From Muribaculaceae bacterium (GTDB taxonomy: Bacteria > Bacteroidota > Bacteroidia > Bacteroidales > Muribaculaceae), in the NCBI GenBank assembly GCA_017964485.1, contig JAGCRW010000028.1, positions 1 to 59,302 on the forward strand: a stretch of 59,302 bases of DNA, in the 5' to 3' direction. Positions 1 through 59,302 of the stretch are shown piece by piece. The position numbers and the translations under genes were made by a program. How positions within the stretch are numbered: position 1 is the first letter of the stretch; every line of letters begins with the position of its first letter. The notes under the pieces are model-generated. The model saw only the letters and a program-made list of their open reading frames with translations. It was not told the DNA's origin and ran no database searches.

Positions 1-571
<571 letters not shown>

Positions 572-579
572 TTATGCGA

Positions 580-957
580 TTAGAAAGGCAGATCGTCTTC
601 TTGAGTTTGCTCAAAATTCATATCGGGAGCAGGTGCTTCGGGTGCCGGTGGGTTGATGGCGGGAGCAGGAGTTGCAGCGAGAGCGTTCTCGTCGATTTTC
701 TCGGCTTTCCATCCGCGTATGTCGGTGTAGTAACGTCCTTGATACTCACGGCATTCGATGTCAAAACTGAGGTTAATCACGTCGCCCACGTTTAGAGGGA
801 ACTGGTCGGCGCGGTCACCAAAAAAGTCGAAATATATTTTGCGTGGGAAACTGTCAAGAGTCTCGAGCAGATAGTTCTGCTTTTTCCAGGGATTACCGGC
901 CTTTGATGTGCCACTCTGCAGGTCAAACTTCTGTATAATCTTACCTTTTACTTCCAT
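580..957 (-). CDS. DUF3127 protein with SSB-like acidic tail
   Basis: This 125-residue protein matches the DUF3127 family of Bacteroidota, small proteins thought to have an OB-like fold. It begins MEVKGKIIQKFDLQSGTS and has a conserved core with K-I-Y-F-D-F-F-G. After residue 85 comes a low-complexity Ala/Pro linker. It ends in an acidic segment, EDDLPF, resembling the C-terminal protein-interaction tip of single-stranded DNA-binding proteins (DDIPF). A nucleic-acid role is therefore plausible but unproven. trpS follows after 11 bases, and a TAACTTTG -7 box lies just upstream. The size is normal for the family. Confidence 0.85.
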   Translation of the reverse strand: MEVKGKIIQKFDLQSGTSKAGNPWKKQNYLLETLDSFPRKIYFDFFGDRADQFPLNVGDVINLSFDIECREYQGRYYTDIRGWKAEKIDENALAATPAPAINPPAPEAPAPDMNFEQTQEDDLPF

Positions 958-998
958 GATTATATATGTAATTATTGTGTTATTTTTGAAAAGTTGTG

Positions 999-1006
999 CA
1001 AAGTTA
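999..1006 (-). promoter_or_regulatory. Bacteroidota -7 box for the DUF3127-trpS operon
   Basis: The minus strand reads TAACTTTG, an exact match to the Bacteroidota housekeeping -7 consensus TAnnTTTG, about 40 bases upstream of the DUF3127 start. No clean -33 TTTG was found at the usual spacing. Confidence 0.5.
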
Positions 1007-1112
1007 GTGAATCATTTTGTTTATTTGAAATAATGTGGTGGGAAATTATTAACAATTATGTTTTTTTATTTTGCAAACAAACGAGTTTACAAGGCAATAT
1101 GTAGCAATAAAA

Positions 1113-1144
1113 TACCAGCCTTACAGGTTATTGCAAGGCTGGTA
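1113..1144 (-). terminator. Intrinsic terminator of the amidase operon
   Basis: There is a perfect 10-bp inverted repeat (TACCAGCCTT / AAGGCTGGTA) with a 12-base loop, 29 bases past the stop of the amidase gene. On the minus strand it is followed by TTTTATT. Confidence 0.75.
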
Positions 1145-1172
1145 ATAAGGGAGAGGGGAGAGAGTTTCGGTA

Positions 1173-3725
1173 TTATTTCCTATTTCCTAAAAGGATGTTG
1201 TAGATGAATGTCACATCTCCTGCGGTAATGGTGCCGTCGCAATCTTGGTCGCCGTTGACAATCGCGCTGGCATCGCTGTTGAGCAGCCAATTATAGATAG
1301 CCATAACATCAGCTGCCGTAACGTTGCCGTCGCCATCAACATCGCCTGGAATAGCAATAGATGCTGGCATGTCGTTGACTGAGGCGGTTTGCTCGGCAGT
1401 GCGGTCGTAGTGTACATACTTAATATTGCCAAACAAAATGTCGCCGTCCCATGCCTGAACGGGCAGGAGTTCGCCTTCGTCATCATATTCCTCGTCGGTG
1501 TTGTAGTGACGTAGATAGAATGAGTCGTAGCACCACTTCTGTGCAGCGCCTAATGTCTCACCTTCACCAGTGAAGTGTACGAAAGGTCCGTTGTAGATAT
1601 CGAAAGCCATGGTCTTCCATCCACGGAAGTCGAGCACCATATGCTCATTCTGAATGAGGCCACTTGCGCCCGAGCCATTGAGACGCACCATGTGGCAAAC
1701 TTGGTTGTTAGAGCCATCGGCAAATACCTCGCACTGAAGCACCGCGTCATAGCTGTCGGTGTTGTAGTGGTTCTGGTCATAGCTGCGATACTCACGAATC
1801 TGCCATGGTCCATCGCAGTCCTGGTTGAACTCGTAGTGCAACTGATAGGACTTGGTAAGGTCGGTGCGGGGCACTGTGTTGGTAAGAGCAATGTAGTTGG
1901 AGTTAGGCTCGGCTACACCATCCTTAGAAGTAGTGTGCGTTGTAGAGCCAGAGCCGTCGGGGCTCCACCAGTGGTTCAATACCGATCCATCCTCAATCAT
2001 AGTGAAGTCGATCACTGGACGATACTCGGTCATGAAGCGAATGTACTGAGTGATTGTGCTGGTGTTGCCAGAGAGGTCAGTGAAGGTGCCGTTTATCTTG
2101 ATACGGTAGGTCTTGTCGAGCTTGAGGTCCACATTGGGATAGAAGTGGACAACCGAAGCGTCGCGAACCACCATGTGTGTTGTGATACCTTCAACCATCT
2201 CACCGTCGGCGCATTCGAGTGTTATCATCTCGGTTGCGTTGTCATCGTTCCATGCAAGTTCCTCGTTGAACTCGACACGGATTGCTGGGCGCAAGGTATA
2301 GAGCATTGTCTCGCCCTCAACAGGAGTTGTGTTGGCAATGTAAGGCGCCTCAAGGTCGGCAGGCACGGTCATGAAGCTGAACACGTAGTTGCCGCCTTCT
2401 TCACCGTCGGCATCACCGTCGAGCAGTTGGTTGGTCTGTGAGTTGCGTGCAATGCTGCCGTCGATAGTGATAGTGTAGCTCATGTCATCAAGCAGCTGGT
2501 TGAGCACGATGCGCAGGGTGTAGTCGTTATCCCATGAGAGTGTCACTTGACCGGCATTGTTGATAGAGAACGCCTGTTCCACGCTTTCGCGATTCATGTT
2601 GCGCGAGAATGTGAGCACCATGTCGTTGATAATCTTCACAGCATTGGGGTTACTAATGTTGTTAGATGAAACTACGGCAGGTGCGTTAGAGGTGAGCTCC
2701 ACATTTGCCCACGTCACGTTGTCGCCCGAAAGACATTGAGTGTCGTAGTTAAGAGTCACAGTCCTTGTAGCGCTGGTGTAGCCTGGGCATGTGTAGGTGA
2801 TTTCATAGGTCTCGCCAGGAGTGAGACCCTCAAAGAGGAAGAATCCGTTGTGCACCAAGTCTTTACTGTTCACATAGTTGTGGAAGAGTGACTCGTAGCT
2901 GTCGGTTACGATAGTCTGACCGTTGCAAGTAACGCTCACGTTGTCGATGGGCTGGCCGTTTTCGCTGTTCTTAACCACACCTGCGAGCATCACCTTCTCG
3001 GGACGGTCAAGGTTGCGATACTCCATGATGGGACGGAAAGTGCCAAATGCCTCTAAGCGCTTGTAGCTCTCGTTGATGTTCAGAGCTTGCTGCATGGGCA
3101 GTGTGTGGAAACCACCCTCGCTAAGCAATGACGCCATATTGGTGCGGCGGTTCACCGAGAGGTAGGGGAACTGGTTGGTGTGAGTGGCAGGAGTGGGGTC
3201 GTACCAGCAGCGGTCGTACCAGTTGCCACGGGTTGTGGTCTCATACATCACACTGGTGAGGTTTGGAGTGAGGATGTCACCGTAGGCCTTGCCGCCGTGT
3301 GGCGTTTTCTCAATCTCCACGCCGTTGTTGCGCCATCCACCAAAGAGCATCAGGGTGCTGTTGGTATTGGCGCCTGCATCACTGTGAATAGAGTAGAAAA
3401 AGTCGGCTCCCCAGGCGTTTGCCATATCGGAGCGCTCCTCGAGGCTCACCTCAGTGTAGTCATCCTCGCGGGTCATCTGTATGTTGTCGAGAGTGGCAGT
3501 GGTGTACTCCATGAGGTATTCACGGGTTGCGAGTCCCACGCGAAGCACCTTCTGCGCCTCGGTGTAGCCATACATACCCATGTTCTCGGTCTTGCTGTGA
3601 CCTGGGTCAATCCAGAGTTTGAAGTCTCCCCAATCGGCCTTCTCCTGATCTTGTGCGTTAATCGCTTGACTTGTCGCGAAGCAGCCAATAGCAGCTACTA
3701 TCGCTAGTTTCATAAATTTTTTCAT
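1173..3725 (-). CDS. Secreted N-acetylmuramoyl-L-alanine amidase with Ig-like and dockerin modules
   Basis: The protein is predicted to be secreted and to cleave the amide bond between muramic acid and the stem peptide. A signal peptide (MKKFMKLAIVAAIGCFATSQ) is followed by an Amidase_3-like domain (about residues 30-245). Zinc-ligand candidates are the His of IDPGHS and the His of YSIHSDA, and EGGFH carries a candidate catalytic Glu. Next come a carboxypeptidase-regulatory-like segment, two Big_5/SbsA-type Ig-like modules (about 350-575), an unassigned beta-rich domain, and a C-terminal dockerin type I-like pair of calcium loops (GDVDGDGNVTAADV and GDQDCDGTITAGDV). A TTG at 3737 would add four residues and overlap the upstream stop, but the ATG at 3725 gives the canonical signal peptide. 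The propeller gene lies 8 bases upstream in the same operon. Confidence 0.85.
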   Translation of the reverse strand: MKKFMKLAIVAAIGCFATSQAINAQDQEKADWGDFKLWIDPGHSKTENMGMYGYTEAQKVLRVGLATREYLMEYTTATLDNIQMTREDDYTEVSLEERSDMANAWGADFFYSIHSDAGANTNSTLMLFGGWRNNGVEIEKTPHGGKAYGDILTPNLTSVMYETTTRGNWYDRCWYDPTPATHTNQFPYLSVNRRTNMASLLSEGGFHTLPMQQALNINESYKRLEAFGTFRPIMEYRNLDRPEKVMLAGVVKNSENGQPIDNVSVTCNGQTIVTDSYESLFHNYVNSKDLVHNGFFLFEGLTPGETYEITYTCPGYTSATRTVTLNYDTQCLSGDNVTWANVELTSNAPAVVSSNNISNPNAVKIINDMVLTFSRNMNRESVEQAFSINNAGQVTLSWDNDYTLRIVLNQLLDDMSYTITIDGSIARNSQTNQLLDGDADGEEGGNYVFSFMTVPADLEAPYIANTTPVEGETMLYTLRPAIRVEFNEELAWNDDNATEMITLECADGEMVEGITTHMVVRDASVVHFYPNVDLKLDKTYRIKINGTFTDLSGNTSTITQYIRFMTEYRPVIDFTMIEDGSVLNHWWSPDGSGSTTHTTSKDGVAEPNSNYIALTNTVPRTDLTKSYQLHYEFNQDCDGPWQIREYRSYDQNHYNTDSYDAVLQCEVFADGSNNQVCHMVRLNGSGASGLIQNEHMVLDFRGWKTMAFDIYNGPFVHFTGEGETLGAAQKWCYDSFYLRHYNTDEEYDDEGELLPVQAWDGDILFGNIKYVHYDRTAEQTASVNDMPASIAIPGDVDGDGNVTAADVMAIYNWLLNSDASAIVNGDQDCDGTITAGDVTFIYNILLGNRK

Positions 3726-3733
3726 AGCTGCTA

Positions 3734-4576
3734 TCAATAATTGAGGTTAATAATGTAAATTGCACCGTCGGTGTCGTTATCAAAGGCAAGCTTAGTGCCG
3801 TCGGGCGACACAGCAATGGTCACTGGAATAGCGTCGCTGTTAGGGGTAATGTTGATAGCGTTGCCGCTGTCAATGTTCACGCAGTAGATATCGCTGCCTA
3901 TGAAGCGGTGGCCGTCATCGGCGATGAGTGTCATCATCAGGTTGTGGCCGTCGGGGAGCCAAGAGGCGTGCGAACCCTTACCCAAGCTCACGAGGTTGGA
4001 ACCGTCGGCATCGCACACAAAAAGGCCTTTTGTCACGATTTGGAATGCGATTTTAGTGCCGTCGGGTGAGAGTGTGGGGTTGATCACCCAGTTGCCGACA
4101 TAGTCACTCAGGCCAGCAATCTTGGCTGTGGCATTCTTTGGCTCGTCGAGCATGATTTTTAAGACATTAGTCGCATCTAGCACTGTTGAGCGCTTGAGGT
4201 CGCGTGTGGGCGGTGCTACTTGTTGCACCTTGCCAGTTGTGGCATTCACGCGCTCAATGCGCGTCAAGCGCTTTTGGTTCTCAATAGAGTAGGGGGTGCT
4301 CAGGATTTCCTGATTGCTCTCCCAGCGCATCTGGTAGCCAGCTCCAGGGGCCTGCGAAACCTGATGAAGGTCGGTGCCGTCCTCTTGAACCACCCAGATT
4401 CCAACGAAGTTGTCGCCAGTGACAGCGATTTTCGAGCCATCAGGCGACCAGGTTGGAGCCATGAGTCCCTGCTCTGCCTTGATGAGCAGCTGTGGCTCGC
4501 TCCACGAGATGGGCTGAGCCAGGAGGCTGCCGCATGACAGCAATGCTGCTGCCGCAATGATTAGTTTTCTTTTCAT
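3734..4576 (-). CDS. Secreted TolB/PD40-type beta-propeller protein
   Basis: This 280-residue protein has a signal peptide ending near LLSCGSLLAQ and several WD40-like/PD40 blades, seen as repeated SPDGSKIA, SPDGTKIAF and SPDGTKLAF motifs of the TolB propeller family. It most likely acts in the periplasm or at the cell surface as a binding scaffold. No enzymatic motif is visible. It is the first gene of a two-gene operon with the dockerin-bearing amidase, so it may help recognise or position cell-wall material (inference). The stop is TGA at 3734-3736. The protein is shorter than full TolB and lacks its N-terminal domain. Confidence 0.75.
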   Translation of the reverse strand: MKRKLIIAAAALLSCGSLLAQPISWSEPQLLIKAEQGLMAPTWSPDGSKIAVTGDNFVGIWVVQEDGTDLHQVSQAPGAGYQMRWESNQEILSTPYSIENQKRLTRIERVNATTGKVQQVAPPTRDLKRSTVLDATNVLKIMLDEPKNATAKIAGLSDYVGNWVINPTLSPDGTKIAFQIVTKGLFVCDADGSNLVSLGKGSHASWLPDGHNLMMTLIADDGHRFIGSDIYCVNIDSGNAINITPNSDAIPVTIAVSPDGTKLAFDNDTDGAIYIINLNY

Positions 4577-4967
4577 TGGCTTTGCTTTTAAATGATTGTT
4601 AGTAATGTTTTTATTATATAAAATGATAGTTCGTGCAATGGTTTTTATTTCATTTGCTAAGGTAATGCTTATTTTTGTGTTGGCAAAATATTTTTAGATT
4701 TTTTCAGAAAATGAGTGCTTTTAGGCATTTTCGCTAACGTCGATGACTGCCAAACGGCACATTTACCAGCATTGAAACGCCATTTTGATGCTTATAATGC
4801 TCTGTTTTGCCTGAAAAATGGTGTTTTTAGATTGTTTTTTGTTTGTATTTTAAACTTTATTACTACTTTTGTGTCAAATTTTGCGGTGTGACCCCTGTGG
4901 GAATCGCTACTCGCAACAAGAAAAAACGAGTTATAAAATAAATTTACTAATTAAATTTTTAATGATT
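4577..4967. other. Divergent intergenic region, about 390 bases
   Basis: This AT-rich region separates the minus-strand propeller operon from the plus-strand barrel array. It holds the plus-strand promoter at 4864-4871. The open frame from 4869 begins inside that promoter, so translation from the ATG at 4968 is preferred. I saw no RNA gene or strong hairpin in the remainder. Confidence 0.5.
4864..4871 (+). promoter_or_regulatory. -7 box for the outer-membrane barrel array
   Basis: TACTTTTG matches TAnnTTTG, with TTTG elements at 4838-4841 and 4842-4845 (22 and 18 bases upstream) as candidate -33 boxes. It implies a 5' leader of roughly 90 bases. No other -7 box was found ahead of the second and third genes of the array. 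Confidence 0.5.
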
Positions 4968-5630
4968 ATGAAAAAAATCACAATTGCACTCGTGTGCATG
5001 ATTATGGCCATTGGCGCTGCCATGGCACAAAAGACTTTTACTTTTGGCCCGAAGATTGGTGTTGACTACACCCACTTCTGGGGCAAGGACACAAAGCATG
5101 GTGGTCAGTTGAACTATCAGGCAGGTGTCTTCTTTGAGTATCGCTTAAGCAATGAGTTTGCTATCGCTCCCGAGGTTGTGTTTGCTGCTCAGGGTGGCAA
5201 GTATGACGCAGTCGTAGACTATTCTAATATTATTCATGCTGAAGCGCCATCTTCAAGCATTCACACAAAAATGCTTGGCGATTTTGAAGCATCAGTAACC
5301 AACAACGTCAACTACATCAACATCCCCGTAATGCTTAAATACTATGTGACTCCATCGTTTAGCATTGACCTTGGTCCACAATTAGGTATAAACGTTTACA
5401 GCAAGACTACTTATGAGGCCAAAAACAAGGATCTTGATATTAAAAAGACAGTTGACTATAAGGATAACACAAAGACAGTAGATGTTGGTGTGGCTTTGGG
5501 CATGACCTACAACATTGCCAAGGACGTGTTCGTTCAAGGTCGTTACACAATGGGTATGACTAAGGTGTACAAGTGGGACAGCGATACTTATAACGGCAAT
5601 GCTCAAATCGCTATTGGATACCGCTTCTAG
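4968..5630 (+). CDS. Outer-membrane beta-barrel protein, array copy 1
   Basis: This 220-residue porin-like protein belongs to the OMP_b-brl_2 type. It has a signal peptide (MKKITIALVCMIMAIGAAMA followed by Q), then alternating beta-strand sequence beginning FTFGPKIGVDYTHFWG, and it ends in a C-terminal aromatic residue (AIGYRF), the usual barrel-insertion signal. It contains an insertion around residues 75-105 that is absent from copies 2 and 3, probably a longer surface loop. The ATG at 4968 was chosen because the longer frame starts inside the promoter; an ATG at 4962 is also possible. It is the first of three tandem paralogues. Ligand and function are unknown. Confidence 0.85.
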   Translation: MKKITIALVCMIMAIGAAMAQKTFTFGPKIGVDYTHFWGKDTKHGGQLNYQAGVFFEYRLSNEFAIAPEVVFAAQGGKYDAVVDYSNIIHAEAPSSSIHTKMLGDFEASVTNNVNYINIPVMLKYYVTPSFSIDLGPQLGINVYSKTTYEAKNKDLDIKKTVDYKDNTKTVDVGVALGMTYNIAKDVFVQGRYTMGMTKVYKWDSDTYNGNAQIAIGYRF

Positions 5631-5650
5631 TTAAATTGTAAAAAAACTAA

Positions 5651-5677
5651 GTGACCTACCCGGCGTAGGTCACTTTT
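5651..5677 (+). terminator. Hairpin after barrel copy 1
   Basis: A perfect 9-bp stem, GTGACCTAC / GTAGGTCAC, with a 5-base loop is followed by TTTTATT. A related hairpin follows copy 2. Because no promoter is evident before copy 2, it may be a leaky terminator or an mRNA-stabilising hairpin. Confidence 0.65.
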
Positions 5678-5702
5678 ATTACTTTAAATAAAAAAGACTA
5701 TT

Positions 5703-6308
5703 ATGAAGAAAATTACTATCGCACTCGTGTGCATGATTATGGCCGTTGGCACAGCCATGGCTCAGCCAGAGAAAGCTTTCACTTTTGGTCCCAAGATTGG
5801 TGTTGACTACACTCACTTCTGGGGCAAGAACGTTCAGCATGGAGGGCAAATCAACTATCAAGGTGGCCTATTTTTTGAGTATGTCGTAGCCGACCACTTT
5901 GCAATCGCTCCTGAGGTTGTTTTTGCTGCTCAAGGTGGCAAGTTTAATATTGAAATGTTTGGCAATAAGCATGATTATACTTATCACACTAACTACATCA
6001 ATGTTCCTGTGATGTTCAAGTACTATGTTACACCATCGTTAAGTATTGACTTAGGCCCACAAGTTGGTTTCAATATTTATAGCAAATATACCGATGAGCT
6101 AGATGATGGTGTTCATCAGACCAAGACAGTTACCGACCATAAAAACGCTACTAAGACTGTTGACGTAGGTGTAGGCTTAGGTCTTACTTACAACATTGCT
6201 AAGGACGTGTTTGTTCAAGGTCGCTACACTATGGGCATGACCAAAGCGTTTAAGGTTGATGAGGAAAAGAACGGCAACGCTCAAATTGCTATTGGCTACC
6301 GTTTCTAA
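5703..6308 (+). CDS. Outer-membrane beta-barrel protein, array copy 2
   Basis: This 201-residue paralogue of the preceding gene has a nearly identical signal peptide (MKKITIALVCMIMAVGTAMA) and the shared segments FTFGPKIGVDYTHFWGK, IAPEVVFAAQGGK and DVFVQGRYTMGMTK, with the same NAQIAIGYRF ending. Differences concentrate in segments that should be surface loops (about residues 75-90 and 135-150). That pattern fits duplication followed by loop diversification. It probably sits in the outer membrane; ligand unknown. It starts 73 bases after copy 1, across the hairpin. Confidence 0.85.
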   Translation: MKKITIALVCMIMAVGTAMAQPEKAFTFGPKIGVDYTHFWGKNVQHGGQINYQGGLFFEYVVADHFAIAPEVVFAAQGGKFNIEMFGNKHDYTYHTNYINVPVMFKYYVTPSLSIDLGPQVGFNIYSKYTDELDDGVHQTKTVTDHKNATKTVDVGVGLGLTYNIAKDVFVQGRYTMGMTKAFKVDEEKNGNAQIAIGYRF

Positions 6309-6329
6309 TTAAATTGTAAAGAAAACCAA

Positions 6330-6356
6330 GTGACTTGCCATGTGCAGGTCACTTTT
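6330..6356 (+). terminator. Hairpin after barrel copy 2
   Basis: The stem GTGACTTGC / GCAGGTCAC (9 bp, one G-T wobble) is followed by TTTTATTA. Its flanks closely match the hairpin after copy 1, showing that gene and downstream spacer were duplicated together. Confidence 0.65.
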
Positions 6357-6379
6357 ATTACTTAATAAAAAAGACTATT

Positions 6380-6931
6380 ATGAAGAAAATTACAATCGCA
6401 CTTATGTGTGTTCTGTTGACTGCTGGCGCAGCAACTGCTCAGAAGAAGTTCACGTTTGGTCCCAAGGTAGGGTTTGACATTACTCATTTCTGGGGCGAAG
6501 GTGTTAGTCATGAAGTGAGACCAAGCTATCAGGCTGGTTTGTTCATGGAGTATCGTGCCACTGATATGTTTGCTATTGCTCCCGAAGTTGTGTTTGCTTC
6601 ACAAGGTGGAAAGCACGACAAAACTACTTATTACGTTAATTATGTTAACGTTCCAGTAATGATGAAATTCTATGTTGCACCTGCCTTTAGCATTGACTTA
6701 GGCCCACAGTTGGGAATCAATGTTTACAGCAAGAGAACAAACAGTGGTGTTTCTTTGGACTTTAAAAAAACGACTAAAGATGTTGAATTTGGCGTAGGTC
6801 TTGGAATGACCTATAACATTACTGATGATGTGTTTGTTCAGGGGCGCTACACTATGGGCCTAACCAAGGTGTATGAATATACGAAGGAAAAGAACGGCAA
6901 CGCCCAAATTGCTATCGGTTATCGTTTCTAA
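6380..6931 (+). CDS. Outer-membrane beta-barrel protein, array copy 3
   Basis: This 183-residue third paralogue is the most diverged and the shortest. It has a signal peptide (MKKITIALMCVLLTAGAATA), FTFGPKVGFDITHFWGEG, IAPEVVFASQGGK and a C-terminal NAQIAIGYRF. A longer frame from 6335 would run through the preceding hairpin, so the ATG at 6380, which matches the paralogues, is preferred. It is predicted to be an outer-membrane barrel of the OMP_b-brl_2 type. The array ends with a strong terminator at 6961-6992. Confidence 0.85.
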   Translation: MKKITIALMCVLLTAGAATAQKKFTFGPKVGFDITHFWGEGVSHEVRPSYQAGLFMEYRATDMFAIAPEVVFASQGGKHDKTTYYVNYVNVPVMMKFYVAPAFSIDLGPQLGINVYSKRTNSGVSLDFKKTTKDVEFGVGLGMTYNITDDVFVQGRYTMGLTKVYEYTKEKNGNAQIAIGYRF

Positions 6932-6960
6932 TCAAGCATAGCAGAATTAAGAGAACGAAA

Positions 6961-6992
6961 AAGACCTGCACACGGTTGCAGGTCTTTTTTTT
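6961..6992 (+). terminator. Terminator ending the barrel array
   Basis: A perfect 10-bp stem (AAGACCTGCA / TGCAGGTCTT) is followed by an uninterrupted T run. It is stronger than the hairpins after copies 1 and 2. Confidence 0.85.
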
Positions 6993-7034
6993 GTGTTTTT
7001 TTGTTGAAAATTACTGATTTATAAAAAATAATAG

Positions 7035-7042
7035 TAATTTTG
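7035..7042 (+). promoter_or_regulatory. -7 box for the secreted protein at 7081
   Basis: TAATTTTG matches TAnnTTTG and lies about 40 bases upstream of the ATG. No well-spaced -33 TTTG was found. Confidence 0.45.
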
Positions 7043-7080
7043 TATCGACAAATTATTTATTAACGATAATCTTATAGCTT

Positions 7081-7974
7081 ATGAAGAAAATTATTACTCT
7101 TACTTTAGTTGCATTAATTGCAATGATTGGGTTGAAATCTCAGGCTGCTATGTTTCTGGTGGGTGAGGGATTCAACGGATGGGTTACTACTGGTAGCACA
7201 ACAATGATCGATGACGGCACTGGAATTTTTTCTTGGAGCGGTACTTTGACGGCTGGTTCGTCTTTCGCTTTCTTCCGTGACACAGAGGACTGGGGCTCAC
7301 AGCGTGGTCCTGCCAACGGCGATGGCTCGGCGCCTACTGGCGACTGGGAGGAAACAAAATCGATGGGCGCTTGGACATTGACTGCATCGGGCTCTTATTT
7401 AATTCAGTATAATTATAATACTGACCAGGCGAGGATTGTTCTTACCGAAGAAGCCGTCTTTAATCCTGCACAGCGCAGAATTGCCGTGACAGGTGATGCA
7501 TTTGGTGGATGGAACATGCCTCCAGAGGGCAATCAGGTGTTTGCCAACAACGGCGACGGCACCTATACGCTAGAATTTGAAGGTGCTACAGCTGGTGATT
7601 TCAAGCTCTCAAGCATTAGTGATATTGACTTGTTCACCGAGAGCTGGAGTCTATTTGATTCTGGTGTGATGGGAGCGGGCAATCTCGTAGTTGGTGACAA
7701 CGAGCTCTCAAGCTCGTATGGTACTGCTAACATGACGTTCCCCATTAGTGGAAATGTCACTCTTACCATAAGCAACCTCACCGCAACTAGCTGCACCCTC
7801 AACATCGCTATGACTGAGCAATCTGCTATTGATAATGTCACCAGTGATGACGTGAAATCGGTTAAGTATGTGAACACTACTGGCGTTATGAGCGACACAC
7901 CATTCAATGGCATCAACATTATGGTTGTGACCTATCAGGATGGTAGCCGCAAGGCGATTAAGATTGTAAAGTAA
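7081..7974 (+). CDS. Secreted protein with SusE/F-like modules and a T9SS-like tail
   Basis: This 297-residue protein has a signal peptide (MKKIITLTLVALIAMIGLKS) and two beta-sandwich modules resembling starch-binding SusE/SusF or CBM-like domains: FLVGEGFNGW at about residue 25 and IAVTGDAFGGWNMP at about residue 136. The last 40 residues (VKYVNTTG...IMVVTYQDGSRKAIKIVK) resemble a type IX secretion sorting domain, suggesting export to the surface or medium. A glycan-binding role is likely from the module type, but the substrate is unknown. It is transcribed alone and shares a bidirectional terminator with the convergent glycosyltransferase gene. Confidence 0.7.
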   Translation: MKKIITLTLVALIAMIGLKSQAAMFLVGEGFNGWVTTGSTTMIDDGTGIFSWSGTLTAGSSFAFFRDTEDWGSQRGPANGDGSAPTGDWEETKSMGAWTLTASGSYLIQYNYNTDQARIVLTEEAVFNPAQRRIAVTGDAFGGWNMPPEGNQVFANNGDGTYTLEFEGATAGDFKLSSISDIDLFTESWSLFDSGVMGAGNLVVGDNELSSSYGTANMTFPISGNVTLTISNLTATSCTLNIAMTEQSAIDNVTSDDVKSVKYVNTTGVMSDTPFNGINIMVVTYQDGSRKAIKIVK

Positions 7975-8001
7975 AACACAATCTTTTAAGTGTAAAAAAC
8001 A

Positions 8002-8034
8002 AAAGCGCTCGGGCAAATAATGCTCGGGCGCTTT
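8002..8034. terminator. Bidirectional terminator, repeat copy A
   Basis: A 13-bp stem with two wobble pairs (AAAGCGCTCGGGC / GCTCGGGCGCTTT) has a 7-base AT loop. It sits between convergent genes. An identical copy lies at 10362-10394. Confidence 0.8.
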
Positions 8035-8039
8035 GTGTG
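8002..8039. repeat. 38-bp direct repeat, copy A
   Basis: The sequence from 8002 to 8039 is identical to 10362-10399, including hairpin loop and the GTGTG flank. The two copies bracket the two-gene glycosyltransferase cassette, 2,360 bases apart. Confidence 0.85.
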
Positions 8040-8047
8040 AATAATGG

Positions 8048-8995
8048 TTATGATTTTGATAAAAGCTCCAAAAGTTGTCGATGTCGCCAATTGGCTACTT
8101 CAAGAATGATTCCACACATGAAAGATAAGAGAGACATGATAACTATCGTACATCCAACAAATAAAGTAGGGAATCTAGGAACTAGTCCTGTTTGAAAATA
8201 CTCCATAAAAACAGGAAATAGAGCAATGGCAGCTATAATAAGCAGCAAGATCGCTATTGATGAAAAGAACACTAGTGGCTTATAAACAACAAATAAAGTG
8301 AGAATGGTTTTAATAATTTTATAGCCATCATTGAAGGTGTGGAGTTTGCTCTCACTGTTTAATGGCCTGTCTCGATAAGTGATAGGTATTTGTTTTATCA
8401 TGTAGTTGTTGTCAAGCGCATAAATTGTCATCTCGGTTTCAATTTCAAAACCATTTTTTAAAATGGGTAAATTCTTTACAAAGTTTCGGCTCATAGCCCG
8501 GCAACCACTCATGATATCTTTAATATTCCCTTTGAACAATCGGTTTATGAGCTTGCTCACAATTTTGTTCCCTGCAGTGTGGAATGGTCGTTTGTTTTCA
8601 TCGGAGTAGGTCGTTGACAATCTGTCGCCAATAACCATGTCAAATCCCTCGTTAAGCACGCATTGGCACATGAGAGGAAGAACATCGACGGCATATGTGT
8701 CATCGCCGTCAATCATTAAATAGCATTCTGCATCAATGTCGTGAAACATAGACCGTAGCACGTTGCCTTTTCCCTGTCGGTTTTCTTTGCGAACTACGGC
8801 ACCAGCGTTACGTGCCAGCTGTGCAGTATCATCGGTGGAGTTATTGTTATAGACGTATATTGTGGTGTCGCTTGGCATTACGTTGCGCACTTCTTCAATT
8901 ACTTTTACAATAGTAGCCGCCTCGTTATGACATGGGATCAATACTGCTATAGTGCTGTTTTGATTAGTAATCGATGAATTGTTGACTTTATTCAT
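8048..8995 (-). CDS. GT2 family glycosyltransferase with C-terminal membrane anchor
   Basis: This 315-residue GtrB/DPM1-like enzyme probably transfers a sugar from a nucleotide donor to polyprenyl phosphate at the inner membrane. The N-terminal GT-A domain shows IAVLIPCHNEAATI, NNNSTDDT and the metal/donor motif MIDGDDT (about residues 95-101). DIMSGCRAMSRNF is typical of this subgroup. Two hydrophobic segments near residues 240-305 anchor the C-terminus. The start overlaps the stop of the upstream polytopic membrane gene by 8 bases, so the pair is translationally coupled. It probably supplies a lipid-linked sugar to that partner (inference). Confidence 0.85.
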   Translation of the reverse strand: MNKVNNSSITNQNSTIAVLIPCHNEAATIVKVIEEVRNVMPSDTTIYVYNNNSTDDTAQLARNAGAVVRKENRQGKGNVLRSMFHDIDAECYLMIDGDDTYAVDVLPLMCQCVLNEGFDMVIGDRLSTTYSDENKRPFHTAGNKIVSKLINRLFKGNIKDIMSGCRAMSRNFVKNLPILKNGFEIETEMTIYALDNNYMIKQIPITYRDRPLNSESKLHTFNDGYKIIKTILTLFVVYKPLVFFSSIAILLLIIAAIALFPVFMEYFQTGLVPRFPTLFVGCTIVIMSLLSFMCGIILEVANWRHRQLLELLSKS

Positions 8996-10244
8996 TTCTT
9001 GAAAGTGTTATTGAATATAAAATCATGGCTGTGAGTGAGAAAACAGTTACAAGCAATGCTCGCCAAGTGAAAAAGAAGTGAGCTATTGAGTGCTGAGGCA
9101 AAAGGCAGTACCACACTAATGGCAATGCTCCTAATATCAACCACCAAAGTTGCTGTTTTAATGGTTTCCATCCTCGTCTAATTATGAAAATCATTGCAAG
9201 AATAGCGATGATTATAATCGCAGAAACAATAACTTTACTTGAGGTGATATTATATTTGCCGAGCATGCTCAGGATTGAGCCGATTGGCTTCATAGCATCA
9301 AAATACGAGCCATTGCCTATTGTGCGGAATTGGGCTGTGCCAAGTGCATTGGCAATGACATTCTCGCCAGTGATTATTGTTGCTATAACCCATTTTGAAG
9401 CCCATAGCGTTACATAGCCTATGACCCATGCTAATGACATCAGTGATATGGTTCTCATTTTTCGTTTGGGCTGATTATAAACAATGAAACAGGCCAATGG
9501 CACTCCAAGTGTGATGATAGGTGTTGTCAGTAAGTCGATAAACGCGGTACAGGCACCTATGGTTATAAAGATTATAGAGCCCTTATAATTTGACTGATTG
9601 CGTAATAATACTACAGTTGTGGCTATGAGCATAATGGCGTGGCATCCAAAGAATTGCATTGACATTGGCGCAATAAATGGGGATGCAGTTATAAGATTTG
9701 CAACGAGAAACGCTATGGACAATTGCCAGCCACATCTTTTATACATTAGCCACAAAGCGCATACAAATAAAAACAGATAAAGAATACCGTTAAAGAGGCG
9801 TATCCCGTTGTAGTCGGTTACTAGCAATAATAAGGTTAAAGGCACCTGATATCCGTGCCAGTAGCGTCCGTAGTAGCTCTTTCTCGAGATATCCTTTTCT
9901 CCAATGGCCCATAAATAAGTATCTTCAATCACTTTGCCCTTATTTGATATTTGAACTGGGTTGAGCAGTGACTTTTGGAATAGAGAGTAACTGCTATCGC
10001 AGGAGAGTATGACATTGCACATCACGCAGTCGGTATAATTGTCGAGGAGTAGGATCGGGTTGTGTACAATTGGGTAGGGACCTTCATCGTGTATCTGTGT
10101 GATGACCGATACAGCATTGTCTTTAATTGCAGATCGTGGAATGGATGTCACCGACATCATAAGCAGCAACGACAAAAAGATTAGGCTTGCCATAATCATT
10201 ATAGGCAAGGCACAATTCTTTATTATTCTTTTTGAAAATAACAT
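8988..10244 (-). CDS. Polytopic membrane protein, probable GT-C glycosyltransferase
   Basis: This 418-residue protein has about ten hydrophobic segments and a large periplasmic loop after the first one (about residues 30-135). No exact family is recognised. The organisation resembles GT-C enzymes that take sugars from polyprenyl-phosphate donors. A C-terminal QHSIAHFFFTWR segment recalls the H...H..F..R pattern of GT-C-like membrane proteins in Bacteroidota. Coupling to the downstream GT2 gene supports a GtrB/GtrC-like two-gene surface-glycan modification module. A -7 box lies about 45 bases upstream. Confidence 0.6.
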   Translation of the reverse strand: MLFSKRIIKNCALPIMIMASLIFLSLLLMMSVTSIPRSAIKDNAVSVITQIHDEGPYPIVHNPILLLDNYTDCVMCNVILSCDSSYSLFQKSLLNPVQISNKGKVIEDTYLWAIGEKDISRKSYYGRYWHGYQVPLTLLLLVTDYNGIRLFNGILYLFLFVCALWLMYKRCGWQLSIAFLVANLITASPFIAPMSMQFFGCHAIMLIATTVVLLRNQSNYKGSIIFITIGACTAFIDLLTTPIITLGVPLACFIVYNQPKRKMRTISLMSLAWVIGYVTLWASKWVIATIITGENVIANALGTAQFRTIGNGSYFDAMKPIGSILSMLGKYNITSSKVIVSAIIIIAILAMIFIIRRGWKPLKQQLWWLILGALPLVWYCLLPQHSIAHFFFTWRALLVTVFSLTAMILYSITLSRNE

Positions 10245-10288
10245 ATTAAGAAATGGTGAAAATGGTTGCAGGTTTACAATATGGTTTG

Positions 10289-10296
10289 CAAAATTA
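10289..10296 (-). promoter_or_regulatory. -7 box for the GT-C/GT2 cassette
   Basis: The minus strand reads TAATTTTG, matching TAnnTTTG, 45 bases upstream of the 8988-10244 gene. It lies inside the repeat-bounded cassette, so the cassette carries its own promoter. Confidence 0.45.
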
Positions 10297-10361
10297 CAAT
10301 ATTTTTATAATTAAAGCAAAATATAAAAGTATCAGGCGACTTATAGAAATCATAAATAGAC

Positions 10362-10394
10362 AAAGCGCTCGGGCAAATAATGCTCGGGCGCTTT
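10362..10394 (-). terminator. clpB terminator, repeat copy B
   Basis: The same 13-bp hairpin as at 8002-8034, 20 bases past the clpB stop. Confidence 0.8.
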
Positions 10395-10399
10395 GTGTG
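10362..10399. repeat. 38-bp direct repeat, copy B
   Basis: Identical and in direct orientation to 8002-8039. Together the copies flank the glycosyltransferase pair. Confidence 0.85.
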
Positions 10400-10413
10400 T
10401 TGTGATAATTCGT

Positions 10414-13002
10414 TTAGTTGTGGAAGATGATGTTTCCGTCTTCGGCATCTATCACGATGGTCTTGTCACGGTCAACATTGTGTGCGATAATGTCGCGTGA
10501 GAGCTGGTTGAGAACAAGGTTCTGGATTGCTCGTTTTACCGGACGTGCACCAAACTCTGGATCGTAGCCCGCTTGTGCGAGCAGAGCCACAGCGTTGTCG
10601 GTGTAGTCAAGCTCTATACCACTGGTGTGCAGCATCTTCTTGACGCTCTTGAGCTGCAGTTCCACGATTTGCGCAATCTGCTGCTCGTCGAGTGGCGTGA
10701 ACATTATCACCTCGTCGATACGGTTAAGGAACTCTGGGCGGATGGTCTGCTTGAGCATTGTGAGCACGTCGTTGCGTGTTTGCTCTACCACACGATTGCG
10801 GTTCTCTGCGTTTAGAGTCTCAAAACGCTCACGGATGAGGCTAGAGCCCAAGTTGCTCGTCATGATGATAATGGTGTTCTTGAAGTTGACGGTGCGTCCC
10901 TTGTTGTCGGTCAACCGTCCGTCATCAAGCACTTGCAGGAGCACGTTGAACACATCGGGGTGAGCCTTCTCTATTTCGTCAAAAAGCACCACGCTATAAG
11001 GCTTGCGTCGCACTGCCTCGGTGAGTTGTCCGCCTTCGTCGTAGCCTACATAGCCTGGAGGCGAACCGATAAGCCTTGTCACAGAGAATTTCTCCTGATA
11101 CTCGCTCATGTCGATACGTGTCATCATGTTCTCGTCGTTGAAGAGGTAGTCGGCGAGCGCCTTTGCCAGCTCGGTCTTGCCTACGCCAGTGGTGCCGAGG
11201 AAGATAAACGAACCGATAGGACGGCGTGGGTCGTTAAGACCTGCACGGCTGCGGCGCACAGCATCGCTGATGGCGGTGATTGCTTCGTCTTGACCGATCA
11301 CACGCTTGTGCAGTTCGTCCTCTAGATGCAGCAACTTCTCGCCCTCGCTTTGCAGCATTTTGGTCACAGGGATACCTGTCCAGCGCGAAACTATTTCGGC
11401 GATGTCGTCGCTGTCAACCTCCTCTTTTATGAGTGCGGTGTCGCCCTGCATAGAACGCAATTTCTCTTGTAGCGTAAGATTCTCGTCTTGCTTCTGCTTG
11501 ATGAGTGAGTAGCGGATTTCGGCCACGCGGGCGTAGTCGCCATTTCGCTCGGCACGCTCGGCGTCGAAGTTGAGCTGCTCTATGTCGATTTTGTTCTGCT
11601 GAATCTTGTTGATGAGCTCTTTCTCGCTTTGCCACTTGGCCTTGTAATCATGCTCACGGTCGCGTAGGTTGGCGAGTTGCTGATCGACTTGGGCGATGCG
11701 TTGCTCATCACCATCGCGCTTGATGGCTGCGCGCTCAATCTCGAGTTGTGAGATTTTGCGGCTCACCTCGTCGAGTTCTTCGGGCACGCTGTCCATCTCG
11801 ATTCGCAGTTTGGCTGCAGCCTCATCTACGAGGTCAATGGCCTTGTCGGGCAAGAAACGGTCGCTGATATATCGCTGACTCAGTTGCACGGCGGCGATGA
11901 TGGCATCATCCTTGATACGCACCTTATGGTGGTTCTCGTAGCGCTCCTTCAAACCGCGGAGGATAGCGATTGCGCTCTCCTCGTCGGGCTCGTCGACCAT
12001 GACAATCTGGAAACGACGTTCCAGGGCCTTGTCCTTCTCGAAATATTTCTGATACTCGTCGAGAGTAGTGGCACCGATGCTGCGCAGGTCACCGCGAGCA
12101 AGGGCTGGTTTGAGGATGTTGGCTGCATCCATTGCACCGCTGCTCTTGCCGGCCCCCACGAGGGTGTGTATCTCATCGATAAAGAGGATTATCTCTCCTT
12201 GAGCTTGGGTAATTTCGTTGATAACAGCCTTCAGTCGTTCCTCAAATTCACCCTGATATTTCGCTCCGGCAATCAGTGCACCCATATCGAGCGAGAACAC
12301 TTGCTTTTGCCTCAGGTTCTCGGGCACGTCACCGCGCACGATTCGCTGTGCCAGCCCCTCAACGATAGCAGTCTTGCCAGTTCCCGGCTCGCCAATGAGG
12401 ATAGGATTGTTCTTGGTGCGTCGGCTCAAGATTTGGAGCACACGGCGTATCTCGTCATCACGACCAATCACTGGGTCGAGTTTGCCTTGACGAGCGCGCT
12501 CATTGAGGTTTATGGCATACTTGCTCAAGGCATTGTATTGTTCCTCCGACTCTTGACTGGTGGCTTTCTTGCCTTTACGAAGTTCTTCGATTGTTGCTTG
12601 CAAATCCTTTTTAGTGATGCCAGCGTCTTTCAATATGGTTGATGCAGGCGACTGCACCTCATGCAGAGCCATGAAAATAGCTTCAATGGTGACATACTGG
12701 TCTCCGTTCTTTTGAGCTATCTCGCTGGCTTTGTCAAGCACATGGCTACTGTCGTTGCTCAGATAGGGCTCGCCGCCGTTTACTTTAGGCAAGCGAGCGA
12801 GTTCGTTTTCCAATGCTCGCTCAATCATCGTTGGTGCGATGTCGAGCTTCTGCAAGATGAACTTCACCACGCTCTCTCCCTCGCTCATTACCGCTTTAAG
12901 CAGGTGCACGGGTTCAAGAGCTTGGTTACCATTGCTGCGAGCGAGTGTGATGGCCCGCTGCAGCGTCTCTTGTGATTTGATAGTAAAATTGTTGAAATTC
13001 AT
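10414..13002 (-). CDS. clpB: ATP-dependent disaggregase ClpB
   Basis: This full-length 862-residue AAA+ chaperone works with DnaK to resolubilise aggregated proteins in the cytoplasm. The Clp_N repeats occupy about residues 1-145. AAA-1 has Walker A GEPGTGKT (near residue 205) and Walker [15 protein letters not shown]. The ClpB-specific coiled-coil middle domain covers about residues 410-525. AAA-2 has Walker A GTTGVGKT (near residue 605) and [11 protein letters not shown]. The small C-terminal domain contains [10 protein letters not shown]. There is no ClpP-binding IGF loop, as expected for ClpB. A good Shine-Dalgarno (AGGAG, complement of 13013-13017) precedes the ATG. The promoter is of sigma-54 type with an upstream palindrome shared with groES. 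Confidence 0.97.
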
Positions 13003-13031
13003 ATTGTTTTTTCTCCTTTCTGCCCATTAAT

Positions 13032-13049
13032 ATGCAAAGGTGGTGCCAA
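13032..13049 (-). promoter_or_regulatory. Sigma-54 type -24/-12 promoter of clpB
   Basis: The minus strand reads TTGGCACCACCTTTGCAT. The GG at 13046-13047 and GC at 13034-13035 are separated by exactly 10 bases, and both half sites match the sigma-54 consensus TTGGCAC...TTGC. It lies about 30 bases upstream of the clpB start. Confidence 0.75.
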
Positions 13050-13069
13050 TAGGGTAGAGGAGGAGTAAG

Positions 13070-13082
13070 TGACAGAATTTCA
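13070..13082. promoter_or_regulatory. Degenerate upstream site ahead of clpB
   Basis: TGACAGAATTTCA matches 11 of 13 positions of the palindrome at 13103-13115. Its centre lies about 30 bases from the -24 GG, the same distance as the groES site from its own -24 element. Confidence 0.45.
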
Positions 13083-13100
13083 GATATTTAGTATTTGATT

Positions 13101-13116
13101 TATGACAAAATGTCAT
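13101..13116. promoter_or_regulatory. Palindrome upstream of clpB
   Basis: ATGACA-AAA-TGTCAT is a perfect 6-bp inverted repeat with a 3-base spacer, about 62 bases from the -24 GG of clpB. The 14-mer TATGACAAAATGTC recurs exactly upstream of groES at 33211-33224. It may be a binding site for an activator or repressor. Confidence 0.6.
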
Positions 13117-13125
13117 CTTGAAGCA

Positions 13126-13168
13126 TTAAAAAGCGGTTATCGTACCATGTGTGGTGCGGTAACCGCTT
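13126..13168 (-). terminator. Terminator of the repeat-protein pseudogene
   Basis: A 17-bp stem with two wobble pairs has a 4-base loop (arms 13131-13147 and 13152-13168). On the minus strand it is followed by TTT and AT-rich sequence, 27 bases past the stop at 13195. Confidence 0.8.
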
Positions 13169-13194
13169 AATAAGTGGTGTTATAGACAAGAGTA

Positions 13195-14967
13195 TTATCT
13201 TATGACGCGTTTTTGTCCGTTTTCAATGACAATGCCCTTATAGTCGGGACCTACGGGCTGGCCCATCATGTTGTAGCGCTGACCGCTTTTTGTTTTGTCG
13301 ATGTTGAGATATTCAACAGCAGTTGGAGTGCTCTCCTTGAAGGTGGCACTCACGGTCACAGGTGCAGCGGGCATCACAAAGGTGATAGTGCCGTTCTCGC
13401 CCTCGGAGAGGTCTACATTGGCGCGTAGTGGTGCTCCCGAAGTTGCATCAATGGTGGTCACAGTGAGCACATCAATCTCGTAGCCCGGGTCGGGTGTCAC
13501 AGTGAGAGTGACAATCTCGCCCACGGTGGCAGTCTCCTTATCGCAGGTTACCATGCCATGCTCAAACGATTCGGGCAGCGTGATGGCGAATGTTGGCACA
13601 ACGGGACGTAGTGTAACGTTGGTCAAAGCCCAAAGCACATCCGATGGAGTGGTGCTGTCGTAGATGTTCTCACCATCGGTGAATGCTTGGCCTTCGACAA
13701 TATTCACAGTGCAGTAAGAGCTTCCATACACTAAGTTTTTGAAGGTGACTTCATCATCGGCGTTTTTCCAACCAAGGGTGACATTACCCTGCATGGTGTA
13801 TATGCCGTAATAGTTGCCAGTGCTAACGGCCGAGAGTTTGCCACCGAGAATGTCAACATTTCCATCATTATAGATGGCATTTTTATCAACGGCAATATAG
13901 AGTGTGCCGCCAGTGAAAGTGAAGTTGTACCACAGAGCGGCACCGCAGCCGTCGCTGGAATTCAAGGTGACGTTGCCGCTATGTTGCGCATAATCACCAT
14001 CAATATAGATGCAATCATCGTCGGTGTTGATATTCAGGTGCCCGGCAGTGTCGTCGTTGAGCGTCTGACCATAGACAGTCAATGTGGATGAAGTGAAGCT
14101 GCCATCGATACCTACGCCACTAACGGGTTCTGCTTCAGTGCCAATGTTCATCACTGCTCCATCGGCAAGTATGAGGTGAACATTACCATTGAGGGTGAGG
14201 GTCTGGGTGTAGTTAAGCTCGCCACTTGCGACATACCATCTATCTTCTCCTTCCATACCAATCGCTGTCTCATTGCCAGTGAGTGGAAGAGCGTTGGCGG
14301 TATGAATTGTACCGTCACCATCTACATAGTTTACTTCGGTAGTAGCTAGATGTCCTGATCCGCTAATTGTGACATCGGCAGCTGGCATGACAAACGTGCA
14401 TGTTGTACTGCCGTCATAAGTGTTGGAGCTGATTTCGATATCAATAGGCTCGCCGTTGGCAGTTGCGGTCAGGTTGTCGATCACAGTGTTTGGCGCGTTG
14501 AGTTTCACTTCCTCGCCTTCGTAGGCAGCTACAGGCAGGGGAGACAGCAGGTGATTAAGACCTTCGCTCTCGGCATCGGTGCTGATTAGATATCCTTTGC
14601 GTACAAACACATAGGCCTGTGTGGTCACATCGCATTGTTGTGGGTAAATACCAAGCCTGTAGGTCTGCCCTGCAATGAGTTTTTGTGGATAACCAAGATT
14701 GAGGGCGTGTGCGCCAGGGAATGGAGCGGCCTCTGATAGAATCTCGTAAAGACTGTCGGTCCACACGTTGATGCAAAAGCCATGTGGCACACTACTGAAG
14801 GTTGTGAACACATAGTAGTCGGTTTCCTCAGGAGTGAATGATAAAGTGGTAACTCCACCAGAAAACTCGAATCCTTCGTTCTCTCCCATTTGGAGAATGA
14901 TTGGGTCCTCCGCTCATACTGTCGCTGTAGTGAGTAGCGCAACAAGAATAAGTAAAACTTTTTTCAT
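13195..14967 (-). pseudogene. Secreted carbohydrate-binding-like repeat protein with in-frame TGA in the signal peptide
   Basis: From the ATG at 14967 the frame reads MKKVLLILVALLTTATV, then TGA (14914-14916), then AEDPIILQMGENEGF and about 565 more open codons. A complete signal peptide is thus broken by a stop exactly before the expected cleavage region; TGG (Trp) would restore a normal ATVWA-ED junction. The body has a domain near the N-terminus, a beta-helix-like region (about residues 230-420, with repeated T-L-x-G-x-V-x-L strands), a bacterial-repeat module ending VTVSATFKE, and a T9SS-like tail (GQRYNMMGQPVGPDYKGI...KRVIR). The internal ATG at 14889 would lack a signal peptide. Nonsense mutation, readthrough or an assembly error are all possible. 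Confidence 0.75.
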
Positions 14968-15349
14968 GAGTTGTAAATTTTGTAGTTATTAAATAGGATT
15001 ATTTTGCACAGAAAACGGCACACTACCGCTAAAATGGCTGGAATGTGCCGTAAAAGGTTGATTAGGTATGGGTTTGCTATGAATTATGTGGGACAATATA
15101 TTATTGCTCAATGGGTTAAAAGACTCATTGGCGATAGTGTCTAATATTTTCCCTTTCAGCATCACAGCTTGTCGCTTTTCTATGACGCAAAATTAATCAA
15201 ATAATTCACATAGTTATGTGCTAGCGACGTGTGATTTAATATTATTTTTGTGTTAATAACAATATTTTTGAATTTGCATCTATAATGTTGTTGCTGCAGA
15301 GGAAAAAATAGCAATAAATGCCAAATTTAGCAACATCCTTTCAACAGCG
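14968..15349. other. Intergenic region, about 380 bases, with long leader
   Basis: It contains an inverted repeat CGGCACA / TGTGCCG at 15016-15050, in the presumed 5' leader of the pseudogene. A minus-strand TAATTTTG lies at 15188-15195 and a plus-strand TATTTTTG at 15243-15250 with no plus-strand gene behind it. No RNA gene was recognised. Confidence 0.4.
15188..15195 (-). promoter_or_regulatory. -7 box for the pseudogene
   Basis: The minus strand reads TAATTTTG, about 220 bases upstream of the ATG at 14967. It is the best TAnnTTTG match in the gap and would give a long leader that includes the 15016-15050 inverted repeat. Confidence 0.35.
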
Positions 15350-15787
15350 TTATCCGCTGATGATAAATTGAAGTAGTTTGAAGCCAACTTCGGTTTTCCA
15401 GATGTTGTCTTCTTTATAGAGGTGGAGTTTATGCTTTTCGGTTTTGCCGTTGCATGTGATCTCGCACTGCACCTCGGTGTAGTCGTCAAGAGTTTTTACT
15501 TTCTTTACATCGACTTCAATTTCCTTCTTTTTTAGTTCTTCGAAGAACCTGTTTTTCTGAAAGTCGCTGAACTTGTCGCTTTCTTTGAATTTCACTACCT
15601 CCTCGAGTTTGTTTCTCTCGTATTTAGGTAGTTTAGGCAGTTCGGTGAACAGCATAATGACGGCCTGCTTGGGATTTCGGAGATACTTGTCGGTGTCGAG
15701 CACGTTACTTTTGCTAATCCAGTCGCACGATGTGAGCCCCAAAATACACATCAGGGAGAAGATAAAGATTTTAGATAGATTTTTCAT
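15350..15787 (-). CDS. Small lipoprotein, DUF4878-like
   Basis: This 145-residue protein has a lipoprotein signal peptide (FSLMCILGLTSC) with the lipidated Cys at about residue 21. After a charged linker its mature part resembles the DUF4878/NTF2-like fold of small Bacteroidota lipoproteins: a helix-rich N-terminal half followed by strands (TEVQCEITCNGKTEKHKLHL, DNIWKTEVGF). Function is unknown. It is monocistronic, with a TATCTTTG -7 box at 15825-15832, and is divergent from the membrane-protein/regulator pair. Confidence 0.65.
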   Translation of the reverse strand: MKNLSKIFIFSLMCILGLTSCDWISKSNVLDTDKYLRNPKQAVIMLFTELPKLPKYERNKLEEVVKFKESDKFSDFQKNRFFEELKKKEIEVDVKKVKTLDDYTEVQCEITCNGKTEKHKLHLYKEDNIWKTEVGFKLLQFIISG

Positions 15788-15824
15788 AATAAATATATAA
15801 TTAATGTGTGAAAGATTATTTTTG

Positions 15825-15832
15825 CAAAGATA
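15825..15832 (-). promoter_or_regulatory. -7 box for the small lipoprotein
   Basis: The minus strand reads TATCTTTG, 38 bases upstream of the ATG. Confidence 0.5.
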
Positions 15833-15839
15833 ATAAAAA

Positions 15840-15867
15840 GTTGTCAGTTTTCAGTTGTCAGTTTTCA
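15840..15867. repeat. Tandem 14-mer repeat
   Basis: GTTGTCAGTTTTCA occurs twice in tandem between the divergent promoters. Similar short stutter repeats occur in other intergenic gaps of this window. Confidence 0.7.
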
Positions 15868-15947
15868 GATTTTGTTCTCAAAAATACAACATAATACTAT
15901 TAAAATTAGTAGTTTTTCAATTTTTTTCAAAAAAAGAGGCAAAAATA

Positions 15948-15979
15948 TTTGGTTTATAAAACAAACTACTTTATCTTTG
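15948..15979 (+). promoter_or_regulatory. -33/-7 promoter of the membrane protein-regulator pair
   Basis: TTTG at 15948-15951 and TATCTTTG at 15972-15979 are separated by 20 bases, matching the Bacteroidota promoter layout. It lies inside the longer open frame that begins at 15872, so translation from 16043 is preferred. Confidence 0.6.
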
Positions 15980-16042
15980 CAATGGATTTATAAATCTAAA
16001 CAAACTTTATTATTAACCATTTTATTGTTATGTAAGGAAATT

Positions 16043-16678
16043 ATGGAAGAGAAGAGATTAAACAGTCAAGAGAGTTTGGAGTTAATCGCAAGAATGATTA
16101 ACAAGACCAAGCGTCAGCTCCACATTGGTCAGGGCAACTTGTTGCTTTGGTGGGGCTACACGAGTGCTATCGTTGGCCTTTTGGTAGGCGTGTCGTTGTT
16201 GCTTACGGGCGGCAATAAAGCTTGCAACTGGCTGTGGTTCCTCATCTGGATTGTGGGTGGCATCGGCATGATGGTCATGAAGCGCAAAGACAAGGACCGC
16301 ATCGAGAAGGAGCCATTTACCTATGTTGACCGCATTACGAGCAACTTGTGGGGCACAATCGGCTGGATGTTTGCTTTGGGCACATTGATGTCGATAGGTT
16401 TCCTGTGCTTTGGCAAGGACACCTGGGTAGTAATGTTGGTGTTTGCCTTCCTGTTGGCAGGTTTTGGATGCAGTATGCAAGGCTTCATCATTCAAGAGAA
16501 GTCGATGGTAGTTGGCGGAGCCTTCGCCTTGGTGGCTGGCACCTTTGTTCTTTGCTGTGTGCTGGCAGGAGTGAAGCTCGCTATATGGTGGGTGATTCCG
16601 TTGTTCATCTTATGCTTCATTGTGACGATGATTATCCCTGGGCATGTGTTGAACGCTAAAGCCAAGAAGCAATGCTAA
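16043..16678 (+). CDS. Integral membrane protein paired with a winged-helix regulator
   Basis: This 211-residue protein has a cytoplasmic N-terminus (MEEKRLNSQESLELIARMIN) followed by about six hydrophobic segments in closely spaced pairs. No enzyme motif is visible and I do not recognise a named family. The ATG at 16043 was chosen because it lies downstream of a good promoter, whereas the upstream frame would cross that promoter. The stop overlaps the start of the regulator gene by 7 bases. Such small membrane protein-regulator pairs are common in Bacteroidota, and the membrane protein may sense or respond to envelope state (inference). Confidence 0.65.
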   Translation: MEEKRLNSQESLELIARMINKTKRQLHIGQGNLLLWWGYTSAIVGLLVGVSLLLTGGNKACNWLWFLIWIVGGIGMMVMKRKDKDRIEKEPFTYVDRITSNLWGTIGWMFALGTLMSIGFLCFGKDTWVVMLVFAFLLAGFGCSMQGFIIQEKSMVVGGAFALVAGTFVLCCVLAGVKLAIWWVIPLFILCFIVTMIIPGHVLNAKAKKQC

Positions 16679-16959
16679 AAGAGCTTAACCCCCTGCTGCA
16701 CTCACAGCTGCGGTTGGCTATTATGTCGATACTGATGAACTGCGAGGAGGCGAGTTTCGTCTATATCAAGGAGCAGACTCAGGCGACAGCCGGTAACCTC
16801 AGTGTGCAGCTCGACAAACTGGTGGCAGCAGGCTACATCACTGTCGAGAAAAAGTTCCAGGGCAAGAAGCCACTCACATTATGTAGCATCACCGACTCGG
16901 GCAGGCAGGCTTTTGAAGAGTATGTCACCGCCTTGCGCGACTACCTGGAAGTTAAGTGA
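16672..16959 (+). CDS. Winged-helix transcriptional regulator (PF13601-type)
   Basis: This 95-residue, single-domain DNA-binding protein is of the MarR/ArsR-like winged-helix group. The sequence HSQLRLAIMSILMNCEEASF leads into the helix-turn-helix, and TAGNLSVQLDKLVAAGYITV is the recognition helix and following wing strand. The ending is TDSGRQAFEEYVTALRDYLE. It overlaps the membrane-protein gene by 7 bases, so it probably autoregulates the pair. No effector domain is present. Confidence 0.85.
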   Translation: MLKELNPLLHSQLRLAIMSILMNCEEASFVYIKEQTQATAGNLSVQLDKLVAAGYITVEKKFQGKKPLTLCSITDSGRQAFEEYVTALRDYLEVK

Positions 16960-16982
16960 AAAAGTTCCACTCTCTCTCTGAA

Positions 16983-17021
16983 AAAAAATCAGGCCCAACC
17001 ATGTGTTGAGCCTGTTTTTTT
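16983..17021. terminator. Convergent terminator between the regulator and sodB
   Basis: The 10-bp stem CAGGCCCAAC / GTTGAGCCTG has one C-A mismatch on the plus strand that becomes a G-T wobble on the minus strand, which favours the sodB direction. It has T runs on both sides. Confidence 0.75.
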
Positions 17022-17604
17022 ATTGTTTATAACGGCGGTTGATTTCTTCCCAGTTGAGGATCTGCCACATTGCGTTAATGTGGTCGGGGCGTCGGTTGCG
17101 ATAGTCCACATAATAGGCATGTTCCCATACGTCGAATGTTAGCAACGGCTTCAGTCCCTTGGTTACGGGATTGTCGGCGTTAGGCATTTGCAGAATATGG
17201 AGCGTGCCGTCGCTGTCGCTGGCGAGCCATGCCCAACCAGAGCCGAAAAGGGTAACGGCAGCAGCGGTAAATTTCTCTTTGAAAGCATCGAACGAGCCAA
17301 ACTGCTCATCAATTGCCTCGGCAATCTTGCCCACAGGGCGGTTGTCGTCACTTGGAGCCTTCAGTTGCTCAAAGTAGAGGTTGTGGTTGAGGATTTGTCC
17401 GGCGTTGTTGAAGATGCCGCCTGTAGCGTTTGCCACAATATCTTCAAGGGGTTTGTCCTCCATTCCGCTGCCTGGCAGCAGATTGTTGAGGTTATTCACA
17501 TAGGTTGCCAAGTGCTTGCCGTGATGCAAAGCAATGGTCTCGGCACTAATCACGGGCTCCAGCTCGCTAGCGCCAAAGGGGAGAGTTAATAGTTCAAAGT
17601 TCAT
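17020..17604 (-). CDS. sodB: Superoxide dismutase (Fe/Mn family)
   Basis: This 194-residue cytoplasmic enzyme converts superoxide to oxygen and hydrogen peroxide. All four metal ligands are present: His27, His74 (in LNHNLYF), Asp158 and His162 (in DVWEHAYY). Length and motifs are normal for the Fe/Mn or cambialistic enzymes of Bacteroidales; metal preference cannot be read with certainty, although Gln70 ahead of LNH fits the Fe type. A 52-base gap separates it from the protease gene upstream on the same strand. No convincing promoter was seen in that gap, which holds a heptamer stutter repeat. Confidence 0.95.
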   Translation of the reverse strand: MNFELLTLPFGASELEPVISAETIALHHGKHLATYVNNLNNLLPGSGMEDKPLEDIVANATGGIFNNAGQILNHNLYFEQLKAPSDDNRPVGKIAEAIDEQFGSFDAFKEKFTAAAVTLFGSGWAWLASDSDGTLHILQMPNADNPVTKGLKPLLTFDVWEHAYYVDYRNRRPDHINAMWQILNWEEINRRYKQ

Positions 17605-17610
17605 AATTTA

Positions 17611-17631
17611 TTAGTTACTAGTTATCAGTTG
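17611..17631. repeat. Three degenerate heptamers
   Basis: TTAGTTA-CTAGTTA-TCAGTTG form a 7-base stutter between sodB and the protease gene. Confidence 0.55.
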
Positions 17632-17656
17632 TAGGTTTTGTCGTTTCGCTGGTTAT

Positions 17657-20600
17657 TTACTTTGTTCCAAGTAATATGTCGTAGATTGTTGTGATATCAG
17701 AAGCAGTTACAACATCGTCGCCATTTACGTCACCATAGCAACTGGCATATTGGTTATTGCCTAATAGGATGTTGTAGATTTCGGTAATATCGGCGGCTGT
17801 TATTGCTCCATCCATATTAACGTCGGCATCGTCTAAAGGCTGAATATAGAACTGGTTCCACTGGTCTGCATTCATGTAAGCATTGAGGAAACGCGTGGGC
17901 ATATATAGGGTGACAACATTGTTAGCATAGGCAAACACGCCATCACCAAGTTGAATATTGTCGGGATGAACATAGCTGTACATTTTCTGCAATGATATGC
18001 AGCCAAAGAATGCACCGTTTCCCATCACAAATTCTGACGCAGGAAAACGGCAAGTCTTTATTCCTGTTGATAAAAAGGCACTTATACCAATATATTCAAC
18101 TGAGTGGGGGATTTCTATCGAAGTAATATTGTTGCAGCAATAAAAGGCTTCGTTTCCTATAGTCTTTAAACCATCAGGAAAGCTAATTGATGTGAGCAAC
18201 CTCTGATTCTTTGCAAAATAGTCGGGAATCACCTCTACTTTTGGACCAATTGTGATTGCTTCAATCTTTTCACTCTGTGCAAGTTGCAATGAATTAAGCC
18301 TCACAGCATTGTAATTAACACGTTTAAGTGCCGTTAGTCCTTCAGAAAAATTTATGTGTACTTCATTTAAACCTTCGCCTATGGTTAACTCTTCTAGTGC
18401 AGAACTGCCATAAAGTACACCAGCTTCAAGTACTTTTACAGAGTCGGGGATGGCAAAAGTAGTGAGCGAGCGGCAATAGCCAAACGCATTTTCGCCGATG
18501 GAATCTATTTCCTCGCTCAGTTCAATACTGGTCAAACCTGTGGCATAGAACGCATATGTCCCAATTTTGTGAACAGAGACAGGCAACTCCAATTCTCCCA
18601 ATATTTTGTTGTTTCGCAAAAAATAAGCTGGGATAGCCTCTACGTTGTCGCCAATTGTGAGTGATGAAACCTGTGAGAAATTCATGTCAAACTCTTGACA
18701 GTTGGTAGCATAGAACTCTATAGTCGTGGGACGCAGTCTGTTGCCATTGCTGTTGGGACCAAAAGGCATATCGGTGGTCTCCAGTCCTGTGCCAATCACA
18801 ACCGTGCTCAGGCTATTGTTGCCATTAAAAGCATATCTGCCAATCTCTTTTACCGAGTTGGGAATAACAAGCTGTTTTAAGTTATTGTTGGCAAAAGCGT
18901 ATCCTTCAATTGAGACAATTGATTCTGGTATATTAATACTTTGGAGCGCACAATTAGAAAGTACAGACCATTCAAGTCTTGTTAAACTGTTACTTAATTG
19001 AATATTGTCAAGTGATGAGCAATTGGCAAAGGCCTCACTTCCTATTGAAGTAACCGAATTAGGCACAACCACGTTGTTGAGCAGGCTGCAATAACAGAAA
19101 GCTGATTTTCCGATCATTTCCAGTCCTTCGTTAAATGTGACGTTTTGTAGTGAGGAGCATTTGTAGAATGTGGAATCGCAAATTTGTTTTATTAGTATTG
19201 GAATGTCTATTGATGCAAGTTTGGTGCATTTGAAGAACACTGCTTCACCTAATGTATGCAGCGAGTTGGGAAGATTGATTTGAGTAATTGCCGAACAGTT
19301 GCTGAAAACTCCGTTTCCAATCTCTTTGAGGTCAGGGTTAAGGGTAACATCACTCAAGTTCGTACAGTTAGCGAATAGATTGTCGTTTAGTCGTTCAACT
19401 CCAGCAGGGATAGCGATGCTAGTAATGCTCGTGCATCCAGCAAAAGCGCCATCCTCAAGCGTTTCAATTCCAGAGGGTAGGATAATGTCTGTAATTCCGC
19501 TACAATTCGCAAATGCGCCAATGCCAATAGTCTTAATGCCTGAAGGAATCATCACACCATTTAGTGCCTTATTATTCACAAATGCGCTGTCACCAATCGC
19601 AGTAATGTTTAGTGGGAGCACTATGGTGTCAATGCTCAAACCATCAAAACAATGAGCGGGAAACTCATTGGTCGCTGTTACATAGTTTTCAAAATAAGGA
19701 CTGCCGCCTTCAACTATTGAAGCATTTCTTAAATCAAATGATTTTGTGACATTCTGAGCCAAATGTCTTATCCATGCCACATCGTCGCTGTTGAGTGCGC
19801 CGTTTATTTTTATTTCAGGATATAGCATGTCGTAAGGCTCAGGTAGCAGCGATGCCAATGTGCCAGGAATCTCAACCTCAACCACATTTTCTAAAGTGAA
19901 ATTCTCAGGGTATATGTTCACCATCTTGAACTGCTCATCGCTATAGCCTGCAGTAGCAGTGGAGTATGGATTAAGCAGGTCAATGTTGAAGTAACCATCA
20001 TAATTACCGCCCCATCCCCAGTTAACGTGTACCAATCCGTTTTGGTCATAGCCGTCGAGTATAAACTCATGCACTCCACCTAGGCTGTTGATTCCGCCAT
20101 AAATCACAGGGAATGAGTCGCTGATATTCTTATAGATGTCTCGCATCCATTCATCAGTTGAAACAGATTCCTTGTTGGAGAAATAATCTCCACTCTCAAA
20201 TCTGAGATAGTGTTTGAGACCATAAATAGTATTTGAACTCAATGCTGAACTAGAAGTTGAGGTGTAAGTGGTATTAGCTGCCACTCCGGAAGCGAGCATC
20301 AGTTGCGCCACAGCATTAGCTTGCTCTGCATTGTAGCCGTTGGTATAGTCTGCCAGCATATTGTCCCAGTCAAATGAGGTGGTAGCGAAATTCACTGTCA
20401 CCGTCGATGTGGAACCATCGCCATGATGCACGGTCAAGGTTTTTGAGCCACTGCCATATTGAGCTGGGCAGCGATGGTAATACATCACTTGCGCCATAGC
20501 TGTGGCTACACACCCAGTGAGGCTGGGAGCTTGAGTGCCATCAGAGGCTATATATATGGGGCAGGCATTATTGAACGGAGTGCTTTGGTCCCACTTGGTT

Positions 20601-20980
20601 TGGATGAGTGGAGCAACTTCAGGTTTCAATGCTCCAGGCACAGTGCTGTTGACTGTCGCGCCATGTTGAAGAGCAGCATTGGCAGTTTCGAGCCACCATT
20701 TCATGGCATCGGGCATTTCGCCAGACGGAGTGTCAATAGAATAAGCAATTACATTATCTTTTCCACTTTTGTCATTGCCAACAACCACAAAATGGTTGTA
20801 GTTACTTTTCACAACCAGCAAATGAGAAAGCCGCTTAACAACCTTCATCTCGCCACAGGTTTGAGTCTTATGCGATAAGAACTCAGCAGCACATCGAAGT
20901 GCCTTTGCATCATCAGTTTGAGCATGGGCTGTGGCACATGAGAGCAACAAAAAAGCGAAATATAATATTGTTTGTCTCAT
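17657..20980 (-). CDS. Secreted C10 cysteine protease with BspA-type LRRs and dockerin
   Basis: This 1,107-residue protein has a signal peptide (MRQTILYFAFLLLSCATAHA) and a Spi_C-like propeptide region. It is followed by a streptopain/C10 protease domain with catalytic Cys157 (TGCVATAMAQ) and His304 (GGVHEFILDGYD), plus the conserved HVNWGWGG. After about residue 430 come some 20 LRR_5 (BspA-type) repeats, seen as recurring 'IGxxAFxNCxxLxxIxIPxSVxxI' units. A C-terminal dockerin-like pair follows (DVNMDGAITAADI, DVNGDDVVTASDI). The start at 20980 gives the canonical signal peptide; a longer frame from 21016 would overlap the upstream gene. C10 proteases include SpeB, interpain and the Bfp proteases. 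This one is probably extracellular. Confidence 0.9.
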   Translation of the reverse strand: MRQTILYFAFLLLSCATAHAQTDDAKALRCAAEFLSHKTQTCGEMKVVKRLSHLLVVKSNYNHFVVVGNDKSGKDNVIAYSIDTPSGEMPDAMKWWLETANAALQHGATVNSTVPGALKPEVAPLIQTKWDQSTPFNNACPIYIASDGTQAPSLTGCVATAMAQVMYYHRCPAQYGSGSKTLTVHHGDGSTSTVTVNFATTSFDWDNMLADYTNGYNAEQANAVAQLMLASGVAANTTYTSTSSSALSSNTIYGLKHYLRFESGDYFSNKESVSTDEWMRDIYKNISDSFPVIYGGINSLGGVHEFILDGYDQNGLVHVNWGWGGNYDGYFNIDLLNPYSTATAGYSDEQFKMVNIYPENFTLENVVEVEIPGTLASLLPEPYDMLYPEIKINGALNSDDVAWIRHLAQNVTKSFDLRNASIVEGGSPYFENYVTATNEFPAHCFDGLSIDTIVLPLNITAIGDSAFVNNKALNGVMIPSGIKTIGIGAFANCSGITDIILPSGIETLEDGAFAGCTSITSIAIPAGVERLNDNLFANCTNLSDVTLNPDLKEIGNGVFSNCSAITQINLPNSLHTLGEAVFFKCTKLASIDIPILIKQICDSTFYKCSSLQNVTFNEGLEMIGKSAFCYCSLLNNVVVPNSVTSIGSEAFANCSSLDNIQLSNSLTRLEWSVLSNCALQSINIPESIVSIEGYAFANNNLKQLVIPNSVKEIGRYAFNGNNSLSTVVIGTGLETTDMPFGPNSNGNRLRPTTIEFYATNCQEFDMNFSQVSSLTIGDNVEAIPAYFLRNNKILGELELPVSVHKIGTYAFYATGLTSIELSEEIDSIGENAFGYCRSLTTFAIPDSVKVLEAGVLYGSSALEELTIGEGLNEVHINFSEGLTALKRVNYNAVRLNSLQLAQSEKIEAITIGPKVEVIPDYFAKNQRLLTSISFPDGLKTIGNEAFYCCNNITSIEIPHSVEYIGISAFLSTGIKTCRFPASEFVMGNGAFFGCISLQKMYSYVHPDNIQLGDGVFAYANNVVTLYMPTRFLNAYMNADQWNQFYIQPLDDADVNMDGAITAADITEIYNILLGNNQYASCYGDVNGDDVVTASDITTIYDILLGTK

Positions 20981-21002
20981 ATAAGTTTTATGTATAAAGA
21001 AT

Positions 21003-21719
21003 TTAAGGGTAATCATAATAACTCATTGTGCTAAACTTATAATTCCCACCTTCTTGTAATATTATCCTTGACACAAAATTTTCACCAAAGTTATAAGTGT
21101 ATTGCTGCATTATTTCTTTTTTAGAATTATACTCCTGAATTAATCCAGACAAATCCCAGTTGCATATTAAAGACTGCTGATTAGTGTAGAAATTTGTGTC
21201 ATATGAAGATGAAGGTATGACAAATACATAATATTCATCTATTTTGGTTATATAATAATTATTTATGTCACTATTTTTCCATGATACTTCAGATCTTGTA
21301 CATTCTATAGTATTCATGTTGTCCATTATAAATAAAGTGTCGCCAATCTGACAATCATGTAATGCCAATAGGTTAACATAATTTCTCATTTTATGACACT
21401 CTTCAGCAAGATATAAATAGGTATATGCCGATTTGTCAACATTGGCCTGTTGAGCAATTATGATGTCGGAGGAAATTTTCTTCCATTCGTAATCATTTCT
21501 ACAAGAGAACACACTATCAATATTGCCAGTTTTAAAAACAAAAGTAGTATCAAGTTTCATGTCCCTTAAAACAAATTTACTATATAAGCTATCGTTCTGA
21601 GGGGACTTTATTTCAATACATTGAGTCTTGACCTCTTTATTATTGGCAAAAGCATAAAAATTGCCAAAAAGAAAGAAGAAAAAGCAGATAATTATGATGG
21701 CTTTACTAGCTGTGCCCAT
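21003..21719 (-). CDS. Secreted protein of unknown function upstream of the C10 protease
   Basis: This 238-residue protein has a hydrophobic N-terminal signal or anchor (IIIICFFFFLFGNFYAFANN) and a mature part rich in Asp, Asn, Tyr and Ser. I recognise no family. It ends 22 bases before the protease start and is almost certainly in its operon. C10 protease genes of streptococci and Bacteroides often sit beside inhibitor genes, so an inhibitor or export partner is possible, although this protein is larger than known Spi-type inhibitors. Codon use is more AT-rich than that of its neighbours. Confidence 0.5.
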   Translation of the reverse strand: MGTASKAIIIICFFFFLFGNFYAFANNKEVKTQCIEIKSPQNDSLYSKFVLRDMKLDTTFVFKTGNIDSVFSCRNDYEWKKISSDIIIAQQANVDKSAYTYLYLAEECHKMRNYVNLLALHDCQIGDTLFIMDNMNTIECTRSEVSWKNSDINNYYITKIDEYYVFVIPSSSYDTNFYTNQQSLICNWDLSGLIQEYNSKKEIMQQYTYNFGENFVSRIILQEGGNYKFSTMSYYDYP

Positions 21720-21788
21720 AACAATTACAAATACTTAGACAACAAATAATCTTAATAACAAAAACAACCAAAGTAAAACAAATGTTGG

Positions 21789-24215
21789 CTAATCTCCGAG
21801 CAGGATGCTGTAAACCGTTGTTATGTCGGCTGCAGTTATGTCACCGTCGTTGTTTTGGTCACCATTAATTAATGAAGTGGTATCGCCGTTAAGTAGAAAG
21901 TCATATAAAGTTGTCACGTCGGCGGCTGTGACGTCGCCGTCGCCGTTAACGTCACCAGGCAGTGCCGAAGTGATGGGATAGTGTGCCCTGAGCGTTTTTA
22001 ACTGAATAACATGCTCGCCATAATTGCTCTTCACTGGGGTGAACTTAATGAGGTGCAGACTCAGTGGATAGGTGAGCAGGTTGTCAAGTCCTCCCATAGC
22101 GTTGAGGTCGAAATTGAGAGTGTATTCCTGATTTGCCTCAAATCCTGTGTTTTTCCCAAATTCTAGATAGTTGAGCTTGTTTAAAACAGTGTTTCTCACA
22201 TCTATCTGCACATATTGCAGTGGAAGGGAACTTGTGAAAGTTAAATAAATACTGTCAGGGAGACTATAGAAAGTGATGTCCTTAGAAAGCTGGATGTAGG
22301 GGGCACGATTTGAGTTATAGGTGAACGAGAGGTTGCCATCTTCATCAAGGACTAGGTTTTTAGCTCCTGCTCCTTTTAGGGTCCACCCGTCCCAAGTCTG
22401 CTCAATATATTCTTGGTCGCTTATCTCTACAGTTACACTGTCGGTGTCAAGATATTCGCCTATTAAGCAGCTCAATGCAGTTTTTCCGTTCTTGAGTCCC
22501 TTAATATTTCCATTAATGACTGTTGCGATGCTTGGGTCGTCGACAGTCCATGTGAGTTTGGCGCCATCATAGTAGTATTTGTTGCCGTATACTGTGGCGC
22601 TTACCTCAATAGGGAATTCTCGGTTGTCAACATAAATCATGGGCTTCATGGCAATGGAAGGTTGTGCCTCAAGAGTTCTCACGGGAACTGTCGCCGTCAT
22701 TCCATCAAGGTTGGCAGTTAGGATTCCCTCGCCAACGTGCCCGCTAAGATTTAGAGTTGAGCCTTCGGTTGAGCCCATTATCTCATCACACGAAAGGGTG
22801 AAACCTGTCACATTGTCGTTAATGACCTCGCCATATTGGTTGAAGCCAACAATGCGAGGGGTGTATGACGAGTAGATGGGCAGGTCGGCCCTGAAGTCAT
22901 AGAATTGAATTGATGCAATAGTGCTGTCTTGTGGTGCTTCGGTCTCGAGCATCCATCCGCATGCCACGGCGCGTGGGGTACCCTCGGTGGTGGTGTTAAT
23001 AATCTTTCCATCAACCATCATCTCGGCCGAGCCACCAGCATCCATGTTTACCACCTCTGAAATGTCGGGGTAGAGGTCTTTCAAGATTTGGCACATCACA
23101 GCTGTGGGACAACCAGCGCTTGTGCCATAGTATCTGCTTGTGGATTTGTCGATTACAATCATATATAGCTTCTTCCCTGTGGCGTCACAGCCATAGGCGG
23201 TGCGGCTATAAATCATTGAGTTGTAGCTCTCGTCATAGTTGCGCTCAGTTAGTTCGCCATTGTGCATCACGGGGGCGTTGCCCTCTACCATATTTTCAAT
23301 GAATGGGGTTACTTGAGTCTCCTCATTGTAGGTCCATCCGTGGTTGATAGTGATTACATCGCCCTCGGCAAGCGCAGCTAGATAGTCTTTCATCAAGCCA
23401 GTGGCGGTTATGCATGCGTCGTATTCGCCCAGTGTCTGTCTGTCGGCATTTCTAACTATCTTTGCGATAGTAAAGTGCATATCTTGATTCACGAGCCAGT
23501 GGCTACCTTCGTTGAAGGTGAGGTAGAAATTGTCGGCATCGGCAACACCAGTCTCGTTGTAGCCTATCCAGTTGGTCTCAAATTCGCGGGTACGGCTGAA
23601 AGCGGGAGTCCACAGCACGGCGGTGTGAGGCAGGTTGCGGCGGTTCACTGTGTTCAATGGCGCGGCTGCTGCAAGTTTTGGCGAAGATAATGTTCCCCCG
23701 CAGTTGAAATGCCCAAAGTAGAGCGTCTTGTCTTGGCTGATGGCGCAGGCGCCGGTGCGAGAGGGACCGCCGTTCCATGCGTCGGCATTGGTCTCGGTGT
23801 TGAGATACACGCTATCGTTGCGCACCACAGCGCCGAATGGATCACCAAGCTCGAAGTCCATAGTTGGCGAACCATTACCTGTCACGCACCAAAAGTTAGC
23901 GTTGCAAGCCGCTATGGGGCGGCGTGTGGCGGTGCGGTTGCGATTGTATGCATTGGTCAGCAACTCGGTACGTCCCAATGTGTTGTGGCCGATGGTGGTC
24001 TCCACACGGTTATAAGGATTGGTCATGTCGGCTTCAAGCAGATAGACGTTGAGAGGATAATCGGGGATGCGGATGATAGTGTTGTAGATGCCCGGTCCCA
24101 CTTGACGGCGCATGATGGTGTCGGCAGTGTAAATTGTGCCGCCGATGTTGATGCCGGCAGTCATAGTGCAAAGTCCACTAACCAGCAATGTGAGGGTAAG
24201 TAATATCTTTTTCAT
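21789..24215 (-). CDS. Secreted phosphodiester glycosidase (NAGPA-like) with dockerin
   Basis: This 808-residue protein has a signal peptide (MKKILLTLTLLVSGLCTMTA) and a phosphodiester glycosidase domain (NAGPA/DUF2233, about residues 60-420). Typical motifs are ACNANFW, YMIVIDKS, and the MDAGGSAEM signature that corresponds to the D-GGGS core of the family. Such enzymes cleave sugar-phosphodiester bonds, as in uncovering mannose-6-phosphate or processing phosphoglycans. An Ig-like (BIG2-type) region follows (about 430-600), then a beta-rich domain. A C-terminal dockerin-like pair ends the protein (GDVNGDGDVTAADV, GDQNNDGDITAADI). The substrate is unknown. Confidence 0.85.
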   Translation of the reverse strand: MKKILLTLTLLVSGLCTMTAGINIGGTIYTADTIMRRQVGPGIYNTIIRIPDYPLNVYLLEADMTNPYNRVETTIGHNTLGRTELLTNAYNRNRTATRRPIAACNANFWCVTGNGSPTMDFELGDPFGAVVRNDSVYLNTETNADAWNGGPSRTGACAISQDKTLYFGHFNCGGTLSSPKLAAAAPLNTVNRRNLPHTAVLWTPAFSRTREFETNWIGYNETGVADADNFYLTFNEGSHWLVNQDMHFTIAKIVRNADRQTLGEYDACITATGLMKDYLAALAEGDVITINHGWTYNEETQVTPFIENMVEGNAPVMHNGELTERNYDESYNSMIYSRTAYGCDATGKKLYMIVIDKSTSRYYGTSAGCPTAVMCQILKDLYPDISEVVNMDAGGSAEMMVDGKIINTTTEGTPRAVACGWMLETEAPQDSTIASIQFYDFRADLPIYSSYTPRIVGFNQYGEVINDNVTGFTLSCDEIMGSTEGSTLNLSGHVGEGILTANLDGMTATVPVRTLEAQPSIAMKPMIYVDNREFPIEVSATVYGNKYYYDGAKLTWTVDDPSIATVINGNIKGLKNGKTALSCLIGEYLDTDSVTVEISDQEYIEQTWDGWTLKGAGAKNLVLDEDGNLSFTYNSNRAPYIQLSKDITFYSLPDSIYLTFTSSLPLQYVQIDVRNTVLNKLNYLEFGKNTGFEANQEYTLNFDLNAMGGLDNLLTYPLSLHLIKFTPVKSNYGEHVIQLKTLRAHYPITSALPGDVNGDGDVTAADVTTLYDFLLNGDTTSLINGDQNNDGDITAADITTVYSILLGD

Positions 24216-24327
24216 AATAATGATGATTTATGTGGTAAAATTAGTAATTAATTTGCGATTAAAGCCAATTTATCAACACATTTTTAAAGAAAAATATAAA
24301 AATAGGGTGTTATTGTGTTTTTTGCAC

Positions 24328-24335
24328 TAACTTTG
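24328..24335 (+). promoter_or_regulatory. -7 box for the beta-propeller lipoprotein
   Basis: TAACTTTG lies 27 bases upstream of the ATG at 24363, in the divergent gap with the phosphodiester glycosidase gene. Confidence 0.5.
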
Positions 24336-24362
24336 CACCCGTATTTTAAGAAATAAATTGTG

Positions 24363-25943
24363 ATGACAAGAAAAAAATGGAGTTTCTTCGTGATTGTGGC
24401 TTTTTTGTTGCTAACAGTCACATTCCCTGCCTGTAAAGGCTTGACAACAAATAATGCTGTAAAAGATTCTGACAGCGTAAAACAAGCAGAAAACGACAAT
24501 GTTATGCTCCCCGACACGGCATTCCAAAGTGTTGAGGATTTGGTATATAACGTGGAAGTGCTCGACACAGTAACGAGTGGCGAGCTCAACAGCCTTGCCG
24601 ACCCATACGATGGCGTTGATGGCATACTTACTTTCAGAGGCGGACCAAAGCGCGATGCGCGCCGTTACAGCGGTACTGTGAAGGGCACGCCAAGCAAGAT
24701 TGTGCGTGATTGGGTAAGTCACACCGCCGTGAAAGGCAAATGGGGTGGAGGCTCAGGATGGACTGGCGAACCAGTCTATATCAAGTGGAGCGACGCTCAG
24801 GTGGAACAATTCAAGAAATCTTCATCAGAGATAACAGCCAACTTCAGCAACGAGGAGATAATCGTAGGGTCGCTGTGTGGAGATGTGTATTTCCTTGACT
24901 ATGCTACAGGCAAACAGAGCCGTAGTCCGCTCGACGTGGGTAATCCCATTAAGGGCTCGGTGTCGCTCGACCCAGCGTTGAACGGCAGTCTTTATGTGGG
25001 GCATGGCATTCCCGAAAATCAGCCATTCGGGCATATAGGAGTTGATCTTAACACTCATCAGATTGCCTACACCTGGGGGCGTGACCCTAAAGCAAAACGT
25101 AATTGGGGCGCCTACGACTCATCGCCAATCGTAGCAGGGCAGTTCCTGTTTTGGCCAGGCGAGAACGGCACCATTTATAAATATGAGCGTCTTGGTAATG
25201 GCAAACTTAAGATGCACAGCGCGTTGCGTTATGTCGTCAAAGGCGATGGCGGCGCAGGCGTAGAGTCAAGTATGGCGGTTTATAAAAACTACGGTTTCGT
25301 GGGTGACAATCACGGCGATATACTATGCATTAACCTCAACACTATGAAGCCCGTGTGGCACTTCGACAACCATGATGACATCGACGGCAGCATAGTGCTT
25401 GAAGTAGAGGATGGTGTGCCTTATCTTTATTGCGGCTGTGAGGTGGACCTACAGGCTGGAGCCGACACGCGCACTCATTTCGTGAAACTTAATGGTCTTA
25501 ACGGCTCGCTGGTGTGGGAATGGTCGGCACCTAGCGCACGCAGTTACCAGGGTGACAAGCATTTTGATGGAGGTCTTTACTGCACGCCTTTGCTTGGTGA
25601 TGGTAACTGCAAGGATATGATTTTTGCCTCATTTAATCAACTTGACGGCAAGGTCAACTCAGAGTTCCTTGCCTTTGATAAAAACACAGGCAAACTTCTT
25701 TACCGCAAGCCACTTAACTTCTACGCATGGTCATCACCTGTGGGATTCTATAATGAGAAGAACGAGTTGTTTGTCGTTATTGGCAATTCAAGCGGACACC
25801 TCTATATGTTCAATGGCAAGACTGGCGACCAGCTCTTTGATGAGGTGCTCTCAAGCAACTTCGAGTCCTCGCCAGTGGTGATAGGTAACACGCTGGTTGT
25901 AGGCGGCCGCGATGGTGGCATCTACCGCTTCCATGTGGAATAA
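24363..25943 (+). CDS. PQQ-type beta-propeller lipoprotein
   Basis: This 526-residue protein has a lipoprotein-like signal (FFVIVAFLLLTVTFPAC) and a PQQ-binding-like/BamB-type eight-bladed propeller, with repeated blades such as GSLCGDVYFLDYATGK, HGDILCINLNTMKPVW and SSGHLYMFNGKTGDQL. It is probably anchored in the periplasm or at the surface as a binding scaffold. No PQQ-dependent dehydrogenase motif is visible. The ATG at 24363 follows a GTG at 24360 that could add one Met. The DUF2461 gene follows after 15 bases in the same operon. Confidence 0.75.
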   Translation: MTRKKWSFFVIVAFLLLTVTFPACKGLTTNNAVKDSDSVKQAENDNVMLPDTAFQSVEDLVYNVEVLDTVTSGELNSLADPYDGVDGILTFRGGPKRDARRYSGTVKGTPSKIVRDWVSHTAVKGKWGGGSGWTGEPVYIKWSDAQVEQFKKSSSEITANFSNEEIIVGSLCGDVYFLDYATGKQSRSPLDVGNPIKGSVSLDPALNGSLYVGHGIPENQPFGHIGVDLNTHQIAYTWGRDPKAKRNWGAYDSSPIVAGQFLFWPGENGTIYKYERLGNGKLKMHSALRYVVKGDGGAGVESSMAVYKNYGFVGDNHGDILCINLNTMKPVWHFDNHDDIDGSIVLEVEDGVPYLYCGCEVDLQAGADTRTHFVKLNGLNGSLVWEWSAPSARSYQGDKHFDGGLYCTPLLGDGNCKDMIFASFNQLDGKVNSEFLAFDKNTGKLLYRKPLNFYAWSSPVGFYNEKNELFVVIGNSSGHLYMFNGKTGDQLFDEVLSSNFESSPVVIGNTLVVGGRDGGIYRFHVE

Positions 25944-25958
25944 TACTTGTAATTAAAT

Positions 25959-26633
25959 ATGAAATCGCAGAGTAATATACATGATGTTCTCGACTTCTTG
26001 CGATTGCTGGGGGCAAATAATGATCGCGTGTGGTTTAAAGCCAACAAGGAAGCGCTTTTTGACCCCTTGCGCAATGCTTGGGAGCAGGATATGGCTCGCT
26101 TAATTTCACTCATGGCTGAGTGGGACGAGAAAGCGCAGGGACTTGATGTGAAGCAGGCTGTGTATCGCATCTATCGCGACATCCGCTTCTCGCATGACAA
26201 GCGGCCTTATAAGCAGTATTTCAGTGGTGTGATAGGTCGAGGCGGTCGCCACTGTGTTTCAAGCGGTTATTACATCCATTTTGAACCCGACCACCTGATG
26301 CTGTGTGGTGGAGTGTGGTGGCCTGCAAAGGACAAACTTGATGCGCTGCGTCGACTTATTGACGCAGAGCCTGAGGAGTTCACGAAACTGATTACTGACC
26401 CACATATTGCTGAAACAGGTTTTTCCTTTGAGGGCGAGACGCTGAAGAATGTGCCCAAAGAATACCCAAAAGACCATCCACTTGGCGAATATCTCAAGCG
26501 TAAGGAGTATATCTTAGTTAAGCACGTGAATGAGGATTACTTCTCCTGTGATGACTGGGTGCAGCGCGTCAATGACGATTTCATGGTTCTGAAACCCATA
26601 CACGACTTCCTCGACTACGTTTACGACGAATAA
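25959..26633 (+). CDS. DUF2461 (TIGR02453) family protein
   Basis: This 224-residue cytoplasmic protein matches the DUF2461/TIGR02453 family. Motifs are DFLRLLGANNDRVWFKANK near the start, the conserved YRIYRDIRFSHDKRPYK and a GGVWWPAKDKL segment. Members occur widely in Bacteroidota and fungi and have no established activity. Length is normal. It follows the propeller lipoprotein by 15 bases. Confidence 0.85.
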   Translation: MKSQSNIHDVLDFLRLLGANNDRVWFKANKEALFDPLRNAWEQDMARLISLMAEWDEKAQGLDVKQAVYRIYRDIRFSHDKRPYKQYFSGVIGRGGRHCVSSGYYIHFEPDHLMLCGGVWWPAKDKLDALRRLIDAEPEEFTKLITDPHIAETGFSFEGETLKNVPKEYPKDHPLGEYLKRKEYILVKHVNEDYFSCDDWVQRVNDDFMVLKPIHDFLDYVYDE

Positions 26634-26635
26634 TT

Positions 26636-26707
26636 ATGAAAATAATTAAAGACGGAGAATGGCAATATATTGATTATGTTCCTAGAGAGCAATCACAAAT
26701 CATTTGA
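26636..26707 (+). CDS. Very short open frame (23 residues), possible gene remnant
   Basis: Three bases after the DUF2461 stop an ATG opens a 23-codon frame beginning MKIIKDGEWQYI and ending at TGA. It could be a leader peptide, a truncated remnant or chance. The AT-rich 200 bases that follow show no continuing frame that I can recognise. Confidence 0.2.
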   Translation: MKIIKDGEWQYIDYVPREQSQII

Positions 26708-26897
26708 AGTCAAGGATTCGCAAAGATGATATTTTTATGTTTTTGCACGTGCTATCTTGGTTTGCTTGGTGGTGGTTGATCTCTGTTTTGTTAAAATGAT
26801 ATCATTGTTCAATAGCTAATGTGATAGAGTCTTGAAAAATCTCCCAAATCGAAATTTTAATTTTGCAAGAAAATTTTGCAAATTAAAAATCTGATTT

Positions 26898-26905
26898 TAT
26901 TTTTG
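26898..26905 (+). promoter_or_regulatory. -7 box for the UpxY-like gene
   Basis: TATTTTTG matches TAnnTTTG, 18 bases before the ATG at 26923. A second match, TAATTTTG, lies at 26858-26865. Both are followed by GCAAGAAA, so this region carries duplicated promoter-like blocks. Confidence 0.4.
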
Positions 26906-26922
26906 CAAGAAATATAAAAAAT

Positions 26923-27501
26923 ATGGAACAACAAGATATAAAGAAAACACCTATTAATATTACAGAAGAACCAGAGGCAAAGGTGTGGTATGCCATCCGC
27001 GTGACATTCAATCGTGAGATGAAGGTTAAGGATGACCTTGACTTGCGTGGGATTGAGAGTTTTGTCCCTATGAAGTATGTGATGGGCACACGTCGCGGGC
27101 GTCGCGTTAAGAAGTTGGTGCCTTCAATTCATAACTTGATATTCTTTCACATAGAACCGTCGGTGATGAAGAAGTATAAGGCGACCACCAAAATGCCAAT
27201 CCGCTACATTATGAATCCCGCTACTAAGAAGCCTGTGGTGGTGCCTGAGCACGAGATGAAAAATTTCATTGCCGTGGCTGGGACCTATGAGGAGCAACTG
27301 GAGTATATCACTCCCAAGCCAGGCCAATTTACTCGTGGCGACAGAGTAAGGATATTGGGCGGCCCCTTTGAGGGCGCTGAGGGCGTACTTCAACGTGTGA
27401 AAGGCGATAGTCGTGTGATTGTGAGCATAATGGGTCTTGTCGCCGTTGCCACTACTACAATTCATCCATCATTACTTGAGAAATTGCCTAAGGAGAAATA
27501 A
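26923..27501 (+). CDS. UpxY-family NusG-like transcription antiterminator
   Basis: This 192-residue NusG paralogue has an NGN domain (AKVWYAIRVTFNREMKVKDDL, then FVPMKYVMGTRRGRRVKKLV) and a C-terminal KOW domain (FTRGDRVRILGGPFEGAEGVL). UpxY proteins of Bacteroides bind RNA polymerase and let it read through the leader of their own capsule operon. Here the gene is followed by gmd-fcl, while the main polysaccharide operon begins 8 kb further on, beyond oppositely oriented transporters and groESL. Its target leader is therefore not obvious. Length and motifs are normal. Confidence 0.85.
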   Translation: MEQQDIKKTPINITEEPEAKVWYAIRVTFNREMKVKDDLDLRGIESFVPMKYVMGTRRGRRVKKLVPSIHNLIFFHIEPSVMKKYKATTKMPIRYIMNPATKKPVVVPEHEMKNFIAVAGTYEEQLEYITPKPGQFTRGDRVRILGGPFEGAEGVLQRVKGDSRVIVSIMGLVAVATTTIHPSLLEKLPKEK

Positions 27502-27545
27502 TCAATCCAATTTTTGATGAATTTCCAAAAATGAGTGTGTCTTTA

Positions 27546-27614
27546 GATAAATTAGGCTGCGCCTCTGAAAAACTCAAATAAATTTGGATTTTCTCTCAAC
27601 TTGCAGTAATTTTG
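27546..27614 (+). repeat. Promoter-bearing repeat element, copy A
   Basis: It begins GATAAATTAGGCTGCGCCTC and ends CTCTCAACTTGCAGTAATTT plus TG. Its two ends closely match 33106-33190. Its 3' end is the gmd promoter. Confidence 0.65.
27583..27614 (+). promoter_or_regulatory. -33/-7 promoter of gmd
   Basis: TTTG at 27583-27586 and TAATTTTG at 27607-27614 are spaced by 20 bases, matching the Bacteroidota consensus. It lies at the end of repeat element A and overlaps an upstream in-frame start at 27612, arguing for translation from 27642. Confidence 0.65.
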
Positions 27615-27641
27615 TATTTTAAAACAAAAAATCAGGGTAAA

Positions 27642-28721
27642 ATGAACGAGAATAATCAAAAGGTGGCATTGATAACTGGCATTACTGGTCAGGATGGCAG
27701 TTATTTGGCGGAGTTGTTGCTTGAAAAGGGCTATGAGGTGCATGGCATCATAAGACGCAGCAGTTCTTTTAATACAGGTCGCATCGAGCATCTGTATCTC
27801 GATGAGTGGGTGCGTGATATGCGTCAGCAGCGCCTTATCAATCTGCACTATGGCGACATGACCGACTCAAGTTCGCTCATCCGTCTTATAGAGACCATCA
27901 AACCCGATGAGATTTACAACCTCGCCGCTCAAAGCCATGTTAAGGTCTCATTTGACGTGCCAGAATATACTGCCGAGGCCGATGCTGTGGGCACATTACG
28001 ACTGCTTGAGGCGGTGCGTATAACTCACCGCGAGAAGGTGACAAAGATATATCAGGCTAGCACAAGCGAACTCTATGGCAAAGTTCAAGAAATACCTCAG
28101 AGCGAGACAACTCCATTTTACCCACGTAGTCCTTATGCTGTGGCAAAACTCTACAGCTTCTGGATTATGAAAAACTATCGTGAGAGTTATGGCATGTACA
28201 CTGCCAACGGTATCCTTTTCAACCATGAGAGTGAACGTCGTGGCGAGAATTTCGTGACTCGCAAGATAACTTTTGCTGCATCACGCATAGTTAATGGTTT
28301 GCAGGACAAGCTGTACTTAGGCAACCTTAATGCTAAGCGTGACTGGGGCTATGCCCGCGACTATGTGGAGTGCATGTGGCTTATTCTGCAACAGCCTGAG
28401 CCAGATGATTTTGTGATTGCTACAGGCGAATACCACTCGGTGCGCGAGTTCTGCACTTTGGCTTTCCATCATGCAGGCATCGAATTGGAATGGCAAGGCG
28501 AGGGGCTTGACGAGAAAGGCATTGACAAGGCCACAGGCAAGGTGATTGTGGAGGTCGACAAGAAATATTTCCGTCCTGCTGAGGTTGACCAGCTGCTTGG
28601 CGATCCTACTAAAGCGAAGAGCCAACTTGGCTGGAATCCCCGTAAGACCACCTTTGACCAACTTGTGAAACTCATGGTGGATCACGATTTGCAACACGTG
28701 AAAAAGGTATACCATTTGTAA
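27642..28721 (+). CDS. gmd: GDP-mannose 4,6-dehydratase
   Basis: This 359-residue short-chain dehydrogenase converts GDP-D-mannose to GDP-4-keto-6-deoxy-D-mannose, the first step to GDP-L-fucose. The Rossmann motif is [22 protein letters not shown]-specific [17 protein letters not shown] follows, then the catalytic T/S-E segment ASTSELYGK and the Tyr-Lys pair in [15 protein letters not shown]. The start at 27642 lies downstream of the promoter; a longer frame from 27612 would begin within it. fcl follows after 84 bases. The product feeds surface polysaccharide synthesis, although no fucosyltransferase is identified in the window. Confidence 0.95.
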
Positions 28722-28751
28722 GTGTAAAGTGTTAAGTTTTAAGTGTAAAGT
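28720..28751. repeat. Short direct repeat in the gmd-fcl gap
   Basis: AAGTGTAAAGT occurs at 28720-28730 and 28741-28751, separated by GTTAAGTTTT. It is another example of the stutter repeats found in gaps of this window. Confidence 0.6.
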
Positions 28752-28805
28752 AAAGTCGCTGGTACGGATATAGTTATTTGATTCCTTTAACTCCTTTAAG
28801 TAATA

Positions 28806-29882
28806 ATGGAGAAAGATTCTAAGATATATGTTGCTGGGCATCGGGGACTTGTAGGGTCGGCGATTTGGAAAAGCCTTGAGAAGAAGGGTTATACCAATCT
28901 CATTGGCCGTTCCCACCAAGAACTAGACTTGATGGATAGCGTGGCGGTGCGTAGTTTCTTTGATGAAGAGCATCCCGAATATGTGGTGCTTGCCGCTGCT
29001 CATGTGGGTGGCATAATGGCAAACCTCAAGTATCGCGCCGACTTTATTTATCAAAACCTCCAGATTCAGCAGAACGTAATAGGGGAGAGCTGGAGGCATG
29101 GCGTGAAGAAATTGCTGTTCTTGGGCAGCACCTGTATCTATCCTCGTGAAGCGCCACAGCCTATCCCAGAGACAGCATTGCTCACTGCGCCACTGGAATA
29201 TACCAATGAGCCATACGCAATCGCCAAGATTGCTGGTTTGAAAATGTGCGAGAGTTTCAATTTGCAATATGGCACCAACTTTATTGCCGTAATGCCTACT
29301 AACTTATATGGTCCCAACGACAATTTTAACCTTGAGACAAGTCATGTGATGCCGGCTATGATTCGCAAGATGCACCTAGCCAAGATGCTTAATGAGGGCA
29401 ATTGGGATGGACTGCGTGCCGACCTTGACAGCCGACCTGTAGAAGGCGTTGACGGCAAGGCTTCACATGTGGAGATTGAGGCGTTGCTCGACCGTTATGG
29501 CATCAACCGCGAGAGGCTAGTCTTGTGGGGCACTGGCGCGCCCATCCGCGAGTTCTTGTGGAGCGAGGATATGGCAGACGCTAGCGTCTATTGCTTGGAA
29601 CATATTGATTTTAACGATGTGCGCGGCAATACCCATGAGGTGCGCAATTGCCACATCAATATTGGCAGCGGCAAGGAAATCACAATTAAGCAGCTCGCCG
29701 AATTGGTAAAGGATACGGTTGGTTACAACGGTATTATAGAGTGGGACAGCACCAAGCCCGATGGCACACTGCGCAAACTTACCGACGTGTCAAAACTCCA
29801 CTCTCTAGGCTGGCGCCACACAATGGAGATAGAACAAGGAGTACCAGCATTATATCGTTGGTACCTAGAAAGCCTAAGATAA
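28806..29882 (+). CDS. fcl: GDP-L-fucose synthase
   Basis: This 358-residue epimerase/reductase turns GDP-4-keto-6-deoxymannose into GDP-L-fucose. Motifs are AGHRGLVGSAIWKSLEKKG (NADPH binding), FLGSTCIYP (catalytic Ser) and NEPYAIAKIAGLK (Tyr-Lys). It is about 40 residues longer than the E. coli enzyme because of an insertion around residues 190-240, a form I associate with Bacteroidota. It is co-directional with gmd and ends at a strong bidirectional terminator. Confidence 0.95.
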   Translation: MEKDSKIYVAGHRGLVGSAIWKSLEKKGYTNLIGRSHQELDLMDSVAVRSFFDEEHPEYVVLAAAHVGGIMANLKYRADFIYQNLQIQQNVIGESWRHGVKKLLFLGSTCIYPREAPQPIPETALLTAPLEYTNEPYAIAKIAGLKMCESFNLQYGTNFIAVMPTNLYGPNDNFNLETSHVMPAMIRKMHLAKMLNEGNWDGLRADLDSRPVEGVDGKASHVEIEALLDRYGINRERLVLWGTGAPIREFLWSEDMADASVYCLEHIDFNDVRGNTHEVRNCHINIGSGKEITIKQLAELVKDTVGYNGIIEWDSTKPDGTLRKLTDVSKLHSLGWRHTMEIEQGVPALYRWYLESLR

Positions 29883-29883
29883 C

Positions 29884-29915
29884 AAAAAGCTCGACAAAAT
29901 CATGTCGAGCTTTTT
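29884..29915. terminator. Bidirectional terminator between fcl and the MFS gene
   Basis: A perfect 13-bp stem (AAAAAGCTCGACA / TGTCGAGCTTTTT) has a 6-base loop and lies between convergent genes. Confidence 0.9.
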
Positions 29916-29940
29916 GATGGATGAATGTTGATTTCTTTTC

Positions 29941-31305
29941 TTATTGCTTTGTGATATTGGCTTTTTGTAGGCCGTAATTTTTGCGGCGGTCGATTAGGAG
30001 AATCATTATCGAGACGATGATTGCTGCGACACCAATGCCGGTGAAGATCCACATTGCCTGAGTGTAGTCAACATTGTCGCCCACGGTGTTGCGCTCCAGC
30101 ACTCCGCCAATGATGATGGGAATGAGCATCAGTCCTATGTTCTGAATGTAGTAGATGATGGAGTAGGCTGTACCCAACTGTTTCATCGGCACAATCTTTG
30201 GTACTGCAGGCCATAGCACGCTGGGCAGCAGCGAGAAAGCGATACCTAGGATAAACATCAGACAAACTGCCAATATGCTTGAGTTTAGTGGCAGAGCAAA
30301 GACTGCCAGCACAAGTGTGAGCATTATGGTTCCAATAATCATGATTGTGGCGCCCTTCCCAATTTTGTCGTACATACCGCCAAAGAGTGGTGTCAAGATG
30401 ATGGATGTGAACGGCAATATTGAAGAAATCAAGCCAGCAAATGACGGTTCGACACCATATTTTGAAATCATAAGTTTGGTGGCGAAATCGAGGAAAGGAT
30501 ATAGTGCCGAGTAATATAGCAGGCACAATAAAGTGATAAGCCAAAAGCCAGGGTTCTTCATCGTTGCGCCCATATCCTTGAAATGGAACTTCTCGTCATC
30601 ATCGGTGGCATTCTCTTGTGTGCCAGTATCGGCTTTTCGGTCTATTGAACAGTAAATCAAGTAGATGATTAGTCCCACGCCGACCGAGAAGAGTCCGATG
30701 AGAATAGGAGTGCTCAGTGAGATTTTGTCCGCCAACATTGGAGCTCCTGCTAGTGCCAGTCCTGTGCCGAGACGAGCTAGGGCTACTTGAATTCCCATAG
30801 CGAGAGCCATCTCCTTGCCTGAGAACCACTTGACGACAACCTTTGACACAGTGATGCCACATAACTCATAGCCAATGCCAAAGGTGGCAAATCCTAGCGC
30901 AGCCACAAGTACTTGGAGTTTGATCGTGGGGTCGGTATAGGCAATCCACTGCAGGTTGATGTTCAGCACTTGTGATGGATCCATGAAAGCTATGGCATAG
31001 AAGTCGATCGCCGTGCCGCCGAGCATAAGCACGCACGACAGAATACCGGCAAATCGCACCCCTGTCTTGTCAAGGATAATGCCGCCCACAAAGAGCATGA
31101 GCAGGAACACATTGAAGAATCCTCGCGAACCTGCCAATACGCCAAATTCACTGCTTGTCCACCCCAGATCGCCTTCAAGGAAATGCTGCAATGGTGACAT
31201 CTGCTTGGCGACTATGTACCCCATCATCATGGTGACAGAGACAAGTCCTAACACTGTCCAGCGTAGGGCGGGCGAGTTGTTGATTTTTTGTGCTACTTTT
31301 GTCAT
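29941..31305 (-). CDS. MFS transporter, OFA-like, tandem copy 1
   Basis: This 454-residue inner-membrane transporter has 12 predicted segments and resembles the oxalate/formate antiporter-like branch of the major facilitator superfamily. The conserved central segment is GITVSKVVVKWFSGKEMALA. The ATG at 31305 (MTKVAQKINN) was chosen because the longer frame from 31332 runs into the terminator hairpin of the upstream gene. It is paralogous to the frameshifted gene immediately upstream. The substrate is unknown. The C-terminus ends shortly after the last membrane segment. Confidence 0.8.
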   Translation of the reverse strand: MTKVAQKINNSPALRWTVLGLVSVTMMMGYIVAKQMSPLQHFLEGDLGWTSSEFGVLAGSRGFFNVFLLMLFVGGIILDKTGVRFAGILSCVLMLGGTAIDFYAIAFMDPSQVLNINLQWIAYTDPTIKLQVLVAALGFATFGIGYELCGITVSKVVVKWFSGKEMALAMGIQVALARLGTGLALAGAPMLADKISLSTPILIGLFSVGVGLIIYLIYCSIDRKADTGTQENATDDDEKFHFKDMGATMKNPGFWLITLLCLLYYSALYPFLDFATKLMISKYGVEPSFAGLISSILPFTSIILTPLFGGMYDKIGKGATIMIIGTIMLTLVLAVFALPLNSSILAVCLMFILGIAFSLLPSVLWPAVPKIVPMKQLGTAYSIIYYIQNIGLMLIPIIIGGVLERNTVGDNVDYTQAMWIFTGIGVAAIIVSIMILLIDRRKNYGLQKANITKQ

Positions 31306-31310
31306 GTCAT

Positions 31311-31351
31311 AAAAACAGGGCGTGCAAGCCACATGAGCAACACACGCCCTG
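31311..31351 (-). terminator. Terminator between the tandem MFS genes
   Basis: The stem CAGGGCGTG / CACGCCCTG has an 18-base loop and is followed by TTTTT on the minus strand. It lies between the stop of the frameshifted MFS gene and the start of the intact one. Confidence 0.7.
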
Positions 31352-31373
31352 AATAATTCTAAATCGTTATAGA

Positions 31374-33031
31374 TTAAGCCTCTACTGGCTGCTCTTCTAC
31401 GGGGTTCTCCTCGGGCTTGATGTTAGGCTCTTCAAGACCAAGTTTCTTCTTCTTGTCAACAACTTTGAGAAGCAAACCAAGAACCAATGCAGCTACACCT
31501 AAACTTGCAAGCATAATGAGTGGCCATGTATAGTCGAGCTTAGTTGGGTCGGTAACTCCTTCATTGGTGTTTTCAAGAACCTTGCCAATGAGCAGTGGGA
31601 ACAACCACAGACCAATGTTCTGAATCCAGAAGATAAGAGCATAGGCCGAACCAATAATCTTAGAGTCAACGAGCTTGGGAACGCTTGGCCACAATGATGC
31701 TGGAACCAATGAGAACGAAGAACCAAGCACGAGAATGGTAAGATAAGCAACGGTAATACCGCCAATCTCATTACCCTTAAACATTGGAAGAATGAAGGCG
31801 AAAGTAAGGTGGCATGCAATCAGAAGCAGTGAACCTAATACTAACATTGAAGCTGCTTTACCCTTGTGGTCAACATAGTTGCCAAGGATTGGAGTAATAC
31901 CAACAGCGAGCAGTGGGAATACGGCAAATACTGTCTCAGCACTTTGACGCATGTAACCCATATAGCAGAATATTACAAGGCAAATAACCGACACAATCAA
32001 CATGCCATATTTCATCGCTTTAGTCTTAGAGAAGTTGCTGATAAATGCTGTTGCAGCAACAATAAGCATGATGATATATTGAACGATGGTTACAGTGCTG
32101 CCTGCCCAGAACGAGTTGGGGTCAACCTCAGTGAATGTGAGGTTACATTGGAGCATATTAACAGCATATTTCTGGAATGGGAAAATTGCTGAATAATAGA
32201 GTACGCAAAGAAGAGCAACAAGCCAGAAGCCACCACTTGAGAGAATCTTGCCAATATCACTAACCTTGAATGGATCGTCTTTCTCCTCGGCCTCACCAGT
32301 TTGAGCGTCAAGTTTCTTGTCCATGAAGAAGTAAACAATGAACATGATGAGAGCAATCATCAGGAGGACTACGCCAAATGCTACCGAACGAGAAACGTCG
32401 ATGCTGCCACCAAGTTTGGCAAACATAGGCGAGAAAATCATACAAGTGGCAACACCAAGACGTGCAAGGGCCATCTCTGAACCCATAGCAAGGGCCATCT
32501 CACGACCTTTGAACCACTTAACAATACCACGGCTAACAGTAATACCTGCCATCTCAACACCGCAACCAAAATCATGAAGCCCACAGCGGCAAATTTGGCA
32601 CTTGCAGGCATGCCCTCATAGAAAGGCGAAACGCCCAGTTCGTCGAATCCTGGGATGTAGTTGAGGTTATTGGTAAACCAAGTCTCAAGGCCGCTACCTT
32701 TAAAAGCATCGGTAACTGCGTACCATTTGATAATTGCGCCCACAAGCATCACAGCACCCGAAAGGATAGCAGTGAAGCGAACACCCATCTTGTCGAGGAT
32801 AATACCCGCAAAAATCAAGAAGAAGATGAACACGTTTAGGAAAGTCTCAGCTCCCTGCATAGTGCCGAAAGCAAGAGAATCCCATCCACGAGTTTCCTGC
32901 ATCAAGTCTTTGATAGGCGAGAGGATGTCCATGAAAATGTAGCTGCAGAACATGGCAAGAGCCAGCAGCAATAGTGCGGTCCAGCGCCAGCCGGCTGAAT
33001 CGCGTAATGTCTGTTTAATTGTTTGTGTCAT
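31374..33031 (-). pseudogene. MFS transporter, OFA-like, tandem copy 2, single-base frameshift
   Basis: Two overlapping frames together make one OFA-like transporter of about 552 residues. The 5' part (from 33031) runs MTQTIKQTLRDSAGWRW... to KFAAVGFMI. The 3' part continues as FGCGVEMAGITVSRG...VKWFKGREMALAMG and ends NPVEEQPVEA. Restoring one T to the four-T run (AAAA at 32568-32571 on the plus strand) rejoins the frames and recreates the GFxxFGxGxExxGITVS pattern seen in copy 1. The two halves carry no other damage, so this is a recent mutation, a phase-variable tract or a sequencing error. It has a promoter at 33088-33095. The substrate is unknown. Confidence 0.85.
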
Positions 33032-33087
33032 ACTGATTTTTACTAGTTTTATATGTTTATGTTTGTTTGATTTCAGAAATACGAGTG

Positions 33088-33095
33088 CAAAGATA
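33088..33095 (-). promoter_or_regulatory. -7 box for the frameshifted MFS gene
   Basis: The minus strand reads TATCTTTG, 57 bases upstream of the ATG at 33031. Confidence 0.5.
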
Positions 33096-33105
33096 CACTA
33101 TTTTT

Positions 33106-33190
33106 GATAAATTAGGTTGCGTCTCGGCATAAAAAATAAAAAAACTCGTTTTTTATATTTTGTTCTGCTCTCGACTTGCACTAATTTTAT
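33106..33190 (+). repeat. Promoter-bearing repeat element, copy B
   Basis: It begins GATAAATTAGGTTGCGTCTC and ends CTCTCGACTTGCACTAATTT plus TA. The ends match copy A (27546-27614), while the AT-rich centre differs in length. The ending supplies a -7-like box, so groESL may have a housekeeping promoter in addition to the sigma-54 type one. Confidence 0.6.
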
Positions 33191-33210
33191 TTAAATAGGT
33201 AAATAATTTT

Positions 33211-33224
33211 TATGACAAAATGTC
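33211..33224. promoter_or_regulatory. Palindrome upstream of groES
   Basis: TATGACAAAATGTC is identical to 13101-13114 upstream of clpB. The inverted arms are GACA/TGTC with an AAA spacer, and the centre lies 30 bases upstream of the -24 GG. Confidence 0.6.
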
Positions 33225-33246
33225 GTTAAGGTGAAAAAGAGTGGTT

Positions 33247-33264
33247 TTGGCACAGATTGTGCAT
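33247..33264 (+). promoter_or_regulatory. Sigma-54 type -24/-12 promoter of groESL
   Basis: TTGGCACAGATTGTGCAT has GG at 33249-33250 and GC at 33261-33262, with the required 10-base spacing. Only one base of the TTGC half site deviates. The implied leader is about 60 bases. Confidence 0.7.
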
Positions 33265-33334
33265 AGTAGGGGAGAGGCGTAAAGCCCTATTTTTAATATT
33301 GCAAATAATATATTAACTTAAAACACATAACAAA

Positions 33335-33610
33335 ATGACTATTAAACCATTAAGTGACAGAGTTCTTATAGAGCCTGCAAAAGCCGAAGAGGTTACTGCT
33401 GGGGGTATCATTATTCCCGATAGCGCAAAAGAGAAACCCTTGAAGGGTATTGTTAAAGCCGTTGGTCATGGCACCAAAGACGAGGAAATGGTAGTAAAAG
33501 CTGGTGATACTGTGCTCTATGGCAAGTATGCTGGTACCGAGATTGAGGTAGATGGCGCAAAACTGCTGATTATGCGTCAGAGTGACATTTTGGCAATTGT
33601 AGAAGACTAA
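33335..33610 (+). CDS. groES: Co-chaperonin GroES
   Basis: This 91-residue protein is the heptameric lid of the GroEL folding chamber. It starts [19 protein letters not shown] and has the mobile loop [18 protein letters not shown] and the roof/base strands that end DILAIVED. Length is typical. It is the first gene of the groES-groEL operon, preceded by a sigma-54 type promoter and the palindrome shared with clpB. Confidence 0.98.
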
Positions 33611-33632
33611 TAAAAATTTTAAGGAGAAATAA

Positions 33633-35270
<1,638 letters not shown>

Positions 35271-35294
35271 TGTAAATTACATACTACAATCCAT

Positions 35295-35329
35295 AACCGA
35301 AGGCTCAAACTAGGGCCTTCGGTTTTTTT
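35295..35329 (+). terminator. groESL terminator
   Basis: A perfect 10-bp stem AACCGAAGGC / GCCTTCGGTT is followed by seven T residues. Confidence 0.9.
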
Positions 35330-35380
35330 GTGTAATGATGTGTTTTCTCTGGGATAAAAAATGCTGCTGTATATTTTGAA

Positions 35381-35404
35381 AAAATGGAAAATGGAAAATG
35401 AAAA
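35381..35404. repeat. AAAATGG tandem stutter
   Basis: About three units of AAAATGG or AAAATGA lie in tandem just upstream of the polysaccharide operon promoter. Confidence 0.6.
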
Positions 35405-35429
35405 AATTGCATATTAGCAAAAAAATAAG

Positions 35430-35437
35430 TAATTTTG
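35430..35437 (+). promoter_or_regulatory. -7 box for the polysaccharide operon
   Basis: TAATTTTG matches TAnnTTTG, about 248 bases before the start of the Wza-like gene. It is the best match in the gap. Confidence 0.4.
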
Positions 35438-35684
35438 TAGGCTATTTGAGATTTTGCGCCCTTTTAGGAGGATAGTAAAATTGAGCATAAAAATTGCGGA
35501 AATTAATTAAATCGTTAAGTGTTAGCACTTTGTCATACACTTGATGTCCCAAATTTTTGTATTTAAGTCATCATAGCTGGTAAATTTACAATTTGAAAGT
35601 GATGTGAGCAAATTTATGGTAAAACATCAAAACTATTTAAAAAAATATAATTTGAATAATTATTAATTAATAAAATATCTATTT

Positions 35685-36479
35685 ATGAAAATTATTAAAC
35701 TGATAACCTTGATGTGCCTGGCTCTAGTGGTGGCGTCGTGTGGCGCTCCAAAGTTGGGTTATTTCCAGGATGTTCAATCGGGGCAATTGCAGGATTTGCA
35801 ACAACCCAAACTAGTGACAGTTCAACCAGGTGACAAATTGTCAATACTTGTGGGCAGTAAGGATCCAGGTCTTGCATATCTGTTTAACTTGCAGATTGTG
35901 GGACGTTACAAAACCTCTCAGTCGGATGCTAGTTTGAGCACTAGTCAGGTAGCTAGTTACACCGTTGACGAGTTCGGAGAGATTGACTTCCCAGTTTTGG
36001 GCAAGTTGGCGCTAAAAGGCATGACTCGTAGTCAAATAGCTGCTTACATTAAAAATCAACTCATTTCTCGCGAGTTGCTAAAAGACCCAATCGTTACAGT
36101 TGATTTCCTCGATTTGTTCTTCTCGGTAATGGGTGAGGTTAATGCGCCTGGCCGTTTCTTGATGGACCACGACGTAACAACCATTATTGACGCATTGAGC
36201 CGTGCTGGCGACCTTACTATCAATGGTAAGCGTGATAATGTGCTTGTTATGCGCGAGGAAGGTGGAAAGCAGATGGCCTATCGCATAGATCTTACCAATC
36301 TTCAGAGTATATATAACTCACCAGTTTATTACTTGAAGCAAGGTGATATGATATATGTGGAGCCCAATGAGAAGAAAGCCCGTGAGGCAACTGCTGCTGG
36401 CAATGCGTTCTTGCAGCCAACGTTGTGGATATCACTTGCTTCACTGATAACATCGGTATCAGTTCTTATCTTTAAATAA
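35685..36479 (+). CDS. Wza-like polysaccharide export lipoprotein
   Basis: This 264-residue lipoprotein has a signal ending in VVASC, with the lipidated Cys near residue 19. It carries a Poly_export domain (VTVQPGDKLSILVGSKDPGL, DEFGEIDFPVLGKLALKGMT), one SLBB domain (FFSVMGEVNAPGRFLMDHDVT) and a C-terminal hydrophobic helix (LWISLASLITSVSVLIF). Such proteins form the outer-membrane polysaccharide channel. It is shorter than E. coli Wza, with one fewer SLBB-type domain, as is usual in Bacteroidota. The Wzc-like kinase follows after 8 bases. Confidence 0.92.
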   Translation: MKIIKLITLMCLALVVASCGAPKLGYFQDVQSGQLQDLQQPKLVTVQPGDKLSILVGSKDPGLAYLFNLQIVGRYKTSQSDASLSTSQVASYTVDEFGEIDFPVLGKLALKGMTRSQIAAYIKNQLISRELLKDPIVTVDFLDLFFSVMGEVNAPGRFLMDHDVTTIIDALSRAGDLTINGKRDNVLVMREEGGKQMAYRIDLTNLQSIYNSPVYYLKQGDMIYVEPNEKKAREATAAGNAFLQPTLWISLASLITSVSVLIFK

Positions 36480-36487
36480 TTAGTAAG

Positions 36488-38893
36488 ATGGCAGAAGAAG
36501 TAAAACAACCATACGCTGGAACAGCGAACGAAGATTTTGAGAAGATCCAGGAATGGCTATACATGTGCCTATCTAAGTGGTACTGGTTTGTTATATCACT
36601 TGTTATCGCTTTGGGTCTTGCAATGCTATACCTGCTTGTGGCAACACCCTCTTTCAGTCGCAAAGCGTCGATATTAATCAAAGATGACGAGAAATCAACT
36701 TCGCTCTCTAATGAGTTCAGCCAGTTCTCAGATATGGGCTTGCAAGTTGGTAAAACCAACATTTACAACGAGATGATTACTCTGTCATCACCATCTTATA
36801 TGAGAGAGGTTGTTGAGGAGTTGCACATTGACATGAGTTACAAGACCGATGGACGCTTCCATGAGTTGACGCTTTATGGGAAGACCCAACCTGTAATCGT
36901 GTCCTTGATAGATATTGACCCCGATAGTTATGCATCATTTACAATGATGCTTAAGGACAATAATGTTGTGGAACTTACCGATTTTAAATCGGAAGAGCTT
37001 CCCGAGGTCTCCACTCAGGTTGTAGAAGGCACTTTCCGCACCCCACTAAAGACTCCTATAGGCCAGGTTGTGATTACACCCACGCAGCACTATTATGGTA
37101 AATATGAAACTCCTATCAGAGTTGCTAAAAACCGAATTAGTGATATTGCAAACCAATATGCTAGTAGACTAACAGTAGAGTTGAATCAGGAACGAGCATC
37201 AGTAGTTGATATCTCAATAAGCGATGTTAATGCAGAGCGTGCCGAGGATGTACTTAACGTTCTATATAAAGTATATAAAGAGAAGTGGAAAGAGGACATC
37301 AACGAGCAGGCAGTAAATGCATGTAAATATATAGACCGAGAGCTCGACAGCATCCGCAGTCAACTGGGAAGTGTCGATGCCGATATTGCAATGCAGAAAA
37401 GTGCTTCGTTGACACCTGATATGGATGTGGCCACCCAAATCAATCTTAACAAGATTGAGAACACTAGCACTCAATTGCTTGAACTCGACAATCAGATTTA
37501 CATGGCCAATCTAATCAAGAATCAATTGTCGGGAAGTGATTACAAGTTGTTGCCCCCTAATTCGGGTATTGACAATCAGGCCGTTTCGGCTCAGATTAGA
37601 GATTATAACGAGAAGGTTCTTCAGCGCAACAGTCTTGCTGACAATAGTGGTCGCAACAACCCTCTTGTTCAGGACCTTGACAATCAGCTTAATTCATCGC
37701 GTGCATCAATTATCACTTCGCTTAATACAGTTATTTCTACTCTTAACGACCGCAAAAACGCCTTGGAGGTATCTAGATCGCAGACCACACAGAAGATTGG
37801 TGCAGTTCCCACTCAAGCTAGGGATCTGTTAGGTGCAGAGCGCAACCAGAAGGTTAAAGAGCAGCTGTATTTGTTCTTGCTTCAAAAACGCGAGGAGAAT
37901 CAGTTGTCACGTAACACCGTTGCCAATAATGCCAAACTGCTTAATCCACCATCAGGAAGTCGTTCTCCGTCTTCGCCTGTTAAGATGAATGTGCTGATTG
38001 TGGCAATTGTTCTTGGTTTGTTGCTGCCAATGTTGATACTTTTCATTGTCAACAATTTGAACACCAAAGTTCGTGGCCGTCAGGATATCCAGCATCTTTC
38101 AATCCCATTCATTGGCGAGATACCATTGTCTTACCGCAAGCGCAAAGGACTGCTTTCTATCTTTAATCGTCGCAAGGATGTTAGAGAGATTGTCGTTCAA
38201 GAAAAGAATGGCAACAATATTAACGAGGCATTCCGTGTGGTTAGAACCAACCTTGAATTTGTGCTTGGCAAAGACAACAAGGTTGTGATGCTCACTTCCT
38301 CGAATGTGGGTTCAGGTAAGACGTTTGTCTCTACCAACTTGGCAGCGAGCTTTGCTATTAAGGGAAAGAAGACATTGCTTATCGACCTTGACTTGCGCAA
38401 GGCATCGATGTCTACCTTTGTTGACTCGCCGCCACGAGGTATCTCTGACTACCTTAATGGTCGTTATGAAGACATCAATGATGTGATGGTTAAGGGAAAA
38501 ATTCACGAGAACCTCGATGTGCTACCAGTTGGTACGATACCTCCCAACCCCACAGAGTTGCTCTTTAGCGACCTTTTGAGTGAATTGATTGCTGACATGC
38601 GTGAAAAATATGACTATATAATCATCGACTGTCCTCCTATCGACATTGTTGCCGACGCGTCGATTATCAACAAGCATGTCGATGTCACGCTCTATGTTCT
38701 TCGTTCGGGATTGCTCGACCGTCAGATGCTGCCTGAGATTGAGAAGTACTATGTTGATAAGCGATTCAACAATATGGTCATCTTGCTCAACGGCACGACC
38801 GATGAGTCGAATGGTTATGGATATCGTCGCTATGGCTATGGTTACGGCTATGGCTATGGTAATAGTTCCAAATCAAAGAAGAAAAAAGACTAA
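36488..38893 (+). CDS. Wzc-like polysaccharide co-polymerase and tyrosine autokinase
   Basis: This 801-residue inner-membrane protein has two membrane segments (near residues 30-52 and 500-520) flanking a periplasmic Wzz-type domain with coiled coils. The cytoplasmic BY-kinase domain has Walker A SSNVGSGKTFVSTNLA (near residue 607), Walker A' LLIDLDLRKA and Walker B DYIIIDCPP. The C-terminal tail is a tyrosine cluster (GYRRYGYGYGYGYG) followed by a Lys-rich end, the expected autophosphorylation site. It controls chain length and export together with the Wza-like protein. Confidence 0.93.
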   Translation: MAEEVKQPYAGTANEDFEKIQEWLYMCLSKWYWFVISLVIALGLAMLYLLVATPSFSRKASILIKDDEKSTSLSNEFSQFSDMGLQVGKTNIYNEMITLSSPSYMREVVEELHIDMSYKTDGRFHELTLYGKTQPVIVSLIDIDPDSYASFTMMLKDNNVVELTDFKSEELPEVSTQVVEGTFRTPLKTPIGQVVITPTQHYYGKYETPIRVAKNRISDIANQYASRLTVELNQERASVVDISISDVNAERAEDVLNVLYKVYKEKWKEDINEQAVNACKYIDRELDSIRSQLGSVDADIAMQKSASLTPDMDVATQINLNKIENTSTQLLELDNQIYMANLIKNQLSGSDYKLLPPNSGIDNQAVSAQIRDYNEKVLQRNSLADNSGRNNPLVQDLDNQLNSSRASIITSLNTVISTLNDRKNALEVSRSQTTQKIGAVPTQARDLLGAERNQKVKEQLYLFLLQKREENQLSRNTVANNAKLLNPPSGSRSPSSPVKMNVLIVAIVLGLLLPMLILFIVNNLNTKVRGRQDIQHLSIPFIGEIPLSYRKRKGLLSIFNRRKDVREIVVQEKNGNNINEAFRVVRTNLEFVLGKDNKVVMLTSSNVGSGKTFVSTNLAASFAIKGKKTLLIDLDLRKASMSTFVDSPPRGISDYLNGRYEDINDVMVKGKIHENLDVLPVGTIPPNPTELLFSDLLSELIADMREKYDYIIIDCPPIDIVADASIINKHVDVTLYVLRSGLLDRQMLPEIEKYYVDKRFNNMVILLNGTTDESNGYGYRRYGYGYGYGYGNSSKSKKKKD

Positions 38894-38924
38894 TCTATTT
38901 AGTAAAAAACATTAAGAATCATAT

Positions 38925-40130
38925 ATGAAAGCTTGTTTCATGGGATTGGGCTATATAGGCCTACCCACAGCAATAATAGCAGCTAAGAGCGGAATTGATA
39001 TAGTAGGTGTTGACATCAACTCAAAGGTTGTGGAGCAGACCAATGCCGGTCACCTTCACATTGTGGAGCCCGGTCTTGAGGGTTTGCTGCAAGAGGTCAT
39101 TGAAAGTGGCAGATTCCAAGCGATGTCTCATCCCGAAGAGAGTGATGCCTATTTTATAGTAGTTCCTACTCCATTCAAAGGTGAGCATCAGCCCGATATA
39201 TCATATGTGGTGAATGCCACCCGCATGGTGCTTCCTCTGCTCAAGAAAGGCGACTTGTATGTCATAGAGTCGACTTCTCCAGTTGGAGCCACCGAACAAA
39301 TGGCAGAGCTGATATTTGAGGAGCGCCCAGAATTGAAAGGCAATATCCACATAGCCTATTGTCCTGAGCGTGTTCTTCCCGGTAATGTGATTTATGAGTT
39401 GGAGCACAATGATCGTGTGATAGGTGGCATAGATGAGGACTCCACTTCGCATGCCATTGAGTTCTATTCTCAGTTTGTTAAAGGCCAGCTTCACCGCACT
39501 AATGCCCGAACCGCCGAGATGTGTAAACTAACGGAGAACTCTAGCCGTGACGTGCAGATTGCCTTTGCCAACGAATTGTCGATGATATGTGAGCGAGCAG
39601 GCATCAACGTGTGGGATTTAATAAATCTTGCTAACAAGCATCCTCGTGTAAACATTCTGCAACCAGGATGTGGCGTTGGTGGCCATTGCATTGCCGTGGA
39701 TCCTTATTTCATTACTGCAGCTTATCCCAAAGAGGCTCGCATTATTGCCAAGGCTAGAGAGATAAACAACTATAAGGCGCAGTGGTGTGCCGAGAAGGTG
39801 AAAAATGCCATGTTGGAGTTTGAACTCAAGAATAGCCGCAAGCCTGTTGTTGCAATGATGGGCTTGGCATTCAAACCCAATATTGATGACTTGCGTGAGT
39901 CGCCGGCTAAGCGCATCACTACCGAGGTAATGCAGAGCAAGAACAATTCCGAGTTCCTCGTTGTAGAGCCAAACATCAAAGAACATAATGTGTTTAAGCT
40001 CACACCTTATAGAGATGCTTATGAGAAGGCCGACATCGTTGTGTTCTTGATTGCTCACGATGAGTTCAAGCAGCTTGAGAGGCGAGATGATAAGGTTATT
40101 TTAGACTTTTGTGGCATCTTTAAGAAGTAG
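38925..40130 (+). CDS. UDP-N-acetyl-D-mannosamine dehydrogenase (WecC-like)
   Basis: This 401-residue nucleotide-sugar dehydrogenase oxidises C6 of UDP-ManNAc to UDP-ManNAcA with NAD+. The N-terminal Rossmann motif is MGLGYIGLPTA and the substrate segment is ESTSPVGATEQM. The catalytic Cys is near residue 254 in GCGVGGHCIAVDP, followed by the C-terminal KPNIDDLRESPA. The GGHC form is typical of UDP-HexNAc dehydrogenases. No UDP-GlcNAc 2-epimerase is present in the window, so UDP-ManNAc must come from elsewhere. The WecG-type transferase later in the operon fits use of the product. Confidence 0.88.
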   Translation: MKACFMGLGYIGLPTAIIAAKSGIDIVGVDINSKVVEQTNAGHLHIVEPGLEGLLQEVIESGRFQAMSHPEESDAYFIVVPTPFKGEHQPDISYVVNATRMVLPLLKKGDLYVIESTSPVGATEQMAELIFEERPELKGNIHIAYCPERVLPGNVIYELEHNDRVIGGIDEDSTSHAIEFYSQFVKGQLHRTNARTAEMCKLTENSSRDVQIAFANELSMICERAGINVWDLINLANKHPRVNILQPGCGVGGHCIAVDPYFITAAYPKEARIIAKAREINNYKAQWCAEKVKNAMLEFELKNSRKPVVAMMGLAFKPNIDDLRESPAKRITTEVMQSKNNSEFLVVEPNIKEHNVFKLTPYRDAYEKADIVVFLIAHDEFKQLERRDDKVILDFCGIFKK

Positions 40131-41348
40131 ATGTTACTGAGTCTGTTGGTATATAGTTTGACAGGTGCCATCCTGTTTTTCTTGGGATGGCATGTCAACA
40201 AGCGAGAGCAGCAATCTCTCATACATGGCGGCAACAAACTGCCGTTCTATAGTTGGGAGATAATGCTGTCGTTGGTTGTGTTCTCAATCGTAGCTGGTGC
40301 GCGTTATCACACTGGCTATGATCATGCTATGTACTTAGACCAGTATCAGCACTTGCTGGAGACTGGAGATTTCAGCCGCCACAATTTTGAATATGGCTTT
40401 GTGTGGATTTCAAAAATCTTTGCATGGTGCCATATTCATTATTTTTATTACTTTGCTTTTTGGGCACTATTGCAGATTGGTTTCCTGTATTTTGGACTTC
40501 GTAACCATAAGCATTTACTTTGCTGGGTAGGACTTGGCTTAATGTGCGGTCCATTTTTCTTGAGTTGGATGAACTCTGTGCGACAGAGTGTAGTTGTATG
40601 TCTGTTTGTGGCTCTTGTTTCTCTTATTAATAATCGCAGCAGTTTACAGAAAAACATATTACTGTTAATATTTATTCTATGTGTTGTGGTTTTGGCTGCA
40701 TTCATTCACAAGTCGGCATTAATGCTGTTGCCAGTATTCCTCATTCTGTTCTTGATATTAATATTGACCGATGACTTCAATATTCATGTGTCGCTGCCAA
40801 ACAAGTGGGTAATGCTTTCGGTGTTTGCGGTTTTCGTTTTGCTTGGTTTGAAGCCATTTTGGATAGATTATTTCAGTAACTACCAATGGTTCCTCGACCT
40901 TACAGGGTATCAGAATTACAGCAATCTTGATGATCCAAATGTAGCTGGTAAATTCAGGACATTGAACTGGGGACCAAGTAGAGTGTCAATTTTATGTAGC
41001 AATATTCTTATAATATGGTTTTATCCAAAAATGAAGGCTTTGTTTAAAGACGATAGATTATTACCATTTTTCTTTGTGCTTTCATTTGTGGGTATGTGCT
41101 TGAGCAATTTGCTGATAAATACATCTCATTTCTTATTGCGACCAATTGATTATTTTACTATATTCTATTTAGTGATGAACTCCTATTTGATGATTTATTT
41201 CATTAGAACAAAGAATATGGTATTTACAGTTGCTGTTTTTTTGTTGTTATATTCTCATTTTTTGTTCAGTATTTACAAGGGTGTATTCATGCCCATAGAC
41301 ACAAATTTGCCTTTTCTGTACCACACTTTTTTACTTCCTTCAATTTAA
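40131..41348 (+). CDS. EpsG-like polysaccharide polymerase, copy 1
   Basis: This 405-residue polytopic membrane protein starts immediately after the WecC-like stop. It has about ten hydrophobic segments and the EpsG-family pattern near the N-terminus (VAGARYHTGYDHAMYLDQY), followed by FEYGFVWISKIFAW. EpsG/Wzy-like proteins polymerise repeat units on the periplasmic face. Its base composition is more AT-rich than that of the housekeeping genes, as usual for polysaccharide loci. Confidence 0.8.
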   Translation: MLLSLLVYSLTGAILFFLGWHVNKREQQSLIHGGNKLPFYSWEIMLSLVVFSIVAGARYHTGYDHAMYLDQYQHLLETGDFSRHNFEYGFVWISKIFAWCHIHYFYYFAFWALLQIGFLYFGLRNHKHLLCWVGLGLMCGPFFLSWMNSVRQSVVVCLFVALVSLINNRSSLQKNILLLIFILCVVVLAAFIHKSALMLLPVFLILFLILILTDDFNIHVSLPNKWVMLSVFAVFVLLGLKPFWIDYFSNYQWFLDLTGYQNYSNLDDPNVAGKFRTLNWGPSRVSILCSNILIIWFYPKMKALFKDDRLLPFFFVLSFVGMCLSNLLINTSHFLLRPIDYFTIFYLVMNSYLMIYFIRTKNMVFTVAVFLLLYSHFLFSIYKGVFMPIDTNLPFLYHTFLLPSI

Positions 41349-41351
41349 CTT

Positions 41352-42323
41352 ATGCTAGTTTCGATCATAATACCTATTTATCGTAGCAGGAAATATATTG
41401 AGAAATGTGTTAGATCAGTTTTTGATCAGACATATAAAAATCTTGAGATAATAATCATAGATGACTGCGGAAAAGATGGCAGCATTGATGTGATAAAACG
41501 AGTGCTGATAGAGTATCCCGACATGACTAATAAGGTAAAATTTATAAGTCATGAGTTTAATCAGGGATGTGCAGCTGCTCGCCGTGACGGTATGAAGGAT
41601 GCAACAGGAGAGTATATCCTTCAGGTTGATAGCGATGATTATGCCGCGCCTACGATGGTTGAAAAAATGGTGGCAAAAGCGCAAGAGGAAGATGCTGACA
41701 TGGTTGTGTGCAATTACTATTATACAACAAACGATCGTCGCTCTTTGGAGAAAGTTAACGTGCCGAGCGATAATATTGATTTCGCGTCAAAAGTACTACA
41801 GGGCTATATTCATGCAGGAGCTTGGAACAAGATGATGCGTCGCTCAATAATAAAGGACCACAAAATATATCCAGTAGCGGGCATTAATATGGGCGATGAC
41901 ATGACAATACTGATGCAGGCTTTGTTTTTTATGGATAAAATAAGTTATGTTGATGACGCTTTATATTATTACAATTGTAGTGGTGATGAACGCTTGTCAA
42001 GAAGCCTTTATCCTATGGTTAATGATATAAAGCTTATTAACTTATTTTCTCACTTTTTTGAAGTAAATAAAATAGAAAATAAAGAAATAGAACGTGCATT
42101 TGGATTGTTTAAAATTGGTCGTTTAAGTCGCAATGTTTTGTATAATGACCTTGATGAGGTGAACCGCAATCGTGAGGTTTATAGTGTGAGCAATCCATCC
42201 CAAGCGTTTGCTCACAAACGCTTGCCTCTCCATTATAAGCTTGCAGTCTATTTTTATCTTAACAATTTCATGCCTGGTGTGAAATTGTTGCGTCGTCTTA
42301 TAAGGATTAAGAAAAAACAGTAA
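41352..42323 (+). CDS. GT2 family glycosyltransferase
   Basis: This 323-residue cytoplasmic or membrane-associated GT-A enzyme starts LVSIIIPIYRSRKYIEKCVRS. It has the typical QTYKNLEIIIIDDCGKDGS and the donor/metal motif LQVDSDDYA (near residue 95). It probably adds one sugar to the lipid-linked repeat unit; donor and acceptor cannot be inferred. It lies 3 bases after the polymerase gene and abuts the next. Confidence 0.9.
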   Translation: MLVSIIIPIYRSRKYIEKCVRSVFDQTYKNLEIIIIDDCGKDGSIDVIKRVLIEYPDMTNKVKFISHEFNQGCAAARRDGMKDATGEYILQVDSDDYAAPTMVEKMVAKAQEEDADMVVCNYYYTTNDRRSLEKVNVPSDNIDFASKVLQGYIHAGAWNKMMRRSIIKDHKIYPVAGINMGDDMTILMQALFFMDKISYVDDALYYYNCSGDERLSRSLYPMVNDIKLINLFSHFFEVNKIENKEIERAFGLFKIGRLSRNVLYNDLDEVNRNREVYSVSNPSQAFAHKRLPLHYKLAVYFYLNNFMPGVKLLRRLIRIKKKQ

Positions 42324-43559
42324 ATGTATAGTAAAGGTAAATACTTTTTATTCCAATCTCTGTTGATGTTGGTATCGCCAATAGCTAGTTTTTTTGTTGC
42401 TCTTATCTTTTATAAGAAACCAATATCACAGATTTTTATGTTGATTTTTGCGTTCTATTTCGGAATGCATTTTTATCTTGCCAATGATATAACTAACCAT
42501 TACATACGTATGCGTATGTACTATAGTGATAAGTCTTGGGGTCAAATTCTTTTGAATCCCGATGCCTTTGGTAATGGTTTGGATTATTATCATGTGGTCA
42601 TGAAATACCTAGTCTCTAGAATTACAAAATCTAGGGAGATATTTGCTGGCATTAATTGTTTGATACATAGTGCAGTGTTCTTGTTCTTCTTTAATCAGTT
42701 TAGAGAGTATTACAAGAAATTCTTGCCTATTAGTTGTGGATTGTTATTATTGTGTGTAGTTTTTACTGTTGAGTTTTATTGGTATCAAGGTATCAGGTTT
42801 TGGATTGGGGTTTTTTATTTTGGTGGTTGCTATCTCAAATATTTGAATACTGAAAAGAAGAGATATTTGTTGTTAATGACAGTGTGTGTATTCTTTCACT
42901 ATACTTTGGTAAATGTACTCATTATTTTCATTGCTAACTGGTTATTAAGTAAGATGTGGGTGTGGATTAGGGTGTTTTTATTGGGTATATCATTTATCTA
43001 TAGATCTCTTAGTGTGGATTTCATGGGATGGGTCATTAAGAACATTCCTGGATTGGATTTAGGAAAACGAACAGTGTCTTATATACATGAAGACATGTTG
43101 CGAAGGATTGTTGAATTGCGAGAAAAAGCCAATCTTTTTTATAGCTATCGTTCAGAGTTGATGATATTCTTTGGTGTTATAATATTAATGATTTTTTGGA
43201 GTCGTAGAGTTCAGTTCTCAAAGAAATATTTGCAGATGTTCTTTTTTGCTATGACAATTTATACTGTTGTGAACTTTGCATATGCTGAGCTTATTTTCTT
43301 TGATCGTTTCCTGAAGATTGGCGTATTGTTATTCTATTCTTTCCTCTTTATTACCGCTTGTCAGAATTATGACAAGATAAAAGGCGTTAGCCTAATTATA
43401 ATGATACTTGCTTTTATTCCAATGTTTTATGCTGTTTTGACGCCAATAATAGAGATGAGAAATCACTTGTTTCATAATGAATTGTGGTTTGGCAACTTCT
43501 TTATTGATTGGAATGGAGGCATGACCGATTATCATGGAAGATGGTATTTGGATGAATAA
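42324..43559 (+). CDS. EpsG-like polysaccharide polymerase, copy 2
   Basis: This 411-residue polytopic membrane protein has about ten segments. An N-terminal pattern related to EpsG (YFGMHFYLANDITNHYIRMRMYY, DYYHVVMKYLVS) suggests a second polymerase-like protein in the same operon. It may polymerise a second glycan, or one of the pair may have another role. It is strongly AT-rich. It overlaps the next gene by 8 bases. Confidence 0.7.
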   Translation: MYSKGKYFLFQSLLMLVSPIASFFVALIFYKKPISQIFMLIFAFYFGMHFYLANDITNHYIRMRMYYSDKSWGQILLNPDAFGNGLDYYHVVMKYLVSRITKSREIFAGINCLIHSAVFLFFFNQFREYYKKFLPISCGLLLLCVVFTVEFYWYQGIRFWIGVFYFGGCYLKYLNTEKKRYLLLMTVCVFFHYTLVNVLIIFIANWLLSKMWVWIRVFLLGISFIYRSLSVDFMGWVIKNIPGLDLGKRTVSYIHEDMLRRIVELREKANLFYSYRSELMIFFGVIILMIFWSRRVQFSKKYLQMFFFAMTIYTVVNFAYAELIFFDRFLKIGVLLFYSFLFITACQNYDKIKGVSLIIMILAFIPMFYAVLTPIIEMRNHLFHNELWFGNFFIDWNGGMTDYHGRWYLDE

Positions 43560-44601
43560 AGATTTGTCTTCAAGGGTCTTGACCATTGGATGCAAGTATA
43601 GTCCTCCTCGAGGGGGGATTGCACAGGTGTTGTGGAACTATGACAACTACATCTTTGAGGATTTCAAGTTTATTGAAAATTCTCGTAAGAGCAATGGCAT
43701 TATCAACATGTTAATTGCTTTATGGGCAGTCATAAAGATGATAGCGAATCTCGTTATAGACAAAGAAATAAAAATTGTTCATATACACACTGCTTCAGAA
43801 GTTAGTTTCTTGCGCTCTACAATATTTCTTAAAGTTGCTAAGTGTTTTAGAAAAAAAGTGGTGATGCACATTCATGGAGGAGGCTTTGAGAAGTATTATA
43901 AAAGTCACACCAGTTTTGTGACAAAAAATCTGAAGCGATGCGACAAGATAATTACATTGTCTCAAGATTGGGTTGATTTTTATGCTTCTATAGGTTTTGC
44001 CAGCACATGTGTTGAGAATGTTATTCCAGAACCAGTTATTAAAGAATCTGCAGAAATTGATGGCTTGGTCCACATGCTCTTTATGGGTCTTATCATTGAG
44101 CGCAAAGGCATTTATGACTTGCTTGATGTGTTGGCTGCCCACATACAGGAGTTTGAAGGCAAAATCATGTTGCACATTGGAGGCAATGGCGAGGTGGATG
44201 AATTGAAACATAGAATAAAGTCTCAAGGCCTTGAAAACATAGTAAAGTTTGAAGGATGGGTTGGAGACGATAAGAAAATAGAATTGCTTAATCTTTGTGA
44301 TGTCTTTGTCTTGCCGTCTTATGTTGAAGGCTTGCCATTGTCTATTCTTGAGGCAATGTATTATAATATGGATATTGTATCTTCTCGAGTAGGAGGCATA
44401 CCTTCTTTGGTTAAGGATGGGCACAATGGTGTACTTTTTGATCCTGGAGACAAAGAGGCACTATACAATGCTATAAAACTATTTATTGATAATAAATTAT
44501 TACTCAATGAAATGGGAAAGGTAAATAGTGAAATGGTTGTTGGCTTTTTCCCTAGAAATGTGGCCAAAAAGCTTGCTGAAATATATAAACAATTATTATA
44601 A
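43552..44601 (+). CDS. GT4 family glycosyltransferase
   Basis: This 349-residue GT-B enzyme has an N-terminal glycine-rich loop (YSPPRGGIAQVLW), an HIHGGGFEKYYKSH segment, and the C-terminal GT4 donor motif (FVLPSYVEGLPLSILEAMYY, with the E-x7-E pattern). It retains anomeric configuration when transferring from a nucleotide sugar. The ATG at 43552 overlaps the upstream stop by 8 bases and gives the better N-terminus than a start 18 bases earlier. Confidence 0.9.
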   Translation: MNKDLSSRVLTIGCKYSPPRGGIAQVLWNYDNYIFEDFKFIENSRKSNGIINMLIALWAVIKMIANLVIDKEIKIVHIHTASEVSFLRSTIFLKVAKCFRKKVVMHIHGGGFEKYYKSHTSFVTKNLKRCDKIITLSQDWVDFYASIGFASTCVENVIPEPVIKESAEIDGLVHMLFMGLIIERKGIYDLLDVLAAHIQEFEGKIMLHIGGNGEVDELKHRIKSQGLENIVKFEGWVGDDKKIELLNLCDVFVLPSYVEGLPLSILEAMYYNMDIVSSRVGGIPSLVKDGHNGVLFDPGDKEALYNAIKLFIDNKLLLNEMGKVNSEMVVGFFPRNVAKKLAEIYKQLL

Positions 44602-44619
44602 AAGAAGACAAATCAAGAA

Positions 44620-45489
44620 ATGAATTATCATTTAAAATCACTGCTCAAGCACTTGTCTTCATCTAATCAGCGTAAAGCCTTAAGAAGGTATAAGCGTCAC
44701 TTTTTGAATAAAGTTAGACCTCGTCGCAAGATCTCATTGAAAGAAATGCGATCAATTATTGTTGATGAGCTAGGTATAGAAAAAGGTGACAGGATTATTG
44801 TATCATCAAGCTTTGGCAATGTTAACGCTTCATTCTCACCTCAAGAAATGATTGACTTACTAATGAATATTATAGGGGATAAAGGTGTTATAATGATGCC
44901 TTATTATCCTCCCATTAATTCAACAGAGTGGGCAGCAAGACATGAGGTTTTTGATATGCGCAACACAAAATCTGGAATGGGCGTTCTTACCAATGTGTTC
45001 TCAAAGATGCCCGGTGTTTATATGAGTAAGCATCCTACTAAAGCAGTTTGCGTGTGGGGAAAAGATGCAAAAGAGATTGCTGCTGGACACGATAAAGCCA
45101 CTACTCCTTTCTATTGGGACTCTCCATATGGTCGTCTCCTTAAGCAGCCTAGCAAGTCACTGGGAATAGGTCTGAAGAACATTCCTATCTTCCACTCCTT
45201 TGAGGATATACTTACCGACCCTATAGATTTCTATTATCAAAAGGACAAATACAAGCTTGACTTGATTGACAAAGAAGGCACACCTACAGTAGTAGAGACT
45301 TATATTCATGATGATAAAGTCTTGAATCATTGTATGACGGCAGGAGATTATGTGCGTGATCTCAAATGCTCGACCTATCGACGTATGTCGGTTGGATATA
45401 AGATAATGTATGTTATCGACAATGATGATTTATTTGATGAGTGCAGGAAACGACAATTTGAAATAGGTAATTTAAGATATCGACCTTGA
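44620..45489 (+). CDS. AAC(3)-family N-acyltransferase of the polysaccharide locus
   Basis: This 289-residue protein belongs to the antibiotic N-acetyltransferase (AAC(3)) fold family. The core is GDRIIVSSSFGNVN, GVIMMPYYPP, SGMGVLTNVFSKMPGV and SKHPTKAVCVWGKDAKEI, the last carrying the conserved His and the acetyl-CoA-proximal loop. In polysaccharide clusters this fold acylates amino sugars rather than drugs (context-based inference). It is the first of a run of overlapping genes continuing with a deacetylase, a CapK-like ligase and an opine dehydrogenase. Confidence 0.82.
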   Translation: MNYHLKSLLKHLSSSNQRKALRRYKRHFLNKVRPRRKISLKEMRSIIVDELGIEKGDRIIVSSSFGNVNASFSPQEMIDLLMNIIGDKGVIMMPYYPPINSTEWAARHEVFDMRNTKSGMGVLTNVFSKMPGVYMSKHPTKAVCVWGKDAKEIAAGHDKATTPFYWDSPYGRLLKQPSKSLGIGLKNIPIFHSFEDILTDPIDFYYQKDKYKLDLIDKEGTPTVVETYIHDDKVLNHCMTAGDYVRDLKCSTYRRMSVGYKIMYVIDNDDLFDECRKRQFEIGNLRYRP

Positions 45490-46526
45490 AGAAACTACTT
45501 CTAACACTCGATTATGAGCTCTTTGGCGATGGTTCTGGTGATGTTTTCAAGCACATTGTTGAGCCTACCAATTCTATCTTAGAAGTGGCAGAGCGTTATG
45601 GAGCCAAAATCACTGTCTTTTTTGAGGTAGTGGAATATTGGCGTCTTAAGCAGCAGTGGGAAAGTGGTAATCACATGGGATATGACAACAACCCTGTTGA
45701 GGCGATGGAAAAGCAAGTTGTGGACATGATAAGGCGTGGCCATGATGTTCAGCTCCACTTTCATCCTCAATGGGTAGATGCTAAATGGGTCGACGATCAT
45801 TGGGAGGTTGACTACAAGAATTGGAGACTGAGTGATTTCAATTCTTCCATTATGACGCTTAAGCAGTTGATAAGTAAAGGCAAGCATACATTGGAGGGTA
45901 TTATTCAACCACATTTCCCTGCTTATGAGTGCTATGCCCTGCGTGCAGGTGGTTATAATGCCCAGCCGTCAGAGGCGATTGTAGAGGCTTTGCGTGAGTG
46001 TGGCATGAGGGTTGATACATCAATAGTGCCTGGTGCCATTGAGCAAGGGGCGCTATCAATATATGATTACAGCACTTCTCCAAGTGATATGGGAAAATGG
46101 TTTGTAGATGAGAAGCTTGAAGAACCTTGCAAAGAAAACACTGATATTATAGAATTGCCTATAGTCTCTTTTCCTATTGTTCGCCTATTCAAGTTTATGT
46201 CCATAACGAGGATTAAATCTATAATGCTTAATCACAAGTCGGCACAAGCTTCTTTTACAGCAAAAACATCTTCGGGAGGCACAAGAGGAGGAATCATAAG
46301 AAAAATATCTTTCTTTTTCAAGAAAGAGTTTCAAACATGGGACTACTGTCTTTTCCCATGCTGGATGCATCGCTATTTTTTGCACAAAATCTCAAAACAG
46401 AAATCTCGTGACATATTTGTCTTGATTGGACACCCAAAAAGCTTAGTGTCAATTAAAAACCTTGAGTTCATGCTTAAGGTGGTTAAAGATAAAATGAAAT
46501 TTGCTATTTTATCCGATTTGACATGA
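45486..46526 (+). CDS. NodB-like polysaccharide deacetylase family protein
   Basis: This 346-residue protein starts with TTG (45486-45488), which overlaps the upstream TGA in TTGA. The frame begins MKKLLLTLDYELFGDG, where DYE corresponds to the catalytic Asp and first metal region of the NodB fold. LHFHPQW (near residue 85) provides the metal His residues, and RAGGYNAQPSEAIVEAL is also conserved in the family. It may remove an acetyl group from an amino sugar and expose an amine. The start of the next gene overlaps its stop (ATGA). Confidence 0.8.
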   Translation: MKKLLLTLDYELFGDGSGDVFKHIVEPTNSILEVAERYGAKITVFFEVVEYWRLKQQWESGNHMGYDNNPVEAMEKQVVDMIRRGHDVQLHFHPQWVDAKWVDDHWEVDYKNWRLSDFNSSIMTLKQLISKGKHTLEGIIQPHFPAYECYALRAGGYNAQPSEAIVEALRECGMRVDTSIVPGAIEQGALSIYDYSTSPSDMGKWFVDEKLEEPCKENTDIIELPIVSFPIVRLFKFMSITRIKSIMLNHKSAQASFTAKTSSGGTRGGIIRKISFFFKKEFQTWDYCLFPCWMHRYFLHKISKQKSRDIFVLIGHPKSLVSIKNLEFMLKVVKDKMKFAILSDLT

Positions 46527-47788
46527 ACAATAAAGTAAAAGAGTTCATACGCGACTTGGCAAGGTTCACGCCTCAGTATCATGCCACTTATAAAAGTTTG
46601 AGTGAAGAGTTCAGTCAAGATAAATTAAGAATGGCAGTTGAGAAGGCTATTAAGAATGTGCCATATTATCGCAACAATGATTATAAAAACTATCTGCCCT
46701 CAACAGATGAGCCTTTCACTTTATCTAATTTCCCTATCTTGACAAAGGATGATATCTCAGGAAGGGAAAAAGATTTTGTATCGGATAAGTTTTTCAAGTT
46801 CTTGCTGCGAAAAGAGAATACAGGTGGAACAACAGGAAAGCCCCTAAAACTTTATTATTCCCCCACTTTGTCTTTTTCTCGCACGGTTTACCCCAACATG
46901 TTATATGAAAAATTTGTTGGAAAGCCTCTTCAGTTAGGACTTTTGCGTGGCAATAAACCATCACAAGGCAAGTTTGTAGAGAGGGTTGGAATGCACAGGG
47001 TGGTCTTTTCTTCTTATCAACTCTATCCTGAGAATGTAGACCGCTACATAGAGGCGATAAAGAGTGAGGGTATCACATGCTTGCTTGCCTACCCTTCGTC
47101 GTTGACGGTTTTGGCTAAATTAATCAAAGATAAGTATGATAAAGTTCGTTTCCCAAAATTAAAGGCGATACTTGCAAGTAGCGAGATTTTCTCGCGAGAA
47201 AACAAGAAGCTTGTAATGGATGTGTTTGAGGGTACTGAACTACTGGATTTTTATAGTATGTCTGAATTTGCCGCAGCAGCACATAGTGTAGGCCTTGGAG
47301 ATTATCAATTTAATATGAACTATGGTTTTGTTGAATTTATACATTCTGGTCAGCAAACTTCATCGGGCAACAAAATCTCAAAAATAATAGCCACATCCAT
47401 TATGAATAGCACTATGCCTCTTATTAGATTTGATACAGGAGATATGGCAGAGCTTGATGATGATGGGAAAGTGCTTTCTATAATAGGTAGAACATCCGAC
47501 TTTGTGGTTAATAAAAACAACGACTTGATGCCATGCATAATAACGCCTCGCGACCGTTCCTTTGAGAATGTGGTGGCATTTCAGTATTATCAGCCACAAG
47601 ATGGTGTACTTGAATTTCATGTGATGGTAAACGAGCATTTTACTAATGATGACTTTGAATATCTATCACAAGACGTTGAGGAGACTTTTCCACAGCGCTT
47701 GATGGACAGTAAGGTGGTTGTAAAGAAAGAGTTAAAGAAGACGCAACAAGGGAAATTGTTGCGATTAGTAAAAGATAATTCAATATAG
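46523..47788 (+). CDS. CapK-like adenylate-forming enzyme
   Basis: This 421-residue member of the phenylacetate-CoA ligase/CapK branch of ANL enzymes has the ATP-binding loop NTGGTTGKPLKLYYS near residues 98-112, a YPSSLTVLAKL segment, and FYSMSEFAAAAHS and RFDTGDMAELDDDGK in the adenylation core. Such proteins activate carboxylic acids as acyl-AMP. In capsule loci they are thought to attach acids to sugars. Adjacency to an opine-dehydrogenase homologue makes an opine carboxylate an attractive but untested substrate. Confidence 0.82.
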   Translation: MNNKVKEFIRDLARFTPQYHATYKSLSEEFSQDKLRMAVEKAIKNVPYYRNNDYKNYLPSTDEPFTLSNFPILTKDDISGREKDFVSDKFFKFLLRKENTGGTTGKPLKLYYSPTLSFSRTVYPNMLYEKFVGKPLQLGLLRGNKPSQGKFVERVGMHRVVFSSYQLYPENVDRYIEAIKSEGITCLLAYPSSLTVLAKLIKDKYDKVRFPKLKAILASSEIFSRENKKLVMDVFEGTELLDFYSMSEFAAAAHSVGLGDYQFNMNYGFVEFIHSGQQTSSGNKISKIIATSIMNSTMPLIRFDTGDMAELDDDGKVLSIIGRTSDFVVNKNNDLMPCIITPRDRSFENVVAFQYYQPQDGVLEFHVMVNEHFTNDDFEYLSQDVEETFPQRLMDSKVVVKKELKKTQQGKLLRLVKDNSI

Positions 47789-47794
47789 TGTGTT

Positions 47795-48997
47795 ATGAAA
47801 CAATTAGTTATTTGCGGAGGTGGGAGTAGTGCCCACACTTTGATTCCATTGTTAAGAGACTCTATTTTTGAGGTATCTCTCTATACTTCACGTCCAGAGC
47901 AATGGAGTCATAGAATAGACCTTGAATGGCATGATCCTTCTGGTAAAGTATTAGGTAACTATTATGGTGAACTGAAGAAGATTTCTAGCAATCCCGATGT
48001 TTTGTTTCATGATGCTGATTATGTTGTGTTTTGTATGCCGGTTCATCGTTATCGTGTTGCTCTACACGAAATTGCCCCCTTCATTAATAAGGAAAAGACT
48101 GTATTTGTTGGTACGGTCTATGGCCAAGGAGGATGGAACTGGATGGTAGATGAGATAAAAAAAGAATTTGGTCTTGATAATATAGTTCCTTTTGCTTTTG
48201 GGCTTATCCCTTGGATTTGTCGCATTATTGAGTATGGGCATAGGGGTGTAACATTCGGATGTAAAGCAACGAATTATGCGGCGGTCTCACCGAAGCATTA
48301 TTTCAAGCAAATTGATGAGGAGTTATTGGAGAATATCTGCTACAAATGGTTTGGAAAGGGTGAAGTTGAACAAAGCGACAACTTTTTGTCGCTAACACTC
48401 TCGGTTGACAACCAAATAATTCACACCTCTCGATGCCTGGGCTTGTATAAAGCATGTGGCTCTACATGGAAACAAAAAGATGACGTGCCATGGTTTTATC
48501 GTGATTATGACGACTTGTCAGCGCAATTGTTGGCAGATTTAGACCAAGATTATGAAAAAATCAGGCAAGCAATCAAATCTTTGTCTCCCGAAAAAGATTA
48601 TAGTTATATGCTCGACTATTTAGCTCTAGAGCGATTCTCTTATAAATCGCAGAATACTGATATACGAGAGTCGTTTGTTAATTCTCAAACTTTAGTCTCA
48701 ATAGGCACTCCAGTAGTGCAAAATGATGACGGGTTATGGGAGGTAGACCGCAATCATCGATTTTTCCTTGATGATATTTACTATGGCAATATGATAGCTA
48801 AATGGATGGCCGAGAAGCTTGATATACCAACACCAACTATTGATGAAATACTTCACTGGGCAGAACAAGTGAGAGGAGAACATTTTATAGGCGACAACAA
48901 TAAATTGCTTGTTGATAGTCCCGACTTGTTGGCCCCATTTAAGTGTGGTGTGCCTAGCGTGTATGGTTTCAATAATATTGAAGACTGTATTGACTGA
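47795..48997 (+). CDS. Opine dehydrogenase-like protein 1
   Basis: This 400-residue protein has an N-terminal Rossmann domain (LVICGGGSSAHTLIPLL) and a C-terminal octopine-DH-like helical domain. A candidate catalytic His210 lies in NQIIHTSR, in the position where opine dehydrogenases carry the His of their His-Asp dyad. Known members reductively condense an amino acid with a keto acid using NAD(P)H. In this position it probably makes an N-carboxyalkyl amine for glycan decoration (inference). It lies 6 bases after the CapK-like gene. A paralogue occurs at 55290. Confidence 0.72.
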   Translation: MKQLVICGGGSSAHTLIPLLRDSIFEVSLYTSRPEQWSHRIDLEWHDPSGKVLGNYYGELKKISSNPDVLFHDADYVVFCMPVHRYRVALHEIAPFINKEKTVFVGTVYGQGGWNWMVDEIKKEFGLDNIVPFAFGLIPWICRIIEYGHRGVTFGCKATNYAAVSPKHYFKQIDEELLENICYKWFGKGEVEQSDNFLSLTLSVDNQIIHTSRCLGLYKACGSTWKQKDDVPWFYRDYDDLSAQLLADLDQDYEKIRQAIKSLSPEKDYSYMLDYLALERFSYKSQNTDIRESFVNSQTLVSIGTPVVQNDDGLWEVDRNHRFFLDDIYYGNMIAKWMAEKLDIPTPTIDEILHWAEQVRGEHFIGDNNKLLVDSPDLLAPFKCGVPSVYGFNNIEDCID

Positions 48998-49008
48998 TTG
49001 TTTATCTC

Positions 49009-50199
49009 ATGTTAGTTGATGCGTTAAAGAGATTAAAAGATTATTGCGAACGAGAACAGTTCAAGGGTTGGGACCCATACGATGGGCTCAACTCAAAGGT
49101 TTTCATGTCGATTCCTGGCTTGAAGAACAATAGTTATTACAGGCTTGCAGTAATCCAATTCTTTAAGCGCAATCCAATTAACCTTAGGAAAATTGCTCTT
49201 GTCCCTAAAGATTATAATCCCAAGGGCATAGGACTTTTTTTGCAAGGTTACTGCAATTTGCATAAGGCATTGGTCGCCTCTCCTGAATTAACGACGACAT
49301 TTGGCTCGCCTCAAGAGATTGAGAAACAAATAGATGACCTCGCGACATTGTTGATTTCATTGCGGTCCAAAGGCGACTATCATGGAGCTTGTTGGGGATA
49401 TAATTTCGCTTGGCAGAACCGCACTTGTTTCAATTTTCCAAAATATACTCCAACCGTTGTTGTTACTTGCTTTTGTGCCACGGCATTGTTCAATGCCTAT
49501 GAAATAACAAAGAATCAGAACTACTTGGATGTGGCGTTAAGTTCGGCGCAGTTTGTAATTGAAGACTTGCATCGCACAAAATGCAATGGGGACTTCTTGT
49601 TCTCCTACAGTCCCCTTAAAGGCCATGAGACGGTGTATAATGCCTCGCTGCTAGGCAGCAAGTTGCTGAGTTGGAGCTATAAATATACAGGCAAGGAGGA
49701 GTATAAAGATCTTGCTCAGGCCTCGGTCAAGGCGTGTTGTGCAGGTCAGCAGGAGAGTGGTGCTTGGGTGTTTGGGATGTTGCCTGTGCAGCAGTGGGTT
49801 GACAGCTTCCATACTGGTTATAATCTTGATGCCCTCAACGATTACGAGTGCTTAACAGGCGATGCTACATATCATCAGTATCTTGAAAAGGGTTTTGATT
49901 ATTATATTAAGAACTTTTTCGAGGAAGATGGATGTCCCAAGTATTACGACAACAAAATGTATCCAATTGATATTCATTGCCCTGCTCAGTTGTTTGTTAC
50001 ATTGGCTAGACTGGAAAAATTCAACGAGTATAAGCATCTCGCTGAAAAAGTTTTGAACTGGACGGTTGCAAACATGCAGTCAAGCAAGGGATATTTCTAT
50101 TATCAGTTAAAGAATGGCATTAACTCTAAGATACCTTATATGCGCTGGAGTAATGCCTTTATGTTTAATGCATTAACCTATTATTTGCTAAATGAATAA
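49009..50199 (+). CDS. Helical-toroid-like protein of the polysaccharide locus, function unknown
   Basis: This 396-residue protein has no signal peptide. Regularly spaced helices and aromatic residues suggest an (alpha/alpha)6 toroid, as in glycoside hydrolases, lyases and epimerases; examples are YNFAWQNRTCFNFP, FHTGYNLDALNDYE and the closing PYMRWSNAFMFNALTYYLL. I do not recognise a defined family. Similar proteins in Bacteroidota polysaccharide loci have been given doubtful labels by similarity. It lies between an opine dehydrogenase-like gene and a WecG-type transferase gene, overlapping the latter by 8 bases, so it probably acts on the same glycan in the cytoplasm. Confidence 0.55.
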   Translation: MLVDALKRLKDYCEREQFKGWDPYDGLNSKVFMSIPGLKNNSYYRLAVIQFFKRNPINLRKIALVPKDYNPKGIGLFLQGYCNLHKALVASPELTTTFGSPQEIEKQIDDLATLLISLRSKGDYHGACWGYNFAWQNRTCFNFPKYTPTVVVTCFCATALFNAYEITKNQNYLDVALSSAQFVIEDLHRTKCNGDFLFSYSPLKGHETVYNASLLGSKLLSWSYKYTGKEEYKDLAQASVKACCAGQQESGAWVFGMLPVQQWVDSFHTGYNLDALNDYECLTGDATYHQYLEKGFDYYIKNFFEEDGCPKYYDNKMYPIDIHCPAQLFVTLARLEKFNEYKHLAEKVLNWTVANMQSSKGYFYYQLKNGINSKIPYMRWSNAFMFNALTYYLLNE

Positions 50200-50890
50200 G
50201 ATAACAATAAATGGGGTTGACATTTGTCCTTTTTCTTCGAGAGAAGAGTTGATGGACTATGTTGATGAGAACAAGTCTATCCTTGTGGCAATCAATGCCG
50301 AGAAGGTGATGAATGCCACCGATCAGACTCGTGCCATCATCAATGGTAACACAGGTTATTGCGACGGTGTTGGTGCCGTGTGGGCTCTCAAGCAGAAGGG
50401 CGCGAAGAATGCTGTTAAGATTCCTGGTTGTGAGTTATGGCTCAATATCGTGAACCGTTATCACGCCAGCAAGAGCTTCTATCTTGTTGGTGGTAAACAG
50501 GAGGTTATTGATGCTACTGTTGCTAAGCTTAAAGAAGAATATCCCAATATTGACATCATAGGTTATCGTAATGGGTATCTTAATAGTGACGTTGAGCGCA
50601 ATGCTCTGATTGACGATGTGGCATCAAAGAAGCCCGACGTGGTGTTTGTGGCAATGGGGAGCCCAAAGCAGGAACTGCTCATGGGCGACATGCAGCAGCG
50701 CCACAAGGCCATCTATCAAGGCCTTGGTGGCAGCTTCGACGTTTACACTGGTAACGCCGAGCGTGCACCCAAATGGTGGCTTGACCATAACCTGGAGTTT
50801 GCTTATCGCTTTTTTCAGAACCCCAAGCGACTTAAGCGACAAATACCAATTTTGAAACTCGCTGTGAAGCTTCTGTTTAAGAAGGTCTAA
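50192..50890 (+). CDS. WecG/TagA/CpsF family glycosyltransferase (GT26)
   Basis: This 232-residue enzyme is of the WecG/TagA type. Motifs are VAINAEKVMNATDQTRAI, GYCDGVGAVWALKQKG (with the family Asp-Gly pair), FYLVGGKQEVIDATVAKL, VFVAMGSPKQELLM and YQGLGGSFDVYTGNAERAP. Members transfer ManNAc or ManNAcA to lipid-linked GlcNAc. Together with the WecC-like gene 10 kb upstream in the same operon this suggests a ManNAcA residue near the reducing end. A terminator follows. Confidence 0.9.
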   Translation: MNKITINGVDICPFSSREELMDYVDENKSILVAINAEKVMNATDQTRAIINGNTGYCDGVGAVWALKQKGAKNAVKIPGCELWLNIVNRYHASKSFYLVGGKQEVIDATVAKLKEEYPNIDIIGYRNGYLNSDVERNALIDDVASKKPDVVFVAMGSPKQELLMGDMQQRHKAIYQGLGGSFDVYTGNAERAPKWWLDHNLEFAYRFFQNPKRLKRQIPILKLAVKLLFKKV

Positions 50891-50928
50891 GAGCCCTTTA
50901 GGCAATCGGTCAACACAAAAGGTGCAAG

Positions 50929-50957
50929 TAGTCTCATTTATATGGGACTATTTTTTT
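50929..50957 (+). terminator. Terminator of the long polysaccharide operon
   Basis: A 9-bp stem with one wobble pair (TAGTCTCAT / ATGGGACTA) is followed by seven T residues. It overlaps the last codons of the convergent flippase gene. Confidence 0.8.
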
Positions 50958-52366
50958 ATCTTATTGATTAGGTTATAGCGTAATTCCTTTGGTAGTGCTA
51001 TTAAAATGATACCTACTGACACCAATATATAAAGAAAATCGAAGAAATAATTTGGGTTGTAGTAAAAAGGAATGAGGCTCGCCAGGATTACCGCAATAGG
51101 GACTAAGGTCTGTGGGTAAAAATGCAGAGTGAAGTAACGGCGGGTGTCAATCCATAGATATATAGTTACAATTAAATAACTGATAGTGCCTGTTGCTATC
51201 ACACCCCAAATTCCCAGCCAGGGCACAAACAAACTGTTTAGAGTTACATTTGCTATCGCGAGAATTAATACCGGCGGCACAACAGCCTTGGTATCTTTAG
51301 CACATTGGTAGGGTAGATAGAAATAATTAGAGATGGCAATAATAATCCAAGTCATGCCAATGGGGTATATATAGGTTAAGCACGATTGGTATTTTTCATG
51401 CATAAGCCATGGGAATAATATCTTGAGGAAGAAAACATAGCCTATAAGAACTATTGAAAGAATATAGATATATCCGTTAAAGACTTTTGAAAAAAATGTG
51501 TCTCGATCGGGACTATTGTATTGTTGAATAGCATTCTCTTGCCATGTTTGATAGAAAATGATGGAGAGGCTGTGAATGATGCCTGCAAGCCTTACCGCCA
51601 TAGCATAGATTCCAGCATATTCAAGACTCCAAATCCCCTTTAAAAACAATCTGTCGGACAGAGGTGGCAATAGACCGCAAAGTGTCACTGGCACTAATGG
51701 CAGACTGTATTTTAGCAACTCTTTGGAAATATCCTTAATGTGAATTTTTATCATGAAGAAACGGCTGAATGTTCGCATCCATAACTCCACGACTGTTATT
51801 GAAAGCAAGCGAGCAAGGATATTGGCAATGAAAATTCCGAGTACTCCCATCTTTAGCCAGACTACAAAAATCATACTGAATGCACCAATACCGAATGATG
51901 CAATAAGTCCCACGGAAATAAAGGCTTTGTTGTTGCCCAGTCCACGTGTGACTTGTGCCAGTACCTCATAGAACGACATTATTATGAGTAAGATAGCAGT
52001 ATGCCAAATATATTGTATGGGGTAAAAACATGAGATGAGGAAAGCAATTGCTAATGTAATAGTGGCAGTTTCAAACATTGTTCGATAGACGAATGTGACA
52101 ATGTGTGTCCTGTCTTTCGTGTCATTAGTCTCGAGCAAGAACCTGAAAGCACCATCACGCAACTGTAATGTGACGACTGGCACCAAAATAAGGCAAAATT
52201 CAAGACAGAGATCAAAATACCCATAATCGCTGGGATTCACATAATGAGAATAAAGAGGTCCCATTATGAATGTGATAAGCTTTGAGCCTAATACACCAAT
52301 AGAATAGATTACAAAGTCCTTGGCGAACTTCTTAGTGCGATTATGTTGCCTTGCTTCTGTCATCAC
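50948..52366 (-). CDS. Wzx-like oligosaccharide flippase, copy 1
   Basis: This 472-residue polytopic protein of the MOP/PST superfamily has about 14 segments. It begins with FAKDFVIYSIGVLGSKLITF, followed by YGYFDLCLEF, the usual first helices of Wzx-type flippases. It would move undecaprenyl-linked repeat units across the inner membrane. It is convergent with the long operon and divergent from the GT2 gene at 52492, with promoters for each direction in the 125-base gap. Confidence 0.88.
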   Translation of the reverse strand: MMTEARQHNRTKKFAKDFVIYSIGVLGSKLITFIMGPLYSHYVNPSDYGYFDLCLEFCLILVPVVTLQLRDGAFRFLLETNDTKDRTHIVTFVYRTMFETATITLAIAFLISCFYPIQYIWHTAILLIIMSFYEVLAQVTRGLGNNKAFISVGLIASFGIGAFSMIFVVWLKMGVLGIFIANILARLLSITVVELWMRTFSRFFMIKIHIKDISKELLKYSLPLVPVTLCGLLPPLSDRLFLKGIWSLEYAGIYAMAVRLAGIIHSLSIIFYQTWQENAIQQYNSPDRDTFFSKVFNGYIYILSIVLIGYVFFLKILFPWLMHEKYQSCLTYIYPIGMTWIIIAISNYFYLPYQCAKDTKAVVPPVLILAIANVTLNSLFVPWLGIWGVIATGTISYLIVTIYLWIDTRRYFTLHFYPQTLVPIAVILASLIPFYYNPNYFFDFLYILVSVGIILIALPKELRYNLINKIKK

Positions 52367-52385
52367 TTCTGATTAAAATCGGGTG

Positions 52386-52393
52386 CAAAGTTA
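52386..52393 (-). promoter_or_regulatory. -7 box for flippase copy 1
   Basis: The minus strand reads TAACTTTG, 20 bases upstream of the ATG at 52366. Confidence 0.5.
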
Positions 52394-52457
52394 CTCGTTT
52401 TTTGCCGATTTGAGAAAAAAACAAATATATAATTGCTTCTCATTGCCAAATTTTGAG

Positions 52458-52465
52458 TAATTTTG
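52458..52465 (+). promoter_or_regulatory. -7 box for the GT2-fusion-opine dehydrogenase operon
   Basis: TAATTTTG lies 27 bases upstream of the ATG at 52492. Confidence 0.5.
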
Positions 52466-52491
52466 CATAAACATAGAATAATGTTAAGCAA

Positions 52492-53451
52492 ATGAAGGTT
52501 TCGGTGCTTGTGCCAGTTTTTGGCGTGGAGAGATATATCGAGCAATGTGCCGTGTCTCTCATGGAGCAGACCTACAAGGATGTAGAATACATCTTTGTGG
52601 ATGACTGCACGCCCGATGCTTCAATAGAGCGCTTGCGTGAAGTCGTGGCTAGATTCCCTGAGCGAGAACATCAGGTGAGCATTATCGGCCATGAGCAGAA
52701 CCGTGGTAGCGCGGTGGTTAGGCAGACCTGCCTTGATGCAGCTACTGGCGATGCGGTGATTTTTGTCGATAGCGACGACTATGTTGATGTCCATATGGTT
52801 GAATGTCTTGTCAATGAAATGCAGCAATCTCAAGCCGATATAGTAGATGGCGGCTTTGGCATTGTCTCTAATGGTAAGATTGTCAAGGAAAATATGCCTC
52901 TAAGTGTGAGCGACAAAGCCTACCTTAAGATAATTCTCTGTCAAAACGTGGAACCCAATCGAATTTGGGGCAGGTTGATAAAAACGTCGCTGTTCACCGA
53001 CAATGGCATCCACTTTTATGAAGGCATTGACTATAGTGAGGATTTCTCGGTCTTGCCCAAGCTTCTTCTCAATGCCCGTCGCAGCTGGGTGGATAAGTGT
53101 TTATATTTCTATAGAGACGATAATCCGCAGTCCTATACCAATAACATTTCCACCAAGAATGCCATCTCGTTCTTGAAGGCGCAGAATATTGTTGGTTCCT
53201 TCTTTAAGCAGCATGATGAGTGGAATCAATATTCGTTGGCAGCGCAGATAGGGTGGGTGAATGTGTGGCGGTTTGCCCGACGGTTTAATGTTGATAAGGC
53301 GCTTGTTGAGGAGCATTTCATGCTGAAACCTACCAATATTGTCGCCCGTTCTCTTTTCTCTATGATGAGAAACGATAGATTTCCCTATAAATTAGCAAAT
53401 TTCCTCTACTTGGCAACAAGGCGCATTTATCTCGCTTTTACTAGGCGTTGA
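52492..53451 (+). CDS. GT2 family glycosyltransferase
   Basis: This 319-residue GT-A enzyme begins VSVLVPVFGVERYIEQCAVS. It has LMEQTYKDVEYIFVDDCTPDAS and the donor/metal motif FVDSDDYVDVHM (near residue 90). It probably adds a sugar to the repeat unit; specificity is unknown. It heads a plus-strand operon with the nucleotidyltransferase-PLP fusion and opine dehydrogenase-like gene 2. Confidence 0.9.
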   Translation: MKVSVLVPVFGVERYIEQCAVSLMEQTYKDVEYIFVDDCTPDASIERLREVVARFPEREHQVSIIGHEQNRGSAVVRQTCLDAATGDAVIFVDSDDYVDVHMVECLVNEMQQSQADIVDGGFGIVSNGKIVKENMPLSVSDKAYLKIILCQNVEPNRIWGRLIKTSLFTDNGIHFYEGIDYSEDFSVLPKLLLNARRSWVDKCLYFYRDDNPQSYTNNISTKNAISFLKAQNIVGSFFKQHDEWNQYSLAAQIGWVNVWRFARRFNVDKALVEEHFMLKPTNIVARSLFSMMRNDRFPYKLANFLYLATRRIYLAFTRR

Positions 53452-53484
53452 AAATAAAACATTAGAAACAATATTCTTATCTAT

Positions 53485-55293
53485 ATGCAAGCATTAATAT
53501 TGGCGGCAGGAATGGGTCGCCGTTTGGGAGAGAAAACCAGCAACAACACCAAGTGCATGGTTGAGGTTAATGGCGTGAAACTGATTGACCGCCTGCTTGG
53601 TCAGCTCAAATCACAGAACATCGACCGCGTGGTGATTGTGGCAGGGTATTGCCGTGAGTCGCTCATGGCTCATGTGGGCGACAGCTATGAGGGTATTCCC
53701 ATTCACTGGGTTATTAATCCCATTTATGACAAGACTAATAACATCTACTCTCTCGCTCTTGCCAAGGATGAGCTTGTGAAAGACGACACATTGCTGATAG
53801 AGAGCGATTTGATTTTTGAAGATGAGTTGTTTGGTATGATTCTAGCCGATCCATATCCAAATCTGGCTCTCGTGGCTAAATATGAGACTTGGATGGATGG
53901 AACTATGGTGCGCATCGATGGCGATAACAACATAGTTAACTTTGTGCCAAAGAAGGCGTTCAACTATGATGAGGTTGACACTTACTATAAGACTGTGAAC
54001 ATCTACAAGTTCAGCCGTGAGTTCAGCGAACAGGTCTATGTCCCCTTCCTCGATGCTTACTGCCGAGTGATGGGAAACAATGAGTATTATGAGCAGGTGT
54101 TGCGTGTTATTACTTTGCTCGACGGCGCCAACCTGAAAGCCTTGCCCATTGGCAATAAGCGATGGTATGAGATTGATGACGTTCAAGACCTTGATATTGC
54201 TGAGAACATCTTCGCTAGTGAGCATGAACGCTTGGGTAAGTATAATAAGCGCTATGGTGGTTACTGGCGTTTCCCAAAGATGCTTGACTTCTGCTATCTT
54301 GTGAACCCATATTTCCCACCCAAGCGCTTGAAAGACGAGCTTAGAGCCAACTTTGATGTGCTTCTCACCGAATATCCCTCTGGAATGCAGGTCAACTCAT
54401 TGTTGGCAGGAAAATACTTCAACATTAGGCAAGAATTTGTTGTGGTGGGCAATGGTGCCGCTGAACTTATTAAAAGTCTGATGGAAAGAATCAAGGGCAA
54501 TATGGGTGTGGTGTTTCCCACTTTTGAAGAATACCCAAATCGCATTGATCGTTCTCGCCTTGTGACTTTCATCCCCAATAATCCCGACTTGAGATATACT
54601 GCCGATGACCTAAAGGAATTTTTTGGCGACAAGGAAATAAATACATTGCTGCTAATTAATCCCGATAACCCATCGGGAAACTTCATTCATAAAGAAGATG
54701 TGCTGGGTTTAGCCGAGTGGTGCCAACAACGAGAAATAAGGCTGATTGTTGACGAATCGTTTGTGGATTTTACCGATGTCTATGCTACTAGTTCTCTGCT
54801 ACATAACGAGATATTGTTGCAATATCCAAATATGGTTGTTGTCAAGAGCATAAGCAAGAGCTATGGTGTTCCAGGTCTGAGGCTTGGCGTGATGGCAAGC
54901 AGCGACACAGAACTCATTGCGACTGTCAAGAAAGATGTGTCAATATGGAACATCAATTCTTTTGCAGAGTTCTATATGCAGATCTTCAATAAATACGAGC
55001 ATTTTTACAAGGCGGCTTGTGGCAAATTCATAGAAGAACGTAATCGTTTTGCAGCAGAGTTGAGAAAAATAAAATATCTGCGTGTGATTCCCTCGCAGGC
55101 CAACTATTTCTTGTGTGAAGTTATTGACCGTTTTACTGCCAATGAACTTACCGAAATACTACTGAATCGTCATAATATTCTCATCAAGGACTGCAATAAC
55201 AAGACTGGCCTTCAGGGTATGAACTATATACGTGTTGCTATCCGTACAAGTGAGGATAATGACAAATTAATCAAAGCATTACAATCGCTATGA
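53485..55293 (+). CDS. LicC-like nucleotidyltransferase fused to a CobD/HisC-like PLP enzyme
   Basis: This 602-residue bifunctional protein has two domains. Residues 1-250 are a sugar-1-phosphate/choline-phosphate nucleotidyltransferase domain, with the signature ALILAAGMGRRLGEKTSNNT, Lys23 and an IESDLIFED metal site. Residues 257-602 are a fold-type I PLP domain with GNGAAELI, NPDNPSG, VDESFVDF, PLP-lysine Lys458 in SISKSYGVPGLRLG, and a C-terminal YIRVAIRT substrate Arg. The VPGLRLG context is closer to threonine-phosphate decarboxylase (CobD) than to HisC. It could make an amino-alcohol phosphate and activate it as a CDP derivative for LicD. The stop overlaps the next start (ATGA). Confidence 0.85.
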   Translation: MQALILAAGMGRRLGEKTSNNTKCMVEVNGVKLIDRLLGQLKSQNIDRVVIVAGYCRESLMAHVGDSYEGIPIHWVINPIYDKTNNIYSLALAKDELVKDDTLLIESDLIFEDELFGMILADPYPNLALVAKYETWMDGTMVRIDGDNNIVNFVPKKAFNYDEVDTYYKTVNIYKFSREFSEQVYVPFLDAYCRVMGNNEYYEQVLRVITLLDGANLKALPIGNKRWYEIDDVQDLDIAENIFASEHERLGKYNKRYGGYWRFPKMLDFCYLVNPYFPPKRLKDELRANFDVLLTEYPSGMQVNSLLAGKYFNIRQEFVVVGNGAAELIKSLMERIKGNMGVVFPTFEEYPNRIDRSRLVTFIPNNPDLRYTADDLKEFFGDKEINTLLLINPDNPSGNFIHKEDVLGLAEWCQQREIRLIVDESFVDFTDVYATSSLLHNEILLQYPNMVVVKSISKSYGVPGLRLGVMASSDTELIATVKKDVSIWNINSFAEFYMQIFNKYEHFYKAACGKFIEERNRFAAELRKIKYLRVIPSQANYFLCEVIDRFTANELTEILLNRHNILIKDCNNKTGLQGMNYIRVAIRTSEDNDKLIKALQSL

Positions 55294-56315
55294 CAAACAT
55301 CTGCATTTGCGGTGGAGGCTCGCTTGGTCACACGATAGCTGGCTTTGTGGCTTCGCAAGATAATTACAATGTTAGTGTCTTGACACGTCATCCTGAGAAA
55401 TGGTGTCAGTCGATTGATGTTATCGATTTGAACAATTACCATTATCATGGGGAACTGTCATGCATAACCGATGCCCCTTCAATAGTGGTGCCAAATGCCG
55501 ACGTTGTATTGCTATGCTTGCCTGGTTTCGCCATCAAAGATGTGCTGCAACAAATCTCTCCATATTTATGCGCTTCTACTTTTGTTGGGACAGTGGTGTC
55601 AAGCACAGGCTTTTTCTTCATGGCAGGTGAGGTCTTTCCCTCCGATATTCCTGTTTTTGGTTTCCAGCGAGTGCCTTTTATCGCTCGAACTAAGGAATAC
55701 GGCAAGAGTGCAAGTCTGCTGGGTTATAAACCAAGTCTTAGTGTTGCGATTGAGAATACTTCAGACGACAAGAAGCGTGATTTAGTGACTTTACTAGAGC
55801 AAATTTTCCACGTCCCCGTAAAATTGCTCAATAGTCATTACGAGGTGAGTCTTACCAATAGTAATCCGCTGCTTCACACATCTCGCATCTACACTTTATG
55901 GAAAGACTGGAAACCGGGAGTGAGATACGACAGATGTTCGATGTTCTATGCAGATTGGACCATAGAGGCCGCGCATTATTACATTGAGATGGACAGAGAA
56001 TTTCAAGCATTGCTCAAATTGCTTCCAGTTGCTGAAGGCGCGATTCCTAATGTTCTCGACTACTATGAAAGCCATGACGAGCAATCACTTCGTGATAAAC
56101 TCGCTTCGATTCCTGCATTCAAATCTTTAACAGCCCCTATGATTGGAAATGATAATGATGGTTATGAACCCGACTTCAACAGCCGCTATTTTACAGAAGA
56201 TTTTCCATATGGACTGAGTTCGATTGTGAAAGTAGCAAGAGAGAATAACTTTTCAACTCCGATTATTGACGAGGTTTATCAATGGGGTATGAGAATGATT
56301 GCTCATAGCCAATAA
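55290..56315 (+). CDS. Opine dehydrogenase-like protein 2
   Basis: This 341-residue protein is a paralogue of the 47795 gene. It has the Rossmann loop ICICGGGSLGHTIAGF and a candidate catalytic His196 in SNPLLHTSR, then FYADW where copy 1 has FYRDY. It is shorter than copy 1, mainly at the C-terminus. It is translationally coupled to the nucleotidyltransferase-PLP fusion (ATGA), so its amine substrate may be that enzyme's product. Its 3' end overlaps the LicD gene tail-to-tail by 13 bases. Confidence 0.72.
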   Translation: MTNICICGGGSLGHTIAGFVASQDNYNVSVLTRHPEKWCQSIDVIDLNNYHYHGELSCITDAPSIVVPNADVVLLCLPGFAIKDVLQQISPYLCASTFVGTVVSSTGFFFMAGEVFPSDIPVFGFQRVPFIARTKEYGKSASLLGYKPSLSVAIENTSDDKKRDLVTLLEQIFHVPVKLLNSHYEVSLTNSNPLLHTSRIYTLWKDWKPGVRYDRCSMFYADWTIEAAHYYIEMDREFQALLKLLPVAEGAIPNVLDYYESHDEQSLRDKLASIPAFKSLTAPMIGNDNDGYEPDFNSRYFTEDFPYGLSSIVKVARENNFSTPIIDEVYQWGMRMIAHSQ

Positions 56316-57085
56316 GCCTCAAAATCGTGCTGGACACGTTTCTCTACTGGCGGCAATGTCATGTAGTCGCCGTAGGTATTGGTGAGAAATTCTTTATATC
56401 CCACCATTGTTTTATATAATTTCCCTTCAAACTCGATGTCCACGTCGCTGGCGATGCAACTTGCAGGGAAGCATGATTCAATGCCTGGACCAGCCTCGGT
56501 GAGGTTGCAAACCAAAGATGACTTTTTGCAGCTGGTGATAAGGCGTTCTATCTCATTATTTAGGCTTCTGAGCGAGCGAGGCCAGTGCTTATAGACGATA
56601 TAAGCCATCTTGGAATACAGTGGGTTGTTGTGCGAAATTTTGCATCGTCTGATTTTGTATAACAGATGTTTGCGCTTAAATACCTTAGCTCTTTCATCGG
56701 GGTCATCGCTGATGTAATCAATAGGAAAGATGTCAATGTAAACGCCAATCTCATAGCCAGGAGTCTCGGTCTCAACCATTAGGGTAGTGGTATCGACCAC
56801 TTTGGCAAAGGTGTAGTAGTAGTTTGGTTCAGAGTGGGGATTGATTACACGATATCTACCTGATGGACACGTGTAAGAGTTGATGAATCGCTCATAACTC
56901 TCGCGTGGCATGTATAGGTCGATGTCGTCATCCCAAGGAATATAGCCCTTGTGTCGGACCGCACCAATCAGCGTGCCGCTCGAGAGGAAATAGGTAATGC
57001 CCTCTTGCTGGCAGAACTCGTGGATGGAGTCGAGGATCGCCATCTGTATTGAGCGCAGCTCATTTATGTCGGTAATGCGTTTCAT
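56303..57085 (-). CDS. LicD family phosphotransferase
   Basis: This 260-residue protein is of the LicD/nucleotidyltransferase-fold type, which moves phosphocholine or similar groups from a CDP donor onto a glycan. The signature SSGTLIGAVRHKGYIPWDDD, with the catalytic Asp cluster at residues 52-56 (DDDID), is intact. The ATG at 57085 overlaps the stop of the flippase gene (ATGA), which supports this start over one 42 bases earlier. Its neighbour, a LicC-like fusion enzyme, is a plausible source of the CDP donor. Confidence 0.9.
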   Translation of the reverse strand: MKRITDINELRSIQMAILDSIHEFCQQEGITYFLSSGTLIGAVRHKGYIPWDDDIDLYMPRESYERFINSYTCPSGRYRVINPHSEPNYYYTFAKVVDTTTLMVETETPGYEIGVYIDIFPIDYISDDPDERAKVFKRKHLLYKIRRCKISHNNPLYSKMAYIVYKHWPRSLRSLNNEIERLITSCKKSSLVCNLTEAGPGIESCFPASCIASDVDIEFEGKLYKTMVGYKEFLTNTYGDYMTLPPVEKRVQHDFEAYWL

Positions 57086-58551
57086 GTTTGCTGTTTTTTC
57101 AGTTTTTTTCTCATGAATTCCCAGCACTCGGCGAAGATTTTCACGTTTGCTAGTTTCATCACGGCTATGTATAAGGCTGCGCCCACTATAACTTTGGATA
57201 TGAGAAGAATAATGTTGTTTTCAATCCAGAATGTGGCGAGGTGGGTGAGGGCAAACACAACTATAGTAATCACCAAGAATGGCGCGATGTCGAGAATCGC
57301 CTCTAGCCATTTAAGGTTGATTAGATGCTTTGCCACTATTTGCCATGCTGCAAGCCACAAAATCATAAAGACAGAATAAACAGTGACCACCACAATGATA
57401 GACTTGGAGAACAGGTAGTAACAAAGCAAAATTATGCCAATTTGCAACACTATCTGCCCTACGTTACACCACAGATATAGGTCGCTGCGCTTGCATCCAA
57501 TGGCTAGATGCTGATAAACCGTGTATAATGGCATAAATGCGCCAGCAACACATAGCACTTGCAGCAGAGGGGTACATTCTATCCACTTGGCTCCCAGCAC
57601 CACCTCAACAAACTCCTTAGCCACAAATGCCAACCCGAGCATCACTGGGAAAGCTAAAAAGGCTGTAAAGCGAATCATCTTTCGGAAGACACGCTTTTGT
57701 CGGTCTTTGTCGTTATCTACATTCACAAGCACCGGTTGTGCCACTTGACCCATTGTGCCGCTAACGAAGGTATTTGCCTGCGTGTTCCATTTGTTGGCCT
57801 GAGAGAAGTTGCCCACTTGTGCGATAGGGAAGAAACGCCCGAAAATGAAAGTGAGAATCTGTCCACTCAAGGTGTTGATGATGTTGGTGAAGAGGATATT
57901 GACAGCGAAGCCAAACATCCGTTTCACTGGTCCAAAATCAATCTTCCATGATGGACGCCATTTCACGAAGTAGTATCTGCCTAAGTTGAGCGCGGTGATA
58001 TATACGACCTGTTGCCAGGCAAGGCTCCAATAGGCAAAGCCCTTAAATGCCAGCACTATGCCAGTACAGCCAGAACAGAGCAAGGCTATAAGATTGATGA
58101 TAGCAATCTCACGGTTCATCAGGTTCTTTAGCATATAGCCGCCATGTGCAATGCCTAAAGAAGAAATCAAGAAGGCAAGGAATATAAACCTCGATACATC
58201 AACCAGCACTGGTTGATGAAAGAAGTCGGCAATCAGTGGTGCACAAAACCATAGGATGGCATAAAGAATAACACTTGCTATAACATTGAACCAGAAAACA
58301 GAGTTGTAGTCTTCAGGTTTTGGCGGCTTTAAGTTGATTAATGCCTGAGTGAAACCGCTGCTTTGCAAGTTGCCGGCGATGAGCGAGAAAATGGTGAGCA
58401 CCCCCACGATGCCGTAGTCGCCTGGAGTGAGCAGACGAGCCAAGACTACACCAAAGAGTATGTTAAGCACCTGCAGCGTGCCGTTGTTGAGCATGCTCCA
58501 GAACAGGCTCTGCTTTGTGCGTTCTTTCAATGGTTGTGGGCTGAGTTCCAT
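57082..58551 (-). CDS. Wzx-like oligosaccharide flippase, copy 2
   Basis: This 489-residue polytopic member of the MOP/PST family starts near LKERTKQSLFWSMLNNGTLQ and has the LLTPGDYGIVGVLTIFSLIAGNLQ segment typical of Wzx-type and lipopolysaccharide transport flippases. It is the second flippase of the locus, so two glycans or two unrelated substrates may be exported. It forms an operon with LicD and has a clear promoter upstream. Confidence 0.88.
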   Translation of the reverse strand: MELSPQPLKERTKQSLFWSMLNNGTLQVLNILFGVVLARLLTPGDYGIVGVLTIFSLIAGNLQSSGFTQALINLKPPKPEDYNSVFWFNVIASVILYAILWFCAPLIADFFHQPVLVDVSRFIFLAFLISSLGIAHGGYMLKNLMNREIAIINLIALLCSGCTGIVLAFKGFAYWSLAWQQVVYITALNLGRYYFVKWRPSWKIDFGPVKRMFGFAVNILFTNIINTLSGQILTFIFGRFFPIAQVGNFSQANKWNTQANTFVSGTMGQVAQPVLVNVDNDKDRQKRVFRKMIRFTAFLAFPVMLGLAFVAKEFVEVVLGAKWIECTPLLQVLCVAGAFMPLYTVYQHLAIGCKRSDLYLWCNVGQIVLQIGIILLCYYLFSKSIIVVVTVYSVFMILWLAAWQIVAKHLINLKWLEAILDIAPFLVITIVVFALTHLATFWIENNIILLISKVIVGAALYIAVMKLANVKIFAECWEFMRKKLKKQQT

Positions 58552-58574
58552 ATACTGCTGTTGAAATTATGTGG

Positions 58575-58605
58575 CAAAATTAGTGTAAACCAAGTGAAAT
58601 ACAAA
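58575..58605 (-). promoter_or_regulatory. -33/-7 promoter of the flippase 2-licD operon
   Basis: On the minus strand, TTTG (58605-58602) and TAATTTTG (58582-58575) are separated by 19 bases, which matches the Bacteroidota consensus. The start codon lies 24 bases downstream. Confidence 0.6.
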
Positions 58606-58702
58606 ATGAAAACAGTAGGATTTTCATTTTTGTTGCCCAGTGCTGCCTATTTTTATCAAAAATTTATGCAAATACAGAGGATGTTTTTTCTTGTGGGTGA
58701 TG

Positions 58703-58734
58703 AAAAAACACCGACAAGAGGTTGCCGGTGTTTT
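58703..58734 (-). terminator. Terminator of the isocitrate dehydrogenase gene
   Basis: A 9-bp stem (AAAACACCG / CGGTGTTTT) with a 12-base loop lies 34 bases past the stop and is followed by a T run on the minus strand. Confidence 0.8.
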
Positions 58735-58767
58735 CGTGAACATGAACGGTGTCGTTCGTTATCGCGA

Positions 58768-59302
58768 TTAAGCGAGTCGTTTCTCGAGGTTAGCTCTGAT
58801 AGCTTTGATGAAGTCGAGGCTGTTGACCTGCTTAGGCTCGATACCTTCCATGAGGTTTACGAGGTCCTTGGTAACGATACCGGCGTTGAGGGTATCGAAG
58901 CAAGCGCTTTCGAGCTGGTCGCCAAAGTTGATGAGGTCGTTGAGGCCGTCCTTCTCACCACGCTTGCGCAGAGCGCCGCTCCATGCGAAGATGGTGGCCA
59001 TTGGGTTGGTAGAGGTCTGCTCTCCCTCAAGATACTTGTAGTAGTGGCGGGTTACAGTGCCGTGAGCTGCCTCATACTCATAGTTTCCGTCGGGGCTAAC
59101 GAGTACGCTAGTCATCATAGCGAGCGAGCCGAATGCAGTAGAAACCATGTCGCTCATCACATCACCGTCGTAGTTCTTGCAAGCCCAGATATAACCACCC
59201 TTGCTGCGGATTACGCGAGCTACAGCGTCATCGATAAGAGTGTAGAAGTACTCGAGACCGAGCTTCTCGAAATCGGACTTGTAGTTCTGCTCATAAACCT
59301 CC
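58768..59302 (-). CDS. icd: NADP-dependent isocitrate dehydrogenase, partial (N-terminus beyond window)
   Basis: About 177 C-terminal residues of this TCA-cycle enzyme are present; the frame is open to the window edge. It shows EYFYTLIDDAVARVIRSKGG, then WACKNYDGDVMSDMVSTAFG with the Asp residues that bind isocitrate-metal, and EAAHGTVTRHYYKYLEGEQT with the cofactor-binding segment. It matches the dimeric eukaryote-like IDH type found in many Bacteroidota. The gene ends ANLEKRLA. A terminator lies downstream. Confidence 0.92.
   Translation of the reverse strand, partial: EVYEQNYKSDFEKLGLEYFYTLIDDAVARVIRSKGGYIWACKNYDGDVMSDMVSTAFGSLAMMTSVLVSPDGNYEYEAAHGTVTRHYYKYLEGEQTSTNPMATIFAWSGALRKRGEKDGLNDLINFGDQLESACFDTLNAGIVTKDLVNLMEGIEPKQVNSLDFIKAIRANLEKRLA

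Follow-up and report, generated by a model that had tools for sequence, protein, structure and literature searches.

Introduction

In the Lic-1 phosphocholine pathway, LicA-LicB-LicC-LicD, choline is imported, CDP-activated by a LicC-type enzyme and transferred by LicD (PMC10434233). A related arrangement is PntC-AEPT of Treponema denticola, in which a LicC-like cytidylyltransferase lies N-terminal to a PLP enzyme and activates a two-carbon aminophosphonate; PntC Glu104 contacts the primary amine and LicC Asp105 is at the amine-contact position (Rice et al. 2019, PMC6697681). For the capsule of Campylobacter jejuni, a PLP decarboxylase, Cj1436, is described that converts serine phosphate to ethanolamine phosphate for the surface polysaccharide (PMC11800397). 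SMUL_1544 of Sulfurospirillum multivorans has a reported role in norcobamide synthesis.

Here we describe a locus in a Muribaculaceae bacterium (GCA_017964485.1) in which a nucleotidyltransferase (NTase) domain is fused to a PLP domain and is followed by genes for an opine dehydrogenase (ODH) and LicD. The window, meaning the whole stretch of DNA analysed, is the 59,302-nt contig JAGCRW010000028.1; the genome to which it belongs (G000 in our set) is 90.66% complete. The original prediction was aware of no described pathway with this combination of fusion, ODH and LicD, and none combining cytidylyltransferase, PLP enzyme, ODH and LicD was found in the literature searched, some sources being partial. 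The parts available of work on hydroxyethyl-alanine O-antigens and phosphonoalanine decarboxylase held no description of the pathway proposed below, and our literature searches found no ODH linked to polysaccharide carboxyethyl groups.

Results

The fusion (53485-55293, + strand, 602 aa) matches both NTP_transf_3 and Aminotran_1_2. Its N-terminal LicC/PntC-like NTase domain (residues 1-245; 53485..54219, +) is a predicted CTP:phosphoethanolamine (or similar) cytidylyltransferase, and its C-terminal fold-type I, SMUL_1544/CobD-like PLP domain (54217..55293, +) a predicted O-phospho-L-serine decarboxylase. The start of a 341-aa ODH (55290..56315, +), predicted to catalyse NAD(P)H-dependent reductive N-carboxyalkylation of an amino-alcohol phosphate, overlaps the fusion stop through ATGA at 55290-55293. 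Opposed to it tail-to-tail, with a 13-nt overlap of the two 3' ends, is a 260-aa LicD family phosphotransferase (56303..57085, −; PF04991, E = 4.9e-43, 148.3 bits against a cut-off of 22.6), predicted to transfer the CDP-activated group to a glycan. The domain fusion, the ATGA junction and the opposed licD are thus arranged as the original prediction had them.

On the minus strand the stop of a gene for a polysaccharide flippase-type membrane protein (58551-57082; Polysacc_synt_3, 1.7e-76) overlaps the start codon of licD (ATG, 57085), and licD is therefore coupled to that gene and not to the fusion. Upstream of the fusion, and in the same orientation, lies a family 2 glycosyltransferase gene (52492..53451, +; Glycos_transf_2, 5.7e-27). 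The genome has two Octopine_DH genes, both inside the window (the second at 47795-48997, away from the fusion), and its one LicD match is the window licD. Because such genes are few in this genome and related genomes show the arrangement again, we do not attribute it to chance.

The NTP_transf_3 match covers fusion residues 3-117 (E = 4.3e-13, 50.2 bits against a cut-off of 27), and the top two solved relatives of the NTase domain are LicC (1jyk, 1.3e-12) and PntC-AEPT (6pd1, 1.1e-11). E106-S107-D108 are invariant in 88/88 alignment rows. Glu106 aligns with PntC Glu104 and with a LicC residue that we take to be Asp105, which places an acidic residue at the amine-contact position; no alignment was obtained for the second contact residue, PntC Glu196. 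By family and by this residue the domain is most likely of the LicC/PntC type, and use of CTP is predicted. A preference for a sugar-1-phosphate, named in the original prediction as evidence that would count against it, appears disfavoured by these nearest solved relatives and by the genes linked to the fusion in relatives, which include LicD and CDP-alcohol phosphotransferases.

CobD is a threonine-phosphate decarboxylase, and SMUL_1544 acts on phosphoserine; O-phospho-L-serine is an intermediate of serine synthesis. The PLP domain matches Aminotran_1_2 (class I/II) over fusion residues 307-599 (E = 4.1e-32). Its earlier description as CobD-like holds at the level of the superfamily and fails for CobD itself, the score with the CobD equivalog model TIGR01140 (195.6 bits) lying below the cut-off of 290.55; the HisC equivalog model TIGR01141 likewise gave 148.3 bits against a cut-off of 276.55. 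The best solved relative by sequence is the SMUL_1544 decarboxylase (6oux, 4.9e-45, 28% identity), with CobD at 2.7e-32. In a fold search with the whole chain PntC-AEPT came first, at a low TM of 0.34-0.38, followed by SMUL_1544 and CobD. A tree joins the domain with SMUL_1544 at 100/99, apart from HisC and CobD, on long branches with few rows and with a warning of false joins from the program. K458, WNIN 488-491, R583 and R587 are invariant in the 28 rows of alignment A1, and Lys568, at the position aligned with CobD Arg323, is Lys in 85/88 rows. R587 belongs to an R-x-A-x-R motif common to CobD and SMUL_1544; E. coli HisC has Gly at that place. These comparisons place the PLP domain nearest to SMUL_1544 and CobD rather than HisC and make it most likely a decarboxylase, a prediction to be read with the reservation that sequence cannot separate decarboxylases from aminotransferases with certainty.

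This reservation bears on what we regard as the strongest, albeit unlikely, alternative, namely that the PLP domain is an aminotransferase converting DHAP to serinol phosphate, so that the module makes, N-carboxyalkylates and transfers CDP-serinol. The domain shares its fold and superfamily with aminotransferases and reaches 148 bits with the HisC model, and Campylobacter offers a precedent in Cj1437, which makes (S)-serinol phosphate (PMC11800397). The CobD model nevertheless outscores that of HisC, a decarboxylase is the nearest neighbour in both structure and tree, and Arg, not the Gly of E. coli HisC, is retained at position 587. Decarboxylation of another phospho-amino acid, such as phosphothreonine to give an aminopropanol phosphate unit, would agree with the presence of CobD among the best matches, but SMUL_1544 is closer by sequence and we judge this reading improbable.

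A DUF1015 gene adjoins the fusion in Fusobacterium, and we took its product, with uncertainty, to be a possible serine kinase. DUF1015 together with serine kinase was not found in the literature searched. As a serine kinase feeding the pathway it was rejected, no serine-synthesis gene being recognised by eye around the DUF1015 gene of the window's own genome.

The ODH matches Octopine_DH (PF02317) at E = 4.2e-29 (101.9 bits against a cut-off of 30) and octopine dehydrogenase 3c7a at 8.2e-31, with which it has RY.TED in common; window His196 aligns with its His212, presumably catalytic. The motifs CGGG, NSNP.LH and RYF.ED are kept across the ODH family. For LicD, the motif GTL.GA.RH.G.IPWDDD.D is kept in >90% of 65 rows and the DD motif is present.

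The fusion was found in 69/297 sampled related genomes at a limit of 1e-40, and a phylum-wide search at the stricter limit of 1e-70 found it in 2/395 genomes, one of them the window's own. A first set of loci comprised the best 80 matches, reduced to 78 by dropping two without a qualifying full-length fusion ORF (L057 and L063); relatives of the flippase-type protein (cluster 3) lie near the fusion in 41/78 of these, and in one (L055) the ODH escaped the ORF caller and was detected by tblastn. A larger set of 99 loci (the best 80 plus 19 of a further 20) was reduced to 98 by dropping one with <1200 nt downstream and to 96 by removing exact duplicates (L124 and L139), and near-identical strains may remain among them.

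An imine-reducing dehydrogenase lies <=250 nt downstream of the fusion in 86/96 loci (88/98 before removal of the duplicates): an ODH in 63 and an ornithine cyclodeaminase/mu-crystallin enzyme (OCD) in 23. Among cultured commensals, Xylanibacter rarus (L058) resembles the window in having an ODH and licD, and Bacteroides cellulosilyticus (L068) has the OCD. Neither reductase is within 250 nt in the other 10/96. The OCD assignment rests on Pfam matches for three members, and one member matches structures of ketimine reductase, alanine dehydrogenase and iminosuccinate reductase. Judged by sequence, the position that follows the fusion is occupied by two unrelated imine-reductase families. Of the 23 OCD loci, 4 have the OCD gene encoded on the opposite strand, and two loci (L072 and L134) contain both reductases; ODH and OCD are thus perhaps not interchangeable in a simple way.

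LicD is within 4 kb of the fusion in 66/96 loci and within 1.5 kb in 54/96, counts that leave out a LicD adjoining the fusion in L142; it was not found within 4 kb in 30/96, 22 of which have none in the whole fetched stretch. Several of these activities also occur within single chains. Triple fusions of NTase, PLP and ODH domains (943-953 aa; Pfam on one) occur in 15 loci, representing nine distinct proteins, among them a 946-aa chain in L043, and ODH-LicD fusions (591-608 aa; Pfam on one) in six loci. Since fusions link the four activities and the reductase slot is filled in most loci, they very likely form one pathway, and the logic of the original prediction, in which a CDP-amino-alcohol is made, reductively modified at its amine and transferred by LicD, gains support from the same observations. 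The order fusion-methyltransferase-LicD in the cyanobacterial relative Gloeothece fits this logic, a methyltransferase apparently standing in place of the reductase. In Rahnella, Priestia and a further genome (G227), NTase-PLP adjoins a CDP-alcohol phosphotransferase.

The ODH could instead be merely a neighbour whose substrate, a free amino acid or an amino sugar, is unrelated. The second ODH in the same locus suggests that opine chemistry may also serve elsewhere in the cluster, and the window LicD is encoded on the opposite strand. However, the direct downstream position of ODH in 63/96 loci and its occurrence in one chain with NTase-PLP or with LicD make this reading quite improbable.

Phosphonate tailoring (Pnt) with 2-aminoethylphosphonate, as by PntC-AEPT, was also weighed. 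The domain order is that of PntC-AEPT, the top fold match, and rhizobial NTase/PLP relatives adjoin PEP mutase, so that a role in phosphonate chemistry is possible for related enzyme pairs. The PLP domain here is of class I/II, against a class V designation for the one in PntC-AEPT, and PEP mutase (PF13714) had 0 matches at E<=0.001 in the window's own genome (90.66% complete), a control search having given matches in 11/14 genomes. This points to phosphate rather than phosphonate; the phosphonate reading was rejected for this genome and we consider it very improbable. We give almost no weight to a histidinol-phosphate aminotransferase joined to an NTase for sugar-1-phosphates, a possibility also raised in the original prediction, because family resemblance to HisC and the weak similarity that the N-terminal domain shows to sugar nucleotidyltransferases are outweighed by the below-cut-off HisC score, the grouping with SMUL_1544, the failure to find HisD or any over-cut-off HisC in the 90.66% complete genome, and the LicD or CDP-alcohol transferases that adjoin the fusion in many relatives.

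Discussion

The reading that we favour, and hold to be somewhat better than an even prospect, is a pathway from phosphoserine through phosphoethanolamine and CDP-ethanolamine to reductive N-carboxyalkylation and transfer by LicD. Enzyme families and linkage are evident in the sequence, and from them we infer the substrates, keto acid, step order and glycan. The PLP domain would decarboxylate O-phospho-L-serine to phosphoethanolamine, which the fused NTase would join to CMP to form CDP-ethanolamine. The ODH, with NAD(P)H, would reduce the imine formed between a 2-keto acid, probably pyruvate, and the primary amine of either phosphoethanolamine or CDP-ethanolamine, giving an N-(1-carboxyalkyl)ethanolamine phosphate. 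LicD would then move the phosphate group from CMP to a sugar of a surface polysaccharide, presumably the one whose locus surrounds the genes. A point against this pathway is that the fusion and licD are encoded on different strands in the window.

More broadly, gut and rumen Bacteroidales most likely possess a conserved, sometimes fused, four-enzyme set that decorates the cell-surface sugar coat with an amine-altered, ethanolamine-like phosphate. A stronger form, to which we give even chances, is a modular Bacteroidales assembly line, sometimes fused, that runs from phosphoserine to CDP-N-(1-carboxyalkyl)ethanolamine and an opine-type phosphodiester on surface glycans, with ODH or OCD recruited to the same step, the result being a family of CDP-amino-alcohols whose amine chemistry can be swapped (opine, imine-reduced in another way, N-methylated or plain). 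If true, this would explain a gene present in 69 of the sampled related genomes, predict zwitterionic or acidic phosphodiester decorations on the polysaccharides of gut and rumen Bacteroidales, and mean that single fused enzymes carry most of the route and are open to one-tube tests.

The proposed pathway is a new variant of Lic/Pnt-type decoration. Like the window fusion, PntC-AEPT has its cytidylyltransferase N-terminal to a PLP enzyme and a Glu at the amine-contact position, but its PLP enzyme is a class V transaminase and its phosphonate is made with PEP mutase (PMC6697681); in the window the PLP domain is SMUL_1544/CobD-like, PEP mutase was not found in the genome and an ODH follows. CDP-activation by a LicC-type enzyme and LicD transfer are common to the window and to Lic-1, which imports choline (PMC10434233), whereas the head group in the window is predicted to come from an amino acid through the fused PLP enzyme. 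The window also has Glu in place of LicC Asp105 and an added imine reductase. In C. jejuni, Cj1435 removes the phosphate and an amide ligase, Cj1438, joins the group, unlike in the window, and the accessible text on the ethanolamine/serinol branch makes no mention of a CDP step or an ODH (PMC11800397). SMUL_1544 (6oux) is a separate 393-aa chain, unlike the fused PLP domain. The O14 O-antigen of Proteus mirabilis, whose structure our literature searches did not find, reportedly carries 2-[(R)-1-carboxyethylamino]ethyl phosphate. This group, from a different phylum, would be identical to the end product predicted for pyruvate as the keto acid, and the locus could point to a genetic basis for such N-carboxyethylated ethanolamine phosphate.

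Organization of the decoration genes

The original prediction of a nucleotidyltransferase-PLP fusion, an opine dehydrogenase and LicD was borne out by real ORFs with strong family matches for the fusion (602 aa; 53485-55293, plus strand), the opine dehydrogenase (341 aa; 55290-56315, plus strand) and LicD (260 aa; 56303-57085, minus strand). The proposed ATGA coupling is common to the fusion stop and the opine dehydrogenase start, and the tail-to-tail placement of licD takes the form of a 13-nt overlap between the 3' ends of licD and the opine dehydrogenase gene. The licD start overlaps the stop of a minus-strand flippase-type gene, and the neighbours include a family 2 glycosyltransferase, two Polysacc_synt flippase-type proteins and a WecG/TagA enzyme; the surroundings are a surface-polysaccharide locus. 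Elsewhere in this locus, a PaaK-like AMP-forming ligase is followed by a second opine dehydrogenase of 400 aa (the two genes at 46523-48997), with an aminoglycoside-acetyltransferase-like gene nearby (44620-45489), and these genes may represent another decoration set.

Imine reduction as the probable step after the fusion

Gene order was compared across 96 loci containing relatives of the fusion (designated L) with sufficient downstream sequence, after exclusion of two exact duplicates. An opine dehydrogenase was present within 250 nt downstream of the fusion in 63/96 loci, an enzyme of the ornithine cyclodeaminase/mu-crystallin (OCD) family in 23 and neither reductase in 10. The alternative gene belongs to the same family as ketimine reductase, alanine dehydrogenase and iminosuccinate reductase, and was on the opposite strand in four loci (L042, L044, L048 and L049). 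Opine dehydrogenases and OCD enzymes are different Pfam families that share reduction of C=N bonds. That either family can fill the slot suggests that the step performed is an imine reduction. Two loci with both reductases after the fusion (L072 and L134) are unexplained by simple replacement.

LicD was located within 4 kb of the fusion in 66/96 loci and within 1.5 kb in 54. Among the reductase-less loci, LicD directly followed the fusion in L081, L090, L128 and L142, an arrangement that transfer of the plain group would explain; LicD matches were situated just upstream in L133, L086 and L087 and 1.5 kb downstream in L126, and none was seen around the fusion in L088 and L104. In 15 loci (nine distinct proteins), the fusion and the opine dehydrogenase share a single ORF of 943-953 aa, with all three parts detected by Pfam in L043, and opine dehydrogenase and LicD form a single ORF of 591-608 aa in six loci (L069, L074, L077, L100, L103 and L106), with both parts detected in L103. 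Together, these two types of fusion join all four activities.

Predicted substrates of the fusion

The best solved relatives of the PLP domain by sequence were the Sulfurospirillum multivorans decarboxylase SMUL_1544 (6oux, 4.9e-45), whose substrate we take to be phosphoserine, 3ftb, and CobD (1lc5, 2.7e-32). Of these, 3ftb itself carries the label of a histidinol-phosphate aminotransferase (HisC); the HisC structures listed further down ranked below these three, and the domain fell under the cut-off of the curated models for both CobD and HisC. A fold search with the predicted model of the fusion (mean pLDDT 80.4, pTM 0.69) placed PntC-AEPT, the Treponema denticola fusion, top over the whole chain at a low TM-score, followed by SMUL_1544 and CobD. 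Lys458, WNIN and Arg583/Arg587 were invariant in 28 aligned rows; Arg587 is kept in SMUL_1544 and CobD, and is Lys in 3ftb and Gly in Escherichia coli HisC. An 18-row tree, for which the program warns of long branches, grouped the domain and its nucleotidyltransferase-linked relatives with SMUL_1544 (support 100/99) and separated them from HisC and CobD. The presence of Lys568 at the position of CobD Arg323 counts against a perfect match. Neither HisD nor a HisC above the cut-off was found in the window's own genome (2.73 Mb, 90.66% complete), so this organism may lack histidine synthesis of its own.

LicC and PntC are the nearest solved relatives of the nucleotidyltransferase domain. In PntC, the positions of Glu104 and Glu196 allow contact with the primary amine, and the corresponding residues of LicC are the smaller Asp, accompanied by an aromatic box; aromatic residues also occur in another PntC and are alone insufficient to settle specificity (Rice et al., PMC6697681). 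In the alignment, Glu106 of the window stands opposite PntC Glu104 and opposite a LicC residue taken, from chain numbering, as Asp105. The position was Glu in 88/88 rows, and this pattern favours a small primary amine over choline. PEP mutase was not found in the same 90.66% complete genome.

The most likely route would begin with decarboxylation of phosphoserine to phosphoethanolamine, which would be converted to CDP-ethanolamine; reduction with a keto acid would then give an N-(1-carboxyalkyl) product for transfer by LicD to an acceptor sugar. We infer that a decarboxylation takes place, which amino-alcohol, keto acid and acceptor are used, and in what order the reductive and cytidylyl steps occur; the support for the pathway comes from families, kept motifs, fusions and neighbourhood at the sequence level. 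Exactly the group predicted with pyruvate as keto acid, 2-[(R)-1-carboxyethylamino]ethyl phosphate, is reportedly present in a Proteus mirabilis O14 O-antigen, which provides only a lead.

Distribution and distant relatives

Both Octopine_DH genes of the window's own genome lie inside the window, and the genome has one LicD gene; among 14 control genomes, Octopine_DH matches were present in none and LicD matches in two. The fusion was matched in 69/297 related genomes (E<=1e-40), a count that takes in one genome with the PLP part only (G182), two where the parts are separate neighbouring genes (G227 and G266) and two with matches cut short (G013 and G069). In a phylum-wide sample it was present in 2/395 genomes (E<=1e-70), the window's own among them. 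A scan of public genomes gave at least 579 encoding stretches, of which the best 80 were retained.

On a plasmid of the cyanobacterium Gloeothece, two glycosyltransferases, the fusion, a SAM methyltransferase and LicD are consecutive (the last three at L118 6977-10439), a layout that one would predict for N-methylation giving a choline-like group, possibly choline made from an amino acid. The nucleotidyltransferase and PLP parts adjoin a CDP-alcohol phosphotransferase on plasmids of Rahnella and Priestia and in G227. Separate LicC-like nucleotidyltransferase and related PLP genes adjoin PEP mutase on Bradyrhizobium and Mesorhizobium plasmids (L121 5684-9737; L122 4723-9221); these sets could be a phosphonate-based variation on the theme and may encode a phosphonoalanine-decarboxylating route to aminoethylphosphonate. 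A Fusobacterium record contains a full-length fusion (49% identical) with LicD upstream and, overlapping the fusion end, a downstream DUF1015 gene (L116 9820-10869), which might conceivably encode a kinase supplying the phospho-amino acid. A 2007 genome paper reports licC and licD in an F. nucleatum strain that lacks a lic operon (PMC1924603).

Comparison with known systems

The literature searched yielded no description of the fusions, or of cytidylyl activation, LicD and phosphoserine decarboxylation combined with either type of reductase (opine dehydrogenase or OCD). Cytidylyl activation and LicD are already known from the Lic-1 phosphocholine pathway (PMC10434233) and are predicted to act in the module of the window too, whereas the opine dehydrogenase or OCD enzyme is an addition here. 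Phosphoserine decarboxylation is likewise known for the Campylobacter capsule (PMC11800397) and is predicted here, and its combination with one of the two reductases distinguishes the present system.
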